From assembly GCF_003688915.1 (NCBI RefSeq), contig NZ_REFU01000001.1, forward strand, positions 2,914,001 through 2,978,000: a stretch of DNA of 64,000 nt. The letters run 5' to 3'. The notes below the pieces were generated by a model, which was not told the origin of the DNA, searched no databases, and saw only the letters and a list, made by a program, of their open reading frames with translations. The first letter of the stretch is position 1, and every line of letters starts with the position of its first letter. Of the stretch, positions 1 through 64,000 are shown piece after piece. The translations under genes were made by a program, and so were the position numbers. The DNA is from Rhodococcus sp. SBT000017. Lineage in GTDB: Bacteria > Actinomycetota > Actinomycetes > Mycobacteriales > Mycobacteriaceae.

Positions 1-231
1 GAATGTGTGGGTGCGTCACGCGACGGACCCGCAAGGCGATGCTGCGTAGTTTGAGGTACGAGCTCGCTTCGAGCCGGTCGAGTACTCGGATGCGAACGGC
101 CCCTGAGTGCCGACAACGTTCTGATATCGGATTCGCTACGTCTCCGCGGGGACGACGATTCGGCCACACGGTGAGCTGTGCATTCCATTCGCCTACCCGG
201 CGGTGTTTTCGGAACAATGACCACGGGACCG

Positions 232-278
232 AATCGGGTGCATCTGACCGCGCTCACCGCGGTCAGATGCACCCGATT
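232..278. repeat. Palindromic repeat, copy A (perfect hairpin)
   Basis: Perfect inverted repeat with 21-bp arms (232-252 and 258-278) around the 5-nt loop CTCAC; the arms contain GGTGCATCTGACCGCG and its complement. Related but less perfect copies lie at 5196-5241 and 6124-6170, so this is a repeated extragenic palindrome family. It lies just past the stop of the decayed hydrolase at 294 and could also act as a transcription terminator, although no T-run follows. No gene was recognised in 1-231. Confidence 0.8.
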
Positions 279-293
279 TCCACTGTCAGCGGT

Positions 294-665
294 CTACTTC
301 AGATGCCGATCGAAGAACCGGTTTCCATCGTCGCCCTCGAAGTGTGGGACACCGGTGTGCCCACCCATGTTGGCGTGCAACGTTTTCTCCCGGGACCCGA
401 AGGCGTCGAACAGATCCAACGCCATCTGTCGGTCGTTTCCTTCGTCGTCCCATTGCAGCAGAATCTGTAGTGGAATGGTGGTCTGCCTCGCTTCCTCGAA
501 CATACTGCGGGGCACGAAGCTCCCGGCGTACAGAAGCGCAGCTGCGATGCGTGGTTCGACCACAGCGAGCCGGACACCGATTGCAATCACTCCTCCCGAG
601 TATCCGACGGGGCCACCGAAAGCTAGAAGGGGTCGACGCTCTCCGCCACCGAATACGCGTCGAGG
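294..665 (-). pseudogene. 5'-truncated dienelactone hydrolase/alpha-beta hydrolase remnant
   Basis: The minus-strand frame is open from an in-frame TAG at 666-668 down to the TAG at 294-296, with no plausible ATG or GTG start before the conserved region. It encodes only about 120 residues. Visible features are the nucleophile elbow GYSGG, a strand-like AAALLYAG segment, the acid-loop context ILLQWDDEGND and a catalytic-histidine context GGHTGVPHF. These match the C-terminal half of dienelactone-hydrolase-like alpha/beta hydrolases, which are normally about 200-250 residues, so the N-terminal half is missing. I read it as a decayed gene. A frameshift restoring the upstream part is possible, but I saw no matching sequence in another frame. 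Confidence 0.6.
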
Positions 666-744
666 CTACAACTGTTGAATTCGCGACAACCCCGCTACGA
701 TGCTCGGTACATCAGACCGAACGGTCTTGAACATGGAGGATCAC

Positions 745-1116
745 ATGCCGTATCTCGGTCTGCTGGTGATGTTGCTGTGGGTGTTCTGTCTGATCGACGT
801 GATCACGGCCGACGACGGTGGAGTGCGCTTCCTCCCGAAGATCGTGTGGCTGCTGTTGGTGGTGTTTCTCCCATTGGCCGGCTCGTTGGCATGGTTGTTC
901 GCGGGGCGTCCGATAGGTGGCGGAATCTGGGGAGGTTCCGGCGGCGGCAACCGGCGGGCGAGCAATTCTGCGTTTCCGGAGTACGAGACGCGCCCTGGTC
1001 GTCAGGCGGCGCAGAATCCGTATGCCGATGCGGAATTTCTTCGGCAGTGCCGAGAGCGCGCGGAGGAACAACGTCGACTCGAGCGCGAGCGCCGCAAGCG
1101 AGATCTCGGATTCTGA
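745..1116 (+). CDS. PLDc_N-type small membrane protein
   Basis: Encodes 123 residues. The start at 745 is chosen because GGAGGA lies 4 nt upstream; an earlier in-frame ATG at 733 overlaps that ribosome site. Two hydrophobic segments (about residues 2-17 and 31-50) flank a short acidic loop with LIDVITADDGG, the arrangement of the phospholipase D nuclease N-terminal (PLDc_N) membrane domain. After it come a Gly-rich stretch and a charged Arg/Glu-rich C-terminal tail. No catalytic HKD motif is present, so it is not itself a phospholipase. The function is unknown. The gene converges on lepB; the two stop codons are back to back in the sequence TGATCA at 1114-1119. Confidence 0.75.
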   Translation: MPYLGLLVMLLWVFCLIDVITADDGGVRFLPKIVWLLLVVFLPLAGSLAWLFAGRPIGGGIWGGSGGGNRRASNSAFPEYETRPGRQAAQNPYADAEFLRQCRERAEEQRRLERERRKRDLGF

Positions 1117-1854
1117 TCAGTGTTGCCGAATCGACGGCGACTCGATGGTGCCCCATCGCGACGGCGGCAGCACGATCAGTCGCGCTTTGCCGATGACATC
1201 TCCGACGGGGACCGTGCCGCCCAGTTCGTCTTTGCGGTGAGCTCTGGAATCGGCTGAACCGCTGCGGTTGTCGCCCATCACCCAGAGATTTCCGGTGGGC
1301 ACGGTCACCGGCACGAAGCAGCGTCCGGATTGGGGCGTGGTCTCGCAGGTGAGCGTGTTCTCGACGAATGGGAAGTCCATGACGACGTATGGCTCGTCGA
1401 GTGGCTGACCATCCACCTCGACGCGACCTTCCGCATCGCAGCACTGCACGGTTTGCCCACCGGTGGCGATGACGCGTTTGACGAGGTCGTTCTCGTCGGG
1501 CGCAACCAGTCCAACCCAGGAACCGGCGTCTTGTAGCGCCTTCGCTATCGGGTTGGTCGACCGCGCGGAGCTGTACCCGACGTTCCACGACGAGGACGGT
1601 GCACGGAACACCACCACATCGCCCGGCTCCGGGTCACCGAAGCGAAAGGTCATCTTGTCCACGACGATCCGATCGCCCGTGCATCCCGCGCACCCGTGCA
1701 GCGTCGGTTCCATGGACTCGGACGGTATGAAGTACACGCGACCGACGAACGTCTGCAGAGAAACGCTCAGCACCAGCGCAACGATCACGAGGACGGCGAT
1801 CTCGCGAAGCCAGGACGGGACTCTGCGTCGCTGCGGATCGCGTGCCGTTGTCAT
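1117..1854 (-). CDS. lepB: Signal peptidase I
   Basis: Encodes 245 residues of the membrane-bound serine protease that removes Sec and Tat signal peptides. An N-terminal membrane anchor (about residues 20-38) is followed by the catalytic serine motif PSESMEPTL. The general-base lysine is in NDLVKRVIATGG, and box E is MGDNRSGSADSR. These are the signature boxes of family S26. A Cys-rich insertion (GCAGCTGD) follows the serine box. The length suits actinobacterial LepB. The gene is divergent from the membrane protein starting at 1896, with only about 40 bp between the starts. Many secreted proteins in this window would be its substrates. Confidence 0.95.
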   Translation of the reverse strand: MTTARDPQRRRVPSWLREIAVLVIVALVLSVSLQTFVGRVYFIPSESMEPTLHGCAGCTGDRIVVDKMTFRFGDPEPGDVVVFRAPSSSWNVGYSSARSTNPIAKALQDAGSWVGLVAPDENDLVKRVIATGGQTVQCCDAEGRVEVDGQPLDEPYVVMDFPFVENTLTCETTPQSGRCFVPVTVPTGNLWVMGDNRSGSADSRAHRKDELGGTVPVGDVIGKARLIVLPPSRWGTIESPSIRQH

Positions 1855-1895
1855 CCTGGCAGCCTAGAGCCCGGCAGTTGCGTAACGTACTGAGC

Positions 1896-2228
1896 ATGTT
1901 GTTTCTGGGCCTTGTGGTCGCTGTCCTCGGCGCGGTGATGATGACCGTCGCGACGAGACAACTGTCGCGCGTCAACGAAGGCCACCATCTACCGATGATC
2001 ATCGGTAGATTCGCGGTCCGTTCCCCGTTCGCAGCCACAGCGCTTCGAGTGGGAGCTCAGACTGCAGCTCTCGTCGCTGCGCTGATCGTCATGAATGCGA
2101 CGTGGGATTACACCGCACCCTGGCCTTCGATCATTCTCACCATGACAACTCTCGTTGCGCCAGTTGCAATTCCAGTCATAGTCATAACCTTGACGCACAA
2201 TCGACACTTGCCGGCCCCGGGACGGTGA
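1896..2228 (+). CDS. Small hypothetical membrane protein
   Basis: Encodes 110 residues with three probable membrane spans (about residues 1-18, 48-66 and 72-97) and short basic loops. The start at 1896 gives a hydrophobic N-terminus directly; the open frame continues upstream but would run into the lepB promoter. No conserved domain was recognised. It is divergent from lepB and convergent with the ABC-F gene. It contains a perfect 24-bp palindrome at 1987-2010 inside the coding sequence, reported separately. Confidence 0.6.
   Translation: MLFLGLVVAVLGAVMMTVATRQLSRVNEGHHLPMIIGRFAVRSPFAATALRVGAQTAALVAALIVMNATWDYTAPWPSIILTMTTLVAPVAIPVIVITLTHNRHLPAPGR
1987..2010. repeat. Perfect 24-bp palindrome inside a coding region
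   Basis: The sequence from 1987 to 2010 is identical to its own reverse complement (centre GATGATCATC, outer arms ATCTACC and GGTAGAT). It lies within the small membrane protein gene at 1896-2228. It could be a protein-binding site or an RNA hairpin; nothing nearby shows which. Confidence 0.6.
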
Positions 2229-2240
2229 CCATCCGGGACA

Positions 2241-3836
2241 TCACGAACTCTCGAGGTCAAGAGTTTCCCAGGAATTTGTGTCTCGCAACATCTGTCGATC
2301 GTGTGTGGACACCACCACCGCGGCATCGGTCGCGTCGAGGGCCTGGGTCAATTCGTCCACCAGCGCGATGGACAGGTGATTGGTCGGCTCGTCGAGCAGC
2401 AGAACGCTCGGCCGGCGGGCGAGAGCCAGTGCGAGGTCGAGGCGGCGATGTTGACCCATCGACAGTTCACCGATCCGCTTGTTCATCTCTCGTGACCGCA
2501 GTAGGCCGAGCGAAGACAACGAGACCGTCCCGTCTAAGCGCGATCGAAAGTATTCTCCCGCTCGGCTTTCCGGCGGTAGTGCCGATTCCTGACGCAGCAG
2601 AACGACTCGCGCGTCGTGCGCTGCACGCACCTGACCTGTCGTCGGGTTCTCATGTCCCGCGAGCACGGACAGGAGTGTGGACTTCCCGGATCCGTTCGGC
2701 CCCGTCACCACCTGCTTGACGCCTGCCGACAAGGTCAGCGATACAGGCACACCCAGTCGCCCCTCCACTGACACATGTTCGGCTACCAACAACGTTCCCC
2801 GCCTTGCAACGATCCTCGGAAACCGCAGTTGTTGAGGTGGTTCCGGAACAGGGAGCAGCTGAGATTCCAGGTCCTCCTGCCTGCGGTGCACGTTTCGCAC
2901 GAGACCGCCTGCACGCGTGGCTCGTTGATGCTTGTTCGTACCTTTGCTCGGCCTCCAGCTGCTGACCAGCTTGTTCTGTGCTTTGCTCAGATCCTCGCGG
3001 AGCTTGACGGTCGTCGCCAACTGCTGTTCGTACTCCTGCTCCCACGCGATCCGCTCGGCAGCGCGACCGGCCCGATAGCTGGCATAGCCATCACCGTAGA
3101 CGCGTGGGCGACCGTCCGGAGTCGGATCGAGATCCAGAATGTGTTGCGCCACATCGGACACAAGAGCTCGGTCGTGACTGACCACTACGACGCCACCGGC
3201 CCGATCTCGAAGCCGTCCGGTCAGATAGTCCAGGCCGGCTCGGTCGAGGTGATTGGTCGGTTCGTCGAGGAGCAGAAAGTCGTGATCTCCGCCGAGCAAA
3301 CAGGCGAGTCGCACTCGGTAACGTTGTCCAACAGACAGTGTGGAAAGAACTCGGCATCTGTCGGTCACTGCTCCGAGTCCGTCGAGCGCAATGTCCAGTC
3401 GCCGCTCGGCGTCCCATGCGTCGAGAGCCTCGACGCGCTCCAACGCTGATGTGTACCTCTGTTCGGCTTCTGCTCCGCCAGAGGCCAATTCGTTCGATGC
3501 CGAGTCCAGGCTCGCCAACGCCGATATCGACTCGGCGATGGATTCGCGAAGGACCTCTCCGACAGTGCGTTCGTCCGCGGTGGCCATCTCTTGCTCGGCA
3601 ACACCGAGGGGCCCGACGCGTGACACGGTTCCCGAGTCGGGCGTCAACCGTCCGGCCAGGACGTGAAGGAGGGTGGACTTTCCGCGTCCGTTCTCGCCCA
3701 CGATTGCCCACCGAGATACGGGTGTCACAGCGATGTCGACACCGGTCAATACCGGTGAGCCGCCGAAGGCGACTGCGATGTCGGAGGCGATGAGTTGCGC
3801 GTCGGCGCGCGCAGGGATAGTTGCAGAATATGCCAT
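2241..3836 (-). CDS. ABC-F family ATP-binding protein (ribosome-protection type)
   Basis: Encodes 531 residues with two ABC ATPase modules and no membrane segments. The first module has Walker A GENGRGKST, signature LSVGQ and Walker B LLLDEPTNHLD. The second has GPNGSGKST, LSMGQ and LLLDEPTNHLS. A charged interdomain linker (about residues 245-320) carries Arg/Lys-rich helices. LSxGQ signatures and this layout are typical of soluble ABC-F proteins such as the actinobacterial OleB/TlrC/LmrC-like antibiotic-protection factors, which act on the ribosome. Start 3836 is preferred because CGGAGA lies about 7 nt upstream; an in-frame start 30 bp earlier is possible. Whether it confers macrolide or lincosamide resistance cannot be told from sequence. 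Confidence 0.85.
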   Translation of the reverse strand: MAYSATIPARADAQLIASDIAVAFGGSPVLTGVDIAVTPVSRWAIVGENGRGKSTLLHVLAGRLTPDSGTVSRVGPLGVAEQEMATADERTVGEVLRESIAESISALASLDSASNELASGGAEAEQRYTSALERVEALDAWDAERRLDIALDGLGAVTDRCRVLSTLSVGQRYRVRLACLLGGDHDFLLLDEPTNHLDRAGLDYLTGRLRDRAGGVVVVSHDRALVSDVAQHILDLDPTPDGRPRVYGDGYASYRAGRAAERIAWEQEYEQQLATTVKLREDLSKAQNKLVSSWRPSKGTNKHQRATRAGGLVRNVHRRQEDLESQLLPVPEPPQQLRFPRIVARRGTLLVAEHVSVEGRLGVPVSLTLSAGVKQVVTGPNGSGKSTLLSVLAGHENPTTGQVRAAHDARVVLLRQESALPPESRAGEYFRSRLDGTVSLSSLGLLRSREMNKRIGELSMGQHRRLDLALALARRPSVLLLDEPTNHLSIALVDELTQALDATDAAVVVSTHDRQMLRDTNSWETLDLESS

Positions 3837-4157
3837 GAGATCTCCGAAGAATAAGCGCAGCAACATAACTGCGCGTGAATGACGGACGGACCGGGTAGGT
3901 CCGGAATCGACGGCACGGTCGAACGCGGTTAGTTCCCCACGTTCGACTCGCCGATGAAGACCGTCATTCGAAGATCAAATGCATGCCGGCACGGTAGCAA
4001 GCCGAGTCGGCGGTCCGCCATCGATTTTTTCGTCAGCTGCTGGCGGCCTCGGCAAGCATCGGTCCATACTGTTCCGGTGAGAAGAGCCGGATTCGGAGCA
4101 ATCACCCTGGTTGTCTTCGGCTGCGCCTGCGCACCCGTCGAAGTGGCCGACGGTGGG
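3837..4157. other. Intergenic region with possible lipoprotein-leader fragment
   Basis: About 320 bp lie between the ABC-F start and the end of the SRPBCC gene. The ABC-F promoter must lie here. A short plus-strand frame from GTG 4077 to a stop at 4163 would encode 28 residues resembling a lipoprotein signal (VVFGCACAP) that then stops. It may be a decayed fragment. Nothing else was recognised. Confidence 0.4.
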
Positions 4158-4619
4158 CTATGACTGAGGTCGAGCCAAGACGTCGGGCAATTTGGTCGAC
4201 AGGATTTGATTCCACCCTCGCGCAAATGCGTTGCGCGCCATGACCTGCCGCTTGTCGTCTACATCGAACCCACTGTGTATCAACAGCAGCCGAGTACCAC
4301 GCCCATGTGAATGGACCTCCCAGCTCAAGAGCCATCGCACGGGGCGAGCCGAGCGCAGGTCCATCCAGCTCCAGGTCATGGCCCTGTTGGGAGTAGCCGC
4401 CAACACTTCACACGCAATTTCGGCCGACGCACTCGACGGAACGGACAACAGGAAATGAGAACCGACGATGGCACCCATGTACCCGGTCGACGGCATCAAC
4501 CACCGCTCGAGCGCTGCCGGATCGGTGATCGCGTTCCAGACAGCCTCCGGTTGCTGGGCGTAAAAACTGCCCACTTCGACGCGTGATAGATCCGGCTCGA
4601 AATCGAACTCCGGGCTCAC
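4158..4619 (-). CDS. SRPBCC (AHSA1/polyketide-cyclase-like) domain protein
   Basis: Encodes 153 residues matching the START/Bet v1-like SRPBCC fold in its AHSA1-type form. The opening VEVGSFYAQQPEAVWNAITD is followed by PAALERWLMPS, a typical first strand and helix. Later elements are MTWSWMD, a GRGTRLLLIHSGF strand pair and a long C-terminal helix with ARGWNQILS. These proteins bind hydrophobic ligands in a deep cavity, and many are uncharacterised. It is followed (minus strand) by the ABC-F gene after a 320-bp gap, so co-transcription is doubtful. No specific ligand can be proposed. Confidence 0.8.
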   Translation of the reverse strand: MSPEFDFEPDLSRVEVGSFYAQQPEAVWNAITDPAALERWLMPSTGYMGAIVGSHFLLSVPSSASAEIACEVLAATPNRAMTWSWMDLRSARPVRWLLSWEVHSHGRGTRLLLIHSGFDVDDKRQVMARNAFARGWNQILSTKLPDVLARPQS

Positions 4620-4750
4620 TCGCTACTCCGCATCCTCGAGTTCCTCCGAGACTTCCATCCGTATCCGCCCTTGTTGCGTACGATCCGACACGACGACCGC
4701 ACGCCTACCAAGGCATGACAGTAGTCCGACCGACCGCAAGCGTCCGACGT

Positions 4751-5173
4751 TCAAGCGGTGGGCCCCAGCTTCGCTGGATCCGCAGGCGCGAGAAGGTACG
4801 CGAATGCATAGCTCACCGATGTCAGTGTTGCGAGCATTATCAACGACTCCGGGTGTAGGGAAGGATTTCCCGATGCCGCCTCGGCCCAGGCGAGCAGTCC
4901 CCCAACCACCAGCATCACGGCCGCTGCCGAACAGAGCGCGAATCGATGTCTCCACCGGTTGCGAGTGCGCGGTGGCCAGAACACCGCAGTCCGCGCTGCG
5001 TAATGCCCACCTGCGACCGCGACGAGGCCAACGATCAGTCCGACCACTGCGCCGATCACAGCAGGGAGGGTCAGGTCCCACCACCGACCGTTGGCACTCG
5101 ACCAGATGAGCGCCGCAGCCGTACACGCACCACTGGCCGCTGCGACGCAAAGCTCTTTGGCGACCCAATCCAT
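4751..5173 (-). CDS. Hypothetical four-span membrane protein
   Basis: Encodes 140 residues with four hydrophobic segments at about residues 8-25, 35-56, 80-96 and 108-128. A basic loop with PPRTRNRWRHR lies between spans 2 and 3. No family was recognised. Its start at 5173 lies about 20 bp from palindromic repeat copy B. No ribosome site decides the start strongly. The 130 bp down to the SRPBCC gene show nothing else. Confidence 0.55.
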   Translation of the reverse strand: MDWVAKELCVAAASGACTAAALIWSSANGRWWDLTLPAVIGAVVGLIVGLVAVAGGHYAARTAVFWPPRTRNRWRHRFALCSAAAVMLVVGGLLAWAEAASGNPSLHPESLIMLATLTSVSYAFAYLLAPADPAKLGPTA

Positions 5174-5195
5174 GCAGATAACTCAAACACACAGG

Positions 5196-5241
5196 ATCCG
5201 GTGCAGCCAGCCGCGCCGAGCGCGGTCCAGTGCACCCGATT
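5196..5241. repeat. Palindromic repeat, copy B
   Basis: Imperfect hairpin: 5' arm 5196-5215 (ATCCGGTGCAGCCAGCCGCG), loop CCGAG, 3' arm 5221-5241 ending in TGCACCCGATT. The 5' arm is identical over 20 bp to copy C at 6125-6144. Copies B and C lie in direct orientation on either side of the DUF559-type gene. Confidence 0.8.
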
Positions 5242-5266
5242 CGCTCCGCGGAACCGCTTAGGCGCA

Positions 5267-6148
5267 GTGAACGTCCAAGTGGACATGCTCGATGAATGGT
5301 TGGCGCAGCACGACGGCGTGATCACTCGCGCGCAGGCGGCGTTCTGCGGCCTGAGCGGCGATGCCGTGGACCGTCTGGTGCGCGCGGGTGCGTGGCGAAC
5401 GATTCACCGCGCGGTGTACTTCGTCGTCGACCGCCCGTTCACTGCGGACGCGCGCATTCGGTGCGCGGTGTGGGGTGCGGGACCGAACGCTGCGCTCAGC
5501 GGGGAAGCCGCGGCTTTCTGGCATCGGGTGATAACCGAGATGCCGAGCATCATCGAGGTCACCACCCCGCGCAAGGGGCGCAGCCGCGCCGAAGGATGCC
5601 GGCTCCGTCGCCGCGATATCCACGGCAAGGACATCGTCGAGCGCCGCGGGCTTCAGGTCACGTCTCTCGAACTCACCGTTCTCGAAGCCTCGATCGGCAA
5701 GGCGCACATCATGGATCGGGCACTTCAGCGACACACCGACCTCGGGCGATTGCAGCAAGCCCATGCGCGAAACCCCGGTCGCACCGGTGCTCCCGAAGCG
5801 AAGCGGCTACTGAAGATCGCAGCGAATGGTGCCCGCTCCGAGGGAGAGCGACTCTTGATCGGAGAGTTCCGGGCCCGCAAGATCAGCGGCTGGGTGGTCA
5901 ACTATCGATGGGGCGACTACGAACTCGACATCGCGTTCCTCGCCGAGATGGTCGCCATCGAAATCGACGGCTGGGCATTTCACTCCGATCACGATGCATT
6001 CCAACGGGATCGGACCAGGCAGAACGGCATGACTCATAGCTGGACGATCCTTCGCTACACCTGGATCGACCTGACCGAAGACATGGATCGCGTAATAGTC
6101 GAAATTGTCGCCACTCTCGATCGAATCCGGTGCAGCCAGCCGCGCTGA
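5267..6148 (+). CDS. DUF559/AbiEi-like protein with Vsr-type nuclease fold
   Basis: Encodes 293 residues from GTG 5267 (AGG about 5 nt upstream); ATG 5285 is an equally possible start. The N-terminal part (DEWLAQHDGVITRAQA) resembles the winged-helix start of AbiEi/type IV antitoxin-like proteins. The C-terminal third has the DUF559 pattern: YELDIAFLAEMVAIEIDGW with spaced acidic residues, then HSDHDAFQRDRTRQN. This is the core of very-short-patch-repair-like endonucleases, and such genes are common accessory genes in actinobacteria. It is bracketed by palindromic repeats B and C, and its last codons and stop lie inside repeat C, suggesting it arrived or moved with them. No partner toxin gene is adjacent, so a toxin-antitoxin role is unsupported. 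Confidence 0.75.
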   Translation: MNVQVDMLDEWLAQHDGVITRAQAAFCGLSGDAVDRLVRAGAWRTIHRAVYFVVDRPFTADARIRCAVWGAGPNAALSGEAAAFWHRVITEMPSIIEVTTPRKGRSRAEGCRLRRRDIHGKDIVERRGLQVTSLELTVLEASIGKAHIMDRALQRHTDLGRLQQAHARNPGRTGAPEAKRLLKIAANGARSEGERLLIGEFRARKISGWVVNYRWGDYELDIAFLAEMVAIEIDGWAFHSDHDAFQRDRTRQNGMTHSWTILRYTWIDLTEDMDRVIVEIVATLDRIRCSQPR

Positions 6149-6170
6149 GCGCGGTCAGCTGCACCCGATT
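6124..6170. repeat. Palindromic repeat, copy C
   Basis: Hairpin with arms 6124-6144 and 6150-6170 and loop CTGAG; the arms are imperfectly complementary. The TGA stop of the DUF559-type gene (6146-6148) is in the loop, so the repeat supplies that protein's last residues (RCSQPR). The 3' arm ends next to the stop of the minus-strand gene at 6171. Confidence 0.8.
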
Positions 6171-6383
6171 TCATGGCCGCGGGGACCCGGGTGGACTGTA
6201 CGACCCATCGAGTCGACCCCTGATGCGTCGGATCGCCTTCCATCCCGCGGGCGTCACCGCGGTGCTGATGATCGCGCCGAACATGACGCCCTGCAGCAGT
6301 GCCGACCACTGGCCGGGACTGTCTCCGAACAGAGGCCACTTGTACAGAACTGCGAGAACCGCGAGAAACACCAGAGCACGCAT
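6171..6383 (-). CDS. Small two-span membrane protein
   Basis: Encodes 70 residues. Start 6383 is preferred over an in-frame ATG 21 bp upstream because GGGAGGG lies about 7 nt before it. Two hydrophobic segments (about residues 1-14 and 27-45) flank a short polar loop, and the tail is Arg- and Pro-rich. No family was recognised. Its stop abuts repeat C. It is divergent from the small membrane protein starting at 6477. Confidence 0.55.
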   Translation of the reverse strand: MRALVFLAVLAVLYKWPLFGDSPGQWSALLQGVMFGAIISTAVTPAGWKAIRRIRGRLDGSYSPPGSPRP

Positions 6384-6476
6384 ACCTGCACCCTCCCACG
6401 ACATCGTCAGCGCCGCGAACTATCCGGTACCGTGGAGAAAACGGGCAAAGTGGACCACACCAGGCCGGAGGCCGAG

Positions 6477-6770
6477 ATGCAGAAGCCATTTCGCAAGTGG
6501 GTCATGACCGGGGCTCTGAGCAAGAAGTGCGGCGCAACCCGAGCCGATTACATCAATGCACTTGCTCTTGCCCCCGCAGTCGGTATCGGCTTCCTTCTGA
6601 TCCAGTTGATAGTCGACTCGGGTTCGACGGCTCTCGACACTGCGGCAGGGTGTCTGGGCGGTGCCATCACCGGCTTCCTGTATCTCTACATCGCGTATCG
6701 AGTCGATTCACGTAAGAACCGCGGGCCTATCCCTGCGCCGCCGCTGGGTGCTCGGCCCACACGTCTCTGA
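6477..6770 (+). CDS. Small two-span membrane protein
   Basis: Encodes 97 residues. Start 6477 is chosen for a GGAGG about 6 nt upstream. A basic N-terminus (KPFRKW) precedes two membrane spans, about residues 30-47 and 55-77. The protein ends in a short basic, Pro-rich tail. No conserved family was recognised. It is convergent with the PAS/GGDEF gene; 42 bp separate the two ends. Confidence 0.55.
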   Translation: MQKPFRKWVMTGALSKKCGATRADYINALALAPAVGIGFLLIQLIVDSGSTALDTAAGCLGGAITGFLYLYIAYRVDSRKNRGPIPAPPLGARPTRL

Positions 6771-6812
6771 GATGCGCATTCTGAGCGACTGAAACCCACA
6801 TTGATCCCGATC

Positions 6813-8030
6813 TCAGGCTCGCTTCGAGGAATACATTCGTTCGTCTGCGATGCGGAGAAGGTTGTCGGGGCTGGTGGTCGGCTCCCAGCTCCATCCGACG
6901 CTCACTGTCACCTGGATTGCGGTGCCGGCGATGTCGTACGGCCCGGCGAGTAGGCCGACGACTCGTTCGGCCAGTCGCTCGACTCCTTCGAGTGAGCGGG
7001 CACTGCGCAGCAGGACGACGAATTCGTCTCCTCCGATGCGGCACGCGACGTCGTCCGAGCGGACGTTGTCGAGGATGCGCCGTCCAATTCCCTGCAGCAC
7101 AGTGTCACCGACGGCATGACCGAATCGGTCGTTGATGGACTTGAAGCCGTCGACGTCCACGAAGAGTATTCCGACGGGGCGGTCGCCTGCCGACTCCCTG
7201 AGCGAGTGCAGTTCGGCCATCAATCGTCGACGATTCGCCAGCCCGGTCAAGTCGTCGATCAGCACTTGTCGTTCGAGGTCGGCTTCGGCTGTTTTTCGTG
7301 CGGTGATGTCCTGGATCTGCGCGATGATCACGTCGCCGGCTTCGTTGTCACGTACGAGTGTGGCGTTGCGCTGCACCCAGATGGTTGCACCGTCCTTGCG
7401 GACGTACCGCTTCTCCGACGCGACCGTGGTCAGGGTTCCTTCTGCCAACGCGCGAAGGTGTTCGTCCGCGATGGGGATGTCGTCGGGATGAGTGAGGTCA
7501 CGAAAGGTTTTCTGCTGCAACTCTTCCGCGGTGTATCCCAATAGTTCGCAGAGGGCCTTGTTCACCTGCAACCAGCGTCCGTCCACTGTCAGAACGGCTT
7601 TGCCGATCGGGGCGTTCTCCATCGCGATCTGGAACAGCCGGATCGCTCGGTCGCGTTGCCGTTCCACTTCGGCGCGGGCGCTGATATCGACCACCAATTC
7701 GGTGAATCCGACGACGGCATCGTCGACGATGTCGGGAACATAGGTGGCCTGCGTGACGCGAACCGCGCCGCGGACATCGATGAGTGTGCGGTCGAACTGT
7801 TGCTGTTCACCGGCGAGTGCGGCGATTATGTAGGGCGAGTTCAACCCGTACAGAGTCTCGCCGAACAGTTCGCTGATGTGCATGCCGAGCATTCGTGACG
7901 GCTCGATGCCGTAGTAGTCGGCGTAGACCCGATTGGCGAAAACGTTCTGCTGCGCGCGATCCCAGTATCCGATCATCGAGGGCAACTGATTGATGGCTCG
8001 GCACGCACTCTCCACAAATGCGTCGGCCAT
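6813..8030 (-). CDS. PAS-PAS-GGDEF diguanylate cyclase
   Basis: Encodes 405 residues and predicted cytosolic: two PAS sensor domains (about 15-125 and 135-255), then a GGDEF domain (about 265-400). The first PAS has the PAS_4-like opening INQLPSMIGYWD. The second has the PAS/PAC elements LCELLGYTAEEL and KDGATIWVQRN. The cyclase domain has DDLTGLANRR, FVDVDGFKSIND and an intact GGDEF loop. An RSDD sequence lies exactly five residues upstream of GGDEF, matching the RxxD inhibitory c-di-GMP site. It should make c-di-GMP from two GTP under PAS control with product inhibition. No EAL or HD-GYP domain is attached. Start 8030 has GGGGGTGG upstream; an upstream extension of 31 residues is unlikely. 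Confidence 0.9.
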   Translation of the reverse strand: MADAFVESACRAINQLPSMIGYWDRAQQNVFANRVYADYYGIEPSRMLGMHISELFGETLYGLNSPYIIAALAGEQQQFDRTLIDVRGAVRVTQATYVPDIVDDAVVGFTELVVDISARAEVERQRDRAIRLFQIAMENAPIGKAVLTVDGRWLQVNKALCELLGYTAEELQQKTFRDLTHPDDIPIADEHLRALAEGTLTTVASEKRYVRKDGATIWVQRNATLVRDNEAGDVIIAQIQDITARKTAEADLERQVLIDDLTGLANRRRLMAELHSLRESAGDRPVGILFVDVDGFKSINDRFGHAVGDTVLQGIGRRILDNVRSDDVACRIGGDEFVVLLRSARSLEGVERLAERVVGLLAGPYDIAGTAIQVTVSVGWSWEPTTSPDNLLRIADERMYSSKRA

Positions 8031-8141
8031 GAACCACCCCCGGATGCTCGATTGTGTCCCGAATGTACCTAAAAATGCCGGTTCACGTGCGGCTGGTTGC
8101 GTGAACCGGGCGCAGAGTTCCAATACCCGAAAATATTATGA

Positions 8142-8157
8142 GTGCGCACTTGCGCAC
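8142..8157. promoter_or_regulatory. Inverted repeat upstream of the MFS gene, candidate operator
   Basis: GTGCGCA and TGCGCAC form a perfect 7-bp inverted repeat separated by CT, 20 bp before the MFS start at 8177. The position suits an operator for the ArsR-type regulator encoded two genes downstream. Low-complexity TGCGCA repeats also occur at 13916-14040, so chance is possible. Confidence 0.4.
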
Positions 8158-8176
8158 ACGTGTGTATGTTGAAGCC

Positions 8177-9382
8177 ATGCTGCTCGACATTCCCGCGTTT
8201 CGACGCCTCTTCACCGCGCAGGTCGTCGCGTTGCTGGGCACCGGACTGTTGACGGTGGCGCTGGGGCTGCTCGCCTACGACATCGCAGGCAGTGCCGCCG
8301 GCGCAGTGCTCGGCACCGCCCTCGCGATCAAGATGATCGCGTATGTGTTTGTCGCTCCGATTGTTTCGTCACTGACCAGCACGCTGCCGCGCCGGCTGGT
8401 ACTCGTCACCGCCGACGTCGTCAGGGCGCTCACCGCGCTGGCATTGCCGTTCGTCGATCAGGTGTGGCAGGTCTACGTGCTGATCTTCGTTCTGCAGGCG
8501 GCGTCGGCCACCTTCACTCCCACCTTCCAGGCCGTCATTCCGTCCGTGGTGCCCGACGCGCAGCAGTACACCCGCGCGTTGACGCTCTCGCGACTCGCCT
8601 ACGACCTCGAATCACTGCTCAGCCCACTGATCGCCGCTGCATTGTTGACGGTCATCGGATTCCACACGCTGTTCGTCGGCACAGCTCTGGGGTTCGTCGT
8701 CTCCGCGGTATTGGTGGTCAACACCGCACTACCGAGACACGTCGCAACCAAGATCCAAAGACCGACAACAGGCATCGCGAGGTTCGTCAGAAATCCCGAA
8801 CTGCAGGGACTGCTCGCGTTGAACACGGTGGTCGCGGCAGCGACAGCTCTCGTGGTGGTCAACTCCGTGGTCTACGTCCGCGATCTGTTCGGAGGATCGA
8901 ACAGCCAGTTGGCCATCGCTCTGGGCTTCTACGGTGCCGGTTCGATGGTGGCAGCACTGTTCATCCCGCGAGCCGTCAGATCCATCAGCGATCACACCCT
9001 CATGCTCACCGGGGCCGCGGTAGCCGTGACAGGCACGGCCGCAGCAACATTGGTGGCAACACTGCACGGTGGGTCGGCCGCCTGGGTTGCGCTGGCCACG
9101 ACGTGGGCGGTGCTGGGCGTCGGGACGTCGATGATCAATACGCCGTCGGCGAGGATTCTGCGTCGTGAATCCGACGAGAGCACCCGAACGTCCATCTTCA
9201 CGGCGCAGTTCTCACTGTCGCACGCGGCGTTTCTGCTCACCTATCCGATTGCGGGATGGGTCGGGGCCCAGTTCGGACTGTTCGCCGCGGCGATGGTGCT
9301 CACGGGCTTGGCTACACTTGCGGCACTGTCCGCAGCACGCCTGTGGAGTCGCTCCCGAATGTCGGTGGTCGCCTCCGCGTAG
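8177..9382 (+). CDS. MFS efflux transporter
   Basis: Encodes 401 residues with about 12 hydrophobic spans, typical of the major facilitator superfamily. The opening MLLDIPAFRRLFTAQ runs straight into the first span, as in NreB-like and other short MFS exporters. A basic loop after span 3 (STLPRRLVLV) matches the usual inner MFS motif, and a longer cytosolic loop lies mid-protein. The ArsR-type regulator starts 14 bp after the stop, and copC follows. This arrangement suggests efflux of a metal or small toxic compound under ArsR control. The substrate cannot be read from sequence. The longer open frame upstream lacks a ribosome site, and ATG 8177 fits the family N-terminus. Confidence 0.85.
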   Translation: MLLDIPAFRRLFTAQVVALLGTGLLTVALGLLAYDIAGSAAGAVLGTALAIKMIAYVFVAPIVSSLTSTLPRRLVLVTADVVRALTALALPFVDQVWQVYVLIFVLQAASATFTPTFQAVIPSVVPDAQQYTRALTLSRLAYDLESLLSPLIAAALLTVIGFHTLFVGTALGFVVSAVLVVNTALPRHVATKIQRPTTGIARFVRNPELQGLLALNTVVAAATALVVVNSVVYVRDLFGGSNSQLAIALGFYGAGSMVAALFIPRAVRSISDHTLMLTGAAVAVTGTAAATLVATLHGGSAAWVALATTWAVLGVGTSMINTPSARILRRESDESTRTSIFTAQFSLSHAAFLLTYPIAGWVGAQFGLFAAAMVLTGLATLAALSAARLWSRSRMSVVASA

Positions 9383-9396
9383 GGAGACGACGTTCG

Positions 9397-9753
9397 ATGC
9401 CACCGAAGAAGGAACCGCGCATCAGTCTCGACCATGCCGTCGAACCGGACTCCGCGCGCCTGGCCACGGCCAGCGACACCTTTCGGATGCTCTCCGACCC
9501 CACCCGACTGCACATCCTCTGGCTACTCGACCGAGGCCCCGCGGACGTCAGCGCACTGACCACAGCCACCGGAACCTCCCGCACCGCCGTCAGTCAGCAT
9601 CTGGCCAAGCTCCGGTTCACCGGACTTGTCGAGACCCGACGCGACGGTCGCAACGTCATCTACCGCCTGGCCGACGGTCACCTCGCCCGTCTCGTTCGTG
9701 AGGGCCTCAACTTCGCCGACCACAAGGTCACCGGCGAGCCCCCGCACGAATAA
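9397..9753 (+). CDS. ArsR/SmtB-family transcriptional regulator
   Basis: Encodes 118 residues; the start has GGGAGA upstream and lies 14 bp after the MFS stop, so the two are probably one transcript. The winged-helix core is clear: MLSDPTRLHILWLL, the recognition helix TSRTAVSQHLAKL, and the wing DGRNVIYRLADGH. The last helix has an alpha5 metal-site pattern with three of four expected ligands: Asp and His of ADGH, and His of ADH at +14; the usual His at +11 is Phe. It may sense Ni, Co, Zn or Cu, or may have lost sensing. It most likely represses the MFS-arsR-copC run. The inverted repeat at 8142-8157 is a candidate operator. Confidence 0.88.
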   Translation: MPPKKEPRISLDHAVEPDSARLATASDTFRMLSDPTRLHILWLLDRGPADVSALTTATGTSRTAVSQHLAKLRFTGLVETRRDGRNVIYRLADGHLARLVREGLNFADHKVTGEPPHE

Positions 9754-9780
9754 CCCTGCACCACAACAAGAAAGCACCCG

Positions 9781-10305
9781 ATGAAACGCCTCGCCGTGAT
9801 CGCAGCCGCCATTCTCACCGCGACGGCACTGTCGATCGCCCCAGCAGCTGCGCATGCAACTCTGCAGTCCAGCAACCCTGCCGAGAACTCCGTGCTCGAC
9901 GCCGCGCCGGACGAGGTGACCCTGACGTTCAACCAGTCCGTCTCACAGAACTTCGCCACCGTCACCGTCGTCGGATCCGACGGAATGAATTGGGCCGCAT
10001 CGGATCCCGTCGTCGACGGCAGCACGGTGACCGTCGATCTGGACGGGCTCGGTGCCGGCGGCGAGTACACCATCGGCTACCGAGTGGTCTCCGCCGACGG
10101 GCATCCGATCACCGGCAGCATTCCGTTCCAAGTCACCTCATCGTCCCCGACGTCGGCAGCACCCGCAGCGCCGGCCACAACCGAAACAACCTCAACCGCC
10201 ATGGAAGAGACCGACAGTGGATTCCCTCTCTGGCCCATCGGGGCAGCGGTGGCCGTGGTCGCCGCAGCGGGGGTTCTGTTCGCGCTTCGTAATCGCAGCA
10301 ACTGA
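9781..10305 (+). CDS. copC: CopC-domain copper-binding protein
   Basis: Encodes 174 residues. A Sec signal peptide (about 1-24) ends in AAA before His25, so the mature protein would begin with the histidine that CopC uses as its N-terminal Cu(II) ligand. The later SADGHPITG supplies the Asp and His of the D-x-H pair that completes the classical Cu(II) site. A Ser/Thr/Ala-rich linker (about 125-150) leads to a C-terminal membrane anchor and a basic tail, so the domain faces outside the cytoplasmic membrane. It starts 27 bp after the arsR-like gene and may share its transcript, suggesting copper handling for the whole run. No CopD membrane protein is adjacent. Confidence 0.88.
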   Translation: MKRLAVIAAAILTATALSIAPAAAHATLQSSNPAENSVLDAAPDEVTLTFNQSVSQNFATVTVVGSDGMNWAASDPVVDGSTVTVDLDGLGAGGEYTIGYRVVSADGHPITGSIPFQVTSSSPTSAAPAAPATTETTSTAMEETDSGFPLWPIGAAVAVVAAAGVLFALRNRSN

Positions 10306-10340
10306 CGTCCTCATCCGATATGGACGTGAGACCATGCAGC

Positions 10341-11072
10341 ATGAGTGACGGTGGCCCCCGCCCGACGTCCGATGGCCGCAAGCGGCGTTGGGAACAGCAC
10401 AACACCGATCGTCGACGCCATATCATCGACGCGGCCATGACGGTTCTGGCGCGCGATATCGCTCCTGGTGAGCGGCTCACCACCGCTCAGATTTCCGCCG
10501 AGGCCGGGGTGCATCGCACCGGGCTGTACCGGCATTTTCGTGATCGCACCGACTTGGACACGGCCATTCAGCGGGCCATCTGCTCGGAGTTGACGGCCAC
10601 GTTGGTCACGTCGTTCGCGTTGACCGGAACGCCTCGCGACGTGGTGCATCGAGTGGTGAGCACGTACGTGCGCTGGGTGGCCGAGCATCCCGCGTGGACG
10701 CGTTTCGTCGAGCAGGATGTCAGTGCCGAGTCGCCCACGCCGCTCGAGGAGACCAACGCTCTGCTGGCCGAGCAGTTGGAAGTGAGCGTCGCCGCGTTCC
10801 TGTCACTGGTGCACGCAGACCTGACCACCGACGACTGGTCGCTGGTGCGGCCGTGGGTGGCGGGCCTTGTCTCCGGTTGCATGGGTGCGGTGCGCAGTTG
10901 GAGCGGGCAGACCGAATCACGTACCGGGCTCGATCATTTTGCGACGTTCCTGGCCGACACCATCTGGCTGCAGGTCAAGGGCCTCGGGGCATCCCGCGGG
11001 ATCGCGATCCCGCAGGTGCCCCTCGAAAGCGTCGTCGAGGAGACTCAGCCGAACGACGGCTTACTGCGGTAG
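10341..11072 (+). CDS. TetR/AcrR-family transcriptional regulator
   Basis: Encodes 243 residues. The N-terminal helix-turn-helix region has RRHIIDAAM, TTAQISAEAGVHRTGLYRHFRDR, the standard TetR DNA-binding pattern (about residues 28-75). The remaining helices form an effector-binding domain with no recognisable ligand signature. Start 10341 is the nearest ATG; 21 bp upstream there is another. The last codons (QPNDGLLR-stop) lie in a 30-bp sequence repeated at 12373-12402. Without the fic insertion the gene would be convergent with, and overlap, the diiron oxygenase gene, so it may regulate that oxygenase. Confidence 0.85.
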   Translation: MSDGGPRPTSDGRKRRWEQHNTDRRRHIIDAAMTVLARDIAPGERLTTAQISAEAGVHRTGLYRHFRDRTDLDTAIQRAICSELTATLVTSFALTGTPRDVVHRVVSTYVRWVAEHPAWTRFVEQDVSAESPTPLEETNALLAEQLEVSVAAFLSLVHADLTTDDWSLVRPWVAGLVSGCMGAVRSWSGQTESRTGLDHFATFLADTIWLQVKGLGASRGIAIPQVPLESVVEETQPNDGLLR

Positions 11073-11073
11073 C
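11044..11073. repeat. 30-bp direct repeat, copy 1 (3' end of the TetR gene)
   Basis: Identical at 29 of 30 positions to 12373-12402; the single difference is T or C near the middle (CTTACTG versus CTCACTG). This copy encodes the last nine residues of the TetR protein and its stop. The two copies bracket the fic gene. Confidence 0.9.
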
Positions 11074-11113
11074 CCCGACAGCGGCGGGAAACGCAACCAT
11101 TCGGCCGCATAGA

Positions 11114-11136
11114 ATACTTTGATGTTATCAAAGTAT
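11114..11136. promoter_or_regulatory. Perfect inverted repeat upstream of fic, candidate operator
   Basis: ATACTTTGAT and ATCAAAGTAT form a perfect 10-bp inverted repeat around GTT. It sits in an A+T-rich patch, unusual in this G+C-rich DNA, 45 bp before the fic start. Its position and symmetry suit an operator overlapping the promoter. The Fic protein carries a C-terminal winged-helix domain that could bind here, so autoregulation is plausible. Confidence 0.7.
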
Positions 11137-11180
11137 ATTTAAGGCCGGACTGATCGCGTTTTCTGACGACGGGGGCAGCA

Positions 11181-12401
11181 ATGATCTGGTCGCCACACCG
11201 CGTCGAGTCGCGGGCCTGGAAGCCGAGTCGGCGTCAAGGTTCGCGGGCCGATCGCACGCTGCAACACGTCGAAGTGTCCATTCCACCCATGATCGGCGAA
11301 GCGCACTGCGATCTGTCCGGCTCGGTTGCTCGGGCCAACGAAGAGGCGATCATTGCAGTTGCACGACTGGAGGCGGGTTTCGGCGAGCACCTGGCTCCTC
11401 TGTCCGATTTTTTGCTCCGAAGCGAGTCGGTGGCATCGTCGAAGATCGAGCACATCGACGCCGGCTGGCGAGCGTTCGGCAAGGCGTTCGCAGGAGGTAA
11501 ATCCAACGCCGAGGCGAAATCTCAACTTGCGGCCGTGCATGCATTGGCGGCGATGGTCGACGCCGCAGGCAAAGGTCCGATCACCGGTGACAATCTCACG
11601 ACCGCGCACAGATTATTGATGGCACCGGATTTCTACACCGCGCGCGATTCGGGCATCGTTCGCGACGTGCAGAACTGGATCGGGGGCAGCGATTACACCC
11701 CGATCGACGCCCTGTACGTGCCACCTCCGCCTGAACTCGTCCACGAATTGATGACCGATCTGCTCGCCTTTGCCAATCGAACAGATCTGCCCATACTCGC
11801 TCAGGCCGCGATCGCGCACGCCCAGTTCGAGTCCATCCACCCGTTCACCGACGGCAACGGCCGCATCGGCCGCGCTCTGATCAGCGCGATCCTGCGTCGA
11901 CGCGGGTTGACCGGACGAGTGACCGTCCCTCTGGCATCGGTGATGCTTGCGGACACAGGCCGCTACTTCGACAGACTGACCGACTACCGCGCCGGTGACG
12001 CAGATGGATTCGTGGAGTACGTCGCGCACGCGGCAACCGTGTCCAGTTACGCCGCCCAGGACTCGGCCCAGGCCTTGGCCGAACTTCCCGAACACTGGCG
12101 CGCCACCGCGCGACCCCGCGCCAATTCGGCGGACGCGAAGATCATCGTCGCCCTGCTCGACACCCCGATCTTGAACGCGGACACGGCCGGCCAGATCACC
12201 GGCACTACCGATGCGAGTACCTATCGCGCCCTCGCTCGGCTGACCGAGGCAGGAGTGCTCGAGGTACTGACAGCCAGCAAGCGCAACCAGATCTGGGCTG
12301 CCACGGCTGTGCTGGCCGAACTCGATGCGCTCAGCCTCACCATCGGGAAACGCTCGATCCCCCCACAATCAGCTCAGCCGAACGACGGCTCACTGCGGTA
12401 G
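11181..12401 (+). CDS. Fic-family AMPylase with N-terminal inhibitory helix and C-terminal winged helix
   Basis: Encodes 406 residues. The Fic motif HPFTDGNGRIGR is intact (about residues 220-231), including the catalytic His and the phosphate-binding Asn/Gly/Arg, so it should transfer AMP from ATP to a target hydroxyl. An N-terminal stretch SSKIEHIDA matches the class II inhibitory motif (S-x-x-x-E), whose Glu blocks ATP binding. Residues about 310-390 form a winged-helix-like domain (ADTAGQITGTTDASTYRALARL), common in this Fic subfamily. The gene lies between 30-bp direct repeats, and its final codons (QPNDGSLR) come from the repeat, so its C-terminus was formed by the insertion. Its target is unknown. 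The A+T-rich promoter with a palindrome suggests foreign origin. Confidence 0.9.
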   Translation: MIWSPHRVESRAWKPSRRQGSRADRTLQHVEVSIPPMIGEAHCDLSGSVARANEEAIIAVARLEAGFGEHLAPLSDFLLRSESVASSKIEHIDAGWRAFGKAFAGGKSNAEAKSQLAAVHALAAMVDAAGKGPITGDNLTTAHRLLMAPDFYTARDSGIVRDVQNWIGGSDYTPIDALYVPPPPELVHELMTDLLAFANRTDLPILAQAAIAHAQFESIHPFTDGNGRIGRALISAILRRRGLTGRVTVPLASVMLADTGRYFDRLTDYRAGDADGFVEYVAHAATVSSYAAQDSAQALAELPEHWRATARPRANSADAKIIVALLDTPILNADTAGQITGTTDASTYRALARLTEAGVLEVLTASKRNQIWAATAVLAELDALSLTIGKRSIPPQSAQPNDGSLR

Positions 12402-12402
12402 C
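12373..12402. repeat. 30-bp direct repeat, copy 2
   Basis: Second copy of the 3' end of the TetR gene. On the plus strand it encodes the last residues and stop of the Fic protein. On the minus strand it encodes the last residues and stop (12374-12376) of the diiron oxygenase. One mismatch to 11044-11073. Confidence 0.9.
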
Positions 12403-13342
12403 GCGAGGGTCGTCCGTCGATACCGAGGGCGCGCCAGACGCGTCGGGACACGCGGTTCATCAGCCCGAGCTCGCCCGCCAGCATACGAACGTCACCGAAC
12501 GTGTCGCGCAATGCCTTTCGCGAGGAGTCGCTGTCCCACCAGACGGCGTCTACTACCTCGTCGGGGATGTCGAGGTCGCGTCGCATCTGCTTGCTCGGTT
12601 TCATGATCACGTCGCACAGCAGTCGCATGATGACGGGCATGAGTATCGAGATCGATGCCTTCTCGAAGCGTCCGAGCCGCGGAGCCTTGTGCTCGAGATA
12701 CTGATGCGCGAAGCCGATGTGTCGCGCTTCCTCGGCGATGTGAATCTGCATCACGCGCTGGACCAAGGGGTGTCCGACGCTACCGGCGCGCAGGACGCCC
12801 TTCTGCATGTGGTCGATCGGCTCTTCTCCTGCGAGGACGCCGACGAAGAATCCGAACGGTGCCGATCGAGCGGCGAACACCGTGAGCATCGGCACGACCT
12901 TGCGGAACCACGCGGGCCCACCCGGCACGTCGATGCCGATGCGGTTCACCAGTTCCTGGAACATCTGGGTGTGGTGGCACTCTTCGGTTGCCTCGTGCGT
13001 CGAGTACCGGAATTCGGGTGAATCGTTGGGCAGTGTGAGGGCGTATTGCATGAGTCCGCTGATGAGGATCTGCTCGAACTGCAGGCCGACCTTGACCATG
13101 CTGGCCTGGCGGTACATCCCGATGTGAATCTGTCGGTCCAGGGGAAGCGACTTGTACCAGTCGGTGTGGCCGAGCGGGTCCGCGTCCGAGAGCACCCAGC
13201 GTGGATCGTTCGGAACGATCGCGTATTCGGGCTCGTCCCAGGGGATGTCGAGGAAGGCGTCGAAGTGCTGATGCACAGATGCCGTCGACAGAGCGTGCAG
13301 CCTGTCTCGGTAGAGCGTCCGTGCGTCGTCGACTGCAGTCAT
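12374..13342 (-). CDS. AurF-like diiron oxygenase
   Basis: Encodes 322 residues; start 13342 has GGAAGG about 6 nt upstream. The helical protein carries two E-x-x-H-type iron-ligand motifs: EATEECHHTQMF (about residues 118-129) and EEARHIGFAH (about 205-214). This is the pattern of the p-aminobenzoate N-oxygenase AurF-like diiron family. Such enzymes activate O2 on a non-haem diiron centre to oxidise amines or other small substrates; the substrate here is unknown. The gene is on the opposite strand to the TetR regulator, and before the fic insertion their 3' ends would have overlapped. A hairpin at 13460-13486 separates it from the next minus-strand gene. Confidence 0.8.
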   Translation of the reverse strand: MTAVDDARTLYRDRLHALSTASVHQHFDAFLDIPWDEPEYAIVPNDPRWVLSDADPLGHTDWYKSLPLDRQIHIGMYRQASMVKVGLQFEQILISGLMQYALTLPNDSPEFRYSTHEATEECHHTQMFQELVNRIGIDVPGGPAWFRKVVPMLTVFAARSAPFGFFVGVLAGEEPIDHMQKGVLRAGSVGHPLVQRVMQIHIAEEARHIGFAHQYLEHKAPRLGRFEKASISILMPVIMRLLCDVIMKPSKQMRRDLDIPDEVVDAVWWDSDSSRKALRDTFGDVRMLAGELGLMNRVSRRVWRALGIDGRPSRYRSEPSFG

Positions 13343-13459
13343 GGTGGTCCTTCCGCCTGCGTCCGAACAAATGTGTACGCAACACAGCGTCACACATAAA
13401 ACAGGTTGGTGCAACGCTCCGTCGCAGATACATGAGAAATGTTCTTCGAAACAACGAAA

Positions 13460-13486
13460 CCGGCCGACCGCACTGCGGTCGACCGG
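13460..13486. terminator. Terminator-like hairpin
   Basis: CCGGCCGACCGCA and TGCGGTCGACCGG form an almost perfect 13-bp inverted repeat with a very short centre. It lies between two minus-strand genes, just past the stop of the 13506-13832 gene. No T-run follows, as is usual in high-G+C actinobacteria. Confidence 0.65.
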
Positions 13487-13505
13487 CCTCGAGGCAGGCG
13501 CTCCA

Positions 13506-13832
13506 TCACCAGTGCGGCAGCACCATCACCACGAATCCCACGCCGACGATGATTCCGAGAATTCCGGTGCCGATAGCCAGCGCAGTGTCGCTGCGATCGG
13601 CGGGCGGGCCGGAGAGGTCGGGGCTGCGATCGGCCCACAGCGCAGAGGCGACGGCAATCAGTCCTGCCGCGATGCCGAGGCCCGCGGCCCAGAACGAGAC
13701 GATCGACAGCGCACCGAACATCACGGCGTATTCGGTCACCTGTGCGCGGGTACGAATGCGCCGATTCCACCACTTCGGTGGCATGTCGTCGTCCGAATCA
13801 CGTGTATCGAAGTGGGGAGAGGTGACAGTCAC
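13506..13832 (-). CDS. Hypothetical two-span membrane protein
   Basis: Encodes 108 residues from GTG 13832, chosen because AAAGGAG lies 6 nt upstream; the open frame itself extends to 13874. A polar, acidic N-terminus (about 1-35) with an Arg-rich patch RRIRTRAQ precedes two hydrophobic regions (about 40-68 and 83-105). No family was recognised. The terminator-like hairpin after the stop suggests it is transcribed alone. Confidence 0.55.
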   Translation of the reverse strand: MTVTSPHFDTRDSDDDMPPKWWNRRIRTRAQVTEYAVMFGALSIVSFWAAGLGIAAGLIAVASALWADRSPDLSGPPADRSDTALAIGTGILGIIVGVGFVVMVLPHW

Positions 13833-13915
13833 TGCGGACTCCTTTCGAGTGAGAATGTGCCTCCATTTTGGCACTCGACGGTTGAGAGTGCCAATCCCCT
13901 GGACGGGGCCGATGG

Positions 13916-14040
13916 GCGCGCGCGGCCCCGGTTCCGCAAACGCGCGCGCACTTGCGAAACGCGTCCGGATTCGCCACCGATCCGGGCCTAGTTCGCGCGC
14001 ACCTGGCGAATGCGCGCGCGTTTGCGGGAAATCCGGGCCA
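13916..14040. repeat. G+C-rich inverted and near-direct repeats
   Basis: The segment contains several copies of a TTGCG/CGCAAACGCGCGCG-type motif. An outer inverted pair, CCGCAAACGCGCGCGCA near 13938 and TGCGCGCGCGTTTGCGG near 14017, encloses an inner pair, ATTCGCCA and TGGCGAAT. No gene was found in this 210-bp gap. It could be a repeated palindromic element or a bidirectional terminator. Confidence 0.6.
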
Positions 14041-14045
14041 ACACC

Positions 14046-14993
14046 TCAACCACTGCGGCGCAGCGCCTTTCGTCGATACATGTCGGCGTCGGCGAGGGGC
14101 AGCAAGGAATCGAGGACGTCGACGTTCGGATCACCGAGTGCCGTTCCGTAGGTGACGCCCACCCGGTGTCCCTCGATCAGTTCCTGGGCCAGAGCGTCGA
14201 CCTGCCCTGCGTCGTGTCCGGTGACGAGGACGGCGAATTCGTCGCCGCCGAGTCTGGCGACCACACTTCCGGCGGGGGCCTTGTTCGTCAGTCGCTCGGC
14301 CACGTCGGTGAGTACGCGGTCGCCGGCGGCGTGACCCAGCCTGTCGTTGACTGCTTTGAAATGGTCCACGTCGAACACGATGACGGCGATGTTCTCCCAT
14401 CGGCGGGCGGCACCGTCAGCGAGGTTCGCCGCCGCGTAGGTGAATCCTGCGCGGTTCCACGTGGCCGTCAGCGGGTCTCGCAGAGCGCCGGCGATGAGGT
14501 CGGCACCGAGGGCACCGAACATCTCGGCAGCTCCGAGGATGCACACCACGTAGAGGATTGCCCACAGAATCGGCACCGGGGCCGGAGAGAGCAGCAGCGC
14601 TGTGGTCGAGAGCGCGGCGAGCGCGATGCACAGCACCCGAGCCAGTACCACGCGGTAGGTCGCCCGCAGATAGAGCGCGAGGAACATCGCCGGTATCAGC
14701 GCCCACACCTGGCCTTCGACGTACTCGTGGAAGACCATGGTCAGGGCCGGTGCCGCCGCTGCACAGGCGATGGCGATTCCCTGCCGCACGGGGTTGGGCC
14801 GCCGAGGTGCCAGCGCCAGCAATCCGATCGCAGCCACTGCCGAGGCCCACATCTCGCCGACTGCACCGGCCCCGTTGGTATCGAACCTCGATGCGAAGAC
14901 TGCCACGAGATACAGCACCATGAGCACGGCGAGCAGGGACGGGAGAACTCGGCGACGTCCGTCCATCACCGACGAGGCAGCATTCGGCATCAT
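14046..14993 (-). CDS. Membrane-bound GGDEF diguanylate cyclase
   Basis: Encodes 315 residues; a GTG at 15017 is an alternative start. The N-terminal half has about six hydrophobic spans (about 15-160). The C-terminal half is a GGDEF domain with DPLTATWNRAGF, VIVFDVDHFKAVND and an intact GGDEF loop. The sequence five residues upstream of GGDEF is not RxxD, so the inhibitory site appears absent, unlike in the PAS-GGDEF protein at 6813-8030. It probably makes c-di-GMP at the membrane. The membrane region has no recognisable sensor signature. No cognate phosphodiesterase lies in the window. Confidence 0.85.
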   Translation of the reverse strand: MMPNAASSVMDGRRRVLPSLLAVLMVLYLVAVFASRFDTNGAGAVGEMWASAVAAIGLLALAPRRPNPVRQGIAIACAAAAPALTMVFHEYVEGQVWALIPAMFLALYLRATYRVVLARVLCIALAALSTTALLLSPAPVPILWAILYVVCILGAAEMFGALGADLIAGALRDPLTATWNRAGFTYAAANLADGAARRWENIAVIVFDVDHFKAVNDRLGHAAGDRVLTDVAERLTNKAPAGSVVARLGGDEFAVLVTGHDAGQVDALAQELIEGHRVGVTYGTALGDPNVDVLDSLLPLADADMYRRKALRRSG

Positions 14994-15120
14994 TTGCCGC
15001 TCTCGCCGGGGAATCACAGACCGTCCATCGCTGCCGAACCGACCGCGTTACCCGTCGAGGTATATCGAGTGACACATTTCGCACCCGACGAGAAGTCGAA
15101 TTCGACGACAACACTATTCG

Positions 15121-15137
15121 GACCAGTCGCACTGGTC
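15121..15137. promoter_or_regulatory. Inverted repeat before the Phd/PIN operon, candidate operator
   Basis: GACCAGT and ACTGGTC form a perfect 7-bp inverted repeat around CGC, 12 bp before the antitoxin start. A second 12-bp palindrome, GTCGAATTCGAC, lies at 15095-15106. Phd-type antitoxins bind such sites to repress their own operon. Confidence 0.6.
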
Positions 15138-15149
15138 TAAACTCGCGAC

Positions 15150-15383
15150 ATGAGGACGATCACCAGCACAGAAGCCAAGACGCGGCTGAATGCGATTCTG
15201 GCCGAGGTGGAGCGAACCGGCGTTTCGATCACGATCACCAATCACGGCCGACCCGTCGCGGTACTGACACCGACTCGACCCAAGCCTCGCGTCTTCGGCC
15301 AGCTGCGTGGTCTCGTCGTACCGGAATCGTTCGACGAACCGTTGCCCCCGACAGAACTGTCCGATTGGGAAACGCCGGCGTGA
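15150..15383 (+). CDS. Phd/YefM-type antitoxin
   Basis: Encodes 77 residues. The N-terminal part has the Phd/YefM DNA-binding pattern: TSTEAKTRLNAILAEVERTG, then ITNHGRPVAVL. The C-terminal tail (about 50-77) is acidic and Pro-rich and probably wraps the toxin's active site. Its stop overlaps the start of the PIN-domain toxin by 4 bp (GTGA), the classic toxin-antitoxin layout. Expression is probably autorepressed through the palindromes just upstream. Confidence 0.88.
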   Translation: MRTITSTEAKTRLNAILAEVERTGVSITITNHGRPVAVLTPTRPKPRVFGQLRGLVVPESFDEPLPPTELSDWETPA

Positions 15384-15778
15384 CATCGTTCCTTCTCGAT
15401 ACCAACGCACTGCTGTGGCTCGTCACCGATTCCAGCAGGATGTCCGACGACGCGCGGAGCACACTCGCCGATCAGAGCAACGAACTGGTGGTCTCGGCGG
15501 CCTCGGCATGGGAGATCGCGATCAAGACTCGAATCGGGCGCTTCGACGGCAAGATTCTGTTGTCGACGTGGGCCGAAAGGTTGACCGGGATGAACGCGAC
15601 CGAACTCGCCATCGACTCCGCAGACGCGTCGGCGGCCGGCCAACTCGACTGGGCTCACAACGATCCGTTCGACCGGATGATCGTGGCCCAGGCACTACGT
15701 CGAAACCTCACTATCGCTACCAGCGACCGAGTCGTCCTCGACGGGGCACTGACGTCGACACTCGATACGCGCGCTTGA
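15380..15778 (+). CDS. PIN-domain (VapC-like) toxin
   Basis: Encodes 132 residues from a GTG overlapping the antitoxin stop. The PIN-domain acidic residues are visible: Asp in LLDTNALLW, Glu in SAASAWEIAIK, Asp in DPFDRMIVAQA and a final Asp in TSDRVVLD. These coordinate the metal for RNA cleavage in VapC-type ribonucleases. Paired with the Phd-type antitoxin, it forms a type II toxin-antitoxin module. The RNA target is unknown. It is immediately followed by the stray 73-bp copy of a neighbouring gene's end (15791-15863). Confidence 0.88.
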   Translation: MTSFLLDTNALLWLVTDSSRMSDDARSTLADQSNELVVSAASAWEIAIKTRIGRFDGKILLSTWAERLTGMNATELAIDSADASAAGQLDWAHNDPFDRMIVAQALRRNLTIATSDRVVLDGALTSTLDTRA

Positions 15779-15790
15779 CAGCACTCACGA

Positions 15791-15863
15791 CCCCACAGAA
15801 GCCGTTGTTCCACTGAGGCTTTCGTCGGACCCAGATCGAAGGTCGAGGCGTCGGGCATCAGGT
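15791..15863. repeat. 73-bp direct repeat, distal copy
   Basis: Matches 16788-16860 at 69 of 73 positions. Read on the minus strand it encodes the final residues (MPDASTFDLGPTKAS and onward) of the protein at 16784-17215, but here they are detached from that gene and the stop codon is lost. The hydrolase stop at 15858-15860 lies inside this copy. Confidence 0.9.
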
Positions 15864-16655
15864 CCTGAGATCGACTTCTCCTAGAACTTGTCTGCAGACG
15901 TCTACAACCTCTGAAGGATTGGTCAGATGAACGGCGTGTTCTGCACCCGGCCACTGATGCAAGTGGGCACCGAGAGCTTCGGCCAAGCGTGCATGCGCCC
16001 TGAACACTTTGGAGGACTTCTTTCGATCGGCGGTAACGACCGCCGACGGCACGCGCGGAAGATCGCTCTCGCGGAAGTCCTGTGCGATTTCCGCCAAGCC
16101 CTGCACTGCCTCACGAAGTTTGGGGATATCGACCGCGGCGGCTTGGGCAAACGCCGACCGATCGTCCGAACTGAGGTTGCGTCGGTCTGCCAACTTGGCA
16201 CCGTACGAACGGAACTGGGAGTCGAACAGCTTCTCGACCAGCGGTACCCGGCAGAGGAAGGCCGCCGCACGGGCCGCACGTTCGGTCGATCTCGCCAGGT
16301 TCACATCGTTCACCAAAGACGGATCGAGCAGGACGAGACCTGCAACATCCTCGGGATAGTCCCTGGCGAGCAGCAGCGCGGCAGCACCCCCGAGACTTTG
16401 GCCGATCAGCACAGCAGGACCGAAACCGTTCGTTTCGAGCATCGCATGCAGCGCGACGCTCGCACCGGACAGTTGCCCAGGAGTTGCGTTGCTACCCACT
16501 CCCGGTCGGTCGTACAGCACAACCCGACACCGACGATTCGACACCAGTTCGTCGACCAGACCAGGGAAGAAGTCCGAGACCGATTCAGCCCCTCCGGCCA
16601 ACAGAACGACCGAAGGACCGCCGTCGCCGACAATCCGAACGGGTTGATTCGACAT
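15858..16655 (-). CDS. Alpha/beta-fold hydrolase
   Basis: Encodes 265 residues; start 16655 has GGAGG about 6 nt upstream, although the frame is open further. Visible elements are the oxyanion region VVLLAGGAESVSDFFPG, DRPGVGSN, the nucleophile elbow GQSLGG (Ser about residue 96), the acid-region strand VPSAVVTADR and the catalytic histidine in PGAEHAVHL. These are typical of the alpha/beta hydrolase superfamily with no signal peptide; the substrate is unknown. It lies between 73-bp direct repeats that duplicate the 3' end of the upstream gene, and its last codons enter the distal copy. It therefore appears to be a single-gene insertion. Confidence 0.85.
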   Translation of the reverse strand: MSNQPVRIVGDGGPSVVLLAGGAESVSDFFPGLVDELVSNRRCRVVLYDRPGVGSNATPGQLSGASVALHAMLETNGFGPAVLIGQSLGGAAALLLARDYPEDVAGLVLLDPSLVNDVNLARSTERAARAAAFLCRVPLVEKLFDSQFRSYGAKLADRRNLSSDDRSAFAQAAAVDIPKLREAVQGLAEIAQDFRESDLPRVPSAVVTADRKKSSKVFRAHARLAEALGAHLHQWPGAEHAVHLTNPSEVVDVCRQVLGEVDLRT

Positions 16656-16783
16656 CGACCGCCTCCGCATTCTGCCTGGCCCCTTCGAGCCCCGATGTGC
16701 CCGAGCATACCGATTGGTATCGCAATTCCGATGGGCTGCCGCCTGCAGCTTCCACTGGCCACGAACCTGCGCCATCTTCACGC

Positions 16784-17215
16784 TCAGCCCCACAGAAGCC
16801 GTTGTCCCACTGAAGCTTTCGTAGGACCCAGATCGAAGGTCGTGGCGTCGGGCATCAGGTACGGGACGAGTATCCGCATCGCGTATTCGCGGTGTTCGAG
16901 CAGAACCTCGAGAAATGTGCCCGACGCCTCCTCGCCGGTCACGTCGGAGACGATGGCGTACGACCGCAGATCTCCGGCGACGGCTCGCAGATCGTGGACG
17001 AGTTGCTCGTGCATCGCGGTGTTCGATGCCCCGCCTCCCTCCGACTGCAGCGGCGCGAGCACCCGCTGTCCGCCGGAGATGGCGTTGACGACGGCCACCG
17101 GGTGCAGGCCCCAGTTCTCGCTGATCCGTTCGGCTGCGATGTCGATACAGACGTCGAGCAGGTCGTCGAAATCCTGTTGGCACTCGATGCTCGTCACTTC
17201 TCGCCACTTCGTCAT
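16784..17215 (-). CDS. Hypothetical protein with duplicated 3' end
   Basis: Encodes 143 residues, predicted soluble, mixed helix and strand, with no signal or membrane segment. Features are DDLLDVCIDIAAERISENWGL near the N-terminus and a compact C-terminal region LVPYLMPDATTFDLGP ending RLLWG. No family was recognised. The last 24 residues are encoded in a 73-bp segment that recurs beyond the inserted hydrolase gene. It is divergent from the methyltransferase at 17393, with 177 bp between the starts. Confidence 0.6.
   Translation of the reverse strand: MTKWREVTSIECQQDFDDLLDVCIDIAAERISENWGLHPVAVVNAISGGQRVLAPLQSEGGGASNTAMHEQLVHDLRAVAGDLRSYAIVSDVTGEEASGTFLEVLLEHREYAMRILVPYLMPDATTFDLGPTKASVGQRLLWG
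16788..16860. repeat. 73-bp direct repeat, proximal copy
   Basis: This copy forms the 3' end of the minus-strand gene at 16784-17215, and four positions differ from 15791-15863. Together the copies bracket the alpha/beta hydrolase gene and about 130 bp upstream of it. The 130 bp contain no further gene. Confidence 0.9.
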
Positions 17216-17392
17216 GCTCGAACGTCCCCCATCGTCGACCGACTACCCCCACCCCTTCGACGCTCGGCGGCGACGAATGGTTCCCGAAAGTCGTACATTC
17301 GTACCGATTTGCCGAAGCAGCAAGATAGCTTGCTGCATTCGCGATGGGCTGCCACTCTCGACTCGAGGACATCGAACCGAGAGGACCCTGCA

Positions 17393-18007
17393 ATGACGCA
17401 CACCTTCGACAAGGACTACTGGCAGCACCATTGGGATGACAGAACATCCCATACCGTCGCCGCGAATCCGTATCTCGTGGAGGAAACAGCCGGATCGACG
17501 CCCGGCTCCGTATTGGACGCAGGATGCGGCACCGGAGCAGAAGCGATCTGGCTCGCCGAGCGGGGCTGGCAAGTCACCGGTGCCGACATCTCCGCCACTG
17601 CCCTCGACGCCGCCGCGAAGCAGGCCGAGTCGGCACGTGTCGACGCCACCTGGATCGAAGCCGACCTGACGACCTGGAACCCCACCGAGCGATGGGATCT
17701 GGTGATGACCCACTACGCGCATCCGTCTATTCCGCAGTTGGACTTCTATCGACACATCGCGCAGTGGGTTGCGCCGGGCGGTTCGCTGCTCATCGTCGGG
17801 CATCTGCACCATGGCGCACAACATCATTCACACGATGGCGAGCCGCCGCACGAGGCCACCGTCACCGTAAAAGACATCACCGCCCTGTTCGACGCCTCCT
17901 CGTGGCGCATCGACACCGCACTCGAGCGTTCCAGGACCGTCGGCGGTATCGGTGTGCACTCGAAAACGTTGCGCGATGCGGTGGTTCGCGCTACCCGTCT
18001 GATCTGA
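17393..18007 (+). CDS. Class I SAM-dependent methyltransferase
   Basis: Encodes 204 residues; GAGAGGA lies about 8 nt before ATG 17393. The SAM-binding motif I is VLDAGCGTGAEAIWLAERGW, followed by motif II VTGADIS and the DLVMTHYAHPS and VAPGGSLLIVG strands. This is a Rossmann-type methyltransferase of the TehB-like group, which includes thiol, tellurite and small-molecule methylases. A His-rich loop (HLHHGAQHHSH) follows the fourth strand and could bind metal; it is common in actinobacterial relatives. The substrate is unknown. A strong hairpin right after the stop suggests monocistronic transcription. Confidence 0.85.
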   Translation: MTHTFDKDYWQHHWDDRTSHTVAANPYLVEETAGSTPGSVLDAGCGTGAEAIWLAERGWQVTGADISATALDAAAKQAESARVDATWIEADLTTWNPTERWDLVMTHYAHPSIPQLDFYRHIAQWVAPGGSLLIVGHLHHGAQHHSHDGEPPHEATVTVKDITALFDASSWRIDTALERSRTVGGIGVHSKTLRDAVVRATRLI

Positions 18008-18008
18008 C

Positions 18009-18043
18009 CCGGTGCCCAGCGGCGTCTGCCGCCCAGGCACCGG
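18009..18043. terminator. Terminator-like hairpin after the methyltransferase
   Basis: CCGGTGCC (18009-18016) pairs with GGCACCGG (18036-18043), and the inner bases GGCG and CGCC also pair. It begins 2 nt after the methyltransferase stop. Confidence 0.7.
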
Positions 18044-18261
18044 TGTCCGATCAGTCCGAATTTTCAATCTCCCCGAATCAGCTGTGCACGTGCATGTCAT
18101 GCCACCCGTCTAGATGACGTGCCGATCTACGACGAGTGCCGCCGGACTGGAATCCGGTTTTACCCGCGACGCGGCACGAAGCGTTGTCGTCTGCCATGAG
18201 CATGGGACCAGCGTGACCTGATTTCTGCCAGGGTGATGGGACCACCTGGATTGCCAGTTAT

Positions 18262-18292
18262 GGGACCACCGGCGCGCCTTGCCGGTGGTCCC
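18262..18292. promoter_or_regulatory. Hairpin between IS left end and istA
   Basis: GGGACCACCGGC and GCCGGTGGTCCC form a perfect 12-bp stem around a 7-nt loop, 60 bp before istA. It may stop transcription entering from outside the element, or be part of the transposase-binding end. Confidence 0.6.
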
Positions 18293-18351
18293 GTCGTTTG
18301 CTCGTTCGATCGTCTGTGACAGCACGAAGTCCGTCACGGAGGTCGGTGAGC

Positions 18352-19983
18352 ATGGCTTTTCGGGAGATCAGTGTGAACGAAATCAGAGAAGTACTACGGC
18401 TGTGGCTCGGGACGGCGGCACTGCCGGCTCCGGGGCTGCGCACGATCGCCGAGCATGCCGGTGTGGATCGTAAGACGGTCCGCCGTTACGTCGAGGCAGC
18501 CCAAGCAGCCGGCCTGAGCAGAACCGACGATGCCGGCGCGGTCAGCGACGAGGTGATCGCAGCGGTCGTCGCCACTGTCCGGCCCGACCGGCCGCACGGT
18601 CACGGCGCGGCATGGGAGCAACTGGTGCCCCATCAGGAGCAGATCACCAAGTGGGTGGCAGGCGACGGTGAACGCAAGCCGCTCACGATCGCGAAAATCG
18701 AAGTCCTCCTTGCCCGTCAAGGATGCGTGGTGCCGTACCGGACGTTGCACCGGTTCTCCACCGAGATGTGTGGTTTCGGCCGCAAGAACCTCACCGTCCG
18801 CGTCGTCGACGGCGAACCGGGGATCGAATGCCAGGTCGACTTCGGGTATCTGGGGATGCTCACCGACCCCGACGACGGGCGGGCCCGCAAAGTCCACGCC
18901 CTGATCTTCACCGCGGTCTACAGCCGGCACATGTTCGTGTGGCTGAGCTATTCGCAGACGTTGGTGGCGGTCATTGCCGGCTGCGAAGCAGCATGGAAGT
19001 TCTTCGGCGGCGTGTTCGCGGTCTTGATCCCGGACAATCTCAAACCTGTTGTCACGAGGGCGGACCCGATCGCTCCGCGGTTGAGCGATGGATGGCTCGA
19101 CTACAGCGCCCACGTCGGGTTCATCACCGACCCGGCGCGGGTGCGCTCGCCGAAGGACAAACCGAAAGTCGAACGCACCGTGCAGTATGTGCGCGGAAAC
19201 TTCTGGGCCGGTGAACGATTCAACAGTCTAGAGCAAGCGCAGGAGGCGGCGGTTCGGTGGTGCAGCAGCACCGCGGGTATGCGTATTCACGGCACGACAT
19301 GCGCCCGACCGCGCGAGGTATTCGAGGACTCCGAACTGCCGGTACTGCTTCCGGTGCCGCCGGAGTACGACGTGCCGATCTTCAAGGACGTCAAAGTCCA
19401 CCGCGACTTCCACGCGGAGATCGGGCGGGCACTGTATTCGTTGCCGCAGCAGTGGATCGGCTCGACACTGTCGGTCCGGGCCGACACCGAGCTGGTCAAG
19501 TTCTATCACCGCGGCACCCTGGTGAAGATCCATCCCCGCCAACCTGCAGGTGGGCGCAGTACCGACCGCGCCGACCTCCCCGAACACAAGTCCGACTACG
19601 CATTACGCGATGTCACCTCACTGATCAGAACCTGCAACGGCCATGGCCGCAACATCGGGATCTACGCCGAACGGATCCTCGATGACCCACTGCCCTGGAC
19701 GCGGATTCGTAGTGTCTACCGGCTGCAAGGGTTGGTGAGACGTTACGGAGCCGAGCGGGTCGAACAGGCCTGCTCACTGTCGTTGGATCTCGATGTCGTC
19801 TCGGTCACCAAGATCGCGTCCATGTTGGAGCGGGCCACCGAAAAGACAGCACCGTCCTTACCGGCAGCGGTCGGACAGGCATCGACGCGATTCTCTCGTG
19901 ACCCATCCGAATTCCGTTCCACCACAACACCATCACTGACCGTCGTAGACGCCGGCTCCGCATCCACGGAAGGACACTCATGA
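18352..19983 (+). CDS. istA: IS21-family transposase IstA
   Basis: Encodes 543 residues. An N-terminal helix-turn-helix (LRTIAEHAGVDRKTVRRYV, about residues 25-45) binds the element ends. The DDE catalytic core shows Asp in CQVDFGYLG, Asp in VLIPDNLKPVV and Glu in KPKVERTVQYVRG. A C-terminal domain typical of IstA follows. The length is slightly above the usual 400-500 residues but the frame is intact, so the element may be active. The stop overlaps the istB start (ATGA at 19980), giving translational coupling. Confidence 0.93.
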   Translation: MAFREISVNEIREVLRLWLGTAALPAPGLRTIAEHAGVDRKTVRRYVEAAQAAGLSRTDDAGAVSDEVIAAVVATVRPDRPHGHGAAWEQLVPHQEQITKWVAGDGERKPLTIAKIEVLLARQGCVVPYRTLHRFSTEMCGFGRKNLTVRVVDGEPGIECQVDFGYLGMLTDPDDGRARKVHALIFTAVYSRHMFVWLSYSQTLVAVIAGCEAAWKFFGGVFAVLIPDNLKPVVTRADPIAPRLSDGWLDYSAHVGFITDPARVRSPKDKPKVERTVQYVRGNFWAGERFNSLEQAQEAAVRWCSSTAGMRIHGTTCARPREVFEDSELPVLLPVPPEYDVPIFKDVKVHRDFHAEIGRALYSLPQQWIGSTLSVRADTELVKFYHRGTLVKIHPRQPAGGRSTDRADLPEHKSDYALRDVTSLIRTCNGHGRNIGIYAERILDDPLPWTRIRSVYRLQGLVRRYGAERVEQACSLSLDLDVVSVTKIASMLERATEKTAPSLPAAVGQASTRFSRDPSEFRSTTTPSLTVVDAGSASTEGHS

Positions 19984-20783
19984 CCACCACTCGCACCCCA
20001 GCCACCACCGAACCGGTCGGCACAGACCTCGTCCGACTGCTCAAGGCCCTCAAACTCGGCGCGCTCACCGACACGCTCCCCGAACGAGCAGCCCTGGCTC
20101 GGCAACACAAACTCAGCCACATCGGGTTCCTCGAAGTACTCCTCTCCGACGAAGTCAACCGCCGCGACTCCCGTTCGGCGACATTGCGATCGACCAAAGC
20201 AGGACTGGATCCGGCGATGGCGTTCGAGGACTGGAACACCCACGACGATCTCCGATACGACCGGACCCTGCTCGGAGATCTGACCTCACTACGCTTCCTC
20301 GATGCTCACCAGTCCGCGATCATCCTCGGACCCGTCGGAGTCGGCAAGACGCATCTGGCAACAGCATTGGGACACATGGCCATCCGCCGTCGACACAGTG
20401 TCCTGTTCGCACGATCGGACAAACTGTTCACCCGACTCCGAGCGGCCCGACTCGACAACACCGTCGACGCCGAAATCCGGCGACTGACCGCCATCGAAGT
20501 CCTGATCATCGACGACTTCGCGCTGCGCCCACTCGATGCCACCGAAACCAGCGACTTCTACGAACTCATCGTCGAACGCCACCGCAAGAAGACCACCATC
20601 GTCACCTCCAACCGGGAGCCGGCGGAGTGGCTGACCATGACCGCCGACACCCTCCTCGCTCAATCCGCCATCGACCGACTGACCTCCACCGCGCACACCC
20701 TCGTCATCGAAGGACCGTCCTACCGCCAACGCACCCGACCCGGAACAGTTGACGCCACCACCGACAACGAGCATCCTCAATAA
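19980..20783 (+). CDS. istB: IS21-family helper ATPase IstB
   Basis: Encodes 267 residues of an AAA+ ATPase of the IstB/DnaC type that loads IstA at target DNA. Walker A is GPVGVGKTH, Walker B is VLIIDDFALR, and sensor-region TSNREPAEW follows. An N-terminal helical region (RLLKALKLGALTDTLPE) is the standard IstB start. It overlaps istA by 4 bp and ends about 10 bp before the right terminal repeat begins. It appears intact. Confidence 0.93.
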   Translation: MTTTRTPATTEPVGTDLVRLLKALKLGALTDTLPERAALARQHKLSHIGFLEVLLSDEVNRRDSRSATLRSTKAGLDPAMAFEDWNTHDDLRYDRTLLGDLTSLRFLDAHQSAIILGPVGVGKTHLATALGHMAIRRRHSVLFARSDKLFTRLRAARLDNTVDAEIRRLTAIEVLIIDDFALRPLDATETSDFYELIVERHRKKTTIVTSNREPAEWLTMTADTLLAQSAIDRLTSTAHTLVIEGPSYRQRTRPGTVDATTDNEHPQ

Positions 20784-20837
20784 CGCGCCACGGTGGTCCC
20801 TACCCACTGGCAATCAGGTGGTCCCATCACCCTGGCA

Positions 20838-21513
20838 AGCGACATTGGATCGGTTGCTGTCGATCGAAGTCGAGGCCACCGAGGCACGCCGGTTGACCGG
20901 CAGGTTGCGGTTCGCGTGTTTGCCTACGCCGGCGTCGCTCGAGGACTTCGACTACGACGCCGCAGCCGGTGTCGACCGCAAGCTCATCGACGAGCTCGCG
21001 ACCTGCCGATACTTGGAGACGGCGACGAATGTGCTGCTCATCGGCCCGCCCGGGGTCGGGAAGACGCATCTGTCGGTCGGGCTCGCGAGGGCTGCTGCGC
21101 ATGCGGGGTATCGGACGTATTTCACTACCGCGGCCGATCTCGCTGCCCGCTGCCATCGAGCTGCATTGGAGGGGCGCTGGGCAACGACGATGCGTTTCTA
21201 TGCCGGCCCAACGCTGCTGGTGATCGACGAGCTCGGCTACCTACCGCTACCCGGTGAGGCAGCGTCGGCACTGTTTCAGGTTGTCTCGCAACGGTATATG
21301 AAGACATCGATCGTGATGACCACAAACCGCGGTGTCGGATCCTGGGGTGAAGTGCTCGGTGACAACACCGTCGCAGCAGCCATGCTCGACCGGCTCCTGC
21401 ATCGCTCTGTCGTACTCAACCTCGACGGCGATTCCTACCGCCTACGAGACCACAACGCCAGATCGGAGAAGCTCCGCAAAGCCACCACCGGAACCCGCCA
21501 ACCACTACAGTGA
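20838..21513 (+). pseudogene. Truncated IstB-like ATPase
   Basis: About 225 residues of a second, divergent IstB. Walker A is GPPGVGKTHLS, Walker B is LLVIDELGYLP, and MTTNRGVGSW follows. The open frame continues upstream, but those codons come from the end of the complete IS21 element, so the native N-terminus and start are lost. The beginning of the native part (LDRLLSIEVEATEARR) lacks only the first helices. It is distant in sequence from the istB at 19980, so it is a different element. Confidence 0.85.
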
Positions 21514-21575
21514 AGACCGCTCACGAGTGGGGAATTTCGGTGAGCGCGGTTGGGGAATTTCACTGAGCCTCGTCA
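20838..21575 (+). mobile_element. Remnant of a second IS21-type element (right part)
   Basis: Directly abuts the complete IS21 element. It holds a 5'-truncated istB and, after its stop, a right end with two GGGGAATTTC motifs followed by GTGAG or ACTGAG, terminating in CTCGTCA at 21575. The CA terminus matches the usual TG...CA ends. Its istA and left end are missing. Its right boundary cuts the start of an acyltransferase gene. Confidence 0.8.
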
Positions 21576-21643
21576 TTGGCGATGTCCACCCAGTCGAGCC
21601 GACTCGTGCGTGCCGGTTTCTCGTCCAGGCGCTGTTCTGTCAT
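21576..21643 (-). pseudogene. N-terminal fragment of an acyltransferase-3 gene cut by an IS
   Basis: From ATG 21643 (minus) the frame encodes MTEQRLDEKP and then RLDWVDIA, where the IS right end begins. RxDWVDIAKG is the characteristic start of family-3 membrane acyltransferases that acetylate or acylate glycans. Only about 22 residues remain; a stop follows inside the IS. Its position and strand suggest it was once the last gene of the exopolysaccharide locus. Confidence 0.6.
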
Positions 21644-21840
21644 TCGCGCGATCTTGCCGCAAACCGGACCGATCGGCATGTCGAGTCATCCGTTCGACCG
21701 ACCCCCGCCAACGGGTGCATAACGCGAGAAACTGAAGGGCGTGAGCTAAGTGCCAGATTTCGGCGTCGTACCGCAATCCGGCAGGTCTGATCGTCGGCCG
21801 TGCCGATAGCGGCCGGGCCCGCAGGAACCTGTCGGGGCTC

Positions 21841-21948
21841 AAATAGTGCGGCGGCGATCTCATCTTGTGTCTTGCCCGCAGCGGTGAACTCGTCGGCCCG
21901 CCGCAGCTTGCGCACGAGGTCCTCTGCCGAGTTCCGCTTCCGTCCAGC
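21841..21948 (-). pseudogene. Fragment of IS3-family transposase OrfA
   Basis: The start at 21948 gives MAGRKRNSAEDLVRKLRRAD and then EFTAAGKTQDEIAAAL, the usual helix-turn-helix opening of IS3-type OrfA. The similarity then stops, and the remaining frame is unlike a transposase. Neither OrfB nor clear inverted repeats were found. No intact gene was recognised between 21644 and 22063. Confidence 0.6.
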
Positions 21949-22063
21949 CATGTTCTCCATCGTCCTATCTGCCCTGTTCATGGGCAACAAGACTCTAGAA
22001 CAGGGCGGACCCGTTCACTGGGGACATGCCATCACGTTGCGCATTCCGTTGTCCGTCAACAGG

Positions 22064-23158
22064 TTACTGGTAGTATGCGACGAGTTTGGTCACCACGGCG
22101 TCGACGCTCGCGTGAGAGCGTACTGCCTGTCGGCCTCGGGCGGCCATGGCCTGTGCTCGATCGGGATTGGCCAACAGCTCGTCGATCGCGCCTGCGATGT
22201 CAGCAGCCGTGGCGTCGACCACCAAACCCGCACCGTGCTCGGTTACGAAGTCGGCAAGACCACAAGACGTAGTGATGACCACAGGCAGGCCCACCGACAT
22301 CGCCTCGAGAACGGTCATCGGGAAGGGCTCGTCTACTGCGGGTAGGACGTAGATCGCAGCCTTGCGGAGCAAGTCGACAACATCATTCGGGCCGAGCGCT
22401 CCAATCCAGGAGATCTGCTGTTCGCCGTCGATGGCGGCCGATACCGCGGCCCCATCACCTTCGTCTGGTCCCACCAACGTGAAGTGCGCAGCCGATCCCC
22501 GTTCGATGAGCAGGTGCGCCGCTGCCACGAACATAGGAGCATTCTTGCGCCGGTGCAATCGTCCGACGAAAACGACCTCCCCGGAAGTTTCCGCTGCCGG
22601 ATCCCTCGTCTCGTAGGGCTTCACACCGTTGATCAGTTCGACGCAGGACAAGCCGTGGCCGCCGATGTTCCTCAGCGACTTCAACTCTCGGTCGTTCAGG
22701 TACAGGGCGGCGGCCACACGCGCGAACACCGGCCGCGTCAGCAACCGGTCGAACACCTTGGTCGACAACCTCGTGTCGGAAACGACCATCCCGTGGGTTT
22801 GAACCACCACTTTTTCGGCTCTGAGTACCGCCATCAGCGCCATCGGCATCGTCACCAAGTCTCGAGCCAAGTGAACATGAACCACATCGAAATCGGTGAC
22901 ATTGGCTCTCACCCAACGCACCAGGCCGGGCGACGTCATTCCAGCAAACCCCAACCTCGGTAGCTGCACAACAGGAAACAGCTGAAGCGCAACTCCGTCT
23001 CGCTCTGTCGGAATTGCTTCGTATCCCCGTGTGCCACCGCACACTGTCACATCGTGACCGCGCCTGGCCAGTTCGGCGGCTTGGTTGAACGCGACAGTCA
23101 CAGGCCCCCCGAATGCCCCGTCGGGTGAGACGAGGGTGACCACGTGGAGGATTCGCAT
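22064..23158 (-). CDS. Family 4-type glycosyltransferase
   Basis: Encodes 364 residues with a GT-B fold. The N-terminal half begins MRILHVVTLVSPDGAFGGP, with the Gly-rich acceptor loop typical of GT4. The C-terminal half has VVFVGRLHRRKN and the retaining-GT4 motif DEPFPMTVLEAMSVGLPVV, which binds the nucleotide sugar. It is cytosolic or membrane-peripheral and transfers a sugar in repeat-unit assembly; donor and linkage cannot be read. The start at 23158 lies 2 bp after the WcaF-like stop (23161), so it is co-transcribed with the genes above it. It is now the last intact gene of the locus before the insertion elements. Confidence 0.88.
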   Translation of the reverse strand: MRILHVVTLVSPDGAFGGPVTVAFNQAAELARRGHDVTVCGGTRGYEAIPTERDGVALQLFPVVQLPRLGFAGMTSPGLVRWVRANVTDFDVVHVHLARDLVTMPMALMAVLRAEKVVVQTHGMVVSDTRLSTKVFDRLLTRPVFARVAAALYLNDRELKSLRNIGGHGLSCVELINGVKPYETRDPAAETSGEVVFVGRLHRRKNAPMFVAAAHLLIERGSAAHFTLVGPDEGDGAAVSAAIDGEQQISWIGALGPNDVVDLLRKAAIYVLPAVDEPFPMTVLEAMSVGLPVVITTSCGLADFVTEHGAGLVVDATAADIAGAIDELLANPDRAQAMAARGRQAVRSHASVDAVVTKLVAYYQ

Positions 23159-23160
23159 CG

Positions 23161-23703
23161 CTACAGCGGTGCCTTCAGAACAGCGCCGGCCGGGACGTCT
23201 CGATGCACCAATGTCGTAGCACCCACTACCGCGTTGTCGTGGACGGTCACGCCGCGCAACACCGTCGCGCGGGTACCGATCCACACTCCGTTGCCCAGCA
23301 GAATCGGTGCATTGTCGAACTCGAAAGTGGGCGAGTTCCTGTCGTGACTTCCGGTGCAGAGCAACACTTCCTGCGATACACAGGTGTCATGTCCGATAGC
23401 GACGGGTTCGAGGTTGAGAATCCATGTCCCCTCGCCGATCCAACTGTCGGCTCCAACCGTGAGCTTCCAAGGCCAGTGAATCCGCACCCGGTGCCGGATA
23501 GAGACACCGGGGCCGATCCGGGAGCCGAACATCCGAAGAACGGCGATACGAACAGAGTTGGGGCACCACCACCTCATCACCAGGGCACCTGAAATCAGCA
23601 ACCAGCAGGCTTGCACCACCCGGCCGCGCCCCTTGTCGTACCCGTCGCCTCGAAACCCCGCCAGGGAGCGAGTAGGGCCAGAGCCGTTCGGGTTGTGGGT
23701 CAC
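23161..23703 (-). CDS. WcaF-like LbH acetyltransferase
   Basis: Encodes 180 residues with a left-handed beta-helix made of hexapeptide repeats (for example IGPGVSIRHRVRI, IGEGTWI, IGHDTCVSQ, LLGNGVWIGTRATVLRGVT). It resembles the colanic-acid WcaF O-acetyltransferase family. The CTGSHD segment carries the catalytic His of this family. It probably O-acetylates a sugar of the repeat unit using acetyl-CoA. The start overlaps the stop of the upstream gene by 4 bp. Confidence 0.85.
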   Translation of the reverse strand: MTHNPNGSGPTRSLAGFRGDGYDKGRGRVVQACWLLISGALVMRWWCPNSVRIAVLRMFGSRIGPGVSIRHRVRIHWPWKLTVGADSWIGEGTWILNLEPVAIGHDTCVSQEVLLCTGSHDRNSPTFEFDNAPILLGNGVWIGTRATVLRGVTVHDNAVVGATTLVHRDVPAGAVLKAPL

Positions 23704-24296
23704 TGTTCTGCCTTCCTCGCCACAGCAGCGCCAGCAAGCATGGTGGTGCCTGGTGCCACATCACGAAACACGACGGCATTGGGACCGATTCGGCATCCGT
23801 CGTGCAAGGTGATGGGACCGGTGACCACCGCACCGGGTCCGACGGTCACGTCGTTGCCGAGCGTGGGTCGACCGTGCACCGAATAGCCGACCACCGCATT
23901 CTGGTTGATCCAACAGTTGGACCCGATGGATTCGGCCGATATACATGCGGCATAACCGTGTTGAATGAACAGACCCGGGCCGATCGCATCGGCTTCGAGA
24001 ATCAGCGTGGGCTCACCCCTGTAGAGCGCGCGGAGGATCGCCCGTACGGGCAAGGGGGCACTGCGCAGGCGGTAGTGCAGAAGGGATCTGAATTCACGCA
24101 ACGCGCTCGACAGGTAACAGAATCTCGCGAAGGGGCCGAGGTCGTGCAGGTCGGCGATACCGACGCAGTCGATCCACCGGTCGACGTCTGCACGCACCAC
24201 CTCGTCTGCGCGTGCGAGCGCGACTCCCAACCTGAGCGGATACGCGTACACGTAGCCGAGGCGCAGGAGCCACACCTTGCTTCTGGAATACGCCAT
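23700..24296 (-). CDS. Serine-acetyltransferase-like LbH protein
   Basis: Encodes 198 residues. A helical N-terminal half (about 1-100) is followed by hexapeptide repeats: AIGPGLFIQHGYAACISAESIGSN, then NAVVGYS, LGNDVTVGPGAVV and GCRIGPNAVV. The fold is that of CysE and polysaccharide acetyltransferases. QHGYA carries the likely catalytic His. In a polysaccharide locus a sugar O-acetyltransferase role is more likely than cysteine synthesis. The 4-bp overlap with the next gene indicates translational coupling. Confidence 0.8.
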   Translation of the reverse strand: MAYSRSKVWLLRLGYVYAYPLRLGVALARADEVVRADVDRWIDCVGIADLHDLGPFARFCYLSSALREFRSLLHYRLRSAPLPVRAILRALYRGEPTLILEADAIGPGLFIQHGYAACISAESIGSNCWINQNAVVGYSVHGRPTLGNDVTVGPGAVVTGPITLHDGCRIGPNAVVFRDVAPGTTMLAGAAVARKAEQ

Positions 24297-25553
24297 CTAG
24301 TGGTTCCTCCGGTCGCTGGTGCTCTCGACGATACGACGGGCCCATGCTTCGAACTTGTCCAGTGCCGCGACCCGCGTCAGGTTTCGATCGACATAGTCGA
24401 TACCCCGTCGGCCGAGGGACTGCGCGTGCCTGGTGTCGGACGCCAAAGTACGTACTCCGTCGACCAGCGCCTGCGGGTCCCCTGCCGCCACCGTCACTCC
24501 GGCACCGGATCGCTCGACTTCACGACTGGTGATACTGCCGGCATCCGTTGCGGCGAGAACGGCTGTACCGCTTGCGAAGTACGATGTCAGCTTGCTGGGA
24601 ATCGACATTTGCGAAAGCCCACGCTTCTCGTTCACCAGTAGCACGTCCGCTGCTGCAAGCGCTGCCGCGTAGTCCTCACTGGGAAACGGTCGAAGAAATT
24701 CGATCGATCGCACTCCGCGAGCGGCATGTTCGAGGTGAGAGCGCCGGTTACCGTCCCCTACCAACAGGAACCTGATGCGGGCGCCCTGCCGATCGACCAC
24801 TTTGCCGGCCTCGACCACGTTGTCCAGTTCCTGCTTCACTCCCATGTTGCCGGTGTGAAGCACGATCGTCTCCCCCGGTGCCCAGCCGAAGCGTCGACGA
24901 GCGCTGGCGAGATCGACCTGCGGACGGTCTGGGAGATGAGTCCAATTTCGGATCACTTCAACACGTTTCGGGTCCACCGAGTATCGCTCGAGCAGCTGTT
25001 GCTCGAATTGCTCGTGTGCCACGATCACCGAATCCGCGGACCGTAGAATTCTGGACTCCAGAGCGGCAGTCCACCGGGCACCTCGACTACCCACCAGCCC
25101 GGTCTCGCTGGCTCCCGGCCCGTAGAGATCCTGTACCCAGAGTCCGACCGGCGTGGACCGATCCGAGACACGGGCGCGCAGAAGAGCCATACCGGTGGCC
25201 AGCAGGGCAGGCGAAACAGCAAGCAGTACATCCACGTTCGGCCACGGCATCGTCGCCAGTCTGGTTCCGAAGCTGGTCTCCATCCGCACCCGACCAACTG
25301 CTCCCGCCGTCGACGGAACGTGGTGACGTAGGCGGGTGACCGGAACACCGCCGACGATTTCGCGCAACGTCCTGCCGCCGTACCGCGGGTCTATTGCCCA
25401 CTGTGGATAGTGTGGGTATCCGGTCGACACAGCCACCGAGTGCCCTCGCTCGGTCAACCCGGATGCAAGATCACTCACATAGGGGGCGATCCCGGTCGGC
25501 TCCGGCGCATAGTTGAGCGCGAGTATGCCGATCGACATCGGTACCGCACTCAT
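24297..25553 (-). CDS. WbuB-like family 4 glycosyltransferase
   Basis: Encodes 418 residues with a GT-B fold. The N-terminus (ILALNYAPEPTGIAPYVSDL) and YPHYPQWAID are characteristic of WbuB/WcaI-type transferases in polysaccharide loci. VLHTGNMGVKQELDNVVEA and SIPSKLTSYFASGTAVLA are the C-domain donor-site motifs. The enzyme probably transfers a hexose, fucose or N-acetylated sugar onto the undecaprenyl-linked intermediate. It starts within the stop of the flippase gene (ATGA) and is followed without a gap by the acetyltransferase gene. Confidence 0.87.
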   Translation of the reverse strand: MSAVPMSIGILALNYAPEPTGIAPYVSDLASGLTERGHSVAVSTGYPHYPQWAIDPRYGGRTLREIVGGVPVTRLRHHVPSTAGAVGRVRMETSFGTRLATMPWPNVDVLLAVSPALLATGMALLRARVSDRSTPVGLWVQDLYGPGASETGLVGSRGARWTAALESRILRSADSVIVAHEQFEQQLLERYSVDPKRVEVIRNWTHLPDRPQVDLASARRRFGWAPGETIVLHTGNMGVKQELDNVVEAGKVVDRQGARIRFLLVGDGNRRSHLEHAARGVRSIEFLRPFPSEDYAAALAAADVLLVNEKRGLSQMSIPSKLTSYFASGTAVLAATDAGSITSREVERSGAGVTVAAGDPQALVDGVRTLASDTRHAQSLGRRGIDYVDRNLTRVAALDKFEAWARRIVESTSDRRNH

Positions 25554-26908
25554 GTGGTGACCCCGTCGATCGTTCGACGCTGCTTCACGAGCCGCGGGAC
25601 ACCCAGGAGGTCAGGGATCAGCTGCCCGATCAGCACAGCGCCTGCAGTCACCACGACGACGCCGATTGCGCCGAATCTGGGCGCGACGAGGACAGCACCG
25701 ACGAGAGTGATCGCGGCCATCGCAGCCATGCACCCGGCTTGCCATCTCGCCTCCCGAGGTGTGGTGAGCAACATCCCCGACGGCAGGTGCGCACATTGCA
25801 ACACGAGCAGGGCAGCGAATGCCGACGCCAACGCAACGGGGGTGGCAATCTGGCCCGTGGAGAGAGTCTTCCCCACCCAAGGGCCGAGAACCACCAGTCC
25901 AGCGGCGATGACGAGACCCCCTGCGGCGAACGCTGCGGTTGCCCTGAGCCACAACGTCACCGTGGCCCCGGCATCGGGGCGACGCCGAACGAACATGGGC
26001 CACATCGTCAATGCAGCAGTGGAGAATACGGTCCAGCCGATGGCGTACATCTGCGCGAACAGCGAATACTGCGAAAGTTGATCCGGCGTGGATCGATGCG
26101 CCAGGACAACACGCTGAACCTGAAGGCCGAACGGTATCCCGATCGAGATCAAGAACATCCACAACGATCCGGCCAGCAATCCGCTTACTGGGTTCTCCGC
26201 CAGGCGAATTGCACGAGACCATGGCGGCAACCCTGTCGAGCGGAACGCAACCACCGTGCCCACAGCGTTCCCCAGGAGCGCACCCACGATCGGGGGTAGA
26301 ACGAACCAGATGCCGTCGATCCCGCACGCGTACAGCACGACTGCAGTCGTCATACCCAGCAGTGAATTGCTCATCATCAGCAGGACCACGACTGGTGTCC
26401 GGTCGACCCCAACGAGAATGCGCAACCCGAGTCCCGCCGGAATCGACAACCCGAACAGTGCGACAGCGAGTGATATTGCCCATCGGTCGCTGGCACCCGA
26501 CCGGATGCCGAGAATCGTTTCCCACCCATCGACCGCCATCACCGTCACGGCGACGGCCAGGACCGACAAGGCAACTCCCGCAAGCACTCGATAAGCGCGA
26601 GCGATCACGGCCTGCGCAGCCTTGTCCTCTCGAAGGTTCGCGCTGCGTGCGCAGGCAGTCGTGACGGTGGCACCGATACCGAGATCGGCAAACGGAAACA
26701 ACACAGCCAGCGATCCCACGAGCGCTACCAGTCCAAAACCGATCTCACCGGTGGCACGGATCGTGATGGCAGTGGTGACGAGTCCGGCCACCGCGATGAT
26801 CGGGGTTCCACCCACTCGGAACAGGGTGCTATACAGCATTGTTCGACGCTCGGCCTGATCAAGCATGTGCGATGCAGCTGGCCGGCTGCCGGGCAGTGAG
26901 GCGCTCAT
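25550..26908 (-). CDS. Polysaccharide flippase-like membrane protein (Wzx type, first copy)
   Basis: Encodes 452 residues with 12-14 hydrophobic spans, the MATE/Wzx polysaccharide-transport fold. An N-terminal segment TLFRVGGTPIIAVAGLVTT and the alternating long spans are typical. Start 26908 overlaps the preceding gene's stop by 4 bp. It would flip undecaprenyl-linked repeat units to the outer face of the membrane. A second, unrelated-looking flippase lies at 46917-48377. Confidence 0.8.
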   Translation of the reverse strand: MSASLPGSRPAASHMLDQAERRTMLYSTLFRVGGTPIIAVAGLVTTAITIRATGEIGFGLVALVGSLAVLFPFADLGIGATVTTACARSANLREDKAAQAVIARAYRVLAGVALSVLAVAVTVMAVDGWETILGIRSGASDRWAISLAVALFGLSIPAGLGLRILVGVDRTPVVVLLMMSNSLLGMTTAVVLYACGIDGIWFVLPPIVGALLGNAVGTVVAFRSTGLPPWSRAIRLAENPVSGLLAGSLWMFLISIGIPFGLQVQRVVLAHRSTPDQLSQYSLFAQMYAIGWTVFSTAALTMWPMFVRRRPDAGATVTLWLRATAAFAAGGLVIAAGLVVLGPWVGKTLSTGQIATPVALASAFAALLVLQCAHLPSGMLLTTPREARWQAGCMAAMAAITLVGAVLVAPRFGAIGVVVVTAGAVLIGQLIPDLLGVPRLVKQRRTIDGVTT

Positions 26909-27735
26909 CGGCTGTTCCGACGGTCCAGAAGCCGGGCAAGTCCTCGGGCAGGGCGCTTGATCGCCGCCTTCGTGCGTGCCGTCCATTCGACCCAGAACGA
27001 GAGCAGCCGAGACTTGCCTCGGCTTCCGTACGGGTAGAAGCCGGCAATATCCCACGCACGGCGAACGTCCGCGAAGTGCTGGCTCTGGGGGCGCACAGAT
27101 CCCACGCCCGAGGCATCGAAATCGGTGAGCACTGCCGGAACCAGGTCGGGCTCGGCCATCAGCGCAGCTCTCAGCATGAAGAGTTGGTCCGCGGCGAGCC
27201 CGAAGTCGGTGTCGTACCCGCCTAGCGACACGTAGATCTCACGCCCGATGAGCGCCGCCTGATGCGGTATGGGGCGAATACCCAACGCAAAACGAGTTCG
27301 ATCGAAGGGCATGTACCCCCACTGCCCCAGCGGAGCGCCGTCCAGCCGACGCATCACTTTCCCATAGCCCCAACGGTCTGCGACGGCACGAGTTCCGTTC
27401 TTGGACAGTGCTGTTACGGCACACTGCACAGCATCCGCGTCAGCGAAGGTGTCACCCGAGTGCAGCCACCACAGGATGTCGCCCGATGCGTGGTCCGATC
27501 CCTGATTCATCGCGTCGTATCGTCCACCGTCCGGCTTGGACTGCCAGTACCGAAGATGCTGTTGAGTCCGAAGATAACTCGCGACGTGATCGCCGGATCC
27601 CCCGTCGATGACGATGTGTTCGATGTGCGGATACGACTGCGAGCGAACGCTGTCGACGGTGGCGTGGAGTCCGGTGGCATCACGATAGGAGATGGTGATC
27701 ACCGAGACAACGGGTAGCTGCTCGTTCGGAGTCAT
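26905..27735 (-). CDS. Family 2 glycosyltransferase (WcaE-like)
   Basis: Encodes 276 residues with a GT-A fold. VSVITISYRD opens the nucleotide-binding strand, VIDGGSGDHVASYL is the WcaE-like signature region, and SKPDGGRYDAMNQG gives the donor-binding loop. LHSGDTFAD provides the DxD-like acidic element. It probably adds one sugar to the growing repeat unit. It is coupled by 4-bp overlaps on both sides. Confidence 0.87.
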   Translation of the reverse strand: MTPNEQLPVVSVITISYRDATGLHATVDSVRSQSYPHIEHIVIDGGSGDHVASYLRTQQHLRYWQSKPDGGRYDAMNQGSDHASGDILWWLHSGDTFADADAVQCAVTALSKNGTRAVADRWGYGKVMRRLDGAPLGQWGYMPFDRTRFALGIRPIPHQAALIGREIYVSLGGYDTDFGLAADQLFMLRAALMAEPDLVPAVLTDFDASGVGSVRPQSQHFADVRRAWDIAGFYPYGSRGKSRLLSFWVEWTARTKAAIKRPARGLARLLDRRNSR

Positions 27736-28631
27736 CGCTGACGCACCGCCCGAACCGACACCGTGAGCAGTTTGGCCACCGCGTACAGCACCGCCCAGAT
27801 GCCCGGTGACCCTCGATTCGAGCCAACACGAATTGCCTGCCGGATACCCAACGTCGACCCAGCCGAGGCTGCCGCCGCGACAGGGCTGGTCAAGTAGTAA
27901 TCGCCACGAACACGCGGGCTTGCATCGTGCAGATGCTCCTGCCCCCAGTCCAGGTATCTGGAGACGTCATTCTTTCCGTTGTTGGACAACGAATTCGGTG
28001 TTACTCGATAGATCACGAACGGATCGTTCAGTTGCTCGATACGCGTCCGCGGATACTTGGACCGAACGGCCAGGAGCCAGGTTGATTCGTCGTGCACAGC
28101 GTCGGCTCGCTCGTCGAGCGGCACATCCAGCGCGAGCTGGGCGGGAAACAGCAACGTGGACGTTTGCACCACACCGTTTCCGAGGCCGGACCGATGGAGC
28201 GAGTAGGTGTACAGATACTCGGCGATGTCCTGACGCGGTTCGATGGCAACGCGCGGAAGAATCTTCTCGTGGCCGTCAGGGCGGCGCACAACGCAGGCAC
28301 AGGACACGATCGTCGTCGACGGTCCACTCGCTTCCAGCAGCAGCATCTGAGCCTCGATCTTGTACGGATGCCAAAGATCATCGTCGTCGAGAAGCGCGAT
28401 CACATCGCCGACGGCGTCGCGGATCCCGATTTGACGCGCCCTCTGCGCGCCCGCCCCCGGTCCACACCGCAGCACCTTGATCCTGGCGTTGGCGGCGAGG
28501 CCGAGCTCGTCAGCGGTATCGGCGACCACAATCACCTCGCAGACCGAGAAGCTCTGCTGCAGAGCAGAATCGACAGCGCCCGAAAGGGAACTGCGGCCGA
28601 CGGTCGGGATCACGACGCTGACCGTGGTCAC
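27732..28631 (-). CDS. Family 2 glycosyltransferase
   Basis: Encodes 299 residues. The N-terminal GT-A domain has VSVVIPTVGRSS, VIVVADTADE and the metal-binding ALLDDDDLWHP (DxD). The C-terminal part is helical with a hydrophobic stretch near the end that could bring it to the membrane. Donor and acceptor are unknown. It is coupled by 4-bp overlaps to both neighbours. Confidence 0.87.
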   Translation of the reverse strand: MTTVSVVIPTVGRSSLSGAVDSALQQSFSVCEVIVVADTADELGLAANARIKVLRCGPGAGAQRARQIGIRDAVGDVIALLDDDDLWHPYKIEAQMLLLEASGPSTTIVSCACVVRRPDGHEKILPRVAIEPRQDIAEYLYTYSLHRSGLGNGVVQTSTLLFPAQLALDVPLDERADAVHDESTWLLAVRSKYPRTRIEQLNDPFVIYRVTPNSLSNNGKNDVSRYLDWGQEHLHDASPRVRGDYYLTSPVAAAASAGSTLGIRQAIRVGSNRGSPGIWAVLYAVAKLLTVSVRAVRQR

Positions 28632-29887
28632 GCGTTCTGCCCGACGTCGTCAGTCTTCCTCGGCCGCAACATCACACACAGAACCGCCACGGCTGCGAAC
28701 ACAGTTGCCAGGTTGTACGACCACGGAGAGAACAGCAGATCCCAGCATGCTTGTACAGCGACGAGGGTAGTGACGGGCATCCATCGCCCGGCTTGTCCCG
28801 ATCGAACGATGACGACCAAACACGATACGAGTAACCACAACGGAAACAGCATCCCGATCACGCCTGCCTCGGCCCACGTACCCAGCAGGATCGAGTGAAA
28901 CGATGCCGAGCCGTCCGGTAGCCGCCAGACGAAGTCGAATGTGAACCGCTGCGGGAAGCCGATTTCCAGTGCCAGTCGACGAGCATGCACGAAGACGGAC
29001 TCCGGGATGTTGTGTGCGTTACCCCAACCGAACCACGGCTTTTCGATGATCGCGGTGAGCGACAACGGGGCCTCGGTTCTGCCGGCCAGAATCATCGGGA
29101 CGCCCTCACCCAGCTGCGCGGACACCTTGGTTTGCAGGGCGGTGCCGAACAGGCCCGATCGCGACGCGATCGGCAGAAGCAAGGTATAGGCCGACACGCT
29201 TGCGGCCAAGGCTGCGATGACGACCAGCGGGCGATGACGCCTGAGCCGCCGCCCGCTGATCACCAAGAGTAGGGCAGCGAGTACGCAGACGAGGGCATGC
29301 GAACGGTAGTTCAGAGCGAGGCTCACCCCCGCGAGCATCACCAGCGCCAGAGCGATTGCAGCGGTTGATCGCCCACGAATGACGAGTAAGTATACGATTG
29401 CGACGGTCACGGCCGGCGCGAGCCCGTACTTCCAGTTGGCGGCCAGTCCTCCTCCGATTGTCAACGGTGTGCCGACGAACAGATAGAAGGCTCCGGTACC
29501 CATTCCGATGCCGACGAGTATCGCGCACACGTCCTCGATGCGCTGACACACCAACGCAATACCGACGATGTAGAGGGCGAGCGAGAGAAAGACGATCGAG
29601 TTGGGGCCACTATCCGGAAGGCCGTTGACTGTGGCGGACACTGCGTACGCGCAGAACCCGAGCAGCGACAGGACCGTCGGGATCCACACGCGGCCGATGG
29701 ACACCGACAACATCAGCGCAGGGACGACAAGCGCACAGAGCACCGACAAGCCGGTCACCGTGTAGTTCGCGAGAGGCAACCCCGAGGCTGCACCGACTGC
29801 GATCAACAACAGCCGCCGCCTGGACGTGTTGGGATGACGATGATCGTCGACCGAGGTCCCTGCGTGCCACGATGAAACGACAGACAT
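28628..29887 (-). CDS. Polymerase/ligase-type membrane protein (Wzy-like, first copy)
   Basis: Encodes 419 residues with about 10-12 hydrophobic spans and a large outer loop (about 240-320) between late spans. The loop has LAGRTEAPLSLTAIIEKPWFGWG, the pattern of the O-antigen ligase/Wzy_C family (R plus GWG-type motif). It would polymerise flipped repeat units or ligate polymer to an acceptor. Sequence alone does not separate Wzy from WaaL. A second member is at 35969-37336. It ends overlapping the GT2 gene. Confidence 0.75.
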   Translation of the reverse strand: MSVVSSWHAGTSVDDHRHPNTSRRRLLLIAVGAASGLPLANYTVTGLSVLCALVVPALMLSVSIGRVWIPTVLSLLGFCAYAVSATVNGLPDSGPNSIVFLSLALYIVGIALVCQRIEDVCAILVGIGMGTGAFYLFVGTPLTIGGGLAANWKYGLAPAVTVAIVYLLVIRGRSTAAIALALVMLAGVSLALNYRSHALVCVLAALLLVISGRRLRRHRPLVVIAALAASVSAYTLLLPIASRSGLFGTALQTKVSAQLGEGVPMILAGRTEAPLSLTAIIEKPWFGWGNAHNIPESVFVHARRLALEIGFPQRFTFDFVWRLPDGSASFHSILLGTWAEAGVIGMLFPLWLLVSCLVVIVRSGQAGRWMPVTTLVAVQACWDLLFSPWSYNLATVFAAVAVLCVMLRPRKTDDVGQNA

Positions 29888-29914
29888 CAAAGGCCCCTCA
29901 ATACGCCGTCGATG

Positions 29915-30868
29915 TCATGATCGCATGGTCTCGAGGTTGTCGTGGTACCAGCGAACCGTCGCCGAAAGACCCTCGCGAAATTCGATCGTCGGTTCCCAAC
30001 CGGTATCGCGCAGTGCGCTCACATCGAGCAACTTCCTCGCCATGCCGTCCGGCTTCGAGGTATCCCACACAACCCGCCCGCCGTACCCGACGAGTTCGGC
30101 GACCATGGCCGAGATCTCGGCAATGGATCGGTCTTCTCCTACTCCTACGTTCATGTGTCGTGGACCGTCGTAATGGTCCATGAGATGGACGCACGCCGAT
30201 GCCATGTCGTCGACATGCATGAATTCACGGCGTGGAGAACCGCTTCCCCAGTTCGTCACCGAAGTCAATCCTCGGTCGCGGGCATCGACGAACCGACGAA
30301 TCAAGGCGGGCAGGACGTGAGAGGTCTGCGGAGAGAAGTTGTCTCCCGGCCCGTACAGGTTGGTGGGCATTGCCGAGATCCAGGGCCGGCCGAACTGCTT
30401 GCGGACGGACTGCACGCCGATGATGCCGGCGATCTTCGCTATCGCATACGCATCGTTGGTGGGTTCGAGATGCCCGGTGAGCAGATAGTCCTCTTTGAGC
30501 GGCTGCGGAGCATGTTTGGGATAGATGCACGACGAGCCGAGAAACAGCAGACGGTCCACGTCGAACTCGACCGCGGCATCCATGATGTTGACCTGAATCT
30601 GCAGGTTGTCGGACAAAAAGTTCATGGGTTGGGTGTCGTTGGCCATGATGCCACCGACTTTGGCCGCAGCCAGGACGACATTGACGGGGCGACGCGTGGA
30701 GAAGAAGTCGAACACATCGGTCCTGTTTCTCAGGTCCAATTCGTTCGACGTCAGACCGACGAGATTCGAGAAACCTGCATTCTCGAGAGCACGCCACACA
30801 GCCGAACCGACCAGACCACGATGTCCGGCAACGTACATCGGCGCACGCCGATCGAGTGGCCCGATCAC
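29915..30868 (-). CDS. fcl: GDP-L-fucose synthase
   Basis: Encodes 317 residues; start GTG 30868 overlaps the gmd stop as GTGA, although an in-frame ATG at 30901 exists. The short-chain dehydrogenase fold shows the nucleotide site [11 protein letters not shown], the catalytic SSCIYP and YAIAK (Tyr-x3-Lys), and [11 protein letters not shown]. It epimerises and reduces GDP-4-keto-6-deoxymannose to GDP-L-fucose with NADPH. Together with gmd it supplies GDP-L-fucose for the polysaccharide. Confidence 0.93.
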
Positions 30869-31899
30869 GGCCACCCCGCAATGGTGGGGCGGTCGATCCA
30901 TGGCCTTCCCGTGGACTGCAACGCCTCGAGATCGGCATCGACCATGATCACGGCCAGACGGTCTGCCGTGACAGTGGGGTTCCAGCCGAACGCAGCCCGT
31001 GCACCCGATGCATCGCCGATCAGAGCGTTGACCTCCGCGGCGCGGAGGTACCGATCATCGAACTCGACGTGCTCCTGCCAGTCGAGTCCGGCGTGTGCGA
31101 ACGCTGCGTGTGCGAACTCCTTCACGGTCGTTCCCACACCGGTCGCCAGAACGAGATCCCGAGGATCGTCCATCTGCAACATTCGCCATATCCCCTCGAC
31201 GAACTCGGGTGCGTAACCCCAATCTCGCACTGCGTCCAGATTGCCCAAATATATCCGCTTCTCGAGCCCCATCTTGATCCTGGCCGCGGCGCGGGTGATC
31301 TTGCGAGTAACGAAAGTCTCGCCACGCCGGGGAGATTCGTGGTTGAACAGGATGCCGCTCACAGCGTGCAACCCATACGCCTCGCGGTACATCTGTGTCA
31401 TGGAGTGGGCATACAGTTTCGCGGCGGCGTACGGCGATCGGGGGTGGAACGGCGCGCTCTCGCCCTGTGGCGGCGGGGTCGAGCCGAACATCTCCGAGCT
31501 GGATGCTTGGTAGTAACGGCATTCGATCTTCGACTGCCGCACCGCCTCGAGTAGACGAACCGACCCAAGCCCGGTGACGGCCCCCGTGTGCTCGGGCTCG
31601 TCGAAACTCACTCGCACGTGGGATTGGGCCGCGAGGTTGTAGATCTCGTCGGGAACGATCTCCATCAGTAGGGACACCAACCGTGCACTGTCGGTCAGGT
31701 CGCCGTAGTGCAGAAACAACCGGCGACCGGGGTCGTGTGGATCGGTGTAGAGATGTTCGATCCTCGAGGTGTTGAACGTCGACGATCGACGTATCAGTCC
31801 GTGCACGACATAGCCCTTCGACAGGAGCAACTCCGCAAGGTAGGAGCCGTCCTGTCCGGTGATGCCAGTGATCAGCGCACGTTTCATTCCGGATGACAC
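30865..31899 (-). CDS. gmd: GDP-mannose 4,6-dehydratase
   Basis: Encodes 344 residues (GTG start; ATG 31887 is an alternative). The NADP site is [14 protein letters not shown]. Catalytic residues lie in SSSEMFG and in [11 protein letters not shown] (Tyr-x3-Lys), and [16 protein letters not shown] is the GDP-mannose dehydratase signature. It converts GDP-mannose to GDP-4-keto-6-deoxymannose, which Fcl turns into GDP-L-fucose; the two genes overlap by 4 bp. GDP-mannose itself must come from genes outside this window. Confidence 0.95.
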
Positions 31900-31944
31900 T
31901 ACTGGACTTCCCGGTTGCGTTCAGTGCCTGAGATCGAGGGCAAG

Positions 31945-32397
31945 TCAGTCCTCGGCCGGACGAACGGACGGCACCGTAGCCTGCGGCCCAGCTACCGTTG
32001 TCCATGCCGGCACATCGTTGGTGACCACGGCGTTGGCACCTATGCGCGCCCCCGTACCTATGCGCAGCACCTGCCCCTTCTTGGAGGACAGGAAGGCACC
32101 GGCACCGATCATGACCTTGTCGCCGATCACAACGGTCGGCTCCTCCGATACCTCCCAGTCACCGGAGGCAACAGTGACATTCTGAGCGATCTGGACGCCA
32201 ACTCCGATCGAAGTATTGGGGTGAATGACCACACCCAAACCCCGATGCCACAGCTGGACAGAACCGTTCAACCGTGCTTCGTAGGGGAGCACGGCGTGAA
32301 AGACTGCGAAATTGAGCATCTTCACGATCTTGGCCGGCAGTGTCGAGCCACGCCGATACAGTCGGCACGAAAGCGCCCACAAAACCTCAGGATTCAC
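31945..32397 (-). CDS. Serine-acetyltransferase-like LbH protein
   Basis: Encodes 150 residues. A short helical N-terminus leads into hexapeptide repeats (GLGVVIHPNTSIGVGVQIAQ, then VVIGDKVMIGAGAF, RIGTGARIGANAVV). The fold and IHPNT histidine region match CysE-like acetyltransferases, many of which work on capsular sugars. It overlaps the GT39-type gene by 11 bp and is separated from gmd by 45 bp, so one transcript is likely. It is the third acetyltransferase of the locus. Confidence 0.82.
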   Translation of the reverse strand: MNPEVLWALSCRLYRRGSTLPAKIVKMLNFAVFHAVLPYEARLNGSVQLWHRGLGVVIHPNTSIGVGVQIAQNVTVASGDWEVSEEPTVVIGDKVMIGAGAFLSSKKGQVLRIGTGARIGANAVVTNDVPAWTTVAGPQATVPSVRPAED

Positions 32398-33700
32398 GTT
32401 CGGACACCTCTCGTTCGTGTGCCGGTCCGTCCTCGAACCCGCTCGTTGCTGTCGCCGCCTGCATGTGCCGCATTCCCGCCACCAGAATCACCACAGCAAC
32501 CACCGCTTCGACGATGAGGATGCTGTCGAGTGGCTGTCGAAAGCGGGTGCGAGTGAAGAAAATTGCCATGAACGGAGCGTTGAGTGCGAAGACTACGAGA
32601 AAGGCCCACTCGGATGGCAGCATTTTCAAATTGTGACGCAACAAGATTCGGGCGACCAAACCAACCACGACCGCACCGAATGCGACGATCGCAACCACCA
32701 TCTGTAGGGCACTTCCACGCCCCTCCGTTGTCGGCTTGTTGTATGGCGCGAAGTAGTTCAGGGTCTTGGAAATGTACAGCTGCGCTGCCTCGGCTGGGTT
32801 GTTCTCGATCCAGGTCAGCGCCGCATCCCGGAAGTAGGCGTCCCGCTCCACTTCCACGAGTTCCGGCGGTGGAATCGACTCCGGCGGATAGACGATATCG
32901 ACCCCGGAGCTTCCGGTGGCGCTCGGATTGTTGCCGATCACCAGGTTCTCGCCGGAGGTCGTGCTGAAGAGAACCGGCTCCCCCAATTGCTGTTCGTTTC
33001 TGGCCGCCCACAGTGCTACCGGTATGGCGAAGAACAGCAGCGTGACCGTGGCAAACTTGACACGATTCCCGCGCTGCTGCCAGAGCATCCACACCCCGGC
33101 CAAGAATGCGGTGAAGACCAGAGTGGGCACGGCCAGGCTCAGGCAGGCCATCAACAGTCCGATGCCGGCCGATGCTCTGAATGAGAGGGGCTTTCGGCCA
33201 TTGATATCGGCCTTGATTGCCACCGCCCACAACGCCAGCACCAGTAGCGTTGCGAGACCCTGCGGGTAGAGAGTGGCAGCGGTGTACACGTTCAGCGGAT
33301 AAACCAGCATTATCACCGACGCCAAGTAGCCCAGGCGCGATCCGGTGATGCTCGAACAGATCCAACCGGCAAGGGCTGCCGCTGCGATCATGAAAACCGC
33401 AGACAGCACAACGAGAATGCTCCCGTCGATGCCGACCAGGACAAAAGCACTCAACATCAGCGGCCACACGGGTGGACGATAGGCACTGGGCCGGCCGTGG
33501 ATGGAGAAACCACCACCGTCCGCCAGCGATCGTGCGATCGACAGGTACTGCTTCTCGTCGGCATATCGAAGGGGGCCCAGTCCCGAGTAAATCGCGTACA
33601 CGACGAGACCCAGTGCGGCGATTCCGAACGCAACGGCTATCAGTCGGCTGGACCGCCATCGCCGATCCTCGACCAGCGCAACGATCCCCGGCCTCGTCAT
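32387..33700 (-). CDS. GT39-like polytopic glycosyltransferase
   Basis: Encodes 437 residues with about 10 or more membrane spans. The first extracytoplasmic loop has RYADEKQYLSIARSLADGGGF, in which the Asp-Glu pair and following helix mark lipid-linked-sugar transferases of the ArnT/PMT (GT39/GT83) type. YRPPVWPLML follows. Such enzymes use polyprenyl-phosphate sugars outside the membrane to decorate a glycan or lipid. Start 33700 overlaps the preceding stop by 4 bp. No polyprenyl-sugar synthase is recognised nearby. Confidence 0.8.
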   Translation of the reverse strand: MTRPGIVALVEDRRWRSSRLIAVAFGIAALGLVVYAIYSGLGPLRYADEKQYLSIARSLADGGGFSIHGRPSAYRPPVWPLMLSAFVLVGIDGSILVVLSAVFMIAAAALAGWICSSITGSRLGYLASVIMLVYPLNVYTAATLYPQGLATLLVLALWAVAIKADINGRKPLSFRASAGIGLLMACLSLAVPTLVFTAFLAGVWMLWQQRGNRVKFATVTLLFFAIPVALWAARNEQQLGEPVLFSTTSGENLVIGNNPSATGSSGVDIVYPPESIPPPELVEVERDAYFRDAALTWIENNPAEAAQLYISKTLNYFAPYNKPTTEGRGSALQMVVAIVAFGAVVVGLVARILLRHNLKMLPSEWAFLVVFALNAPFMAIFFTRTRFRQPLDSILIVEAVVAVVILVAGMRHMQAATATSGFEDGPAHEREVSERES

Positions 33701-34833
33701 TGGTTGTTCCCGAGCAGTGCACGGAATTCGTCGGCCCGCATGGCCCAAGTGTTGTTCTCGGCGTACGACGTGCACGCGGCGATGACGCCTGAATCGCTGG
33801 CCTGCGCCAGTGCGTCGTGCACTTCGGAAGCGAACTCCACCGCGCCTGTGGCCGTTCGCACGTTCTCGGATTCGAGCCAGGTCATGGATGGCAGCGCGGT
33901 CGATACCACCACCTTGCCGCACGCGAGGTACTCGAAAGCCTTGAGCGGGAAGCTGGAACGATTGAATTCGGACAACTCGTACGGGATCAACCCCACCGCG
34001 CAATGCTGAATGACTGCTTCGAGGTCGGGTCCTGAGCGAGGTGGAAGCCAGTGAAAGTTGGCGTGCGCGCGCAGTTGCTCGAATTGAACCTGCTTGGAGA
34101 AAGTGGGCTGAACCTGACCGACACCGACAACGGACACCCCTGATTCCACGACTGCCTGCATCAGATTCAAGTCGATGCGATCGGACACCATGCCCACGAA
34201 CACCGCCCGTGGGTGGGCAACATCAGACAATTCAGCAGGTTCATCCCACTGCTGTTCCGGGATGTGGCAACCAGCGGGAATGATCCGAGAGCGAACACCT
34301 CGGCGTAACAGGATGCTTCGCAGGACAGGCGATACGACAACTACGTTGTGTGCTCGACGGATCGTAGAGCGAAAGCGGCTCTGCACCACTTCTTTCGGAA
34401 TGCCGATCAGGTTCGATGCAGCCGCGTAATCGTCTTTAATCAGCGACACCGAACGGCGGGCAGGGAAGAGTCGCTTGGTGACCGGATTGACGGCGATGAA
34501 CACCGACTGAAAGCGAACCGTACGCAACCTCGCGAAGATGCCGATCCAGATCTGCAACGCGATCAGAAGGCCTGACAGTGGGTACAGCAATCGCCGGGAT
34601 CCGAGGGGGAGCGTGGCGGGAGTGAAGGTGGTCACGCCATCGGCGTTCGTGGAGCCGAACCCGAACGTGCGCTTGTCTTTACCCGGCCTTCGCAGGAGAG
34701 GCGTCGGAGGTTCCACATACAGGATGGGGTTGCTGGTAGCCAATGCCCGAGCCAATCGTTGGTCGTACAGCTGATGCCCATCGAAGTACATCGAGGCGAA
34801 CACGACCACCGGTCGCGCGGGTTTCGGTGTCAT
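33697..34833 (-). CDS. Glycosyltransferase of GT-B fold
   Basis: Encodes 378 residues. Features are VVVFASMYFDGHQLYDQRLA at the N-terminus, VSLIKDDYAAAS, and in the C-terminal half the donor-site region GLIPYELSEFNRSSFPLKAFEYLACGKVVVS. The same overall pattern is found in TuaH-like transferases. A hydrophobic segment near residue 90 may attach it to the membrane. Coupled by 4-bp overlaps on both sides. The sugar is unknown. Confidence 0.83.
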   Translation of the reverse strand: MTPKPARPVVVFASMYFDGHQLYDQRLARALATSNPILYVEPPTPLLRRPGKDKRTFGFGSTNADGVTTFTPATLPLGSRRLLYPLSGLLIALQIWIGIFARLRTVRFQSVFIAVNPVTKRLFPARRSVSLIKDDYAAASNLIGIPKEVVQSRFRSTIRRAHNVVVVSPVLRSILLRRGVRSRIIPAGCHIPEQQWDEPAELSDVAHPRAVFVGMVSDRIDLNLMQAVVESGVSVVGVGQVQPTFSKQVQFEQLRAHANFHWLPPRSGPDLEAVIQHCAVGLIPYELSEFNRSSFPLKAFEYLACGKVVVSTALPSMTWLESENVRTATGAVEFASEVHDALAQASDSGVIAACTSYAENNTWAMRADEFRALLGNNQ

Positions 34834-35972
34834 GAGCCTGCTCCCGTCAGTCGCTGGATGAGGGGTTCATGGCGGGCGCGCCACGACAAGCTCTGCACCA
34901 GTTTCTGACGATCGGGTTCACTCAACTGGCCTCGCTCCAGCGCCAGGTTCATCGCGCTGACGTAGTCCCCGCCCGGGTCGACGAGAATGCACGAGGCACC
35001 GACGAGTGGTTCAGCACCAAAGGACCCCAAATTCGTTGCCACAACCGGATTTCCGCTGGCCAAGTACTCGTAGATCTTGAGCGGAGACATGGCCTCGGTC
35101 AACGGCGTTCGTCTGTGCGCCATGAAACACACGTCGGCGGACATCAGGAATGCCGCCACTTCGGACCGCGCGATACTACCGACGAGCTCGACTCCCGGTA
35201 TCTCGGCCAACAACGTACCGACCCTCGCGTCTGCGATCACTCCTGCCATGCGGACAGCAATTCCGCTTGCGGCCAACTGCGCCACGGCTGTTACATCGAT
35301 TCGACCGTCGATGGTCCCGGCGTAGGCAGCCACCGGAGTCCGAGTGTCACTCCTCCCTGACCTCAGCGAGAGTCCCCACAGCTCGGAGTCGACACCATTG
35401 GGGATCACGAAACCACGACCGGTCGGTGCGATGCGATCGAGCAGAACGTCGGAGACTGCGTAGACGTCCATACCGCTCTTGGAGATCTGCTTGTACGCCT
35501 CTCTGAGCAATGGTGCCTGCGCTGCTTTGTACGGAATAGCCGATTCGTCGTCTTGGGCATAGAAGCACACCGACTCGGCCCATCGATGGTCACCGTACGC
35601 CGCGTGATAGATGTTGAACGTAACCAAGGCCGGTGACTGCAGTCGATGCCGCAACGCACCGAATGCCAACTGCCGGTCGTACATTCGATAGCGCCGCTCG
35701 ATGGCAGCGACCGATGTAGGGATGGGTGTGGTGAGGACCGCCGGACTCACCGATCGGAGAAAGGCAGTATGTGGGGCCTTGGCAGCGCCCGCATACAAGG
35801 TTTTGAGCTTGGATGGCAGTCCGCGTGGATGATCTGCCACCATCACCCGTCGAATGCGCTCGTCACCGAGGAGGGAGAGTATGGTCTGATCGGCGGTGGA
35901 GTAGAAGCCCCGGCGGACGCTGTCTGCCCACGTGTCCGACACCATCGCAACGACGGCGTCCGTACCGATCAC
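34830..35972 (-). CDS. Glycosyltransferase of GT-B fold (TuaH-like)
   Basis: Encodes 380 residues from GTG 35972, which overlaps the upstream stop as GTGA; ATG 35945 is an alternative. It parallels its neighbour at 33697: an N-terminal domain with FYAQDDESAIPYK, then PNGVDSELWG and the donor-site motif MSPLKIYEYLASGNPVVATN. The two adjacent transferases probably arose from a common ancestor and act in successive steps. Donor and acceptor are unknown. Confidence 0.83.
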   Translation of the reverse strand: MIGTDAVVAMVSDTWADSVRRGFYSTADQTILSLLGDERIRRVMVADHPRGLPSKLKTLYAGAAKAPHTAFLRSVSPAVLTTPIPTSVAAIERRYRMYDRQLAFGALRHRLQSPALVTFNIYHAAYGDHRWAESVCFYAQDDESAIPYKAAQAPLLREAYKQISKSGMDVYAVSDVLLDRIAPTGRGFVIPNGVDSELWGLSLRSGRSDTRTPVAAYAGTIDGRIDVTAVAQLAASGIAVRMAGVIADARVGTLLAEIPGVELVGSIARSEVAAFLMSADVCFMAHRRTPLTEAMSPLKIYEYLASGNPVVATNLGSFGAEPLVGASCILVDPGGDYVSAMNLALERGQLSEPDRQKLVQSLSWRARHEPLIQRLTGAGS

Positions 35973-37336
35973 TGTTCCACTCGCTGTGTCGGGCGGCTGC
36001 GCAAGGCCGAACTGCGCTGGGCAGCCATATCGACCGCAGGACTGTCTGTTCGGTAGGCGAGCGACCACAACAGAGCAAAGACGATGAACAGCAGGAACGC
36101 AGCCTGCTGGAAGGCAAACATGTCGAACACCGTGGTGGAGACAACCAAGGATGCGAATGCACCTGACAGCGCGAACACGAGGTCGCGTTCTGCCGCCGTT
36201 CTGACGTTCCTGAATGCCAGCGTGGCTCCGATGATTCCGCCGACGACGATGGCCATGATTCCGAGTACCCCTACGATACCCCCACTGATGATGGTGCCCA
36301 GCCACACGTTGTCCAGGTACTGGGTTCTATCGGGCATCGTTGCCGCAAAACCAGAGCCGAGCACCGGGTTCTGACGGAACAGATCACCCGTGTAGGCGTA
36401 ATCGTCGGTACGGGAGGTAATACTGTCATCCTCCGAAGCTCCGACGAACAGCTTGACTATGGCATCGAACAACTCGGGTACCGAGACGTAGTAGATAAGC
36501 ACGGCAATTCCAAGAAGTATTGCTGCAGCAAAGATTTCGCGAACCTTGAGCGCGAACAAGTAGACGACGGCAGATGCCACCACGGCTACGATCGCAGTCC
36601 GCGAGACACTTGCCGGAATCGCGAGAATCATTACAACCAGCGAGATGCCGGAATACATACGCACGTTTCGGGTCGAACCGAAACGAAAAAAGTGTGCCGC
36701 AATCGGAAACATTGTGGCGACGACAACAGAGAACTCGATGGGATGATCCGAGGTACCCAACACGCGAGTGAATCCATCCCTGATGGCAAGCGTTTTCTCT
36801 ACCTTCAGCACGAACCCCGGGGGCTGCAGGAGATACTTGAGGTCGATATCCGAAACACCCTGAAGCACACCGACAATAGCCGCATATGTCGCTCCGATAA
36901 GCATAGCTCCGAGAACGAAGTTCCGTGCGCGCACTGTTGTTATTCGAGTCATGATGAAGACCGCAACCCCTACGAACGCCACCGTGCTCATCACCGTGCG
37001 AAGTACCGTGGCGTCCTGCTCGGTATCCAGTCCATTCTCGAATGTACGAGCGAGGACGAAAATCCGGCTCAGGCAGAAGATCATGACGATCGCGACGCCT
37101 GCGTGCAGAAGACCATCGCGGGTGAACATGACTTTCCCGTTCACGAAGGTCAGAACTACCAATCCGGCCATAACGTAGGCGAGCATTTTGGCCGGCGAGC
37201 CATTGGATCGCAGAGGCCCGGCCAGCACTACGACAGTAGGTAGGAGAAACAGGGTCAGCCCCATGGATGCCGCCAGCCAAGGCCTTTGGCCACCGGAGGC
37301 AAAGTCTGCTAAGGCGGGCCTTCTACCTGTAGGCAC
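35969..37336 (-). CDS. O-antigen ligase/Wzy-type membrane protein (second copy)
   Basis: Encodes 455 residues from GTG 37336 (ATG 37264 is an alternative). It has about 10-12 membrane spans and a large late loop with TSRTDDYAYTGDLFRQNPVLGSG, the Wzy_C/O-antigen-ligase pattern. It overlaps the chain-length-type gene by 14 bp and the following transferase by 4 bp, so it is co-translated with them. With the protein at 28628-29887 this gives two polymerase/ligase candidates; one may polymerise and the other ligate. Confidence 0.8.
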   Translation of the reverse strand: MPTGRRPALADFASGGQRPWLAASMGLTLFLLPTVVVLAGPLRSNGSPAKMLAYVMAGLVVLTFVNGKVMFTRDGLLHAGVAIVMIFCLSRIFVLARTFENGLDTEQDATVLRTVMSTVAFVGVAVFIMTRITTVRARNFVLGAMLIGATYAAIVGVLQGVSDIDLKYLLQPPGFVLKVEKTLAIRDGFTRVLGTSDHPIEFSVVVATMFPIAAHFFRFGSTRNVRMYSGISLVVMILAIPASVSRTAIVAVVASAVVYLFALKVREIFAAAILLGIAVLIYYVSVPELFDAIVKLFVGASEDDSITSRTDDYAYTGDLFRQNPVLGSGFAATMPDRTQYLDNVWLGTIISGGIVGVLGIMAIVVGGIIGATLAFRNVRTAAERDLVFALSGAFASLVVSTTVFDMFAFQQAAFLLFIVFALLWSLAYRTDSPAVDMAAQRSSALRSRPTQRVEQ

Positions 37337-38069
37337 GGTCTCGGCGATCCAGGTGCATCTCGGAGTCAGTACCGTCGTCTGCCAGCTCCTCCGTGTCGCG
37401 TATTCCCTTTCCATCCTTCCTTCGACTGCGTCCGATCCTGACGACGACGGCGTCGAACAGCACCGACGCGACCACGGCTCCCGCGAGCCCGGCAACAGCC
37501 AATGTTGCAGTCTCCCGCGTCCTACCGGGAAGTCCACCGACGGGTTCGGGAACGGCCGACAGAGGGAATGCAGTTATCAATCGCGTGTCTGGAACACCTG
37601 CCTGCGCCTGGATTCCGCGCAAAGTTTGGTCGGACTGCTGGGCCACCAGATTGACTGTGTCGAACACGCCTTGCGCGCTCGGCCCCTGCGCACTCACCAC
37701 CACGATCGGCAGCTGGCCGGCATTGGGAAGGTTGAAAACCTCCGACGAGTAGCTCCCAGATCCGCCCGCGGCCCGCACCTGGGATTGAACCGACGCATCC
37801 CGAAGACCAATGGCCAGTAGGTTGGCCAGTAGTGATACGCCGCCCGCATCCTGAAGACCGTTGGAGACCTGGAACACCGGATCGCTGGGGCTCGATTGAA
37901 CGGCGACATCCTTCACGCTCGGGCTGACAAGCCCCACTGACACACTCGTGTAGTACTGAGGCTTAACGCCGCTGTACGCCTGGTATGCGAAGAATGCGGT
38001 AATCAACGCAAGCGGGATGAACACGTACCAGCGCTTGGCGGTAATTCTCGCTACATCGAACAAATCCAC
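37323..38069 (-). CDS. Wzz/chain-length-determinant-type membrane protein
   Basis: Encodes 248 residues with two membrane spans: about 16-33 (VFIPLALITAFFAYQAYSG) and about 192-212. The extracytoplasmic domain between them is about 160 residues, and the C-terminal cytosolic tail is charged (IRDTEELADDG). This is the polysaccharide co-polymerase layout. The Wzc-type kinase domain and Walker motifs are absent, and no separate BY-kinase or phosphatase was found in the window. It probably sets polymer length together with the adjacent polymerase. Confidence 0.75.
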   Translation of the reverse strand: MDLFDVARITAKRWYVFIPLALITAFFAYQAYSGVKPQYYTSVSVGLVSPSVKDVAVQSSPSDPVFQVSNGLQDAGGVSLLANLLAIGLRDASVQSQVRAAGGSGSYSSEVFNLPNAGQLPIVVVSAQGPSAQGVFDTVNLVAQQSDQTLRGIQAQAGVPDTRLITAFPLSAVPEPVGGLPGRTRETATLAVAGLAGAVVASVLFDAVVVRIGRSRRKDGKGIRDTEELADDGTDSEMHLDRRDRAYR

Positions 38070-38199
38070 GATCTCAATACCCTTCGCGAGTGACCATCAG
38101 AACGCCGAGGAAACTGGTCTGTAGTCGACCGCTGGGACAGTACCCGAATACTTTGCAGTTCTCAGTACGAGCATTTGTGTTTGTGTACAAGCACAACCC

Positions 38200-39003
38200 T
38201 CATCTGCGGAGGGCTGCCCGTAGCCGAGCCTTCGCGGAGAACGCTGCGACAAGGACGAACCTGGGTCCGGTGACCAAGTATCGGTGGGCCAATCGCCTGG
38301 GCTCCTGCCACAGGCGAAACACCCACTCGAAACCGAGATTCTGCACCAACTTCGGTGCCCGTCTCTTGGTCCCCGCAGCGAAGTCCACCGCGGCACCGGT
38401 GCCGAGATAGACCCCACCGGGAAGAAGCTCACGCCAATGCAGAAACCACGATTCCTGGCGCGGAAATCCCATACACAGAAACACCAACGACGGCTGCAGT
38501 TCGGTCAGTCTCAGTACCGCTGCCTTGCCCGCAGGATCCTGTGGACCGGTGAGCATCGGTAGGTCGACGGCCTCGATCATGGTGCCGGGATGTTCCGCTC
38601 GGAGGCGCTGGACAGCGGCCTCCGCCACACCCTCCATCCCTCCGACGAGTGCGATGCTCCAGGCTTTCTCCCGCGAGAGCCGCGCAGCCATAGGGAGCAG
38701 ATCCGCACCCGTGTGTCGGTGAACCGAACGAACCCCGAGCAGGCGAAGCAGACCGACGAGCGGCATCCCGTCGACGAGTCGCAGCGATGCCGCCTCCACA
38801 GCCTGCCGTGCCGCGGGAGATCGGTTCAACTGCAGAATCTGATCGACATTGGGAGTTACCACGAGATGCGCATCACCGCCTGCTATCAAGTCACAAATAG
38901 CGTCGATCAGTTCATCCAGGGCACCGGTGAACAGGTCCAGCTGTGAATCGATCTGAGCCGAACCGTCTTCCGCCAGAGTTAACAGTGTTGTTGCTTGACC
39001 CAT
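38200..39003 (-). CDS. WecG/TagA/CpsF-family glycosyltransferase
   Basis: Encodes 267 residues; start 39003 has CGGGGG upstream. GT26 signatures are visible: HLVVTPNVDQILQLNRS with the conserved Thr/Asn, LRLVDGMPLVGLLRLLG with the catalytic-region Asp, and FLCMGFPRQESWFLH. VYLGTGAAVDFAAGTKRRAPK is the usual C-terminal element. Such enzymes add N-acetylmannosamine-type or related sugars to lipid-linked intermediates, often as the second step. It lies about 130 bp before the chain-length-type gene and may start the long minus-strand operon. Confidence 0.9.
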   Translation of the reverse strand: MGQATTLLTLAEDGSAQIDSQLDLFTGALDELIDAICDLIAGGDAHLVVTPNVDQILQLNRSPAARQAVEAASLRLVDGMPLVGLLRLLGVRSVHRHTGADLLPMAARLSREKAWSIALVGGMEGVAEAAVQRLRAEHPGTMIEAVDLPMLTGPQDPAGKAAVLRLTELQPSLVFLCMGFPRQESWFLHWRELLPGGVYLGTGAAVDFAAGTKRRAPKLVQNLGFEWVFRLWQEPRRLAHRYLVTGPRFVLVAAFSAKARLRAALRR

Positions 39004-39316
39004 TACCCCCGGTAACCTTTCACGCACGAACAATGCAGCCATGTTCGAACCTACTAACACAACGTGCAGCATCCAGCAATAATCCGATTGAACGAACAGA
39101 CGAGGCTTCGTGTGCGCCCATTGCACCGCTTCGGCCATGCAGCCATCCGGATGCTGTCTCATTAAACCACCCCCGAAGAGTGCCTGCAGTTCTCGAATTC
39201 TTCGCTTTACTAAAGGATCTGCCGTGCAGAGCGGAACTTCCCTGCACCTGTCATAATCTCCAAAGCAACTGCACGTTGTTCACATCTATCCGAGTTCGAG
39301 GAAGCTGCCTACGCCG
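39004..39316. promoter_or_regulatory. Divergent intergenic region, probable bidirectional promoter
   Basis: The 313 bp between the divergent WecG-like and GT2 genes are less G+C-rich than their surroundings. No coding frame resembles a protein family. It should hold the promoter for the long minus-strand operon (22064-39003) and for the plus-strand GT2 gene. No operator symmetry stands out. Confidence 0.5.
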
Positions 39317-40168
39317 ATGCCTTCTGCCGTCGTCATACCTGCCCACAACGAGGGGTCGGTAATCGAGCGCTGCATACGCACTTTGCTGGCGAGCGCCGAT
39401 ACGGATGAGTTCCATGTGTGTGTGGTTTCCAACGGGTCGTCGGATAACACTGTGGCGCAGGCCAAGTCGGTGTTGCAGGATTGGCCACTTTCGACTGTTG
39501 TGGACATCGATGTCCCGTCCAAGATCGAGGCATTGCGCGCCGGCGATCGAGCAATGTCGCACTATCCCAGGGTGTACCTGGATGCCGACATACAGATGAC
39601 GACCGAAACCCTGCGGGCATTGGTCAACGACCTGGAGGCGACCGACTCTCCTGCTGTCGCTGCGCCCAAGCTGGTGGTCGACTGGCGGCATTCCACCTGG
39701 CCGGTGCGCGCGTATCACAAGGTCTGGGTCCGCTTGCCGTACGTGGAAGAAGGGGTCATCGGATCGGGTGTTTACGCCGTGAATCGTGCCGGAGGAGACC
39801 GAATCGGCATGTTTCCCGATGTCGTCAACGACGACGCCTACGTGCGCGGATTGTTCAGCGAGAGCGAAAGATTGAGCACAGAAGGCGAATTCGTCTCTGT
39901 CGCTCCAGTGTCACTGCGTGCTCTGATTCGACGGCGTGCGCGAACCGAATTGGGGAACAAGCAGGTCGACACCATCATCACTGGTTCCGGCACCAGCAGC
40001 ACACGCGAGTCGCTCCTGCGAGTAGCGCGGTCGAAGGACATTCGGTTGGCCGAGGTCGTGACCTACGTTGGCATTACCCTGGCCGCGAAAGTGCTTGCGG
40101 CTTACCGGAAGCAGCGAGGCACTGACGGGCAATGGTCGATGGACATGTCGTCTCGCAACTTGAGCTGA
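39317..40168 (+). CDS. Family 2 glycosyltransferase
   Basis: Encodes 283 residues. The GT-A domain begins SAVVIPAHNEGSVIERCIR, followed by VVSNGSSDNTVAQA and the metal-binding VYLDADIQM (DxD). FPDVVNDDAYVRGLF supplies the later acidic motif. It is one of only three plus-strand genes in the locus. It is convergent with the GT2 at 40170, with a single base between stops. Donor and acceptor are unknown. Confidence 0.87.
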   Translation: MPSAVVIPAHNEGSVIERCIRTLLASADTDEFHVCVVSNGSSDNTVAQAKSVLQDWPLSTVVDIDVPSKIEALRAGDRAMSHYPRVYLDADIQMTTETLRALVNDLEATDSPAVAAPKLVVDWRHSTWPVRAYHKVWVRLPYVEEGVIGSGVYAVNRAGGDRIGMFPDVVNDDAYVRGLFSESERLSTEGEFVSVAPVSLRALIRRRARTELGNKQVDTIITGSGTSSTRESLLRVARSKDIRLAEVVTYVGITLAAKVLAAYRKQRGTDGQWSMDMSSRNLS

Positions 40169-40169
40169 C

Positions 40170-41117
40170 TCACCAGCCGTCTTTCCACTCGGCGCGACGC
40201 TTCCACAGATCCAACCACCCACCACCTGTTTTGCGCGTCACCCGTTCCCCGAGTCCCCGCAGGCAAACACCCGCCTGCAGGAAGGCGGATTCGACCACGA
40301 CCATCAGTCCACTGTGCGACTTTCGAATCAGGCTGGCTTTGCCGCGAAACAGCAGAATCTGCTTCGCCACTCTGGAGGATGACGATGCGCCGAGCGCGTG
40401 TACGGCATGTGCTGCAGGCGTGACCGAGGGGCGGAAACCCAAGTCCCACGCCCGCTTGCAGAGATCTGCATCTTCGCCGTACATGAAAAAGCGTGGGTCG
40501 AATCCTTCGAGGCGGTCCCAGAGCGTGCGATCTGCCAGCAGCAGGCAACCTGTGACTATTCCCACTTCACGAACGCTGTCGCGCTTCCACTTTCCCAGGC
40601 CTTCCGGGTTGAACACCGAACTGCGCGCGAACACGGTGGACAGCCCAGTAGCGAAGCAGAACAGGCTCCACGTCGTCTGGTGACCGAAGCAGGAACCGTA
40701 GTCCAAATTTCCTTGGGGGTCGGTAATTCGTCCACCCACAATTCCGCGGGCCGGATTTTCGTCCAGAAACGCCAACAATTCGTCCACGGCACCTTCGTCG
40801 ACGATCGCATCGGGGTTGAGCAACAACACGGTTCGGCCCGTGGACTGCGTGACGGCCAAGTTGCAGGCTCTTCCGAAACCGATGTTCTCGTCCAGGAAGG
40901 TCACCTTCGCATCGGGGCCTGCCCAAGACAGCAGGTCGTCTCGATCCAACACTGTCGAGGCGTTGTCGACGACTATCAGCTCAGTGGAACTGCGCGTAGC
41001 GCCTCTCGGTAACGCGGACAGCGCCTTCTTGGTCCATTCTTCGGCGTTGTAAGTCACCATCACCACCGACACGTCGACGGCACCGACGGTGGACTCGGAC
41101 TGGGTCGACGTATTCAT
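40170..41117 (-). CDS. Rhamnosyltransferase-like family 2 glycosyltransferase
   Basis: Encodes 315 residues. VDVSVVMVTYNAEEWTKKAL, VDNASTVLD, ENIGFGRACNLAV and LLNPDAIVD are the WcaA/RfbF-like GT2 signatures, and FFMYGEDADLCKRAWDLGF is the typical GT2 acceptor-side motif of rhamnosyltransferase-like members. Its first 137 bp are overlapped by the open frame of the upstream transferase, which is unusual in a locus otherwise linked by 4-bp overlaps. AGGAGA lies about 11 nt before ATG 41117. Confidence 0.87.
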   Translation of the reverse strand: MNTSTQSESTVGAVDVSVVMVTYNAEEWTKKALSALPRGATRSSTELIVVDNASTVLDRDDLLSWAGPDAKVTFLDENIGFGRACNLAVTQSTGRTVLLLNPDAIVDEGAVDELLAFLDENPARGIVGGRITDPQGNLDYGSCFGHQTTWSLFCFATGLSTVFARSSVFNPEGLGKWKRDSVREVGIVTGCLLLADRTLWDRLEGFDPRFFMYGEDADLCKRAWDLGFRPSVTPAAHAVHALGASSSSRVAKQILLFRGKASLIRKSHSGLMVVVESAFLQAGVCLRGLGERVTRKTGGGWLDLWKRRAEWKDGW

Positions 41118-42306
41118 GGTGTTCCGTTCTCCTGAATCTCGGCTGGGCGGCTACCACCCAAGGGGAAACCACGATGGGTAGATCGATTTCTGGGTGCAGC
41201 GCCGCGAGAATGCGACCGGCTACTTGCGGCCATGTGAACATGGCAGCCCTGACGCTGGCTCGTTGCCCGCAACTCCGCGCAGTGGCTGGATCAGCCATCG
41301 ACACCATGGCATCGAAGATGGCGCCGTCGTCGAAAGGATCTACTATGAGTCCTGCATCTCCGACGAAATCAGCTGAACCGCCGCGATTTCCAGCGATGGA
41401 ACCTACCCCGACTGCCGCGGCCTCCACGAACACCACGCCCCCGGGTTCATGAACGGACGGCATCGCGAAGCACGTGGCTCGGTCGTAAAGTTTCTGCAGT
41501 CGCGCAAGGTCGGAAGCGTCGTTCCGGTACAGGCGACCATGTGTGGTCACACCGTCCTGTTCGATCGGTGGATGCCCTCCGACTACGTCCAGGGTTGCTT
41601 CCGGGATGCGCTCACGCAAGGAAGCAAAGGCCGCAAGCACGCGAGCACCGTTCTTCCGATTCCAGTCCAGCCCGATGAAGAGGAACCTGGGCACGCTCCA
41701 ATCTCGCTCGACAGTACGAACCTTTTCGTGCGTCCCGGCGCCCACGACAACAACCCGAGACGACGGCACGCCATAGTCACGTATCACGGACTCGGCCGCC
41801 CATGTCGTTGTCATGCAACACATTTGCGCACCGAGGTAAATACGTCGCTGCTGCTCCACCCTGAACGCACGATCCGATTCGCGCATCGCCATCCAGACCG
41901 GGTATTCCATGGCGACGGCCTGCTGCACGGTCATATCGTCGTAGACGACGTACGGGATGCCGGCCGGGATATCGTATCCAGTTCCGAGAGCAACGATCGC
42001 ATCGATTTCCTCGAGCTCTCGGCGACGAGCCAGGACTGATCCGCGAACCTTCGCCGTCAACTTGGCCAGATGCGCACCGCTGTACGTTTCACGCGCTTGC
42101 GCAGCGCTCGGAATCGATCGCCGTGACGCGAGATGAGCAACGGCGTCGACCGCCGCCACCGCTCGATCGATGTTGGTCGGTGGTGCTGCTTTCAGCGCGA
42201 CCGCGGACAGCCCGAGTTCTCGGATGGCCGAGAGCACCCCGAACGGGGTACCGGAGCGCGCCGTCGGGTCTTCCGCGTCGCCAGCGAATGCAACGCCTAC
42301 TCGCAT
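40981..42306 (-). CDS. Family 4-type glycosyltransferase with an abnormal 3' end
   Basis: The frame encodes 441 residues. The GT-B core is recognisable: PRFLFIGLDWNRKNGARVL, VVGGHPP, and the donor motif PSVHEPGGVVFVEAAAVGVG. The similarity ends near FTWPQVAGRILAALHP. The last 45 or so residues are Arg-rich and are simply the next gene read in another frame. A normal ATGA junction is present at 41117 but in the wrong frame, so a one-base indel near the 3' end may have removed the proper stop. Start 42306 gives MRVGVAFAGDAED; a TTG at 42315 has a better-placed GGAGA. Confidence 0.78.
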   Translation of the reverse strand: MRVGVAFAGDAEDPTARSGTPFGVLSAIRELGLSAVALKAAPPTNIDRAVAAVDAVAHLASRRSIPSAAQARETYSGAHLAKLTAKVRGSVLARRRELEEIDAIVALGTGYDIPAGIPYVVYDDMTVQQAVAMEYPVWMAMRESDRAFRVEQQRRIYLGAQMCCMTTTWAAESVIRDYGVPSSRVVVVGAGTHEKVRTVERDWSVPRFLFIGLDWNRKNGARVLAAFASLRERIPEATLDVVGGHPPIEQDGVTTHGRLYRNDASDLARLQKLYDRATCFAMPSVHEPGGVVFVEAAAVGVGSIAGNRGGSADFVGDAGLIVDPFDDGAIFDAMVSMADPATARSCGQRASVRAAMFTWPQVAGRILAALHPEIDLPIVVSPWVVAAQPRFRRTEHHEYVDPVRVHRRCRRRVGGDGDLQRRRMDQEGAVRVTERRYAQFH

Positions 42307-42344
42307 ATCGTTCAATGTCCTATCTCCTGCTTCGAGCACGTCGA

Positions 42345-44489
42345 TCAACCCGGAGAGTGCGAATAATTCCACAGACCGACCCCTGCATCCGGCTGTGGCG
42401 AGGCCTCGGAGACATCTGTCACAGAGAACCAGTCGCGATCATCGGCCGCGACCGGCATTCCACTGAACGGCGAGGTGTGCCACGCAAGAACACCCACCTG
42501 CTGCTCCTGCCAGACGCCCACAGGCCGCCCGTCCAGAAGGCCTTGTTCGTACAGCCCGACGCGCACACTCGCTGAGTCGTATTCAGTGGCCCAGTCCTCT
42601 ACACCGGTCTCCCCCACGAAGAACGGAACTCCACGTCGGCGTGCTTCCGACACGAACGTACGCATTCGGGCCGCTAACTGTTCGTCATTTATTCGACCGT
42701 CCCCGCCGTAGTTGACCGGCCAGCGGCTGTACACGTGAATCGAGAAAATGACGGGTCCGTAACCGCGCGCTGCGCCGAAGTCGTTCATCAAGTTCGGCCC
42801 TCGGGAAAGAACGAAAGACTGCTCCGGATCCACCGGCCCGGCACCGATGGTCGCACTGTTCGGAATATCGTTCGCAAAGTTCGCTGCATCCAGCACGATC
42901 GGCGTCCGCGGCGCGACGGCCCTGATTCGGGTCAGCATGCTGCGGTATTGCCCCTCCAGTCCATCCAGGTCGCCTCCTGGTTCATTGATGGGATTGATCC
43001 ATACGTACGGGTTGTCGGCAAAGATCTTGGCGACCTCGACCCACCAATCGGTCATCGCTTCGGCAATCGACCGTCCGGTCCCATCGGGGGCACTCCCGGG
43101 CGCGGTGTTCAACAATCCGTCGGTCGAACCCATTTGACCCTGAGCGCCTTTGGAGAATTGAGAGAGGACTACCACGATTTCGCGCGAGGTGTACTCATCC
43201 ACTATGCGGCGCAAGTCGTTGTTCCGAAAGTACAGATATCCGCCCGAAATCGCTCCCCAGTCGGACATACCGCAGCCGATTCGGACGGTGTTCCACCGCC
43301 AGTTCTCGGCTGCAGCAGCCGATTCACCGATGACCTTTTCGTTCCAAAAGTAATCAAGCCCCGACATATTGGATCCAACCGGGATGAACGAGCGGTCCTC
43401 CGGGTCGAGGATCGCGAAACCGTCGGTCCGGAACTCGCCATCGAATGCTCGAGACCGAACAGCGTTAGATCCGGCGACCTCGACACCTGCACTGAGTGGG
43501 GAACTGTATCCGGCATCATCCACGGCAGTGAGGTTGATGGATGCACCCGCTGCGATTCGGTCGACCGGAACCACGAGTTCCGTCCCCTGGGTCTGCTGGC
43601 CGATGAACCTCTCACCAGCGAAAACGTTGCATGCGAAAGGCGCAGAGGAGTTGTTGTAGGACCAAGAGACGGTGACTGTGGCCGAATCCTGCTTCGCCTC
43701 AGCAAGATCAGGCGCTTGTAAGTTGTCGACGGCGCGCGGCCAGGTGCGATCATACGCGCTGACTCGAACGCGATTGAGCGACTCACCGATCTCGGTCGAG
43801 GGGTCCGAGTACGCGACCACGAAGTACTCGTTTTCGACCGATGGAAGCACCCCGGTGGCGAAGAAGTGGGTCGCGGGTGCACTTCCGCTGACCCGATCCG
43901 CACTCAGGACTGCGAGCGGGCGCACTTCACCTTCCCGAAACAACCGATACTCGGCCGGGGTCGAGTTCCTGTCTCCGGTGGGATGCGCCCATCGGAACTG
44001 CACTCCGCTGGCCGCCGGGATTGCGACCAGGAAAGGCGGCCGCGAAGAATCGTCGGGAGTAGCGACCTCGCGCACCAACTGAGCGGTCGAAGCGGACTGG
44101 CGTCCGTCGGCATCGATGGTTCGCACGAAGAATGCGTGTATTCGATCGTCCGCGAAGCCGTCGAGAGTGACCAGTGTCTTGTCAGTCTCGAGCTGGAGTT
44201 CGTCGTCGACGTAAACCTGATACCGGGGCACTCCGGACGAGACCGAACCTGCGGACCACGTGAGCGTCATGACCGATGCAGCACTGACAGCACCAATGAG
44301 CTGGGTCGGCGGCTTCAGTGGGTCGAACAGAGCGCTCGCGCTCTCGCCCGAATCACTCTGTTGTGGAGTTTGGCCTTGCTCGTCCGACGAGCACGCGCCC
44401 AGTAGAGGCAAGGCGGCAGACACGGCTCCGATTTTGAAAAACTGCCGTCGCGTCGGTCCGCGATTCGCCGCTCCGGAGTGGTAAGTCAT
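42345..44489 (-). CDS. Tat-exported lipoprotein with FN3-like domains and GH5-like hydrolase
   Basis: Encodes 714 residues. The N-terminus has a twin-arginine motif (TRRQFFKIG) leading to a lipobox (LLGAC), so it should be a Tat-exported lipoprotein. Residues about 55-330 hold two or three FN3-like beta-sandwich units (SVMTLTWSAGSVSSG, VQFRWAHP, ATVTVSWSYN). Residues about 350-700 are a GH5-like barrel: WINPINEPGGD has the acid/base Glu and FFVGETGVEDW the nucleophile Glu. It probably trims or releases the exopolysaccharide at the cell surface. It is a paralogue of the divergent gene at 44639. Confidence 0.82.
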   Translation of the reverse strand: MTYHSGAANRGPTRRQFFKIGAVSAALPLLGACSSDEQGQTPQQSDSGESASALFDPLKPPTQLIGAVSAASVMTLTWSAGSVSSGVPRYQVYVDDELQLETDKTLVTLDGFADDRIHAFFVRTIDADGRQSASTAQLVREVATPDDSSRPPFLVAIPAASGVQFRWAHPTGDRNSTPAEYRLFREGEVRPLAVLSADRVSGSAPATHFFATGVLPSVENEYFVVAYSDPSTEIGESLNRVRVSAYDRTWPRAVDNLQAPDLAEAKQDSATVTVSWSYNNSSAPFACNVFAGERFIGQQTQGTELVVPVDRIAAGASINLTAVDDAGYSSPLSAGVEVAGSNAVRSRAFDGEFRTDGFAILDPEDRSFIPVGSNMSGLDYFWNEKVIGESAAAAENWRWNTVRIGCGMSDWGAISGGYLYFRNNDLRRIVDEYTSREIVVVLSQFSKGAQGQMGSTDGLLNTAPGSAPDGTGRSIAEAMTDWWVEVAKIFADNPYVWINPINEPGGDLDGLEGQYRSMLTRIRAVAPRTPIVLDAANFANDIPNSATIGAGPVDPEQSFVLSRGPNLMNDFGAARGYGPVIFSIHVYSRWPVNYGGDGRINDEQLAARMRTFVSEARRRGVPFFVGETGVEDWATEYDSASVRVGLYEQGLLDGRPVGVWQEQQVGVLAWHTSPFSGMPVAADDRDWFSVTDVSEASPQPDAGVGLWNYSHSPG

Positions 44490-44638
44490 GGAGTCCCATC
44501 GTCGAAATCACACGGATGCGTTTGCCGCAAACATTTCCGGTGCGAAGCCTGCTATCGAAGCGATCCTAGGGGATTCGTCGCATCAGCGCGTTCCTGCGGT
44601 GATCGGAGGCTCTGGACCCCCGACGAAACAAACTCGGA

Positions 44639-46885
44639 GTGTCCAGCAGATTACATATCGCCTCGATAGCGTTGACGTCAAGAGTTTCCGTCATATTTAG
44701 GGCAAATAACAAAACAGCCCGAGAAACGAGACCGATCATCTTGGACGAATCACGAATTCCCGGTCTCCACCAACATCGGGTGAGCAGACGTACATTTCTG
44801 GTCTCGGCACCTGTTGTCGTCGGAACTTTCGGGCTGGCAACGCAGTTCGATACAGCAACGGCAGACGCTCAACCTCCTGCTGGTCTCGCTCTGCTCTCCG
44901 ATTTCGAGGGGGCGGTCCCGCCCACCCAGATAGCAGTGAAGTGCACGGTGCCCGGAACGTTCGCAGTGAGCTGGTCGCCTGGGTCGATTCCCTCGGGATC
45001 GATGCGATGCAACGTGTACTTGGACGACGTGTTGGTCGCCACGTCCTGGGGCGTGTCGGCAACCATCGCCGGGGTCGACACCACAGAGGTCCACACCGTG
45101 GAGGTGGCGACGTTGACCGCAGACAACGTCGAGTCGGAGCGATCATCCGGGGTGATCAGAACCGCTGTGCCAGATGATGATTCCGGTTCTGTACCAGCCG
45201 CTCTTTTCGGCCTGAGATCGTTCGGCGGTGTTCAACTACGGTGGTTGCACGCCGGCCCCAACCGGGACAGAAAACCTGCTCAGTACATCGTCCGGTCCAC
45301 GGCGAGCGCGAACCCGTTGGAAGTGCTGCAGGGTGACGACACGAGCTGCTTCGTCACAGGACTTCCAGTGGGTATCGAGTCAGAACTGATCCTCGAAAGC
45401 TTGGATACGGCCGGGGCTGTGATTGCGGAAGCGCGTAATCGCATTCGGGTCACTCCGTATTCGAGAGCTCTCCTCAACGATTATTCGGCACCTACGGTTC
45501 CGACGGGTGTATCGGCAGTGAGCGGTAGAAGCGCGCTTCGCGTCTCCTGGACCGCGTCGGCGGACTCCGGGTCAGGGGTACTCGGCTACAAGGTCTATGC
45601 AAACCAGCTGTTCCGGGGGCAGGTCGAAGGCGCGACGACTCTGGTCATCGCTGGATTGCAGAATGCAGTCACTCACCGAGTCACCGTTTCGTCCTACGAC
45701 CGTGCCGGCAACGAGTCGGCGCAGTCCGCGCAGACGAACGCCATCCCCTACTACAGCTCACCTGTGATGCAGCCACCTGCGCAGCCGAATTATTTCAAGA
45801 CTCAGAAGAACAAGATCATCGACCCGGCTGGGCTCGCGTACATCCCCATCGGTGCAAATCTGAACGGACCTTCGTTCCTGTGGAACGACGACACGCGCGG
45901 TCGGTCGGCAGCTGCAGCCGACCTGTGGAAGTGGACGTGCGTTCGGTTGAGTACCGGAAACCGAGACTACGAATCCCCTCAGGGTTACACCTATTTCAAC
46001 AACAATCAGCTCGATGCCATTGTCAGCGAGTACACCGCCAAGAAGATCGTTGTCATGATCGCCCAGCATTCGGCCGTAGGCGGCGGGGGTGCCGGCTCCA
46101 ATTTGCCCACGGCCGCGGGTTCGTCGGGAGATCCGAGCGGACGGTCGTCGGAGCAGGCGTCCATCGACTGGTGGGTGGAAGTCGCCAAGCGGTATCGCGA
46201 CAATCCGTACGTCTGGTTCAACCTGATCAACGAGCCCGGTCCCAATCAGGCGGAACTCGACGCTCAGTATCGACGGATGTTGGCTCGCGTACGCGCGGTG
46301 GCTCCACGCTCGACCATCGTTCTGGACGCCGCGTCTTTTGCGAACGACATTCCTACGTCCACGACCATAGGCACAGGTGCCTTGAGGGAAGTCGACTCTT
46401 ATGTACTGTCGCGTGGTTCCTCGATTGCCGCAGACTTCGGACCCGGCAAAGGCTACGGACCGATAGTTTTCTCGGTTCATCTCTATGCTCGGTGGGCGGT
46501 CAATTGGGGTGGAACGGGATCGACCCGACTTACCGACGAAGAGCTCGGCACCCGTCTCCGCGATTACTGCCAGCGGGTTGCCGCTAAATCGTTGCCGCTT
46601 CTGATCGGCGAGATCGGAGTGGAGGCATACGCATTCGACGCTGACAGCCTGTGCGTCAAAGCTGGACTGTATGAGCAAGGTTCCGTGGTTCGGAACGGAG
46701 TTACGACAACCACCGGCGTGCTTGTCGAGCAAGGCGTCGGGGTGCTCGCCTGGCACGCTGCCCGGACGAGCGGTATGTCCGTAGCCAAGCCATCTGTGAA
46801 TTGGTGGGCTACCGATACCCGGGACAAGACCAATCCACCGCCGCACGCAGGAACTGGATTGTGGGACTACGGAAACGGTGAATGA
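44639..46885 (+). CDS. Tat-exported FN3-like and GH5-like hydrolase
   Basis: Encodes up to 748 residues. The start is uncertain: GTG 44639 opens the frame, but TTG 44741 puts the Tat signal (SRRTFLVSAPVVVGTFGLA) at the expected distance from the N-terminus. Unlike its paralogue it has no lipobox, so it is likely secreted free or wall-held. FN3-like units (FAVSWSPGSIPSG, LRVSWTASADSG) precede the GH5-like barrel with WFNLINEPGP (acid/base Glu) and LLIGEIGVEAY (nucleophile Glu). Divergence from 42345-44489 and shared layout indicate an old duplication. Confidence 0.82.
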   Translation: MSSRLHIASIALTSRVSVIFRANNKTARETRPIILDESRIPGLHQHRVSRRTFLVSAPVVVGTFGLATQFDTATADAQPPAGLALLSDFEGAVPPTQIAVKCTVPGTFAVSWSPGSIPSGSMRCNVYLDDVLVATSWGVSATIAGVDTTEVHTVEVATLTADNVESERSSGVIRTAVPDDDSGSVPAALFGLRSFGGVQLRWLHAGPNRDRKPAQYIVRSTASANPLEVLQGDDTSCFVTGLPVGIESELILESLDTAGAVIAEARNRIRVTPYSRALLNDYSAPTVPTGVSAVSGRSALRVSWTASADSGSGVLGYKVYANQLFRGQVEGATTLVIAGLQNAVTHRVTVSSYDRAGNESAQSAQTNAIPYYSSPVMQPPAQPNYFKTQKNKIIDPAGLAYIPIGANLNGPSFLWNDDTRGRSAAAADLWKWTCVRLSTGNRDYESPQGYTYFNNNQLDAIVSEYTAKKIVVMIAQHSAVGGGGAGSNLPTAAGSSGDPSGRSSEQASIDWWVEVAKRYRDNPYVWFNLINEPGPNQAELDAQYRRMLARVRAVAPRSTIVLDAASFANDIPTSTTIGTGALREVDSYVLSRGSSIAADFGPGKGYGPIVFSVHLYARWAVNWGGTGSTRLTDEELGTRLRDYCQRVAAKSLPLLIGEIGVEAYAFDADSLCVKAGLYEQGSVVRNGVTTTTGVLVEQGVGVLAWHAARTSGMSVAKPSVNWWATDTRDKTNPPPHAGTGLWDYGNGE

Positions 46886-46916
46886 ATCTCAGTAAGTACT
46901 TGTCGCGGCACGCTAC

Positions 46917-48377
46917 TCAGGCGCGCATGGACACGGCGCGTCTGAACAAGCGGAACACATCCCGAACATCTCTGCGAGCAGCAGGTAGGAGCAGAATTAT
47001 GAGGAGCCCTGTGGCGAACTGAACGCCTACCGAAACCGAGGCCAAGAACAAATCTCCGCCAACAAGGAACTCACGAACCAATACCGCGACAATGTAGGCG
47101 AAGATCCACACTACCAATGGCCGCGCGAAAGAAATCATCACGGACCTGAACGAAAGGTATGTCCCTCGGGATATCCACCAGATATTGAATACCACCGATA
47201 TGTACGTAACGGCGACATAGCCAATGGCGACAGTTTCAACGCTCACCGTCGCTGCGGCGATCAACACGGCGGCCGCAACCGACTGCGCAATCAGAGTACC
47301 CGAGATTTGCCTGCTCATCGCGCCGAGTGCGGTTGCGGACAATTCGAATAGCAATAGGACACTTCGGACCGTGCCTGCCAGGGCAATGATAACGAGGAGT
47401 TGTCCCGCAAAGCGCCACTGTTCACCGTAGACGAAAGTCACGGCAGGCACCGCAGCCAGGCTCAGGCTGGTGAATATCGGGGTCAACGTGTAACCGATTG
47501 CGTTCACAGCTTGATTCACTGCCTTTTGGAATCGATCCGGTGAATCCTGCAGCTTGGACAACACCGGTAACGCGACAGCCGTCATTGCCGATGTCAATTG
47601 CTGTTCGACAATTCCAACGACTTGCGAGGCACGATTGTACAGACCAACCGTGTCTGCACCGTAAAAACGACCTACGGCGATCACGTCCATGCTTCGAGAA
47701 AGAAACGTAGCCGATTGAATAAATGTGATTTGAAGACCCTGCTTGACAAGAATACCTACCTCCCGCAAGGGGGCTGGTCGACTAGGTCGAAAGTTGGATC
47801 TCAAGATCAGCGTTAGCGCCCATAACACGCTGGACACCACAGATGATGTCACGATCGCCCAGTATCCGAAGCCTTTGACTGCGAGCACGATTGCGACGAC
47901 CAATTGCACGAGCCCGACCGCGACCTGCGTACCACCGAGCACGCTGAAGCGCAACGATCTGAGAAGATCCGCACGGGACTGGCCCGAGAACGAAGAGATC
48001 AAGAAAGTCAAAGACAGTACACGTGCAACATTCTCTACCTCCGGCTGATTGTAGAACGAAGCAATAAGAGGAGCCAACGCAAACATGGTCAGCGTCAGCA
48101 CAAGGCCAAGAAGGATATTCATCAGCCAAATTGATGTTTGCTGCGAATTGGTAAGATCTTTTGCCCGAACAACGGCGGATGTCAATCCTAGATCCTGAAA
48201 GAGAACAGTGAATCCGATGACGACAGTGACCATGGCCACAATCCCGAAGTCATTTGGGCTCAGCAGGCGTGCGAGCACTACGGATGAGGCCAGCATGGTA
48301 ATAGTATTTCCCCACTTGGCCAACAAAGTAACGAAGACGCCACGGGCGGCTGACTGACCCAAGTCCACCTCAGACAA
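46917..48377 (-). CDS. Polysaccharide flippase, WzxC-like (second copy)
   Basis: Encodes 486 residues with about 14 membrane spans. The opening QSAARGVFVTLLAKWGNTIT and LLSPNDFGIVAMV are the characteristic start of the WzxC/TuaB polysaccharide-transport family. YNRASQVVGIVEQQLTSAM is a conserved mid-protein stretch. It would flip lipid-linked repeat units. It resembles WzxC more than the first flippase at 25550 does. It is convergent with the GH5-like gene at 44639. Confidence 0.88.
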   Translation of the reverse strand: MSEVDLGQSAARGVFVTLLAKWGNTITMLASSVVLARLLSPNDFGIVAMVTVVIGFTVLFQDLGLTSAVVRAKDLTNSQQTSIWLMNILLGLVLTLTMFALAPLIASFYNQPEVENVARVLSLTFLISSFSGQSRADLLRSLRFSVLGGTQVAVGLVQLVVAIVLAVKGFGYWAIVTSSVVSSVLWALTLILRSNFRPSRPAPLREVGILVKQGLQITFIQSATFLSRSMDVIAVGRFYGADTVGLYNRASQVVGIVEQQLTSAMTAVALPVLSKLQDSPDRFQKAVNQAVNAIGYTLTPIFTSLSLAAVPAVTFVYGEQWRFAGQLLVIIALAGTVRSVLLLFELSATALGAMSRQISGTLIAQSVAAAVLIAAATVSVETVAIGYVAVTYISVVFNIWWISRGTYLSFRSVMISFARPLVVWIFAYIVAVLVREFLVGGDLFLASVSVGVQFATGLLIILLLPAARRDVRDVFRLFRRAVSMRA

Positions 48378-48676
48378 CTAGACCCCAATCTCGGTTCAGG
48401 CCCTACCGGTGCCGCAAGCCCCTCTTCTACACAGAATTGAACCATGCCAGGCTGCTTCTTCGCTGATCGAGCCCCGGGGCAAACCCGCTCCGTTGAGCCC
48501 CGGCCGATGTCGTGGTAGTCGAAGCGCAACAGAGCCCGTCGGTCCGTGTGGACAGCCACTGACCCCGCATCGCACCTCGCTGACCAGATAGCACATGGCA
48601 CTCGAGAGAAACTGTGATATTCACCAGATCATGCTCATTGCACGCATGCCACCTGCCGAACTGGTTTACTCGATGT
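48378..48676. other. Intergenic region upstream of the RiPP cluster
   Basis: About 300 bp separate the divergent flippase and nucleotidyltransferase genes. It must contain both promoters. No coding frame resembles a family, and no palindrome or hairpin stands out. Confidence 0.45.
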
Positions 48677-49804
48677 ATGGCTCATCTGGCGCGGCCGAAA
48701 CGTGCCGCACGCGGTTTGTTGATCGAGTCGGTCAAAGCCATCGCAAACCAGTCTGAACTACCCTCTATCCCTATCGATCTCGAGCCGTACTGGGTCGACT
48801 GCGCACTATTCTCCGGTCTTGGACCTCTGATTGCCCACAAGCTACTCGATGTCGGCACTGCTGTTCCCGCCGAACTTGCGGATTCGATACGACCTGCAGC
48901 GGCCATGCACCTCCTGCACCTTGCAGTGCTGAGGATCATAAGGAATGCACTCGACGCCGCCGGTGTTCGGTGGCTGGTGTTCAAGGGTCCAGCCGTCGCC
49001 GAGCAATTTTACGAGGCCCCCAGCGCCCGCACCTACTCCGACCTGGACATTCTCATTCACCCCGCCGACTTCGAGCGTGGACTTACCGCGCTGCTCCAGG
49101 GTCCTGCCCGGCTGATCGACCAGAATTGGTTCCTGATCAGCGAACGCGAGCAAGGAGAGATCACACTTGCGATCGGTGCGACCGTGATCGATCTGCATTG
49201 GCACTTCTTTTCTTCGGCCCTCACCCGATCGACCTTTCAACTCGACATCTGCCGCACATTCGACCACGCTTGCACAACCACCTTGGGGGGTGTCGAGATG
49301 ACAGTTCTCGACACGGCCGACACAGTAATCTTCCTCGCCACGCACGCGGTACTGTCGGGTGGTCATCGCTTGAAGTGGATGTTCGATTTCCACTGCGCAG
49401 CAGCAAGTCTCAATGTGCCGAACGACGTAATCCGCAAACGAATCCGTGAATACAATGTCGAACTTCTCGTATCGGTGATGGCGTCGAGAACGGCTGCGTT
49501 CCTGGGGACCGATGCGCCGGTCGAGCACGGACACCACCCCTGGCTTGCCCTGAGTCGACTGGCGTCGAGAGCAGCTCCGCCGGAATCCGAGTTTCTGAAT
49601 GCGTACACCGCGCGTGCACTGTTCAGCGCAACACGTACATCTACGAGAAACAGTGTTGTCCAGTTTGTGCGCAATGCGGTTCGGCTTGCGCGCACCGGAT
49701 CCAACCGCCGCAGCCACGTGGTCGATCGCAGCATTCTGCATCTACCCGGCGGAACAGAAGCCGATCGCCGCCGGTGGCTGGATATGGTTGCGTCTCACGG
49801 GTGA
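48677..49804 (+). CDS. Nucleotidyltransferase-family protein of the RiPP cluster
   Basis: Encodes 375 residues from ATG 48677 (a GTG at 48614 is possible). The centre has VRWLVFKGPAVAEQFY and TYSDLDILIHP, the G-S/A and DxD-type elements of the uncharacterised nucleotidyltransferase family PF14907. DLHWHFF and a C-terminal helical part follow. Such genes often accompany kinase-type lasso-peptide clusters and are thought to modify the peptide with a nucleotide. It is plus strand, convergent with the B2 peptidase, 15 bp between ends. Its link to the cluster rests on position and family precedent. Confidence 0.78.
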   Translation: MAHLARPKRAARGLLIESVKAIANQSELPSIPIDLEPYWVDCALFSGLGPLIAHKLLDVGTAVPAELADSIRPAAAMHLLHLAVLRIIRNALDAAGVRWLVFKGPAVAEQFYEAPSARTYSDLDILIHPADFERGLTALLQGPARLIDQNWFLISEREQGEITLAIGATVIDLHWHFFSSALTRSTFQLDICRTFDHACTTTLGGVEMTVLDTADTVIFLATHAVLSGGHRLKWMFDFHCAAASLNVPNDVIRKRIREYNVELLVSVMASRTAAFLGTDAPVEHGHHPWLALSRLASRAAPPESEFLNAYTARALFSATRTSTRNSVVQFVRNAVRLARTGSNRRSHVVDRSILHLPGGTEADRRRWLDMVASHG

Positions 49805-49819
49805 GCGGGTTGCCCAACA

Positions 49820-50278
49820 TTACTTGCGCGTCGAGTTGTTCGACGGAGCCGGAAGCCGGTGAATGATCGAGTACTGGACAAGAAGCTTCTCTGTGGTTTC
49901 GTGATCGAGCCACGCGTGCGCTGTAAAGTCCGAATCTTCCCTGCGGACTCCGATCACGACCTCGGCGTCGACACCGTGCGAGGCAAGCCATCGCTGCTTG
50001 ACGAGAGAACGTTCCAGGCAGGTGGGGCTCAATCGCCGCAGAACCGCGTCTACTCCGCGGCGGCTTCCGATTGGCAGGGACGCCGGTACCCGCACCTCGG
50101 TGTTGACGCCCGAAACGGGCAGGGCTTTGCGCGTCTCACGACATGCTTTCGCTGCCCAGAATGCCGCGCGGAGCACTTGGATGTTAAATCGCGACAGCCG
50201 AGGAGTCGACCGATATTCCCCATAGCTCAACTCATCCAACGGATCTCCCAAACAGAGCGGGAAGCCGTGCATCTTCAT
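49820..50278 (-). CDS. Lasso-type leader peptidase B2 (transglutaminase-like)
   Basis: Encodes 152 residues. A papain/transglutaminase-like triad is visible: Cys87 in LSPTCLERSLV, His121 in FTAHAWLDHE and Asp125 in the same stretch. This is the pattern of the B2 protein (McjB C-terminal domain) that cuts the leader from lasso precursors while the RRE protein holds it. The gene starts 21 bp after the precursor stop, and its start codon lies in the loop of a 13-bp-stem hairpin. This may lower its expression relative to the precursor. Confidence 0.88.
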   Translation of the reverse strand: MKMHGFPLCLGDPLDELSYGEYRSTPRLSRFNIQVLRAAFWAAKACRETRKALPVSGVNTEVRVPASLPIGSRRGVDAVLRRLSPTCLERSLVKQRWLASHGVDAEVVIGVRREDSDFTAHAWLDHETTEKLLVQYSIIHRLPAPSNNSTRK

Positions 50279-50292
50279 CGCACGGCTTCCCG
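50258..50292 (-). promoter_or_regulatory. Hairpin between precursor and B2 genes
   Basis: CGGGAAGCCGTGC and GCACGGCTTCCCG form a perfect 13-bp stem with a 9-nt loop, transcribed just after the precursor stop (50300-50302). The loop holds the B2 start ATG (50276-50278), and the 5' arm covers its upstream ribosome-binding region. It may act as a transcription attenuator, or as a translational gate giving more precursor than protease. Confidence 0.75.
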
Positions 50293-50299
50293 CGGTGTG

Positions 50300-50458
50300 T
50301 CACGAATTGATGGTGACCGTGACGTCTCCGCCCGTCAGGCCGGACAATGCGGTGTAGCCGTCCGCGCCGCTACCGGACTTCGTAATTGTTCCGGGTGCGA
50401 GAGTCATTGCAGAGAGAGATCCCAAGTCTGAGATCTGTGGTGCGGAGTACTGTGCCAT
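50300..50458 (-). CDS. Lasso-type RiPP precursor peptide
   Basis: Encodes 52 residues; AGGA lies 7 nt before ATG 50458. The leader has YSAPQI, G13 and T19. If the core begins at Ala21 (Thr at -2), Tyr4, Pro7 and Ile9 fall at -17, -14 and -12, exactly the recognised lasso leader positions. The core would be Ala21-Ser52 (32 residues), starting APGTITKSG. It has no Asp or Glu at positions 7-9, where the ring-closing acid normally sits; the first acid is Asp at core 13. The core is Gly/Thr/Ser-rich and ends in Ser, the residue phosphorylated in paeninodin-type peptides. The mature structure is therefore uncertain. Confidence 0.85.
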   Translation of the reverse strand: MAQYSAPQISDLGSLSAMTLAPGTITKSGSGADGYTALSGLTGGDVTVTINS

Positions 50459-50569
50459 GTTGAATTCCTTTGGTTTGTGCCGGTTCCGACTAGAAGATCT
50501 TAACTTTCGGTTCGATTCGACCCCAGCACGTTGTGTTACAAACATATATCCCGAAAGTAGTGAGTGAAA

Positions 50570-51427
50570 CTAACTTGAAGCGATCGATCCCGCTCGCGTA
50601 CGGAATCTCTCCACGGAGCGCACGAGCGACTGCATAGCCACATCAACGTGCCCCCAATCTTGGGGGCGCCTGAACTCGAACGCCGGTGCAGAGATCGAGT
50701 TGAGCCAGGGCACTTGATGATTCTGTCCGACGCTGATGCCGCGGTTGGCGATCAGCATCGCCACACGCTCTTGGGCCGTCATCGCTCGGACCGACGTTTC
50801 GCCCCATTTCAACGCGATCCATCCCCCCAAAGGGGCCGAGGCCACTCCATCGTCGAGTTGGACGCGCCAACGTCGCCGCGTTCCCACGACGCCGATATCG
50901 ACACCTACACCGAAATGTTCTGCGGCACTTTGCCTCAGGTCGATGCACCGCGGTCCGGCCAGAACCTGATGCCCGTCGGTGACGACCAAGTCGTCCGAGA
51001 ACACCTCCACTCCGTTGGCCACACACCAACCGAGGAAAGAGCTCTTGCCGTGCTCACGATCGCCCAGCACGCCCCACACGTACCCGGCGGAATCCAGAAA
51101 CGCGCCACCGTGGAAAACCAGACGCTGGTTCCACTCTGCGACCATAAGCGCGGTGGACGCCAGCAACGGGTGCACGTATGCATCTCGCACCGGAAATTTG
51201 CCTTGGCGGACGGTCGTCACCGAACGCTTCCGGTCGATGTGAACGTATCCACGCGGCTGGGTGTACAGCATCGCCGAATCCAGCGAAACATGTTGTGGAG
51301 GGCGCTTGACGAGTGGGCTGGCATCGACCACAAAGGACCACGGAACCCAGTCCGCCGGAGCGGACTTGAGCCAATTCTGCCCAGGCATTCCCGGCAATGT
51401 CAGACCGTACGCACCGAGCTCACTCAT
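50570..51427 (-). CDS. HPr-kinase-like protein of the RiPP cluster
   Basis: Encodes 285 residues; start 51427 overlaps the ABC exporter stop by 8 bp. The P-loop is GDREHGKSS (about residues 122-130), followed by VEVFSDDLVV, which matches the HprK-type acidic motif. Homologues in lasso clusters (PadeK, ThcoK) phosphorylate the C-terminal Ser of the precursor. The precursor here ends in Ser, which fits. A role as a peptide kinase is inferred from family and context. A 111-bp gap to the precursor could hold a separate promoter for it. Confidence 0.83.
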   Translation of the reverse strand: MSELGAYGLTLPGMPGQNWLKSAPADWVPWSFVVDASPLVKRPPQHVSLDSAMLYTQPRGYVHIDRKRSVTTVRQGKFPVRDAYVHPLLASTALMVAEWNQRLVFHGGAFLDSAGYVWGVLGDREHGKSSFLGWCVANGVEVFSDDLVVTDGHQVLAGPRCIDLRQSAAEHFGVGVDIGVVGTRRRWRVQLDDGVASAPLGGWIALKWGETSVRAMTAQERVAMLIANRGISVGQNHQVPWLNSISAPAFEFRRPQDWGHVDVAMQSLVRSVERFRTRAGSIASS

Positions 51428-53204
51428 CGGCCGACTCGATCGAGTATGCCGCCGACTGCAGCGTGAACAGATCGGCATATTTCCCGCCGCGACTCATCAA
51501 CTCGTAATGGCTGCCACACTCGACCACGCGACCCCCGTCGAGAACGTAGATGCGATCTGCGTGCTTCACGTTGGAATATCGATGGGAGATCAGCAGAGCG
51601 GCTCGTCCGTCCAGCACCCGGCGAACATCGTGGAACAACTCGTTCTCTGCGCGTGGGTCGAGCGCTGCGCTCGGCTCATCGAGGACAATCAACGAAGAGT
51701 TTTTCAGGAGCGCCCGTGCCAATGCCATGCGCTGCCATTGCCCACCCGATAGATCGAGCCCATCGTCGAGGTCGCGGCCGAGCATGGTGTCGAAGCCCGA
51801 AGGAAGCGAGGCGATCGTCTCGGCCAGCTGCGCACCTTGTGCCGCCAGGTGAACCCGTCCCGGATTGGTAATCGCCCGCCCAGCAATGTCGATGTTGTCG
51901 CTGACACTGAACGAGAACTGAGCGAAGTCCTGAAAAACCATCGTGACGCTTGCCCGGACCCGCTCGCGAGCGAGCGGCTCGTCGTCCCATAGAATTTCTC
52001 CCGAGTCCGCCTCATACAGACCGGCGACAATATTTGCGAGAGTCGTTTTGCCCGAACCGTTTTCGCCCACAAGCGCAACAACCTCGCCACGGTCGATGAA
52101 CAGATCGATACCGGCCAAGGCAGCAGTTTCACGACCAGGGTATTGGAACCCGACATTCGAGAGCGTCAGTCTTCTATGCAGTACCTCCGGCTCCCCCAGC
52201 GCATTGACTTTCGGCCGGTTCCGCAGGAACTTGTTGAGTTCGGCGACGAAAGGAGCTGACTCGGTCAAGGTACTGAACGAGCCGTACACCGAACTGAGCT
52301 GCGAACCGAGGATCCTGACGGCGATGGCAGCCGCACCGGCTTGCGGAAGGCTCAGAAAATTTCGATCCAGCATGTAGACGATCACCAGCAGGACCGCTAC
52401 CAAGCTCAGTGCCGAGCCTGCAATCTGAACCAGCGCCAACCTCGTACGGCCGGCAACCTGCGTCTTCAACCCATCGGCGACGACGCCGTCCAGCATCGTA
52501 TGCCGAGATCGCAGGTTGGGAGCCGCACCGAAGGAGCGTACTTCGGCCGCATATTCCCGGTGCGTCAGAACCCGCCGTAAATACTCCCGACGCAGAAAAT
52601 CCGGAGTCAGCCTCTGCGCAAACGCAAACTCGGAACGAGAAGCCAACCGCGAGACGATAACTGCCGGGATAGCACCGAGAAAGAGAATGGGGGCCAACAC
52701 CGGTGCGATGCTTACCAGTGCAAACAACATTGCAACCACACCCAACCCCGCGCCCATCAACCCGAAGACACTCTTGGTCATGGGAAGCGGTCGGGTCATC
52801 CCGCCTCGCTCCACGTTCGCATACTCGGTGATGAATCCCGGTTGTTCGTAGGTCATCAAATCGACGTTCGTGACGACGTCGAGGACCTCGTTCCACACCA
52901 GTTGACTCACTCGCTCACCGAGCAATCGTTCCTGCTGGTTCCGGATGACGGCGATGCTTCCAGTGATTGCCGTTACCAACGCCAACCCCAGCAGCGGCCA
53001 CAACAACTGCTGCGGCGAGGTCGCCCCGTCATCGAGAATTCGCTCGAGCAGGACCTTGCCGATCACCACCGTGCCGATGGCAGCAACCGCGCCCACCACC
53101 TGGAAGACGCCGGTACTGATCGTACGTCTTCGATCTGCCCTGATCGCCAAGCCCAGAGCAACCTTCGACGACTGAATTGCCTCGCGTGCAAAAGAATTAG
53201 GCAT
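51420..53204 (-). CDS. ABC exporter (permease-ATPase fusion) of the RiPP cluster
   Basis: Encodes 594 residues. The N-terminal membrane domain has about six spans (about 30-310). The C-terminal ATPase domain has Walker A GENGSGKTT, Q-loop VFQDFAQF, signature LSGGQWQRMALARAL and Walker B LIVLDEPSAALD. This is the MsbA/McjD-like half-transporter layout (active as a dimer). It probably exports the mature peptide and may give self-immunity. No C39 peptidase domain is present, consistent with leader removal by B2. It overlaps both neighbours by about 8 bp. Confidence 0.9.
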   Translation of the reverse strand: MPNSFAREAIQSSKVALGLAIRADRRRTISTGVFQVVGAVAAIGTVVIGKVLLERILDDGATSPQQLLWPLLGLALVTAITGSIAVIRNQQERLLGERVSQLVWNEVLDVVTNVDLMTYEQPGFITEYANVERGGMTRPLPMTKSVFGLMGAGLGVVAMLFALVSIAPVLAPILFLGAIPAVIVSRLASRSEFAFAQRLTPDFLRREYLRRVLTHREYAAEVRSFGAAPNLRSRHTMLDGVVADGLKTQVAGRTRLALVQIAGSALSLVAVLLVIVYMLDRNFLSLPQAGAAAIAVRILGSQLSSVYGSFSTLTESAPFVAELNKFLRNRPKVNALGEPEVLHRRLTLSNVGFQYPGRETAALAGIDLFIDRGEVVALVGENGSGKTTLANIVAGLYEADSGEILWDDEPLARERVRASVTMVFQDFAQFSFSVSDNIDIAGRAITNPGRVHLAAQGAQLAETIASLPSGFDTMLGRDLDDGLDLSGGQWQRMALARALLKNSSLIVLDEPSAALDPRAENELFHDVRRVLDGRAALLISHRYSNVKHADRIYVLDGGRVVECGSHYELMSRGGKYADLFTLQSAAYSIESADE

Positions 53205-54399
53205 GGCCCTCCCTCAGAGGGAAAGACTTCTGCGAAGACAGCCAGGCCTGTTGCAGTAGACAAAGGCTGTGGACTCCCGGGTCTTCCCTGAGCCACTCCG
53301 CGCGAACGATCTCGGGTCTGACAATCGTCTCGTCGAGTCCGGTGCCGTCCCAATCTCGCGCGAACTCGCGCGACTCACCGTTCCACAACGACGGAGTGAA
53401 CGAGGCTTTCGATGTACGTTTCATCACTTCAGCCGGGAGAAGACCTCCCACCAGTAACTCCATCATTGCACGGCGACCGCGTAGCCCCACTGACGGAGAA
53501 TGCGCCGCAAATGCTTGCAGCACAGGAGAACTGACGAATGGATGCACTACCCGAACATCGTGTAGTGATGCAAGATCGTTCATGCTTTGCTTCGCCATCT
53601 CGAAATAGCGTGACCGCGGAATCCACTCCCGGAGAATCTTGCCCCAACCCATGGGAATGCTTGCGCTGTCAGTCGCGGAACGGTGCGTGGCCTGAGCACG
53701 CCCCTTGCGAGTAAGCCAAGGAAAATCGAGCCGATCAGGCATGCTGAACGGCAGATCAGCAACGTAGCGGAACGGTTGCGGACTGCCGTAATGCACAATC
53801 GACATGACTTTGCGAGGAGTCAGACCCCGCGGGTTCGCGAGCGCTCGGGCGGACCAACGATTTGACGCCGACAATGCAAGCTCGTCGCCGCCGAAACCCG
53901 TCACCAACGTACCTCCCGCCGCGTCGCGACAGATGACACCATGCAGGTGAGTATTGAACGGCCACATTACACCGAAGGCAGTCAACAACTCCCGGGCCGA
54001 CTCACCCAGCGCATCCATCTCGGTAGTCAGGGAGTACTGCAGACGCTCGGTGACGCCGAGGTGATCGAGCACCAGGTTCTGCCACTCCGACTCGTGTGAC
54101 TCCTCGATACCGGGAAAGTGCAATGTGGCCGGAATCGGCAATGCGAGCCCCTCAGCTCGGGCCACGTCGACGGCAGCGGCGAGAACCGCCGAGGAGTCTC
54201 GACCGCCGGAGAAGCTCATGACGCACGGGCCGTGTTCGAGTGCCGACCGGACAGTGTCACGAAAAGCAGTGCGAGGTGTTGCCGCGGCGGACTCTTCCAG
54301 GACAGGCCGGGATCTATCCAAGCCGCTCGGCCTGGACGTAGCAATCTCGATAGACGACAGAGGTGCCAGACGAGCCCCTGCGGCGTCAGATCGAACCAT
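53197..54399 (-). CDS. Asparagine-synthetase-type macrolactam cyclase, short form
   Basis: Encodes 400 residues; start 54399 overlaps the RRE gene end by 14 bp. The ATP-pyrophosphatase loop is SFSGGRDSSAVL (about residues 62-73), followed by VTGFGGDELA, as in asparagine synthetase B and McjC-type lasso cyclases. Those enzymes activate a side-chain carboxylate as acyl-AMP for macrolactam formation. The usual N-terminal glutaminase-like domain of about 200 residues is absent: only about 60 residues precede the loop, and the RRE gene lies immediately upstream. This short form is unusual for a lasso cyclase. Confidence 0.85.
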   Translation of the reverse strand: MVRSDAAGARLAPLSSIEIATSRPSGLDRSRPVLEESAAATPRTAFRDTVRSALEHGPCVMSFSGGRDSSAVLAAAVDVARAEGLALPIPATLHFPGIEESHESEWQNLVLDHLGVTERLQYSLTTEMDALGESARELLTAFGVMWPFNTHLHGVICRDAAGGTLVTGFGGDELALSASNRWSARALANPRGLTPRKVMSIVHYGSPQPFRYVADLPFSMPDRLDFPWLTRKGRAQATHRSATDSASIPMGWGKILREWIPRSRYFEMAKQSMNDLASLHDVRVVHPFVSSPVLQAFAAHSPSVGLRGRRAMMELLVGGLLPAEVMKRTSKASFTPSLWNGESREFARDWDGTGLDETIVRPEIVRAEWLREDPGVHSLCLLQQAWLSSQKSFPLREGHA

Positions 54400-54667
54400 C
54401 GGCGACCTTGACGATATTGCGTTCCAACAGCCCGTCCAGAAGCGCGTCGACATCCTGCGCAGCAACATCTTCGGAGATCTTGTACTCGTCGACGAGCTTG
54501 GCGATCATATCGTCACGTGACGTGCCATTCACCAACAGTGGCCACAGTTCGCAGCCGGACTCGTTCAGCGCGAAGTACTGCGAACCTTCGAGATCGAGGA
54601 TCACGATCTCGACCCCACTGTTGGTCCACGTCACGCGCGAAGCCTCTACGACAAAGGTCTGGCTCAT
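54386..54667 (-). CDS. PqqD-like RRE protein (lasso B1 type)
   Basis: Encodes 93 residues. The N-terminal strands (VVEASRVTWTNSGVEIVILDLEGSQYFALNESG) and the helices after them match PqqD-like RiPP recognition elements. Such proteins bind the leader and deliver the precursor to the B2 peptidase and cyclase. It is the first gene of the minus-strand RiPP operon and overlaps the cyclase start by 14 bp. The cluster promoter should lie in the 130 bp upstream. Confidence 0.88.
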   Translation of the reverse strand: MSQTFVVEASRVTWTNSGVEIVILDLEGSQYFALNESGCELWPLLVNGTSRDDMIAKLVDEYKISEDVAAQDVDALLDGLLERNIVKVADGSI

Positions 54668-54798
54668 CGATACTCCTTCGGGGTGGTTGCAGCCGAACTA
54701 TCCGACAGCAACCGAAACGATACCGCTCAACATGCTTTGCAGGCATGATTCCGGCATTTGGCTTGTTCTCCCCGACAGGAGGTCGCCTGGACCAGGTT

Positions 54799-56310
54799 TC
54801 AGTAGGCTCCGTCGCTACCCGCAACTGCCTTGACCGTCTTGGCGATGATCAAAATGTCTCCGACCATCGACCAATTCTCGACATACGAAAGGTCCAGTCG
54901 CACAGTCTCTTCCCATGACAGATCAGATCGGCCGCTCACCTGCCACAGACCGGTGATCCCGGGCTTCACGAGGAGCCGACGTCGAACGTCTCCGTCGTAG
55001 GTCTCCACCTCACGGCGCAGCGGCGGGCGTGGCCCGACAACACTCATCTCGCGCCGAAGTACGTTGATGAACTGGGGCAACTCGTCCAGGCTGAATTTGC
55101 GCATCACCCTGCCGACCTTGGTTATGCGCGGATCGTCCCGCATCTTGAACAGAACGCCACCGGCGCTCTCGTTCTGAGCGAGCAAGGCATCGACTCGCTT
55201 GTCTGCATCCTGCACCATGCTGCGAAACTTGATCATGGGGAACGGCTTTGCGTCGATACCCATGCGCTCCGACTTGTAGAAGACGGGCCCGCGACTGGTT
55301 GCCTTCACCAAAATGGCGAGCACCAGGAGAACCGGTGCTATGAGTATCAGCACCGAGGCCGCGAACGCCATGTCGAATGCCGTCTTGCTGAATCGAGTGG
55401 CACCGTTGTACTGGGGCTTCTCGACGTGGATCAGTGGGAAGCCTGCGACCGGCCGCATCACCAGTCTCGGTCCGGCCACGTCCACCACACCGGGTGCAAC
55501 GACGAGATCCACGTTCTTCTTCTCGAGATCCCAGATCATCTTACGAATTCCACTGTTGCCCAGATGTTCCGTAGCCGTGACGGCCACCGTGTCCGCGCCG
55601 GACGCCTCGATGGCATCGACCACGGATGCCTCGTCGCCGAGAATTGGAATTGCCGAACCCTCGATCGTCAGGGCGGCTTCGTCCTCCGCAGAGTAGCCAG
55701 GTAGGCAGAGCCCGACCACGGTGTATCCGGCTTCGGGAGCGCGCTCGAATTGCTTCGCCATCGACACAGCAGCTGCTCGGCTCCCGACGATCAGCACCGA
55801 CGTTTGGTACAGGCCCTTGCTCCGTTTGTGCGTGACGCTTCGGCGCCACAGCCATCTGTTCAACAAGAGTCCGATCAGACCGACAGGAAGGGCGATCGCC
55901 AAGTACAGCCGCGCGATGTCGACCCGAACAAGCAGTGACACAATGGCAATGACGCCGAACAGTCTGAAGGTGGCCGAGACTATCCGCCGGTATTCTTCGG
56001 CTCCGGTTCCGATGACACGCGGCGACCGGGTACGGAAGATCGAGAGGAAGCCGATCCAGATCGACGCCAGCGCGATGGACATTCCGAAGTGGCCGATCAG
56101 CGAGTCCGAGCTGATGGCAGTGACCTCACCGAATCGGATGTATTGCGCGACAGCCACGGCAGCGATGACAACTACGACATCGCTGTAACGCAACCTGTCC
56201 ACGTACTGCTGTTCCCACACGCGACGGGATGTCGGTCGACGATTGCGCCAACCAGACCGTCCCGACCGTCCGGTCGCTGACTTTTCAAGTGTTGTTTCGA
56301 GAGCCGTCAC
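54799..56310 (-). CDS. Undecaprenyl-phosphate sugar phosphotransferase (first copy)
   Basis: Encodes 503 residues (GTG start with AGAGGA upstream). It is a WcaJ/WbaP-type polyprenyl-phosphate hexose-1-phosphate transferase. Four or so N-terminal spans (about 45-145) are followed by a CoA-binding-like domain (TSVLIVGSRAAAVSMA) and a fifth span. The catalytic C-terminal domain has KSERMGIDAKPFPMIKFRSM, the DELPQFINVLRREMSVVGPRP motif and KPGITGLWQVSGRS. It starts repeat-unit synthesis by loading the first sugar phosphate onto the lipid. It is a close paralogue of the gene at 58611-60116. Confidence 0.93.
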   Translation of the reverse strand: MTALETTLEKSATGRSGRSGWRNRRPTSRRVWEQQYVDRLRYSDVVVVIAAVAVAQYIRFGEVTAISSDSLIGHFGMSIALASIWIGFLSIFRTRSPRVIGTGAEEYRRIVSATFRLFGVIAIVSLLVRVDIARLYLAIALPVGLIGLLLNRWLWRRSVTHKRSKGLYQTSVLIVGSRAAAVSMAKQFERAPEAGYTVVGLCLPGYSAEDEAALTIEGSAIPILGDEASVVDAIEASGADTVAVTATEHLGNSGIRKMIWDLEKKNVDLVVAPGVVDVAGPRLVMRPVAGFPLIHVEKPQYNGATRFSKTAFDMAFAASVLILIAPVLLVLAILVKATSRGPVFYKSERMGIDAKPFPMIKFRSMVQDADKRVDALLAQNESAGGVLFKMRDDPRITKVGRVMRKFSLDELPQFINVLRREMSVVGPRPPLRREVETYDGDVRRRLLVKPGITGLWQVSGRSDLSWEETVRLDLSYVENWSMVGDILIIAKTVKAVAGSDGAY

Positions 56311-56751
56311 CGATCATCCTCTTCCACCCGTCGGCTTCACCCGCCGAAGCATTTCCCGAATCGAACCGACCACGTCCACATCGCCGCGTCGCGATCAGCT
56401 CGGAATGGAATCTTCGAGCCCTCGATGATCTTTGCACGAATCGACTCGGACCACTTCATCAGTTGTCCATCTCACTGGCCGAATCCGCGATTCTGCCCCA
56501 TTACATCTCGAGAAACGGACAATGGTCATATAGCGCACCCAACACCGGGAACGTTACCGATCACAGGAGAGGATCTGGATTTTCTCGCGGTGCACTACTT
56601 CGGTGGCCAGCCAATTGGGATACATCACATGGACTCGTAAGCTATCCGAAATGTATTGGAAACAATGCGCAGGGAAAAATTCATTCAAACAAGCTAATTC
56701 GAGGAATCGTCAGCACGATTCGATTGCAATACGAACGAATCTACCGAATAT
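56311..56751. other. Intergenic region, lower G+C
   Basis: About 440 bp between the first priming transferase and ugd. Composition is visibly richer in A+T than the neighbouring genes, notably at 56500-56740. Plus-strand frames here resemble no known protein. It probably contains the promoter for the 54799-56310 gene and a terminator for ugd, but no clear hairpin was identified. Confidence 0.5.
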
Positions 56752-58071
56752 CTACGGTCGCCCCAGTCCTCGGTACGTCCAGCCGGCTGCACGCCACAGT
56801 GCAGGCTCCAAACAGTTGCGACCATCGATGAGCGACTTCGCTCGCACAACAGGTTCGATGTCTTTCGGTGTCAGTGCCTTGAACTCTTTCCACTCGGTCA
56901 GCACCAGCACCACGTCGGCCCCTTGGCAAGCCTCGAGTGCGGAGCTGCAGTACGTGAGAGTGGGAAACAGCGCGCGGGAGTTGTCCATGGCCTTCGGGTC
57001 GTACACATTGACGGCAGCACCCTGCAGCTGGATCTGCCCGGCCACATTCAGCGCAGGTGAATCGCGGACGTCGTCCGAATCGGGTTTGAACGCCGCGCCC
57101 AGCACCGCCACTCGCGCCCCGAGAAGCGAGCCGCAGGCCTCACGGGCCAACTCGACCATCCGAGTACGGCGACGCATGTTGATGTTGTCCACCTCGCGTA
57201 GGAACGTCAGCGCCTGATCGGCCCCGAGCTCGCCCGCACGGGCCATGAAGGCTCTGATGTCCTTGGGCAGGCAGCCACCACCGAATCCGATGCCCGCGTT
57301 GAGGAACTTTCGGCCGATGCGCTCGTCATGACCGATCGCGTCAGCGAGCACGGTGACATCGGCGCCAGCCGCTTCACACACCTCTGCAATGGCGTTGATG
57401 AACGAGATCTTGGTCGCCAGAAACGCGTTTGCGGAGGCCTTGACCAGCTCGGCCGTGGCCAAATCCGTGACCAAGAAAGGAATCTTCTCGTCGAGCAGCT
57501 GCGCATAGACCTCCCGAGCGAGATCCTCCGCACGGCCGGGACGGGCGCGGTCCACGCCCAGTACCAGGCGATCGGGGTGGAGGGTATCTTTGACAGCGAA
57601 ACCCTCGCGCAGAAACTCCGGATTCCACGCGATCTCGACATCGTCACCGGCCGGCGAGAGTTCGCGAGCCATCGCCCCGAGTCGCTCCGCCGTGCCCACC
57701 GGGACCGTCGACTTGCCGAATATGACCGCCGGCTTGGTCAGCAGCGGCGCGAGCGTCTCGACCACCGAGTCGACGAATTTCATGTCGGCCGCGAACTCGC
57801 CCTTTTTCTGGGGAGTACCGACGCCGAGGAAATGAACCTCTGCAAAGTCCGCGGCTTCTTGATACGACGCGGTGAAGCGCAGTCGTCCGGCGGCGATGTT
57901 GCGCTGCAGCACCTCTTCGAGACCAGGCTCCCAGAACGGCACCTCGCCGGCTTCGAGCTTGGCGAGCTTGGCTGGATCGACGTCGACACCGAGCACTTCG
58001 TGGCCGAGCTCGGCCATGCACGCGGCGTGAGTTGCGCCGAGGTACCCGGTACCGAAAACAGTGATTCGCAT
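56752..58071 (-). CDS. ugd: UDP-glucose 6-dehydrogenase
   Basis: Encodes 439 residues. The NAD site is ITVFGTGYLGATHAACMAELGH. The conserved middle has FGKSTVPVGTAE and WNPEFLREGFAV, and the catalytic Cys is in GFGGGCLPKD. A C-terminal UDP-binding domain follows with AFKPDSDDVRDSPA. It oxidises UDP-glucose to UDP-glucuronate using 2 NAD+, supplying an acidic sugar for the exopolysaccharide. Start 58071 gives MRITVFG; an in-frame ATG lies 15 bp upstream. Confidence 0.95.
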   Translation of the reverse strand: MRITVFGTGYLGATHAACMAELGHEVLGVDVDPAKLAKLEAGEVPFWEPGLEEVLQRNIAAGRLRFTASYQEAADFAEVHFLGVGTPQKKGEFAADMKFVDSVVETLAPLLTKPAVIFGKSTVPVGTAERLGAMARELSPAGDDVEIAWNPEFLREGFAVKDTLHPDRLVLGVDRARPGRAEDLAREVYAQLLDEKIPFLVTDLATAELVKASANAFLATKISFINAIAEVCEAAGADVTVLADAIGHDERIGRKFLNAGIGFGGGCLPKDIRAFMARAGELGADQALTFLREVDNINMRRRTRMVELAREACGSLLGARVAVLGAAFKPDSDDVRDSPALNVAGQIQLQGAAVNVYDPKAMDNSRALFPTLTYCSSALEACQGADVVLVLTEWKEFKALTPKDIEPVVRAKSLIDGRNCLEPALWRAAGWTYRGLGRP

Positions 58072-58248
58072 GCGGCCGATCCCCATCGTTTGTATCGAAT
58101 GATGTATTTCGCGAAACGGCCAGCTGCCCCAGCGAGAGTCCCCGCTACCTCGACCGAATCACTGAAAATATAAGCACGGGGCAGCCGGGCCCGTACCTCG
58201 AGGGAGAATCATCACAGAACCACGCGAAAACAATGAACAGAAGGTGAC

Positions 58249-58518
58249 TCAGCGGCGAACGGGAAACTGTGGATTCTCCGGCTCTTCGACGGCCTCGGCA
58301 CACTGATGAATGAAACCACTCAACTCACTGCGAACCTCGGGCTGCAACAGATCCAACGGTGTGTCGGTGCCGTGGAATTCGGCAAATGCCGACGTGTAGG
58401 CATTGACGCTGTCCGAAATCACCGCATGCAGTGACGTCGATCGGTTCAGGTGTACGCGAGCGATCTCGTCGACACGATCTGTCAGATAGTCGTGAAACGA
58501 ATTCTGCGTCATGGTCAC
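58249..58518 (-). CDS. Small hypothetical protein
   Basis: Encodes 89 residues, mostly helical, acidic, with no signal or membrane segment: NSFHDYLTDRVDEIARVHLN near the start and FIHQCAEAVEEPENPQF near the end. No family was recognised. It is set between ugd and the second priming transferase on the same strand; 160-180 bp gaps mean it may be separately transcribed. An inverted pair CTGCCCC and GGGGCAG surrounds 58122-58177, downstream of its stop. Confidence 0.5.
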   Translation of the reverse strand: MTMTQNSFHDYLTDRVDEIARVHLNRSTSLHAVISDSVNAYTSAFAEFHGTDTPLDLLQPEVRSELSGFIHQCAEAVEEPENPQFPVRR

Positions 58519-58610
58519 TGTGTGTCCGTTCTTCGAGAAGTGAGACTGGCGGGAACGATACGGAAGATACCGACCGTTCGCATGTCAACGTCGAGTTGCC
58601 CGTCGTCGCC

Positions 58611-60116
58611 TCAATATGCGCCCTCGCTCTTGAGGACCGCGACAGCGGTCTTCGCGATGATCAGCAAGTCGCCTGTCATCGACCAATTCTCGACGTACGA
58701 AAGATCGAGTCGCACGCTCTCCTCCCACGACAGATCCGAACGGCCACTCACCTGCCACAGCCCGGTGATGCCCGGCTTGACGAGCAGCCTACGACGCACT
58801 TCACCGTCGTACGTTTCCACTTCGCTGCGCAGCGGCGGCCGCGGACCCACCACGCTCATCTCGCGCTTGAGCACATTGACGAACTGCGGCAGCTCGTCGA
58901 GGCTGAACTTGCGCATCACCTTGCCCACCCGGGTGACCCGTGGGTCGTCGCGCATCTTGAACAGCACCCCGCCTGCCCCTTCGTTGAGGGCGGCCAGTTC
59001 TTGCACCCGCTTGTCTGCGTCCTGGACCATGCTGCGGAACTTGATCATCTGGAAAGGCTTGCCGTCGATACCCATTCGCTCGGACTTGTAGAAGATCGAG
59101 CCCTTGCTGGTGAACTTGATGATTGCGGCGAGCGTGATCAGGACCGGCGAAATCAGCAGCAGAACCGAGGCAGCGAACAGGAAGTCGAACGCCGTCTTGC
59201 TGAATCGCTTCGCGCCGTTGTACTGCGGCTTCTCGACGTGGATGAGCGGGAAGTTCGCCACCGGACGCATCACCAGACGCGGACCCGCGACGTCCACCAC
59301 TCCGGGCGACACGACGAGGTCGACCTTCTTCTTCTCGAGGTCCCACACCATCTTTCGCAGTCCGTGATGGCCGATGTGTTCGGTGGCCGTCACCGCCACG
59401 GTGTCTGCGCCGGAGGTCTCGATGGCCTCGACCACACTGTGCTCGTCACCGAGCACCGGAATCTCGACGCCGTCGATGGTGAAGGACGTGTCGTTGCCGG
59501 GCTCGTAGTTGGGTAGGCAGATGCCGACCACGCTGTAGCCGGCCTCGGGGGAACGCTCGAACGACTTGGCCATGGCCAGAGCCGAGCTACGGCTGCCGAC
59601 GATGAGCACCGAGGTCTGGTACCCGCCACGAGCACGTTTGCGCGACACTATTTTTCGCCACACCCATCGACTCAGAAGAAGCCCGACCAGTCCGACGGGC
59701 AGGGCGATCGCGAGATATAGACGGGCGATATCCAGACGAAACAGCAGGGAGAGAATCGCGATGGTTCCGAACAGCCTGAACGTGGCCGACACGATGCGGC
59801 GGTACTCCTCCGAACCGTTACCGATCACCCGTGGAGAGCGGGTGCGGAAGATGGCGAGAAACGTCAGCCACAGAACTGCGAGTACTCCGGATATCCCGAA
59901 GTAGCCGACGATGGACCACGGCTCGCGAAAATCGATCTCGCCGAAGCGGATGATCTGAGCCACCGTCACCGCGCCGAGAACGACCACCGTGTCGGTGACA
60001 CGAAGTCCCTCGGTGTAGTGCGTCTCCCATTCACGACGCGATGTCGTCCTGCGCAACCGTCGTGCGTCACGCCGCGAGACAACCGAACTCTGCGCTTCCA
60101 GATCGCTGACTGACAC
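58611..60116 (-). CDS. Undecaprenyl-phosphate sugar phosphotransferase (second copy)
   Basis: Encodes 501 residues from GTG 60116, with GAGGGG about 6 nt upstream. Organisation matches the protein at 54799-56310: N-terminal spans, TSVLIVGSRSSALAMAKSFE, then KSERMGIDGKPFQMIKFRSM, DELPQFVNVLKREMSVVGPRP and KPGITGLWQVSGRS. The two are very similar from residue 60 onward, most strongly in the catalytic domain, so one is a duplicate. They may prime different polymers or load different sugars. Confidence 0.93.
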   Translation of the reverse strand: MSVSDLEAQSSVVSRRDARRLRRTTSRREWETHYTEGLRVTDTVVVLGAVTVAQIIRFGEIDFREPWSIVGYFGISGVLAVLWLTFLAIFRTRSPRVIGNGSEEYRRIVSATFRLFGTIAILSLLFRLDIARLYLAIALPVGLVGLLLSRWVWRKIVSRKRARGGYQTSVLIVGSRSSALAMAKSFERSPEAGYSVVGICLPNYEPGNDTSFTIDGVEIPVLGDEHSVVEAIETSGADTVAVTATEHIGHHGLRKMVWDLEKKKVDLVVSPGVVDVAGPRLVMRPVANFPLIHVEKPQYNGAKRFSKTAFDFLFAASVLLLISPVLITLAAIIKFTSKGSIFYKSERMGIDGKPFQMIKFRSMVQDADKRVQELAALNEGAGGVLFKMRDDPRVTRVGKVMRKFSLDELPQFVNVLKREMSVVGPRPPLRSEVETYDGEVRRRLLVKPGITGLWQVSGRSDLSWEESVRLDLSYVENWSMTGDLLIIAKTAVAVLKSEGAY

Positions 60117-60369
60117 TTGTTTCCCCTCGGTACGTACGCGTTGCCGAACCCTTGCGTGATCGACACAGCTCCGTGCCACCCCGTCGTGCAGATTATCTTG
60201 TCGTACTTATCGTGTCACTTGGTAACGGTATGTTGATCGGCGCAAACCCGCAGGTCGTTACATGTTTCTACTGCATTAACCAGACGCGTCCGCTGCGTTG
60301 CCAATTTCTCCGACAAGCCCCATTCCGGTCAGTCTCGACCACCTATTAGTGCCACATCCACGCCGTGTG

Positions 60370-61221
60370 TCAAGCATTGTCGGTCGAACGTCGGACCCGC
60401 GGGGACATGCCGGCAAATGCCTCCCACATTCGGCGTCCCAGTTCCCGTTGACCCTCGCCGTTGTAGTGAATCTTCTCGGTCTCGCTGTTGTAGAGCCCCC
60501 TCGGACCCGGCACGTACGCCACTGCGGCCTTGCGTCGAGGAGTATCGGCATGCACCGCATCGATGACGGCGTAGTTCGGCTCCCCCGATTCGATCTCGTC
60601 CGGCACCATCTGCCCGATGACGAACGGCACGTCGCCGAACTCGGCACGCACGGTGTCGATCACCGAGTCGAGCTTCTCGGCATACACCGGCCCCGACGTC
60701 AGCGGCACGTCACTCTCACCCTGATGCCACAGCACGGCAACGAGCTCGTTACTGGGCTTGGTCGCCAGCCCGGTTCGGATGCGCTGCATCGCATTCCAGA
60801 ACAGGTTGACTCGGGCCCGTGTATCGGCAGGATCCCAGGAGATGCCGTTGACCCGTACGAACGCCGAGTCGCCGCGCGCATACGGAACCAGCAACACCGG
60901 CCTACCCGTCGCATCGGCGAGATGCGCGGCGAACGTCGGACCGAATCCGACTGCCTTGGATGGCACCTCGTGAAACAGTGGATTGCTGCCCGCCACGATG
61001 GTGTTCTTAGACCGGCCCGAGGCCGCCCACTGATGCACCCGTGGATGCGGCGCATCCAGACCGGCACTGTCCAATCCGACGCCGGCACCGTGCGCATTGG
61101 ACTGCCCCAGTACCGCAACCACCAGATACGGCTCATCGATCGCCTCCACCGGAATGCCGCGTCCCAGCCGCCTCTTGATGACATCCTTCGCCCGTACCGT
61201 CAGATCTTTGCGCAAGCCCAT
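60370..61221 (-). CDS. SGNH/sialate-O-acetylesterase-like hydrolase
   Basis: Encodes 283 residues; start 61221 has GGGGGAG upstream. The family motif VVAVLGQSNAHGAG contains the nucleophile Ser (GQSN), followed by WHQGESD and a late histidine in KIHYNGEGQRELG. This is the carbohydrate-esterase (SASA/DUF303) pattern for removing O-acetyl groups from sugars. There is no clear signal peptide. A deacetylase role on the locus's acetylated polysaccharide is possible. It lies 14 bp after the lipase stop, on the same strand. Confidence 0.8.
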   Translation of the reverse strand: MGLRKDLTVRAKDVIKRRLGRGIPVEAIDEPYLVVAVLGQSNAHGAGVGLDSAGLDAPHPRVHQWAASGRSKNTIVAGSNPLFHEVPSKAVGFGPTFAAHLADATGRPVLLVPYARGDSAFVRVNGISWDPADTRARVNLFWNAMQRIRTGLATKPSNELVAVLWHQGESDVPLTSGPVYAEKLDSVIDTVRAEFGDVPFVIGQMVPDEIESGEPNYAVIDAVHADTPRRKAAVAYVPGPRGLYNSETEKIHYNGEGQRELGRRMWEAFAGMSPRVRRSTDNA

Positions 61222-61235
61222 GACGCTCCCCCTAC

Positions 61236-62453
61236 TCACGTGCAATCGTTCTGCGCCGGCACCCCTGCGAATCGATCGGCCAACCACTGATTGACGGCGT
61301 CGCCGTTGACATCTCCGTGCCCGCGCCCGGCCTGCCGGTCGATGGTGATGACATCGCCCAGTCGGCATGCCGACTGCAATGCCGCATCGGTCCACGCCAC
61401 GTCGATGTAGGTGTCGGCATCTCCGTACGCCACCAACATCGGTGCCGATGCCGGTCCCGTCGGCAGAGCCATCTGCGTCAGCTCGTCACGCAGCGTCGCG
61501 GCCGCCGCAGGGGAGTCGGGTGCAAAGTCGTTGTTGCCGAGCCTCTTCGCCGCATCGGTGCGCGCACCCGCCTTGTCGAGAGTGCACTGGGTGAGCGTGT
61601 CCCAGTCCTGCTCGGCATTGCCGCTGCGGTAGTCGTCGAGATTCAGATTCTCGTCACGCCGAGCGAGTGATTCGAGTATCCACTGCAGCACCGGCCCCTG
61701 GTCCTCGGTCAACGTGCCCGCCTCCGCCTTGTCCACCAGGCCCACCATGTTCGCGGTGGGTGCCAGAGCCACCGCACCGACCAGATCGAGTTCCGGCGCA
61801 TAGGAATCGGCGAGTTCGTTCGCGGCCCAGGCAGCACCGCCGCCCTGTGAACCACCGAACGCAGCCCACTGCGTACCCACATCGGGAAAGACCGTACGCA
61901 ATGCCCGTACGGCATCGATCACGTCGTAGCCGGCGGTGATGTTGTCCAGGTAGGCGTGGTTGCCCGCATGTCCGAGACCCTCGTAATCGGTGATGGCGAC
62001 CGCGAATCCGGCTGTGGTGTAACCCTGTACGAGCGCCGATGCCCCCAACAGTGACGCGGACCTCGACGGCGCGCATGCTTGCTCGATACCCGTGGTGCCG
62101 TGGGCGTAGGAGATGACGGGCCACCCACCCTCGGGCGCATCGCCGGACGGGGTGAACACCGTGCCCGATACCTCGCGCTCGCCCACACCCGGTTGCACCG
62201 AGCGGTACACCACCTTCGCGGCGTCGATACCCGACATCCGCACCGGCAGCGGTAGATTCGGCATCGTCTCAGCACTCACGATGGAGCCGCTTCCGGTACC
62301 GGGATTCGCGATGTCCATCGGCTCCGGATCGGAACCACGGATCACCGATGCCACTGCCCCCTGCGCCTGGCCGCCGAGCGGCACCACAACGGCGCATCCC
62401 GCGAGCAGAGGCAGGAGCACCAGCGGCGCGGCGAGCCTACGGACGGTGTGCAT
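61236..62453 (-). CDS. Secretory lipase-family lipoprotein
   Basis: Encodes 405 residues. A signal peptide with lipobox LLAGC (Cys at about residue 20) marks a surface lipoprotein. The mature part is a PF03583-type secretory lipase: VISYAHGTTGIEQACAPS gives the oxyanion region, FGGSQGGGAAWAANELA the nucleophile Ser, YGDADTYIDVAWT the acid, and GRGHGDVNGDAVNQWL the catalytic His. It probably hydrolyses acylglycerols or mycolyl-type esters. It is a paralogue of the partial gene at 63737 and lies 4 bp from the acyltransferase gene. Confidence 0.88.
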   Translation of the reverse strand: MHTVRRLAAPLVLLPLLAGCAVVVPLGGQAQGAVASVIRGSDPEPMDIANPGTGSGSIVSAETMPNLPLPVRMSGIDAAKVVYRSVQPGVGEREVSGTVFTPSGDAPEGGWPVISYAHGTTGIEQACAPSRSASLLGASALVQGYTTAGFAVAITDYEGLGHAGNHAYLDNITAGYDVIDAVRALRTVFPDVGTQWAAFGGSQGGGAAWAANELADSYAPELDLVGAVALAPTANMVGLVDKAEAGTLTEDQGPVLQWILESLARRDENLNLDDYRSGNAEQDWDTLTQCTLDKAGARTDAAKRLGNNDFAPDSPAAAATLRDELTQMALPTGPASAPMLVAYGDADTYIDVAWTDAALQSACRLGDVITIDRQAGRGHGDVNGDAVNQWLADRFAGVPAQNDCT

Positions 62454-62457
62454 GAAT

Positions 62458-63720
62458 CTATTTGCTCGCCTTGAATCTACGTGCGTACGTCAACGACGGC
62501 TTCTCGATGAATCGGTACGTCACCGCTCCGAATGCGATGCTCACTGCGCTCACCAGCACGAAGTTCCGCAGTAGCCCCAACGGGCTGTCGCCTGCCATCC
62601 ATCCGAAGCGCCCCAACATGATCAAGATGGGAAAGTGCCACAGGTAGACGCTGAGCGAGATCATGCCCACGTAGCTCAGGGGTGCCCAGTCGGCCCGTTC
62701 CGCGAGCTTCGACTGCTCACCGCGTGCCAGCGGCACGATGATGAACAGAATGAGCAACGCCGAACCGAAGGACACGGTGGACGTCTGCCAGCGCGAGTTG
62801 TGATCGATCAGCATCAGTGAGATCACCGCGGTGGGAATCATCGCGATGCCAGTCCACCACCGCATCCGGGTGACGATCGCGCCCTTGAGCATTCCGTTGT
62901 CGATCGCGACGAACACCACCGCCGCCAGCATCCCGTACGTGAAATTGTCTGCCAGCGACCAGAAGCTACGGCTGAGCACCGCGATCTCGTTGGGTCCCCA
63001 TTCCAGCAGTTTCGGATCGGTGATGCCCGACGGCCCCACGCGCGAGGCGGTGTACAGCTTTCCGGTGATTCCGATGACGAACATGATCACCACCGGGATC
63101 AACGCCAGCACCGGTGCCGAGATGGACGTGCGCTTGCGCAGGAAGAACGCGATACTCGTCAGCAGCGGCAGTGCGATGTAGAAGGCGAACTCCAGCGACA
63201 GCGACCACGACGGATTGATACCGGTCTGGATCATGCTCGGAATGTAGGTGTGCACCAGCGTCAGATTGGCCAGCAGCGTCAACGGATCGGTGAGGATGCC
63301 AAGACCGTTGTCGGTGAAATGTTGTTCGGCCACAGCGGCGTTTTCCACGAATACCGCACGCATCACGAAGTTAGCGAACAAGAAGATGAACAGGTATGCC
63401 GGAAACACTCGCAGCAGCCGATGCATCGCGTAGCTGACGTTGTTCGGCATCGGTTTGCCTGCGAACAGCTTTCGTACCATCGGGAGAAAGATCAGGAAGC
63501 CCGACAGTGCGAAGAAGAAGATCAACCCCTGCCCCAGCACCCCGAGCTTGTAGGTCAGGACCGTCTGCGGCGAGTAGTGCCCGCCGACGTGCACGGCGAG
63601 CACGCACAGGCAGGCGAATCCGCGGGGGCCGTCGAGCCCGACGAGGCGGGCAGGTCGCTTGGTACCGGTATCGGCGACCGCGGTGGCGGCGGTCGCAGTA
63701 CTGTCGGGTGTGGCGGTCAT
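62458..63720 (-). CDS. Acyltransferase-3 family membrane protein
   Basis: Encodes 420 residues with about 10 membrane spans. LVGLDGPRGFACLCVLAVHVGGH is the family opening with the conserved His. FFFALSGFLIFLPM and SWSLSLEFAFYIALPLL are typical of OafA-like O-acyltransferases, and YLWHFPILI comes late. It would transfer acetyl or longer acyl groups to sugars outside the membrane. It sits between two secreted-lipase genes. Start 63720 is chosen over upstream in-frame codons that overlap the neighbouring lipase gene. Confidence 0.88.
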   Translation of the reverse strand: MTATPDSTATAATAVADTGTKRPARLVGLDGPRGFACLCVLAVHVGGHYSPQTVLTYKLGVLGQGLIFFFALSGFLIFLPMVRKLFAGKPMPNNVSYAMHRLLRVFPAYLFIFLFANFVMRAVFVENAAVAEQHFTDNGLGILTDPLTLLANLTLVHTYIPSMIQTGINPSWSLSLEFAFYIALPLLTSIAFFLRKRTSISAPVLALIPVVIMFVIGITGKLYTASRVGPSGITDPKLLEWGPNEIAVLSRSFWSLADNFTYGMLAAVVFVAIDNGMLKGAIVTRMRWWTGIAMIPTAVISLMLIDHNSRWQTSTVSFGSALLILFIIVPLARGEQSKLAERADWAPLSYVGMISLSVYLWHFPILIMLGRFGWMAGDSPLGLLRNFVLVSAVSIAFGAVTYRFIEKPSLTYARRFKASK

Positions 63721-63736
63721 GGGTACCTTCTGGGGG

Positions 63737-64000
63737 TCATGGCGCAGGAGGCGGGCAGAAGCTGATGGCGTCGGTACCGGCGAACCGGTCACCCAGCCAT
63801 CCGAACGCAGCAGCACCGTCGATGTCTGCGTGACCGGAATTCGGTTGGAGCACATATTGAATCGTGTCCCCGTTGGCGCAGCCGGCCGCGATGGCGGACT
63901 CGGTCCACGACTGCGAGATCAACGTGTCCTTGCCACCGTAGACAACCAGCATCGGTGCGGTGGCGCGAGACATCGGCAAGCTCATCTCCCGGAGGTAATC
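63737..64000 (-). CDS. Secretory lipase, C-terminal part (cut by window edge)
   Basis: The minus-strand frame is open to the window edge; only the last 88 or so residues are present. They carry the acid region VVYGGKDTLISQSWTES and the histidine region NSGHADIDGAAAFGWLGDRFAG. These align with the end of the lipase at 61236-62453, so the two are paralogues on either side of the acyltransferase. The start lies outside the window. Confidence 0.85.
   Translation of the reverse strand, partial: DYLREMSLPMSRATAPMLVVYGGKDTLISQSWTESAIAAGCANGDTIQYVLQPNSGHADIDGAAAFGWLGDRFAGTDAISFCPPPAP

What the first reader, a model, noticed from the sequence alone, without database searches (positions are those of the whole stretch)
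48677..54667. Lasso-type RiPP cluster whose core lacks the canonical ring-closing acid
The cluster has every lasso component (RRE, B2 peptidase, asparagine-synthetase-type cyclase, ABC exporter, kinase, nucleotidyltransferase). The 52-residue precursor fits the leader rule exactly: Tyr, Pro and Ile at -17, -14 and -12 and Thr at -2. Yet core positions 7-9 are Lys, Ser, Gly, and the first Asp is at 13. Either the ring is larger than any canonical lasso, the cleavage site differs, or the product is another macrocycle or linear modified peptide.
Basis: partly seen in the sequence, partly recalled or inferred. Interest (0 to 1): 0.88.

Follow-up and report, generated by a model that had tools for sequence, protein, structure and literature searches.

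The report
Lasso-like peptide with predicted Lys-Asp ring
This bacterium carries a lasso-peptide-type gene cluster whose precursor has no acid at the usual ring position; instead it and its close relatives share a lysine and an aspartate exactly six residues apart, which the cluster's ring-closing enzyme would likely join, a ring closure that our searches did not find reported for lasso-type enzymes.

Summary
The cluster is complete, the 52-aa precursor fits the leader rule exactly, and counting from the canonical cleavage site there is no Asp/Glu at core positions 7-9. Homologues supply the missing logic. Asp33 is conserved. Its distance from the canonical cleavage site varies among relatives (core positions 7 to 15), but a Lys lies exactly six residues before it in 11 of 11 precursors of the window's cyclase group (seven of them found with a profile holding that pair). 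The same spacing occurs in 2 of 21 precursors of other short-cyclase clusters. The leader Thr keeps the invariant Tyr+15 spacing. In one relative, one cyclase serves two tandem precursors with the same K-x-G-R-x-x-D motif but N-terminal offsets that differ by four residues. Most likely the cyclase joins the Lys27 side chain to Asp33, a graspetide-like lactam made by a lasso-type enzyme. The rival, an ordinary 8-residue lasso ring after a displaced cleavage, is weaker because 14 of 23 pair-bearing precursors lack a Thr at that site. Kinase, nucleotidyltransferase and C-terminal Ser match pseudomycoidin-type tailoring; 7 of 10 loci lie beside polysaccharide genes. All chemistry is inferred; no product is known.

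The parts
50300..50458 (-). precursor peptide gene, 52 aa; leader residues 1-20, predicted core 21-52 ending in Ser52
   Evidence: homologues
50360..50389 (-). T24-I-T-K27-S-G-S-G-A-D33 block: Lys27 and Asp33 are the predicted lactam partners; the K-to-D spacing of six recurs in 11 of 11 precursors of the cyclase group
49820..50278 (-). B2 leader peptidase (transglutaminase-like)
   Evidence: NF033537 47.7 bits; PF13471
50570..51478 (-). HprK-like kinase, predicted to phosphorylate the C-terminal Ser
   Evidence: weak profile match to HprK structures; conserved H, GKS and DD; no Pfam hit above cut-off
51420..53204 (-). ABC exporter
   Evidence: PF00005, MsbA-like
53197..54468 (-). short asparagine-synthetase-type macrolactam cyclase without an N-terminal glutaminase-like domain; likely start at 54399
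   Evidence: PF00733; NF033561 matched from profile position 181, below cut-off; alignment; tree; start
54386..54667 (-). RRE (PqqD-like leader-binding protein, B1)
   Evidence: PF05402; NF033530/NF033536 below cut-off
48614..49804 (+). NTP_transf_5 nucleotidyltransferase, predicted tailoring enzyme (PsmN-like role)
   Evidence: PF14907
54799..56310 (-). flanking sugar transferase of the polysaccharide locus
   Evidence: PF02397; context
56752..58086 (-). flanking UDP-glucose-dehydrogenase-like gene (name recalled, no family scan made; a 96% identical gene lies beside the L006 cluster)
   Evidence: ORF; context
46917..48377 (-). flanking polysaccharide flippase
   Evidence: PF13440/PF01943; context
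44639..46885 (+). flanking GH5 (cellulase-family) protein with an fn3 domain
   Evidence: PF00150, PF00041; homologue beside the L018 cluster

Best explanation
The cluster likely makes a side-chain macrolactam: its lasso-type cyclase is predicted to join the Lys27 side-chain amine to the Asp33 side chain, in place of the N-terminal amine used by known lasso peptides. Inferred steps: the RRE binds the Tyr-x-x-Pro-x-Ile leader; B2 cuts after Leu20 (Thr19 at -2), leaving a 32-residue core; the cyclase adenylates Asp33 and Lys27 attacks it, giving a ring of seven residues (K-S-G-S-G-A-D) with a six-residue N-terminal tail and a 19-residue C-terminal tail; the kinase and nucleotidyltransferase modify Ser52 with phosphate and possibly sugar; the ABC protein exports the product, perhaps to act with the polysaccharide made by the flanking genes. 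Whether the tail threads the ring is unknown. Shown by calls: the gene set, the conserved Lys-Asp pair and its spacing, the grouping of the cyclases, and the polysaccharide neighbourhood.
For: (1) In the window's cyclase group the pair Lys...(six)...Asp is present in 11 of 11 precursors from 10 loci, while the Asp lies at core positions 7 to 15 (sd 2.5). In other short-cyclase clusters it is in 2 of 21 (L017, L100), and their acid is at 7-9 in 20 of 21. (2) L018: one cyclase, two tandem precursors, KVGRGSD and KEGRKID: same K-x-G-R-x-x-D, N-terminal offset differing by four. (3) Close relatives L118, L124 and L126: the Asp moves from 9 to 10 and the Lys moves with it from 3 to 4. (4) The leader Thr is at Tyr+15 in 16 of 16 family members and 40 of 40 control precursors (the search pattern required a Thr some 13 to 17 residues after the Tyr, not at 15), and in the seven later members, so the canonical cleavage signal is retained. 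(5) Core residue 1 is Gly/Ala in 19 of 21 other short-cyclase precursors but in 1 of 11 here, as expected if the N-terminal amine is no longer the nucleophile. (6) The label clusters on the cyclase tree: 3 changes against a shuffled mean of 8.8, 0 of 500 shuffles as low. (7) R90, D91, G191, G193-E196, R351 and K354 of the adenylating site are kept in 10 of 10 cyclases of the group. Lys-Asp macrolactams are known chemistry in graspetides (PMC13097080, passages).
Against: No product, mass or structure exists. Known lasso cyclases use the N-terminal amine. Seven of the 11 precursors (all but those of the window, L006 and L018) were found with a profile that contains the Lys and Asp columns, so the 11 of 11 is partly circular; the four found through the cyclase or the window precursor alone are window, L006 and both of L018. 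Five of 11 also have some acid at 7-9 (L006 D8, L119 D8, L018p1 D7, L124 D9, L126 D9), so an N-terminal ring is not excluded for them. Thr at Lys-3 in 9 of the first 16 members is not explained by this reading. L017 has the pair although its cyclase groups with a canonical one, and two cyclases with canonical precursors (L128, L129) fall inside the window's group. The same profile in 396 genomes of the phylum gave nine places outside the window; none of the eight read carries the pair, so it is rare. Fisher tests ignore relatedness. Shuffled-core chances of such a pair are not tiny for single precursors (0.04 to 0.21).
Confidence: 0.55

Rival explanations
1. Ordinary lasso peptide with a displaced (or second) cleavage: B2 cuts after Thr24-Ile25, so Thr24 is the -2 residue and the N-terminal amine of Thr26 closes a canonical 8-residue ring on Asp33; Lys27 is merely core residue 2.
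For: Thr24 is invariant in the four closest precursors, and Thr stands at Lys-3 in 9 of the first 16 members (window included), followed by Ile/Phe. The ring would be 8 in every member and needs no new chemistry. Position 1 can vary: metanodin uses Asn1 (PMC12670498, abstract and passages).
Against: Thr is absent from Lys-3 in 7 of the first 16 members and in all seven later ones. Position 1 would be Pro in L017 and L118. Thr19 at the exact canonical spacing would be conserved for nothing. In L018 the two precursors would need unrelated cleavage sites. The invariant Lys is unexplained.
Confidence: 0.2
2. N-terminal-amine macrolactam with a ring larger than any canonical lasso (13 residues in the window), with ring size varying between members.
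For: The canonical cleavage signal is intact, and position 11 is the commonest Asp place: 9 of the first 16 members and 3 of 11 in the cyclase group.
Against: Rings would range from 7 to 15 within one group; indels fall before the Lys, not between Lys and Asp; the invariant Lys is unexplained.
Confidence: 0.1
3. The cyclase does not cyclise this core (decayed or another amide chemistry) and the product is a linear phosphorylated peptide, as in the LPP family of Bacillota.
For: LPP clusters share RRE, HprK-like kinase, NTP transferase and MsbA-like exporter, and lie in capsule loci (PMC13381572, abstract and sections 6, 8, 12). Within short cyclases this group lacks a Glu (192) that 13 of 17 others have and an Arg (202) that 16 of 17 others have, beside the GGDE motif.
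Against: LPP clusters lack the macrolactam cyclase; here it is kept in all 10 loci with adenylating-site residues intact. Position 192 is also Phe, Leu, Tyr or Asp in long cyclases of canonical lasso clusters, so its change does not show loss of function.
Confidence: 0.1

Closest known systems
Kinase/nucleotidyltransferase lasso peptides (paeninodin, pseudomycoidin)
   Same: RRE, B2, cyclase, kinase, NTP transferase, exporter; precursor with YxxPxL-type leader, Thr at -2 and C-terminal Ser, which PadeK and PsmK phosphorylate and PsmN-dependent hexoses decorate (PMC9266682, passages)
   Different: No acid at core 7-9; acid bound instead to a Lys six residues before it; cyclase lacks the N-terminal domain
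Short-cyclase actinobacterial lasso clusters with acid at 7-9 (L095-L102, L007, L019, L122)
   Same: Same short cyclase family, kinase, leader, Ser-ending cores in many
   Different: Mostly Gly/Ala at position 1, acid at 7-9, no Lys at acid-6 (except L100); different branches of the cyclase tree
Graspetides (Lys-Asp/Glu side-chain macrolactams)
   Same: Predicted product bond: Lys side chain to Asp side chain (PMC13097080, passages)
   Different: Graspetides use ATP-grasp ligases; this cluster has an asparagine-synthetase-type cyclase, RRE and B2 peptidase
LPP (linear polyphosphorylated peptides), Bacillota
   Same: RRE, HprK-like kinase, NTP transferase and MsbA-like exporter, in capsule loci (PMC13381572, abstract and sections 6, 8, 12)
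   Different: LPP lack the cyclase and use an SpI-like leader peptidase

Membership tests
Lasso peptide | RRE, B2 peptidase and Asn-synthetase-type cyclase in one cluster | tested here: met
Lasso peptide | leader YxxPxL with Thr at -2, Tyr-to-Thr spacing 15 | tested here: met
   16 of 16 family and 40 of 40 control precursors; NF033521 itself below cut-off
Lasso peptide | Asp/Glu at core position 7-9 from the canonical cleavage site | tested here: not met
   window core KSG at 7-9, Asp at 13
Lasso peptide | N-terminal-amine macrolactam threaded by the tail | not testable with these tools
   needs a product
Kinase-tailored (paeninodin/pseudomycoidin-like) lasso | HprK-like kinase | tested here: inconclusive
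   weak profile match to HprK structures, no better than other P-loop ATPases; motifs H, GKS, DD kept
Kinase-tailored (paeninodin/pseudomycoidin-like) lasso | C-terminal Ser in the precursor | tested here: met
   Ser52 in the window; 9 of 10 complete precursors of the group (L124 ends SN; L119 is cut by its contig end)
Kinase-tailored (paeninodin/pseudomycoidin-like) lasso | NTP_transf_5 nucleotidyltransferase | tested here: met
   PF14907
Graspetide | ATP-grasp ligase | tested here: not met
   no ATP-grasp family in the tables of the 7 or 10 proteins scanned; the exporter's table shows 25 of 201 families
Graspetide | side-chain Lys-Asp/Glu macrolactam | not testable with these tools
   predicted from the conserved pair
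LPP | no macrolactam cyclase; SpI-like peptidase | tested here: not met
   cyclase present; no dedicated search for a signal peptidase was made

The most novel reading that the evidence does not exclude
An actinobacterial branch of short lasso-type cyclases has switched nucleophile from the N-terminal amine to a Lys side chain, giving 'Lys-Asp lassos': a seven-residue side-chain lactam whose place in the core is set by an internal K-x-(x)-G-...-D motif, free to slide relative to the leader, with phosphate/sugar on the C-terminal Ser and made within polysaccharide loci.
Probability: 0.5. Interest if true: 0.85.

Novelty: new variant of a known kind. Interest (0 to 1): 0.74.

Why it matters
If true, lasso cyclases are not tied to a freshly made N-terminus. 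The ring can sit anywhere in a core, could form before leader removal, and could leave an N-terminal tail that may also be threaded. Precursor finders that demand an acid at 7-9 would miss the class. A pair-based rule (Lys six before Asp) makes it minable, and one Lys27Arg/Asp33Asn experiment tests it. The link of these clusters to polysaccharide loci (7 of 10 loci of the group against 1 of 16 other short-cyclase loci) gives a handle on the unknown biological role of kinase-tailored lasso peptides.

Tried and rejected
AlphaFold2 of cyclase and kinase (3-row alignments) gave mean pLDDT 44.5 and 29.5; not used, no fold search made.

Cyclase positions 192 and 202 looked like markers of a changed active site, but long cyclases of canonical lasso clusters vary there too, so I do not count them as proof.

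Plasmids: no cyclase match; for the precursor one weak Nonomuraea match (E 0.5), not followed. Viral contigs gave none. The profile search with the four closest precursors gave nothing beyond P0001 and P0002. The window precursor alone matched 2 of 401 genomes of the family. The 16-row profile matched 9 of 396 genomes of the phylum: of the nine places outside the window, eight precursors were read and none has the pair; L031 has a stop inside and was not read.

The reading that the acid returns at +8 after a second Thr was my first choice from four homologues (note). I demoted it after brought relatives without that Thr. L017 was first counted as a full member; its cyclase groups with a canonical one, so it is left out of the 11 and stands among the 21.

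Rows left out of the 40 controls, judged by eye: reading-frame accidents (one each in L070, L080, L083, L086, L091, L097, L099) and; L026 (stops inside); L062 (a near copy of L095a); repeats of loci fetched twice. The L017 precursor was counted in the family there. The 21 'other' precursors are 20 plus that of L128, read as L112. L022 gave no precursor. L123 and L127 were not in the tree, so their precursors are not in the 21; neither has the pair.

Papers: PMC13381572 abstract and sections 6, 8, 12; PMC10368454 abstract and section 22; PMC12670498 abstract and passages; PMC9266682, PMC13097080 and PMC5067487 passages only; PMC8498205 word search without a passage; all others seen as listings only.
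Full report
WHAT IS THERE. On the minus strand, in order: RRE (54386-54667), short asparagine-synthetase-type cyclase (53197-54468, probably starting at 54399), ABC exporter (51420-53204), HprK-like kinase (50570-51478), precursor (50300-50458) and B2 peptidase (49820-50278); on the plus strand, convergent, an NTP_transf_5 nucleotidyltransferase (48614-49804). Polysaccharide genes flank the cluster: a sugar transferase and a UDP-glucose-dehydrogenase-like gene (name recalled) on one side, a flippase and a GH5 protein on the other. The search of the own genome gave no second precursor of this kind: the only other match is a stretch of a 512-residue frame at E 0.7. Another, canonical lasso cluster lies elsewhere in the genome (L071).

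THE OBSERVATION. The precursor is MAQYSAPQISDLGSLSAMTL|APGTITKSGSGADGYTALSGLTGGDVTVTINS, with the bar at the canonical site. Tyr4 to Thr19 is 15 residues, as in 40 of 40 control precursors, nearly all of actinobacterial lasso-type loci; 38 of these 40 have an acid at 7-9 (the exceptions L027 and L028 belong to a leader type reading H-T-F). The window has none. The exception is real.

HOMOLOGUES. The protein search found P0001 and P0002. The cyclase search found a syntenic cluster in Rhodococcus sp. IEGM 1381 (L006). Through the cyclase alone came L018 (a Williamsia by its protein record P0003) and L017 (Smaragdicoccus niigatensis by P0004). A profile of seven precursors gave 15 proteins, of which 13 (P0001-P0013) carry the pair and P0014 and P0015 are canonical. 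A 16-row profile searched in 396 genomes of the phylum gave nine places outside the window; none of the eight read has the pair. The same profile in 175 genomes of the order gave matches in 12 genomes, the window's included. Of the 14 places outside the window, seven carry the pair (L103-L107, L109, L111), six are canonical (L108, L110, L112-L114, L116) and one is the H-T-F type (L115).

THE PATTERN. Twenty-three precursors have a Lys exactly six residues before an Asp: 16 and seven. The Asp's distance from the canonical cleavage site varies; the Lys moves with it. I take as the core set the 11 precursors of the 10 loci whose cyclases group with the window's: window, L006, L018 (two), L117, L118, L119, L120, L121, L124, L126. 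The Asp positions there are 7, 9, 9, 10, 10, 11, 11, 11, 13, 15, 15. In the other short-cyclase clusters the pair occurs in 2 of 21 precursors (L017, L100) and an acid at 7-9 in 20 of 21. Core residue 1 is Gly or Ala in 19 of 21 there and in 1 of 11 here. Fisher p is 6e-7 for the pair and 1e-5 for residue 1, but relatives are not independent, and seven of the 11 were found with a profile that holds the Lys and Asp columns. The three precursors found by cyclase alone (L017, L018 p1, L018 p2) have shuffled-core chances of 0.12, 0.04 and 0.21 for such a pair. Five of the 11 also have some acid at 7-9.

TWO NATURAL EXPERIMENTS. L018 encodes one cyclase and two overlapping precursor genes, with cores KVGRGSDAF... 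and DKINKEGRKIDGM...: the motif K-x-G-R-x-x-D is shared and the N-terminal offset differs by four. In the related L118, L124 and L126, one residue more or less shifts the Asp between 9 and 10 and the Lys between 3 and 4. Both are what a Lys-to-Asp ring predicts and not what an N-terminal ring predicts.

WHY NOT A DISPLACED CLEAVAGE. In the window, Thr24 would be -2 and Asp33 +8, a perfect canonical lasso, and nine of the first 16 members (window included) have such a Thr. But all seven later members lack it, two members would start with Pro, and the canonical Thr is kept in every member. I give this 0.2. Large N-terminal rings (0.1) and a linear product like LPP (0.1) are the other rivals.

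THE CYCLASE. It lacks the N-terminal domain of long lasso cyclases: its two best lasso-type models match from profile positions 181 and 234 onwards. On a 27-row tree, 10 of the 11 pair-labelled cyclases fall in one 12-row group (96/98) together with L128 and L129, whose precursors are canonical, and L017 falls with canonical L019 (100/99); the label needs 3 changes against a shuffled mean of 8.8, 0 of 500 as low. The root is the midpoint, for drawing only, and the branching of the 12-row group is open, so a single origin of the ten is not shown. R90, D91, G191, G193-E196, R351 and K354 are kept in all ten. The ten lack Glu192 and Arg202, which 13 and 16 of the 17 other short cyclases have, but long cyclases of canonical clusters vary there too.

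TAILORING AND CONTEXT. Kinase, nucleotidyltransferase and a C-terminal Ser (9 of 10 complete precursors of the group) fit pseudomycoidin-type phosphorylation and hexosylation (PMC9266682, passages); the kinase's kinship to HprK rests on a weak profile match and motifs. Sugar-transferase or UDP-glucose-dehydrogenase genes lie within the fetched stretch of 7 of 10 loci of the group and 1 of 16 others (stretch lengths differ). Capsule-locus settings are known for LPP and some lasso clusters of Bacilli (PMC13381572, sections 6 and 12).

LITERATURE. Known lasso rings are typically 7-9 residues and N-terminal (PMC5067487, passages). Deviations at -2 (Ile/Val; PMC10368454, abstract and section 22) and at position 1 (Asn; PMC12670498, abstract and passages) are reported. 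Searches aimed at a Lys side-chain ring by a lasso cyclase (open-licence PubMed Central only, best rows listed) showed no title or abstract start reporting one. Lys-Asp lactams are known from ATP-grasp graspetides (PMC13097080, passages).

STATUS. Shown: gene set, conserved pair and spacing, leader spacing, grouping of cyclases, context. Inferred: cleavage site, bond, threading, phosphorylation and role.

Noticed in passing
L071 (own genome G000:C1:4124500-4137500): A second lasso cluster in the same genome, canonical, with precursor-like genes whose cores read FGIGGQAE and EFIGPHTE (acid at 8).
   Followed up: partly
L027, L028, L115/L127: A leader type ending H-T-F in other Actinomycetota has no acid at 7-9 and no Lys-Asp pair: another group of lasso-like precursors with an unexplained core.
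   Followed up: no
L017, 9175-9291(-): Smaragdicoccus precursor has K5 and D11 although its cyclase groups with the canonical L019; it may be an independent case or chance.
   Followed up: partly
L021: One locus carries two short cyclases, each near a canonical precursor.
   Followed up: no
P0007-P0011 and L117: A subgroup with the core block N-K-V-G-x-x-x-D, Asp at 11; the five P proteins come from short contigs (959 to 4234 bases) without context here.
   Followed up: partly
L122, 8582(-): Canonical core ANLFGSSPD lines up with NKVGTTPD but has Leu in place of Lys and the Asp at 9: a possible evolutionary intermediate.
   Followed up: no
window 42357-44327: A second GH5-like stretch (39% identical, minus strand) lies next to the GH5 gene at 44639-46885.
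   Followed up: no
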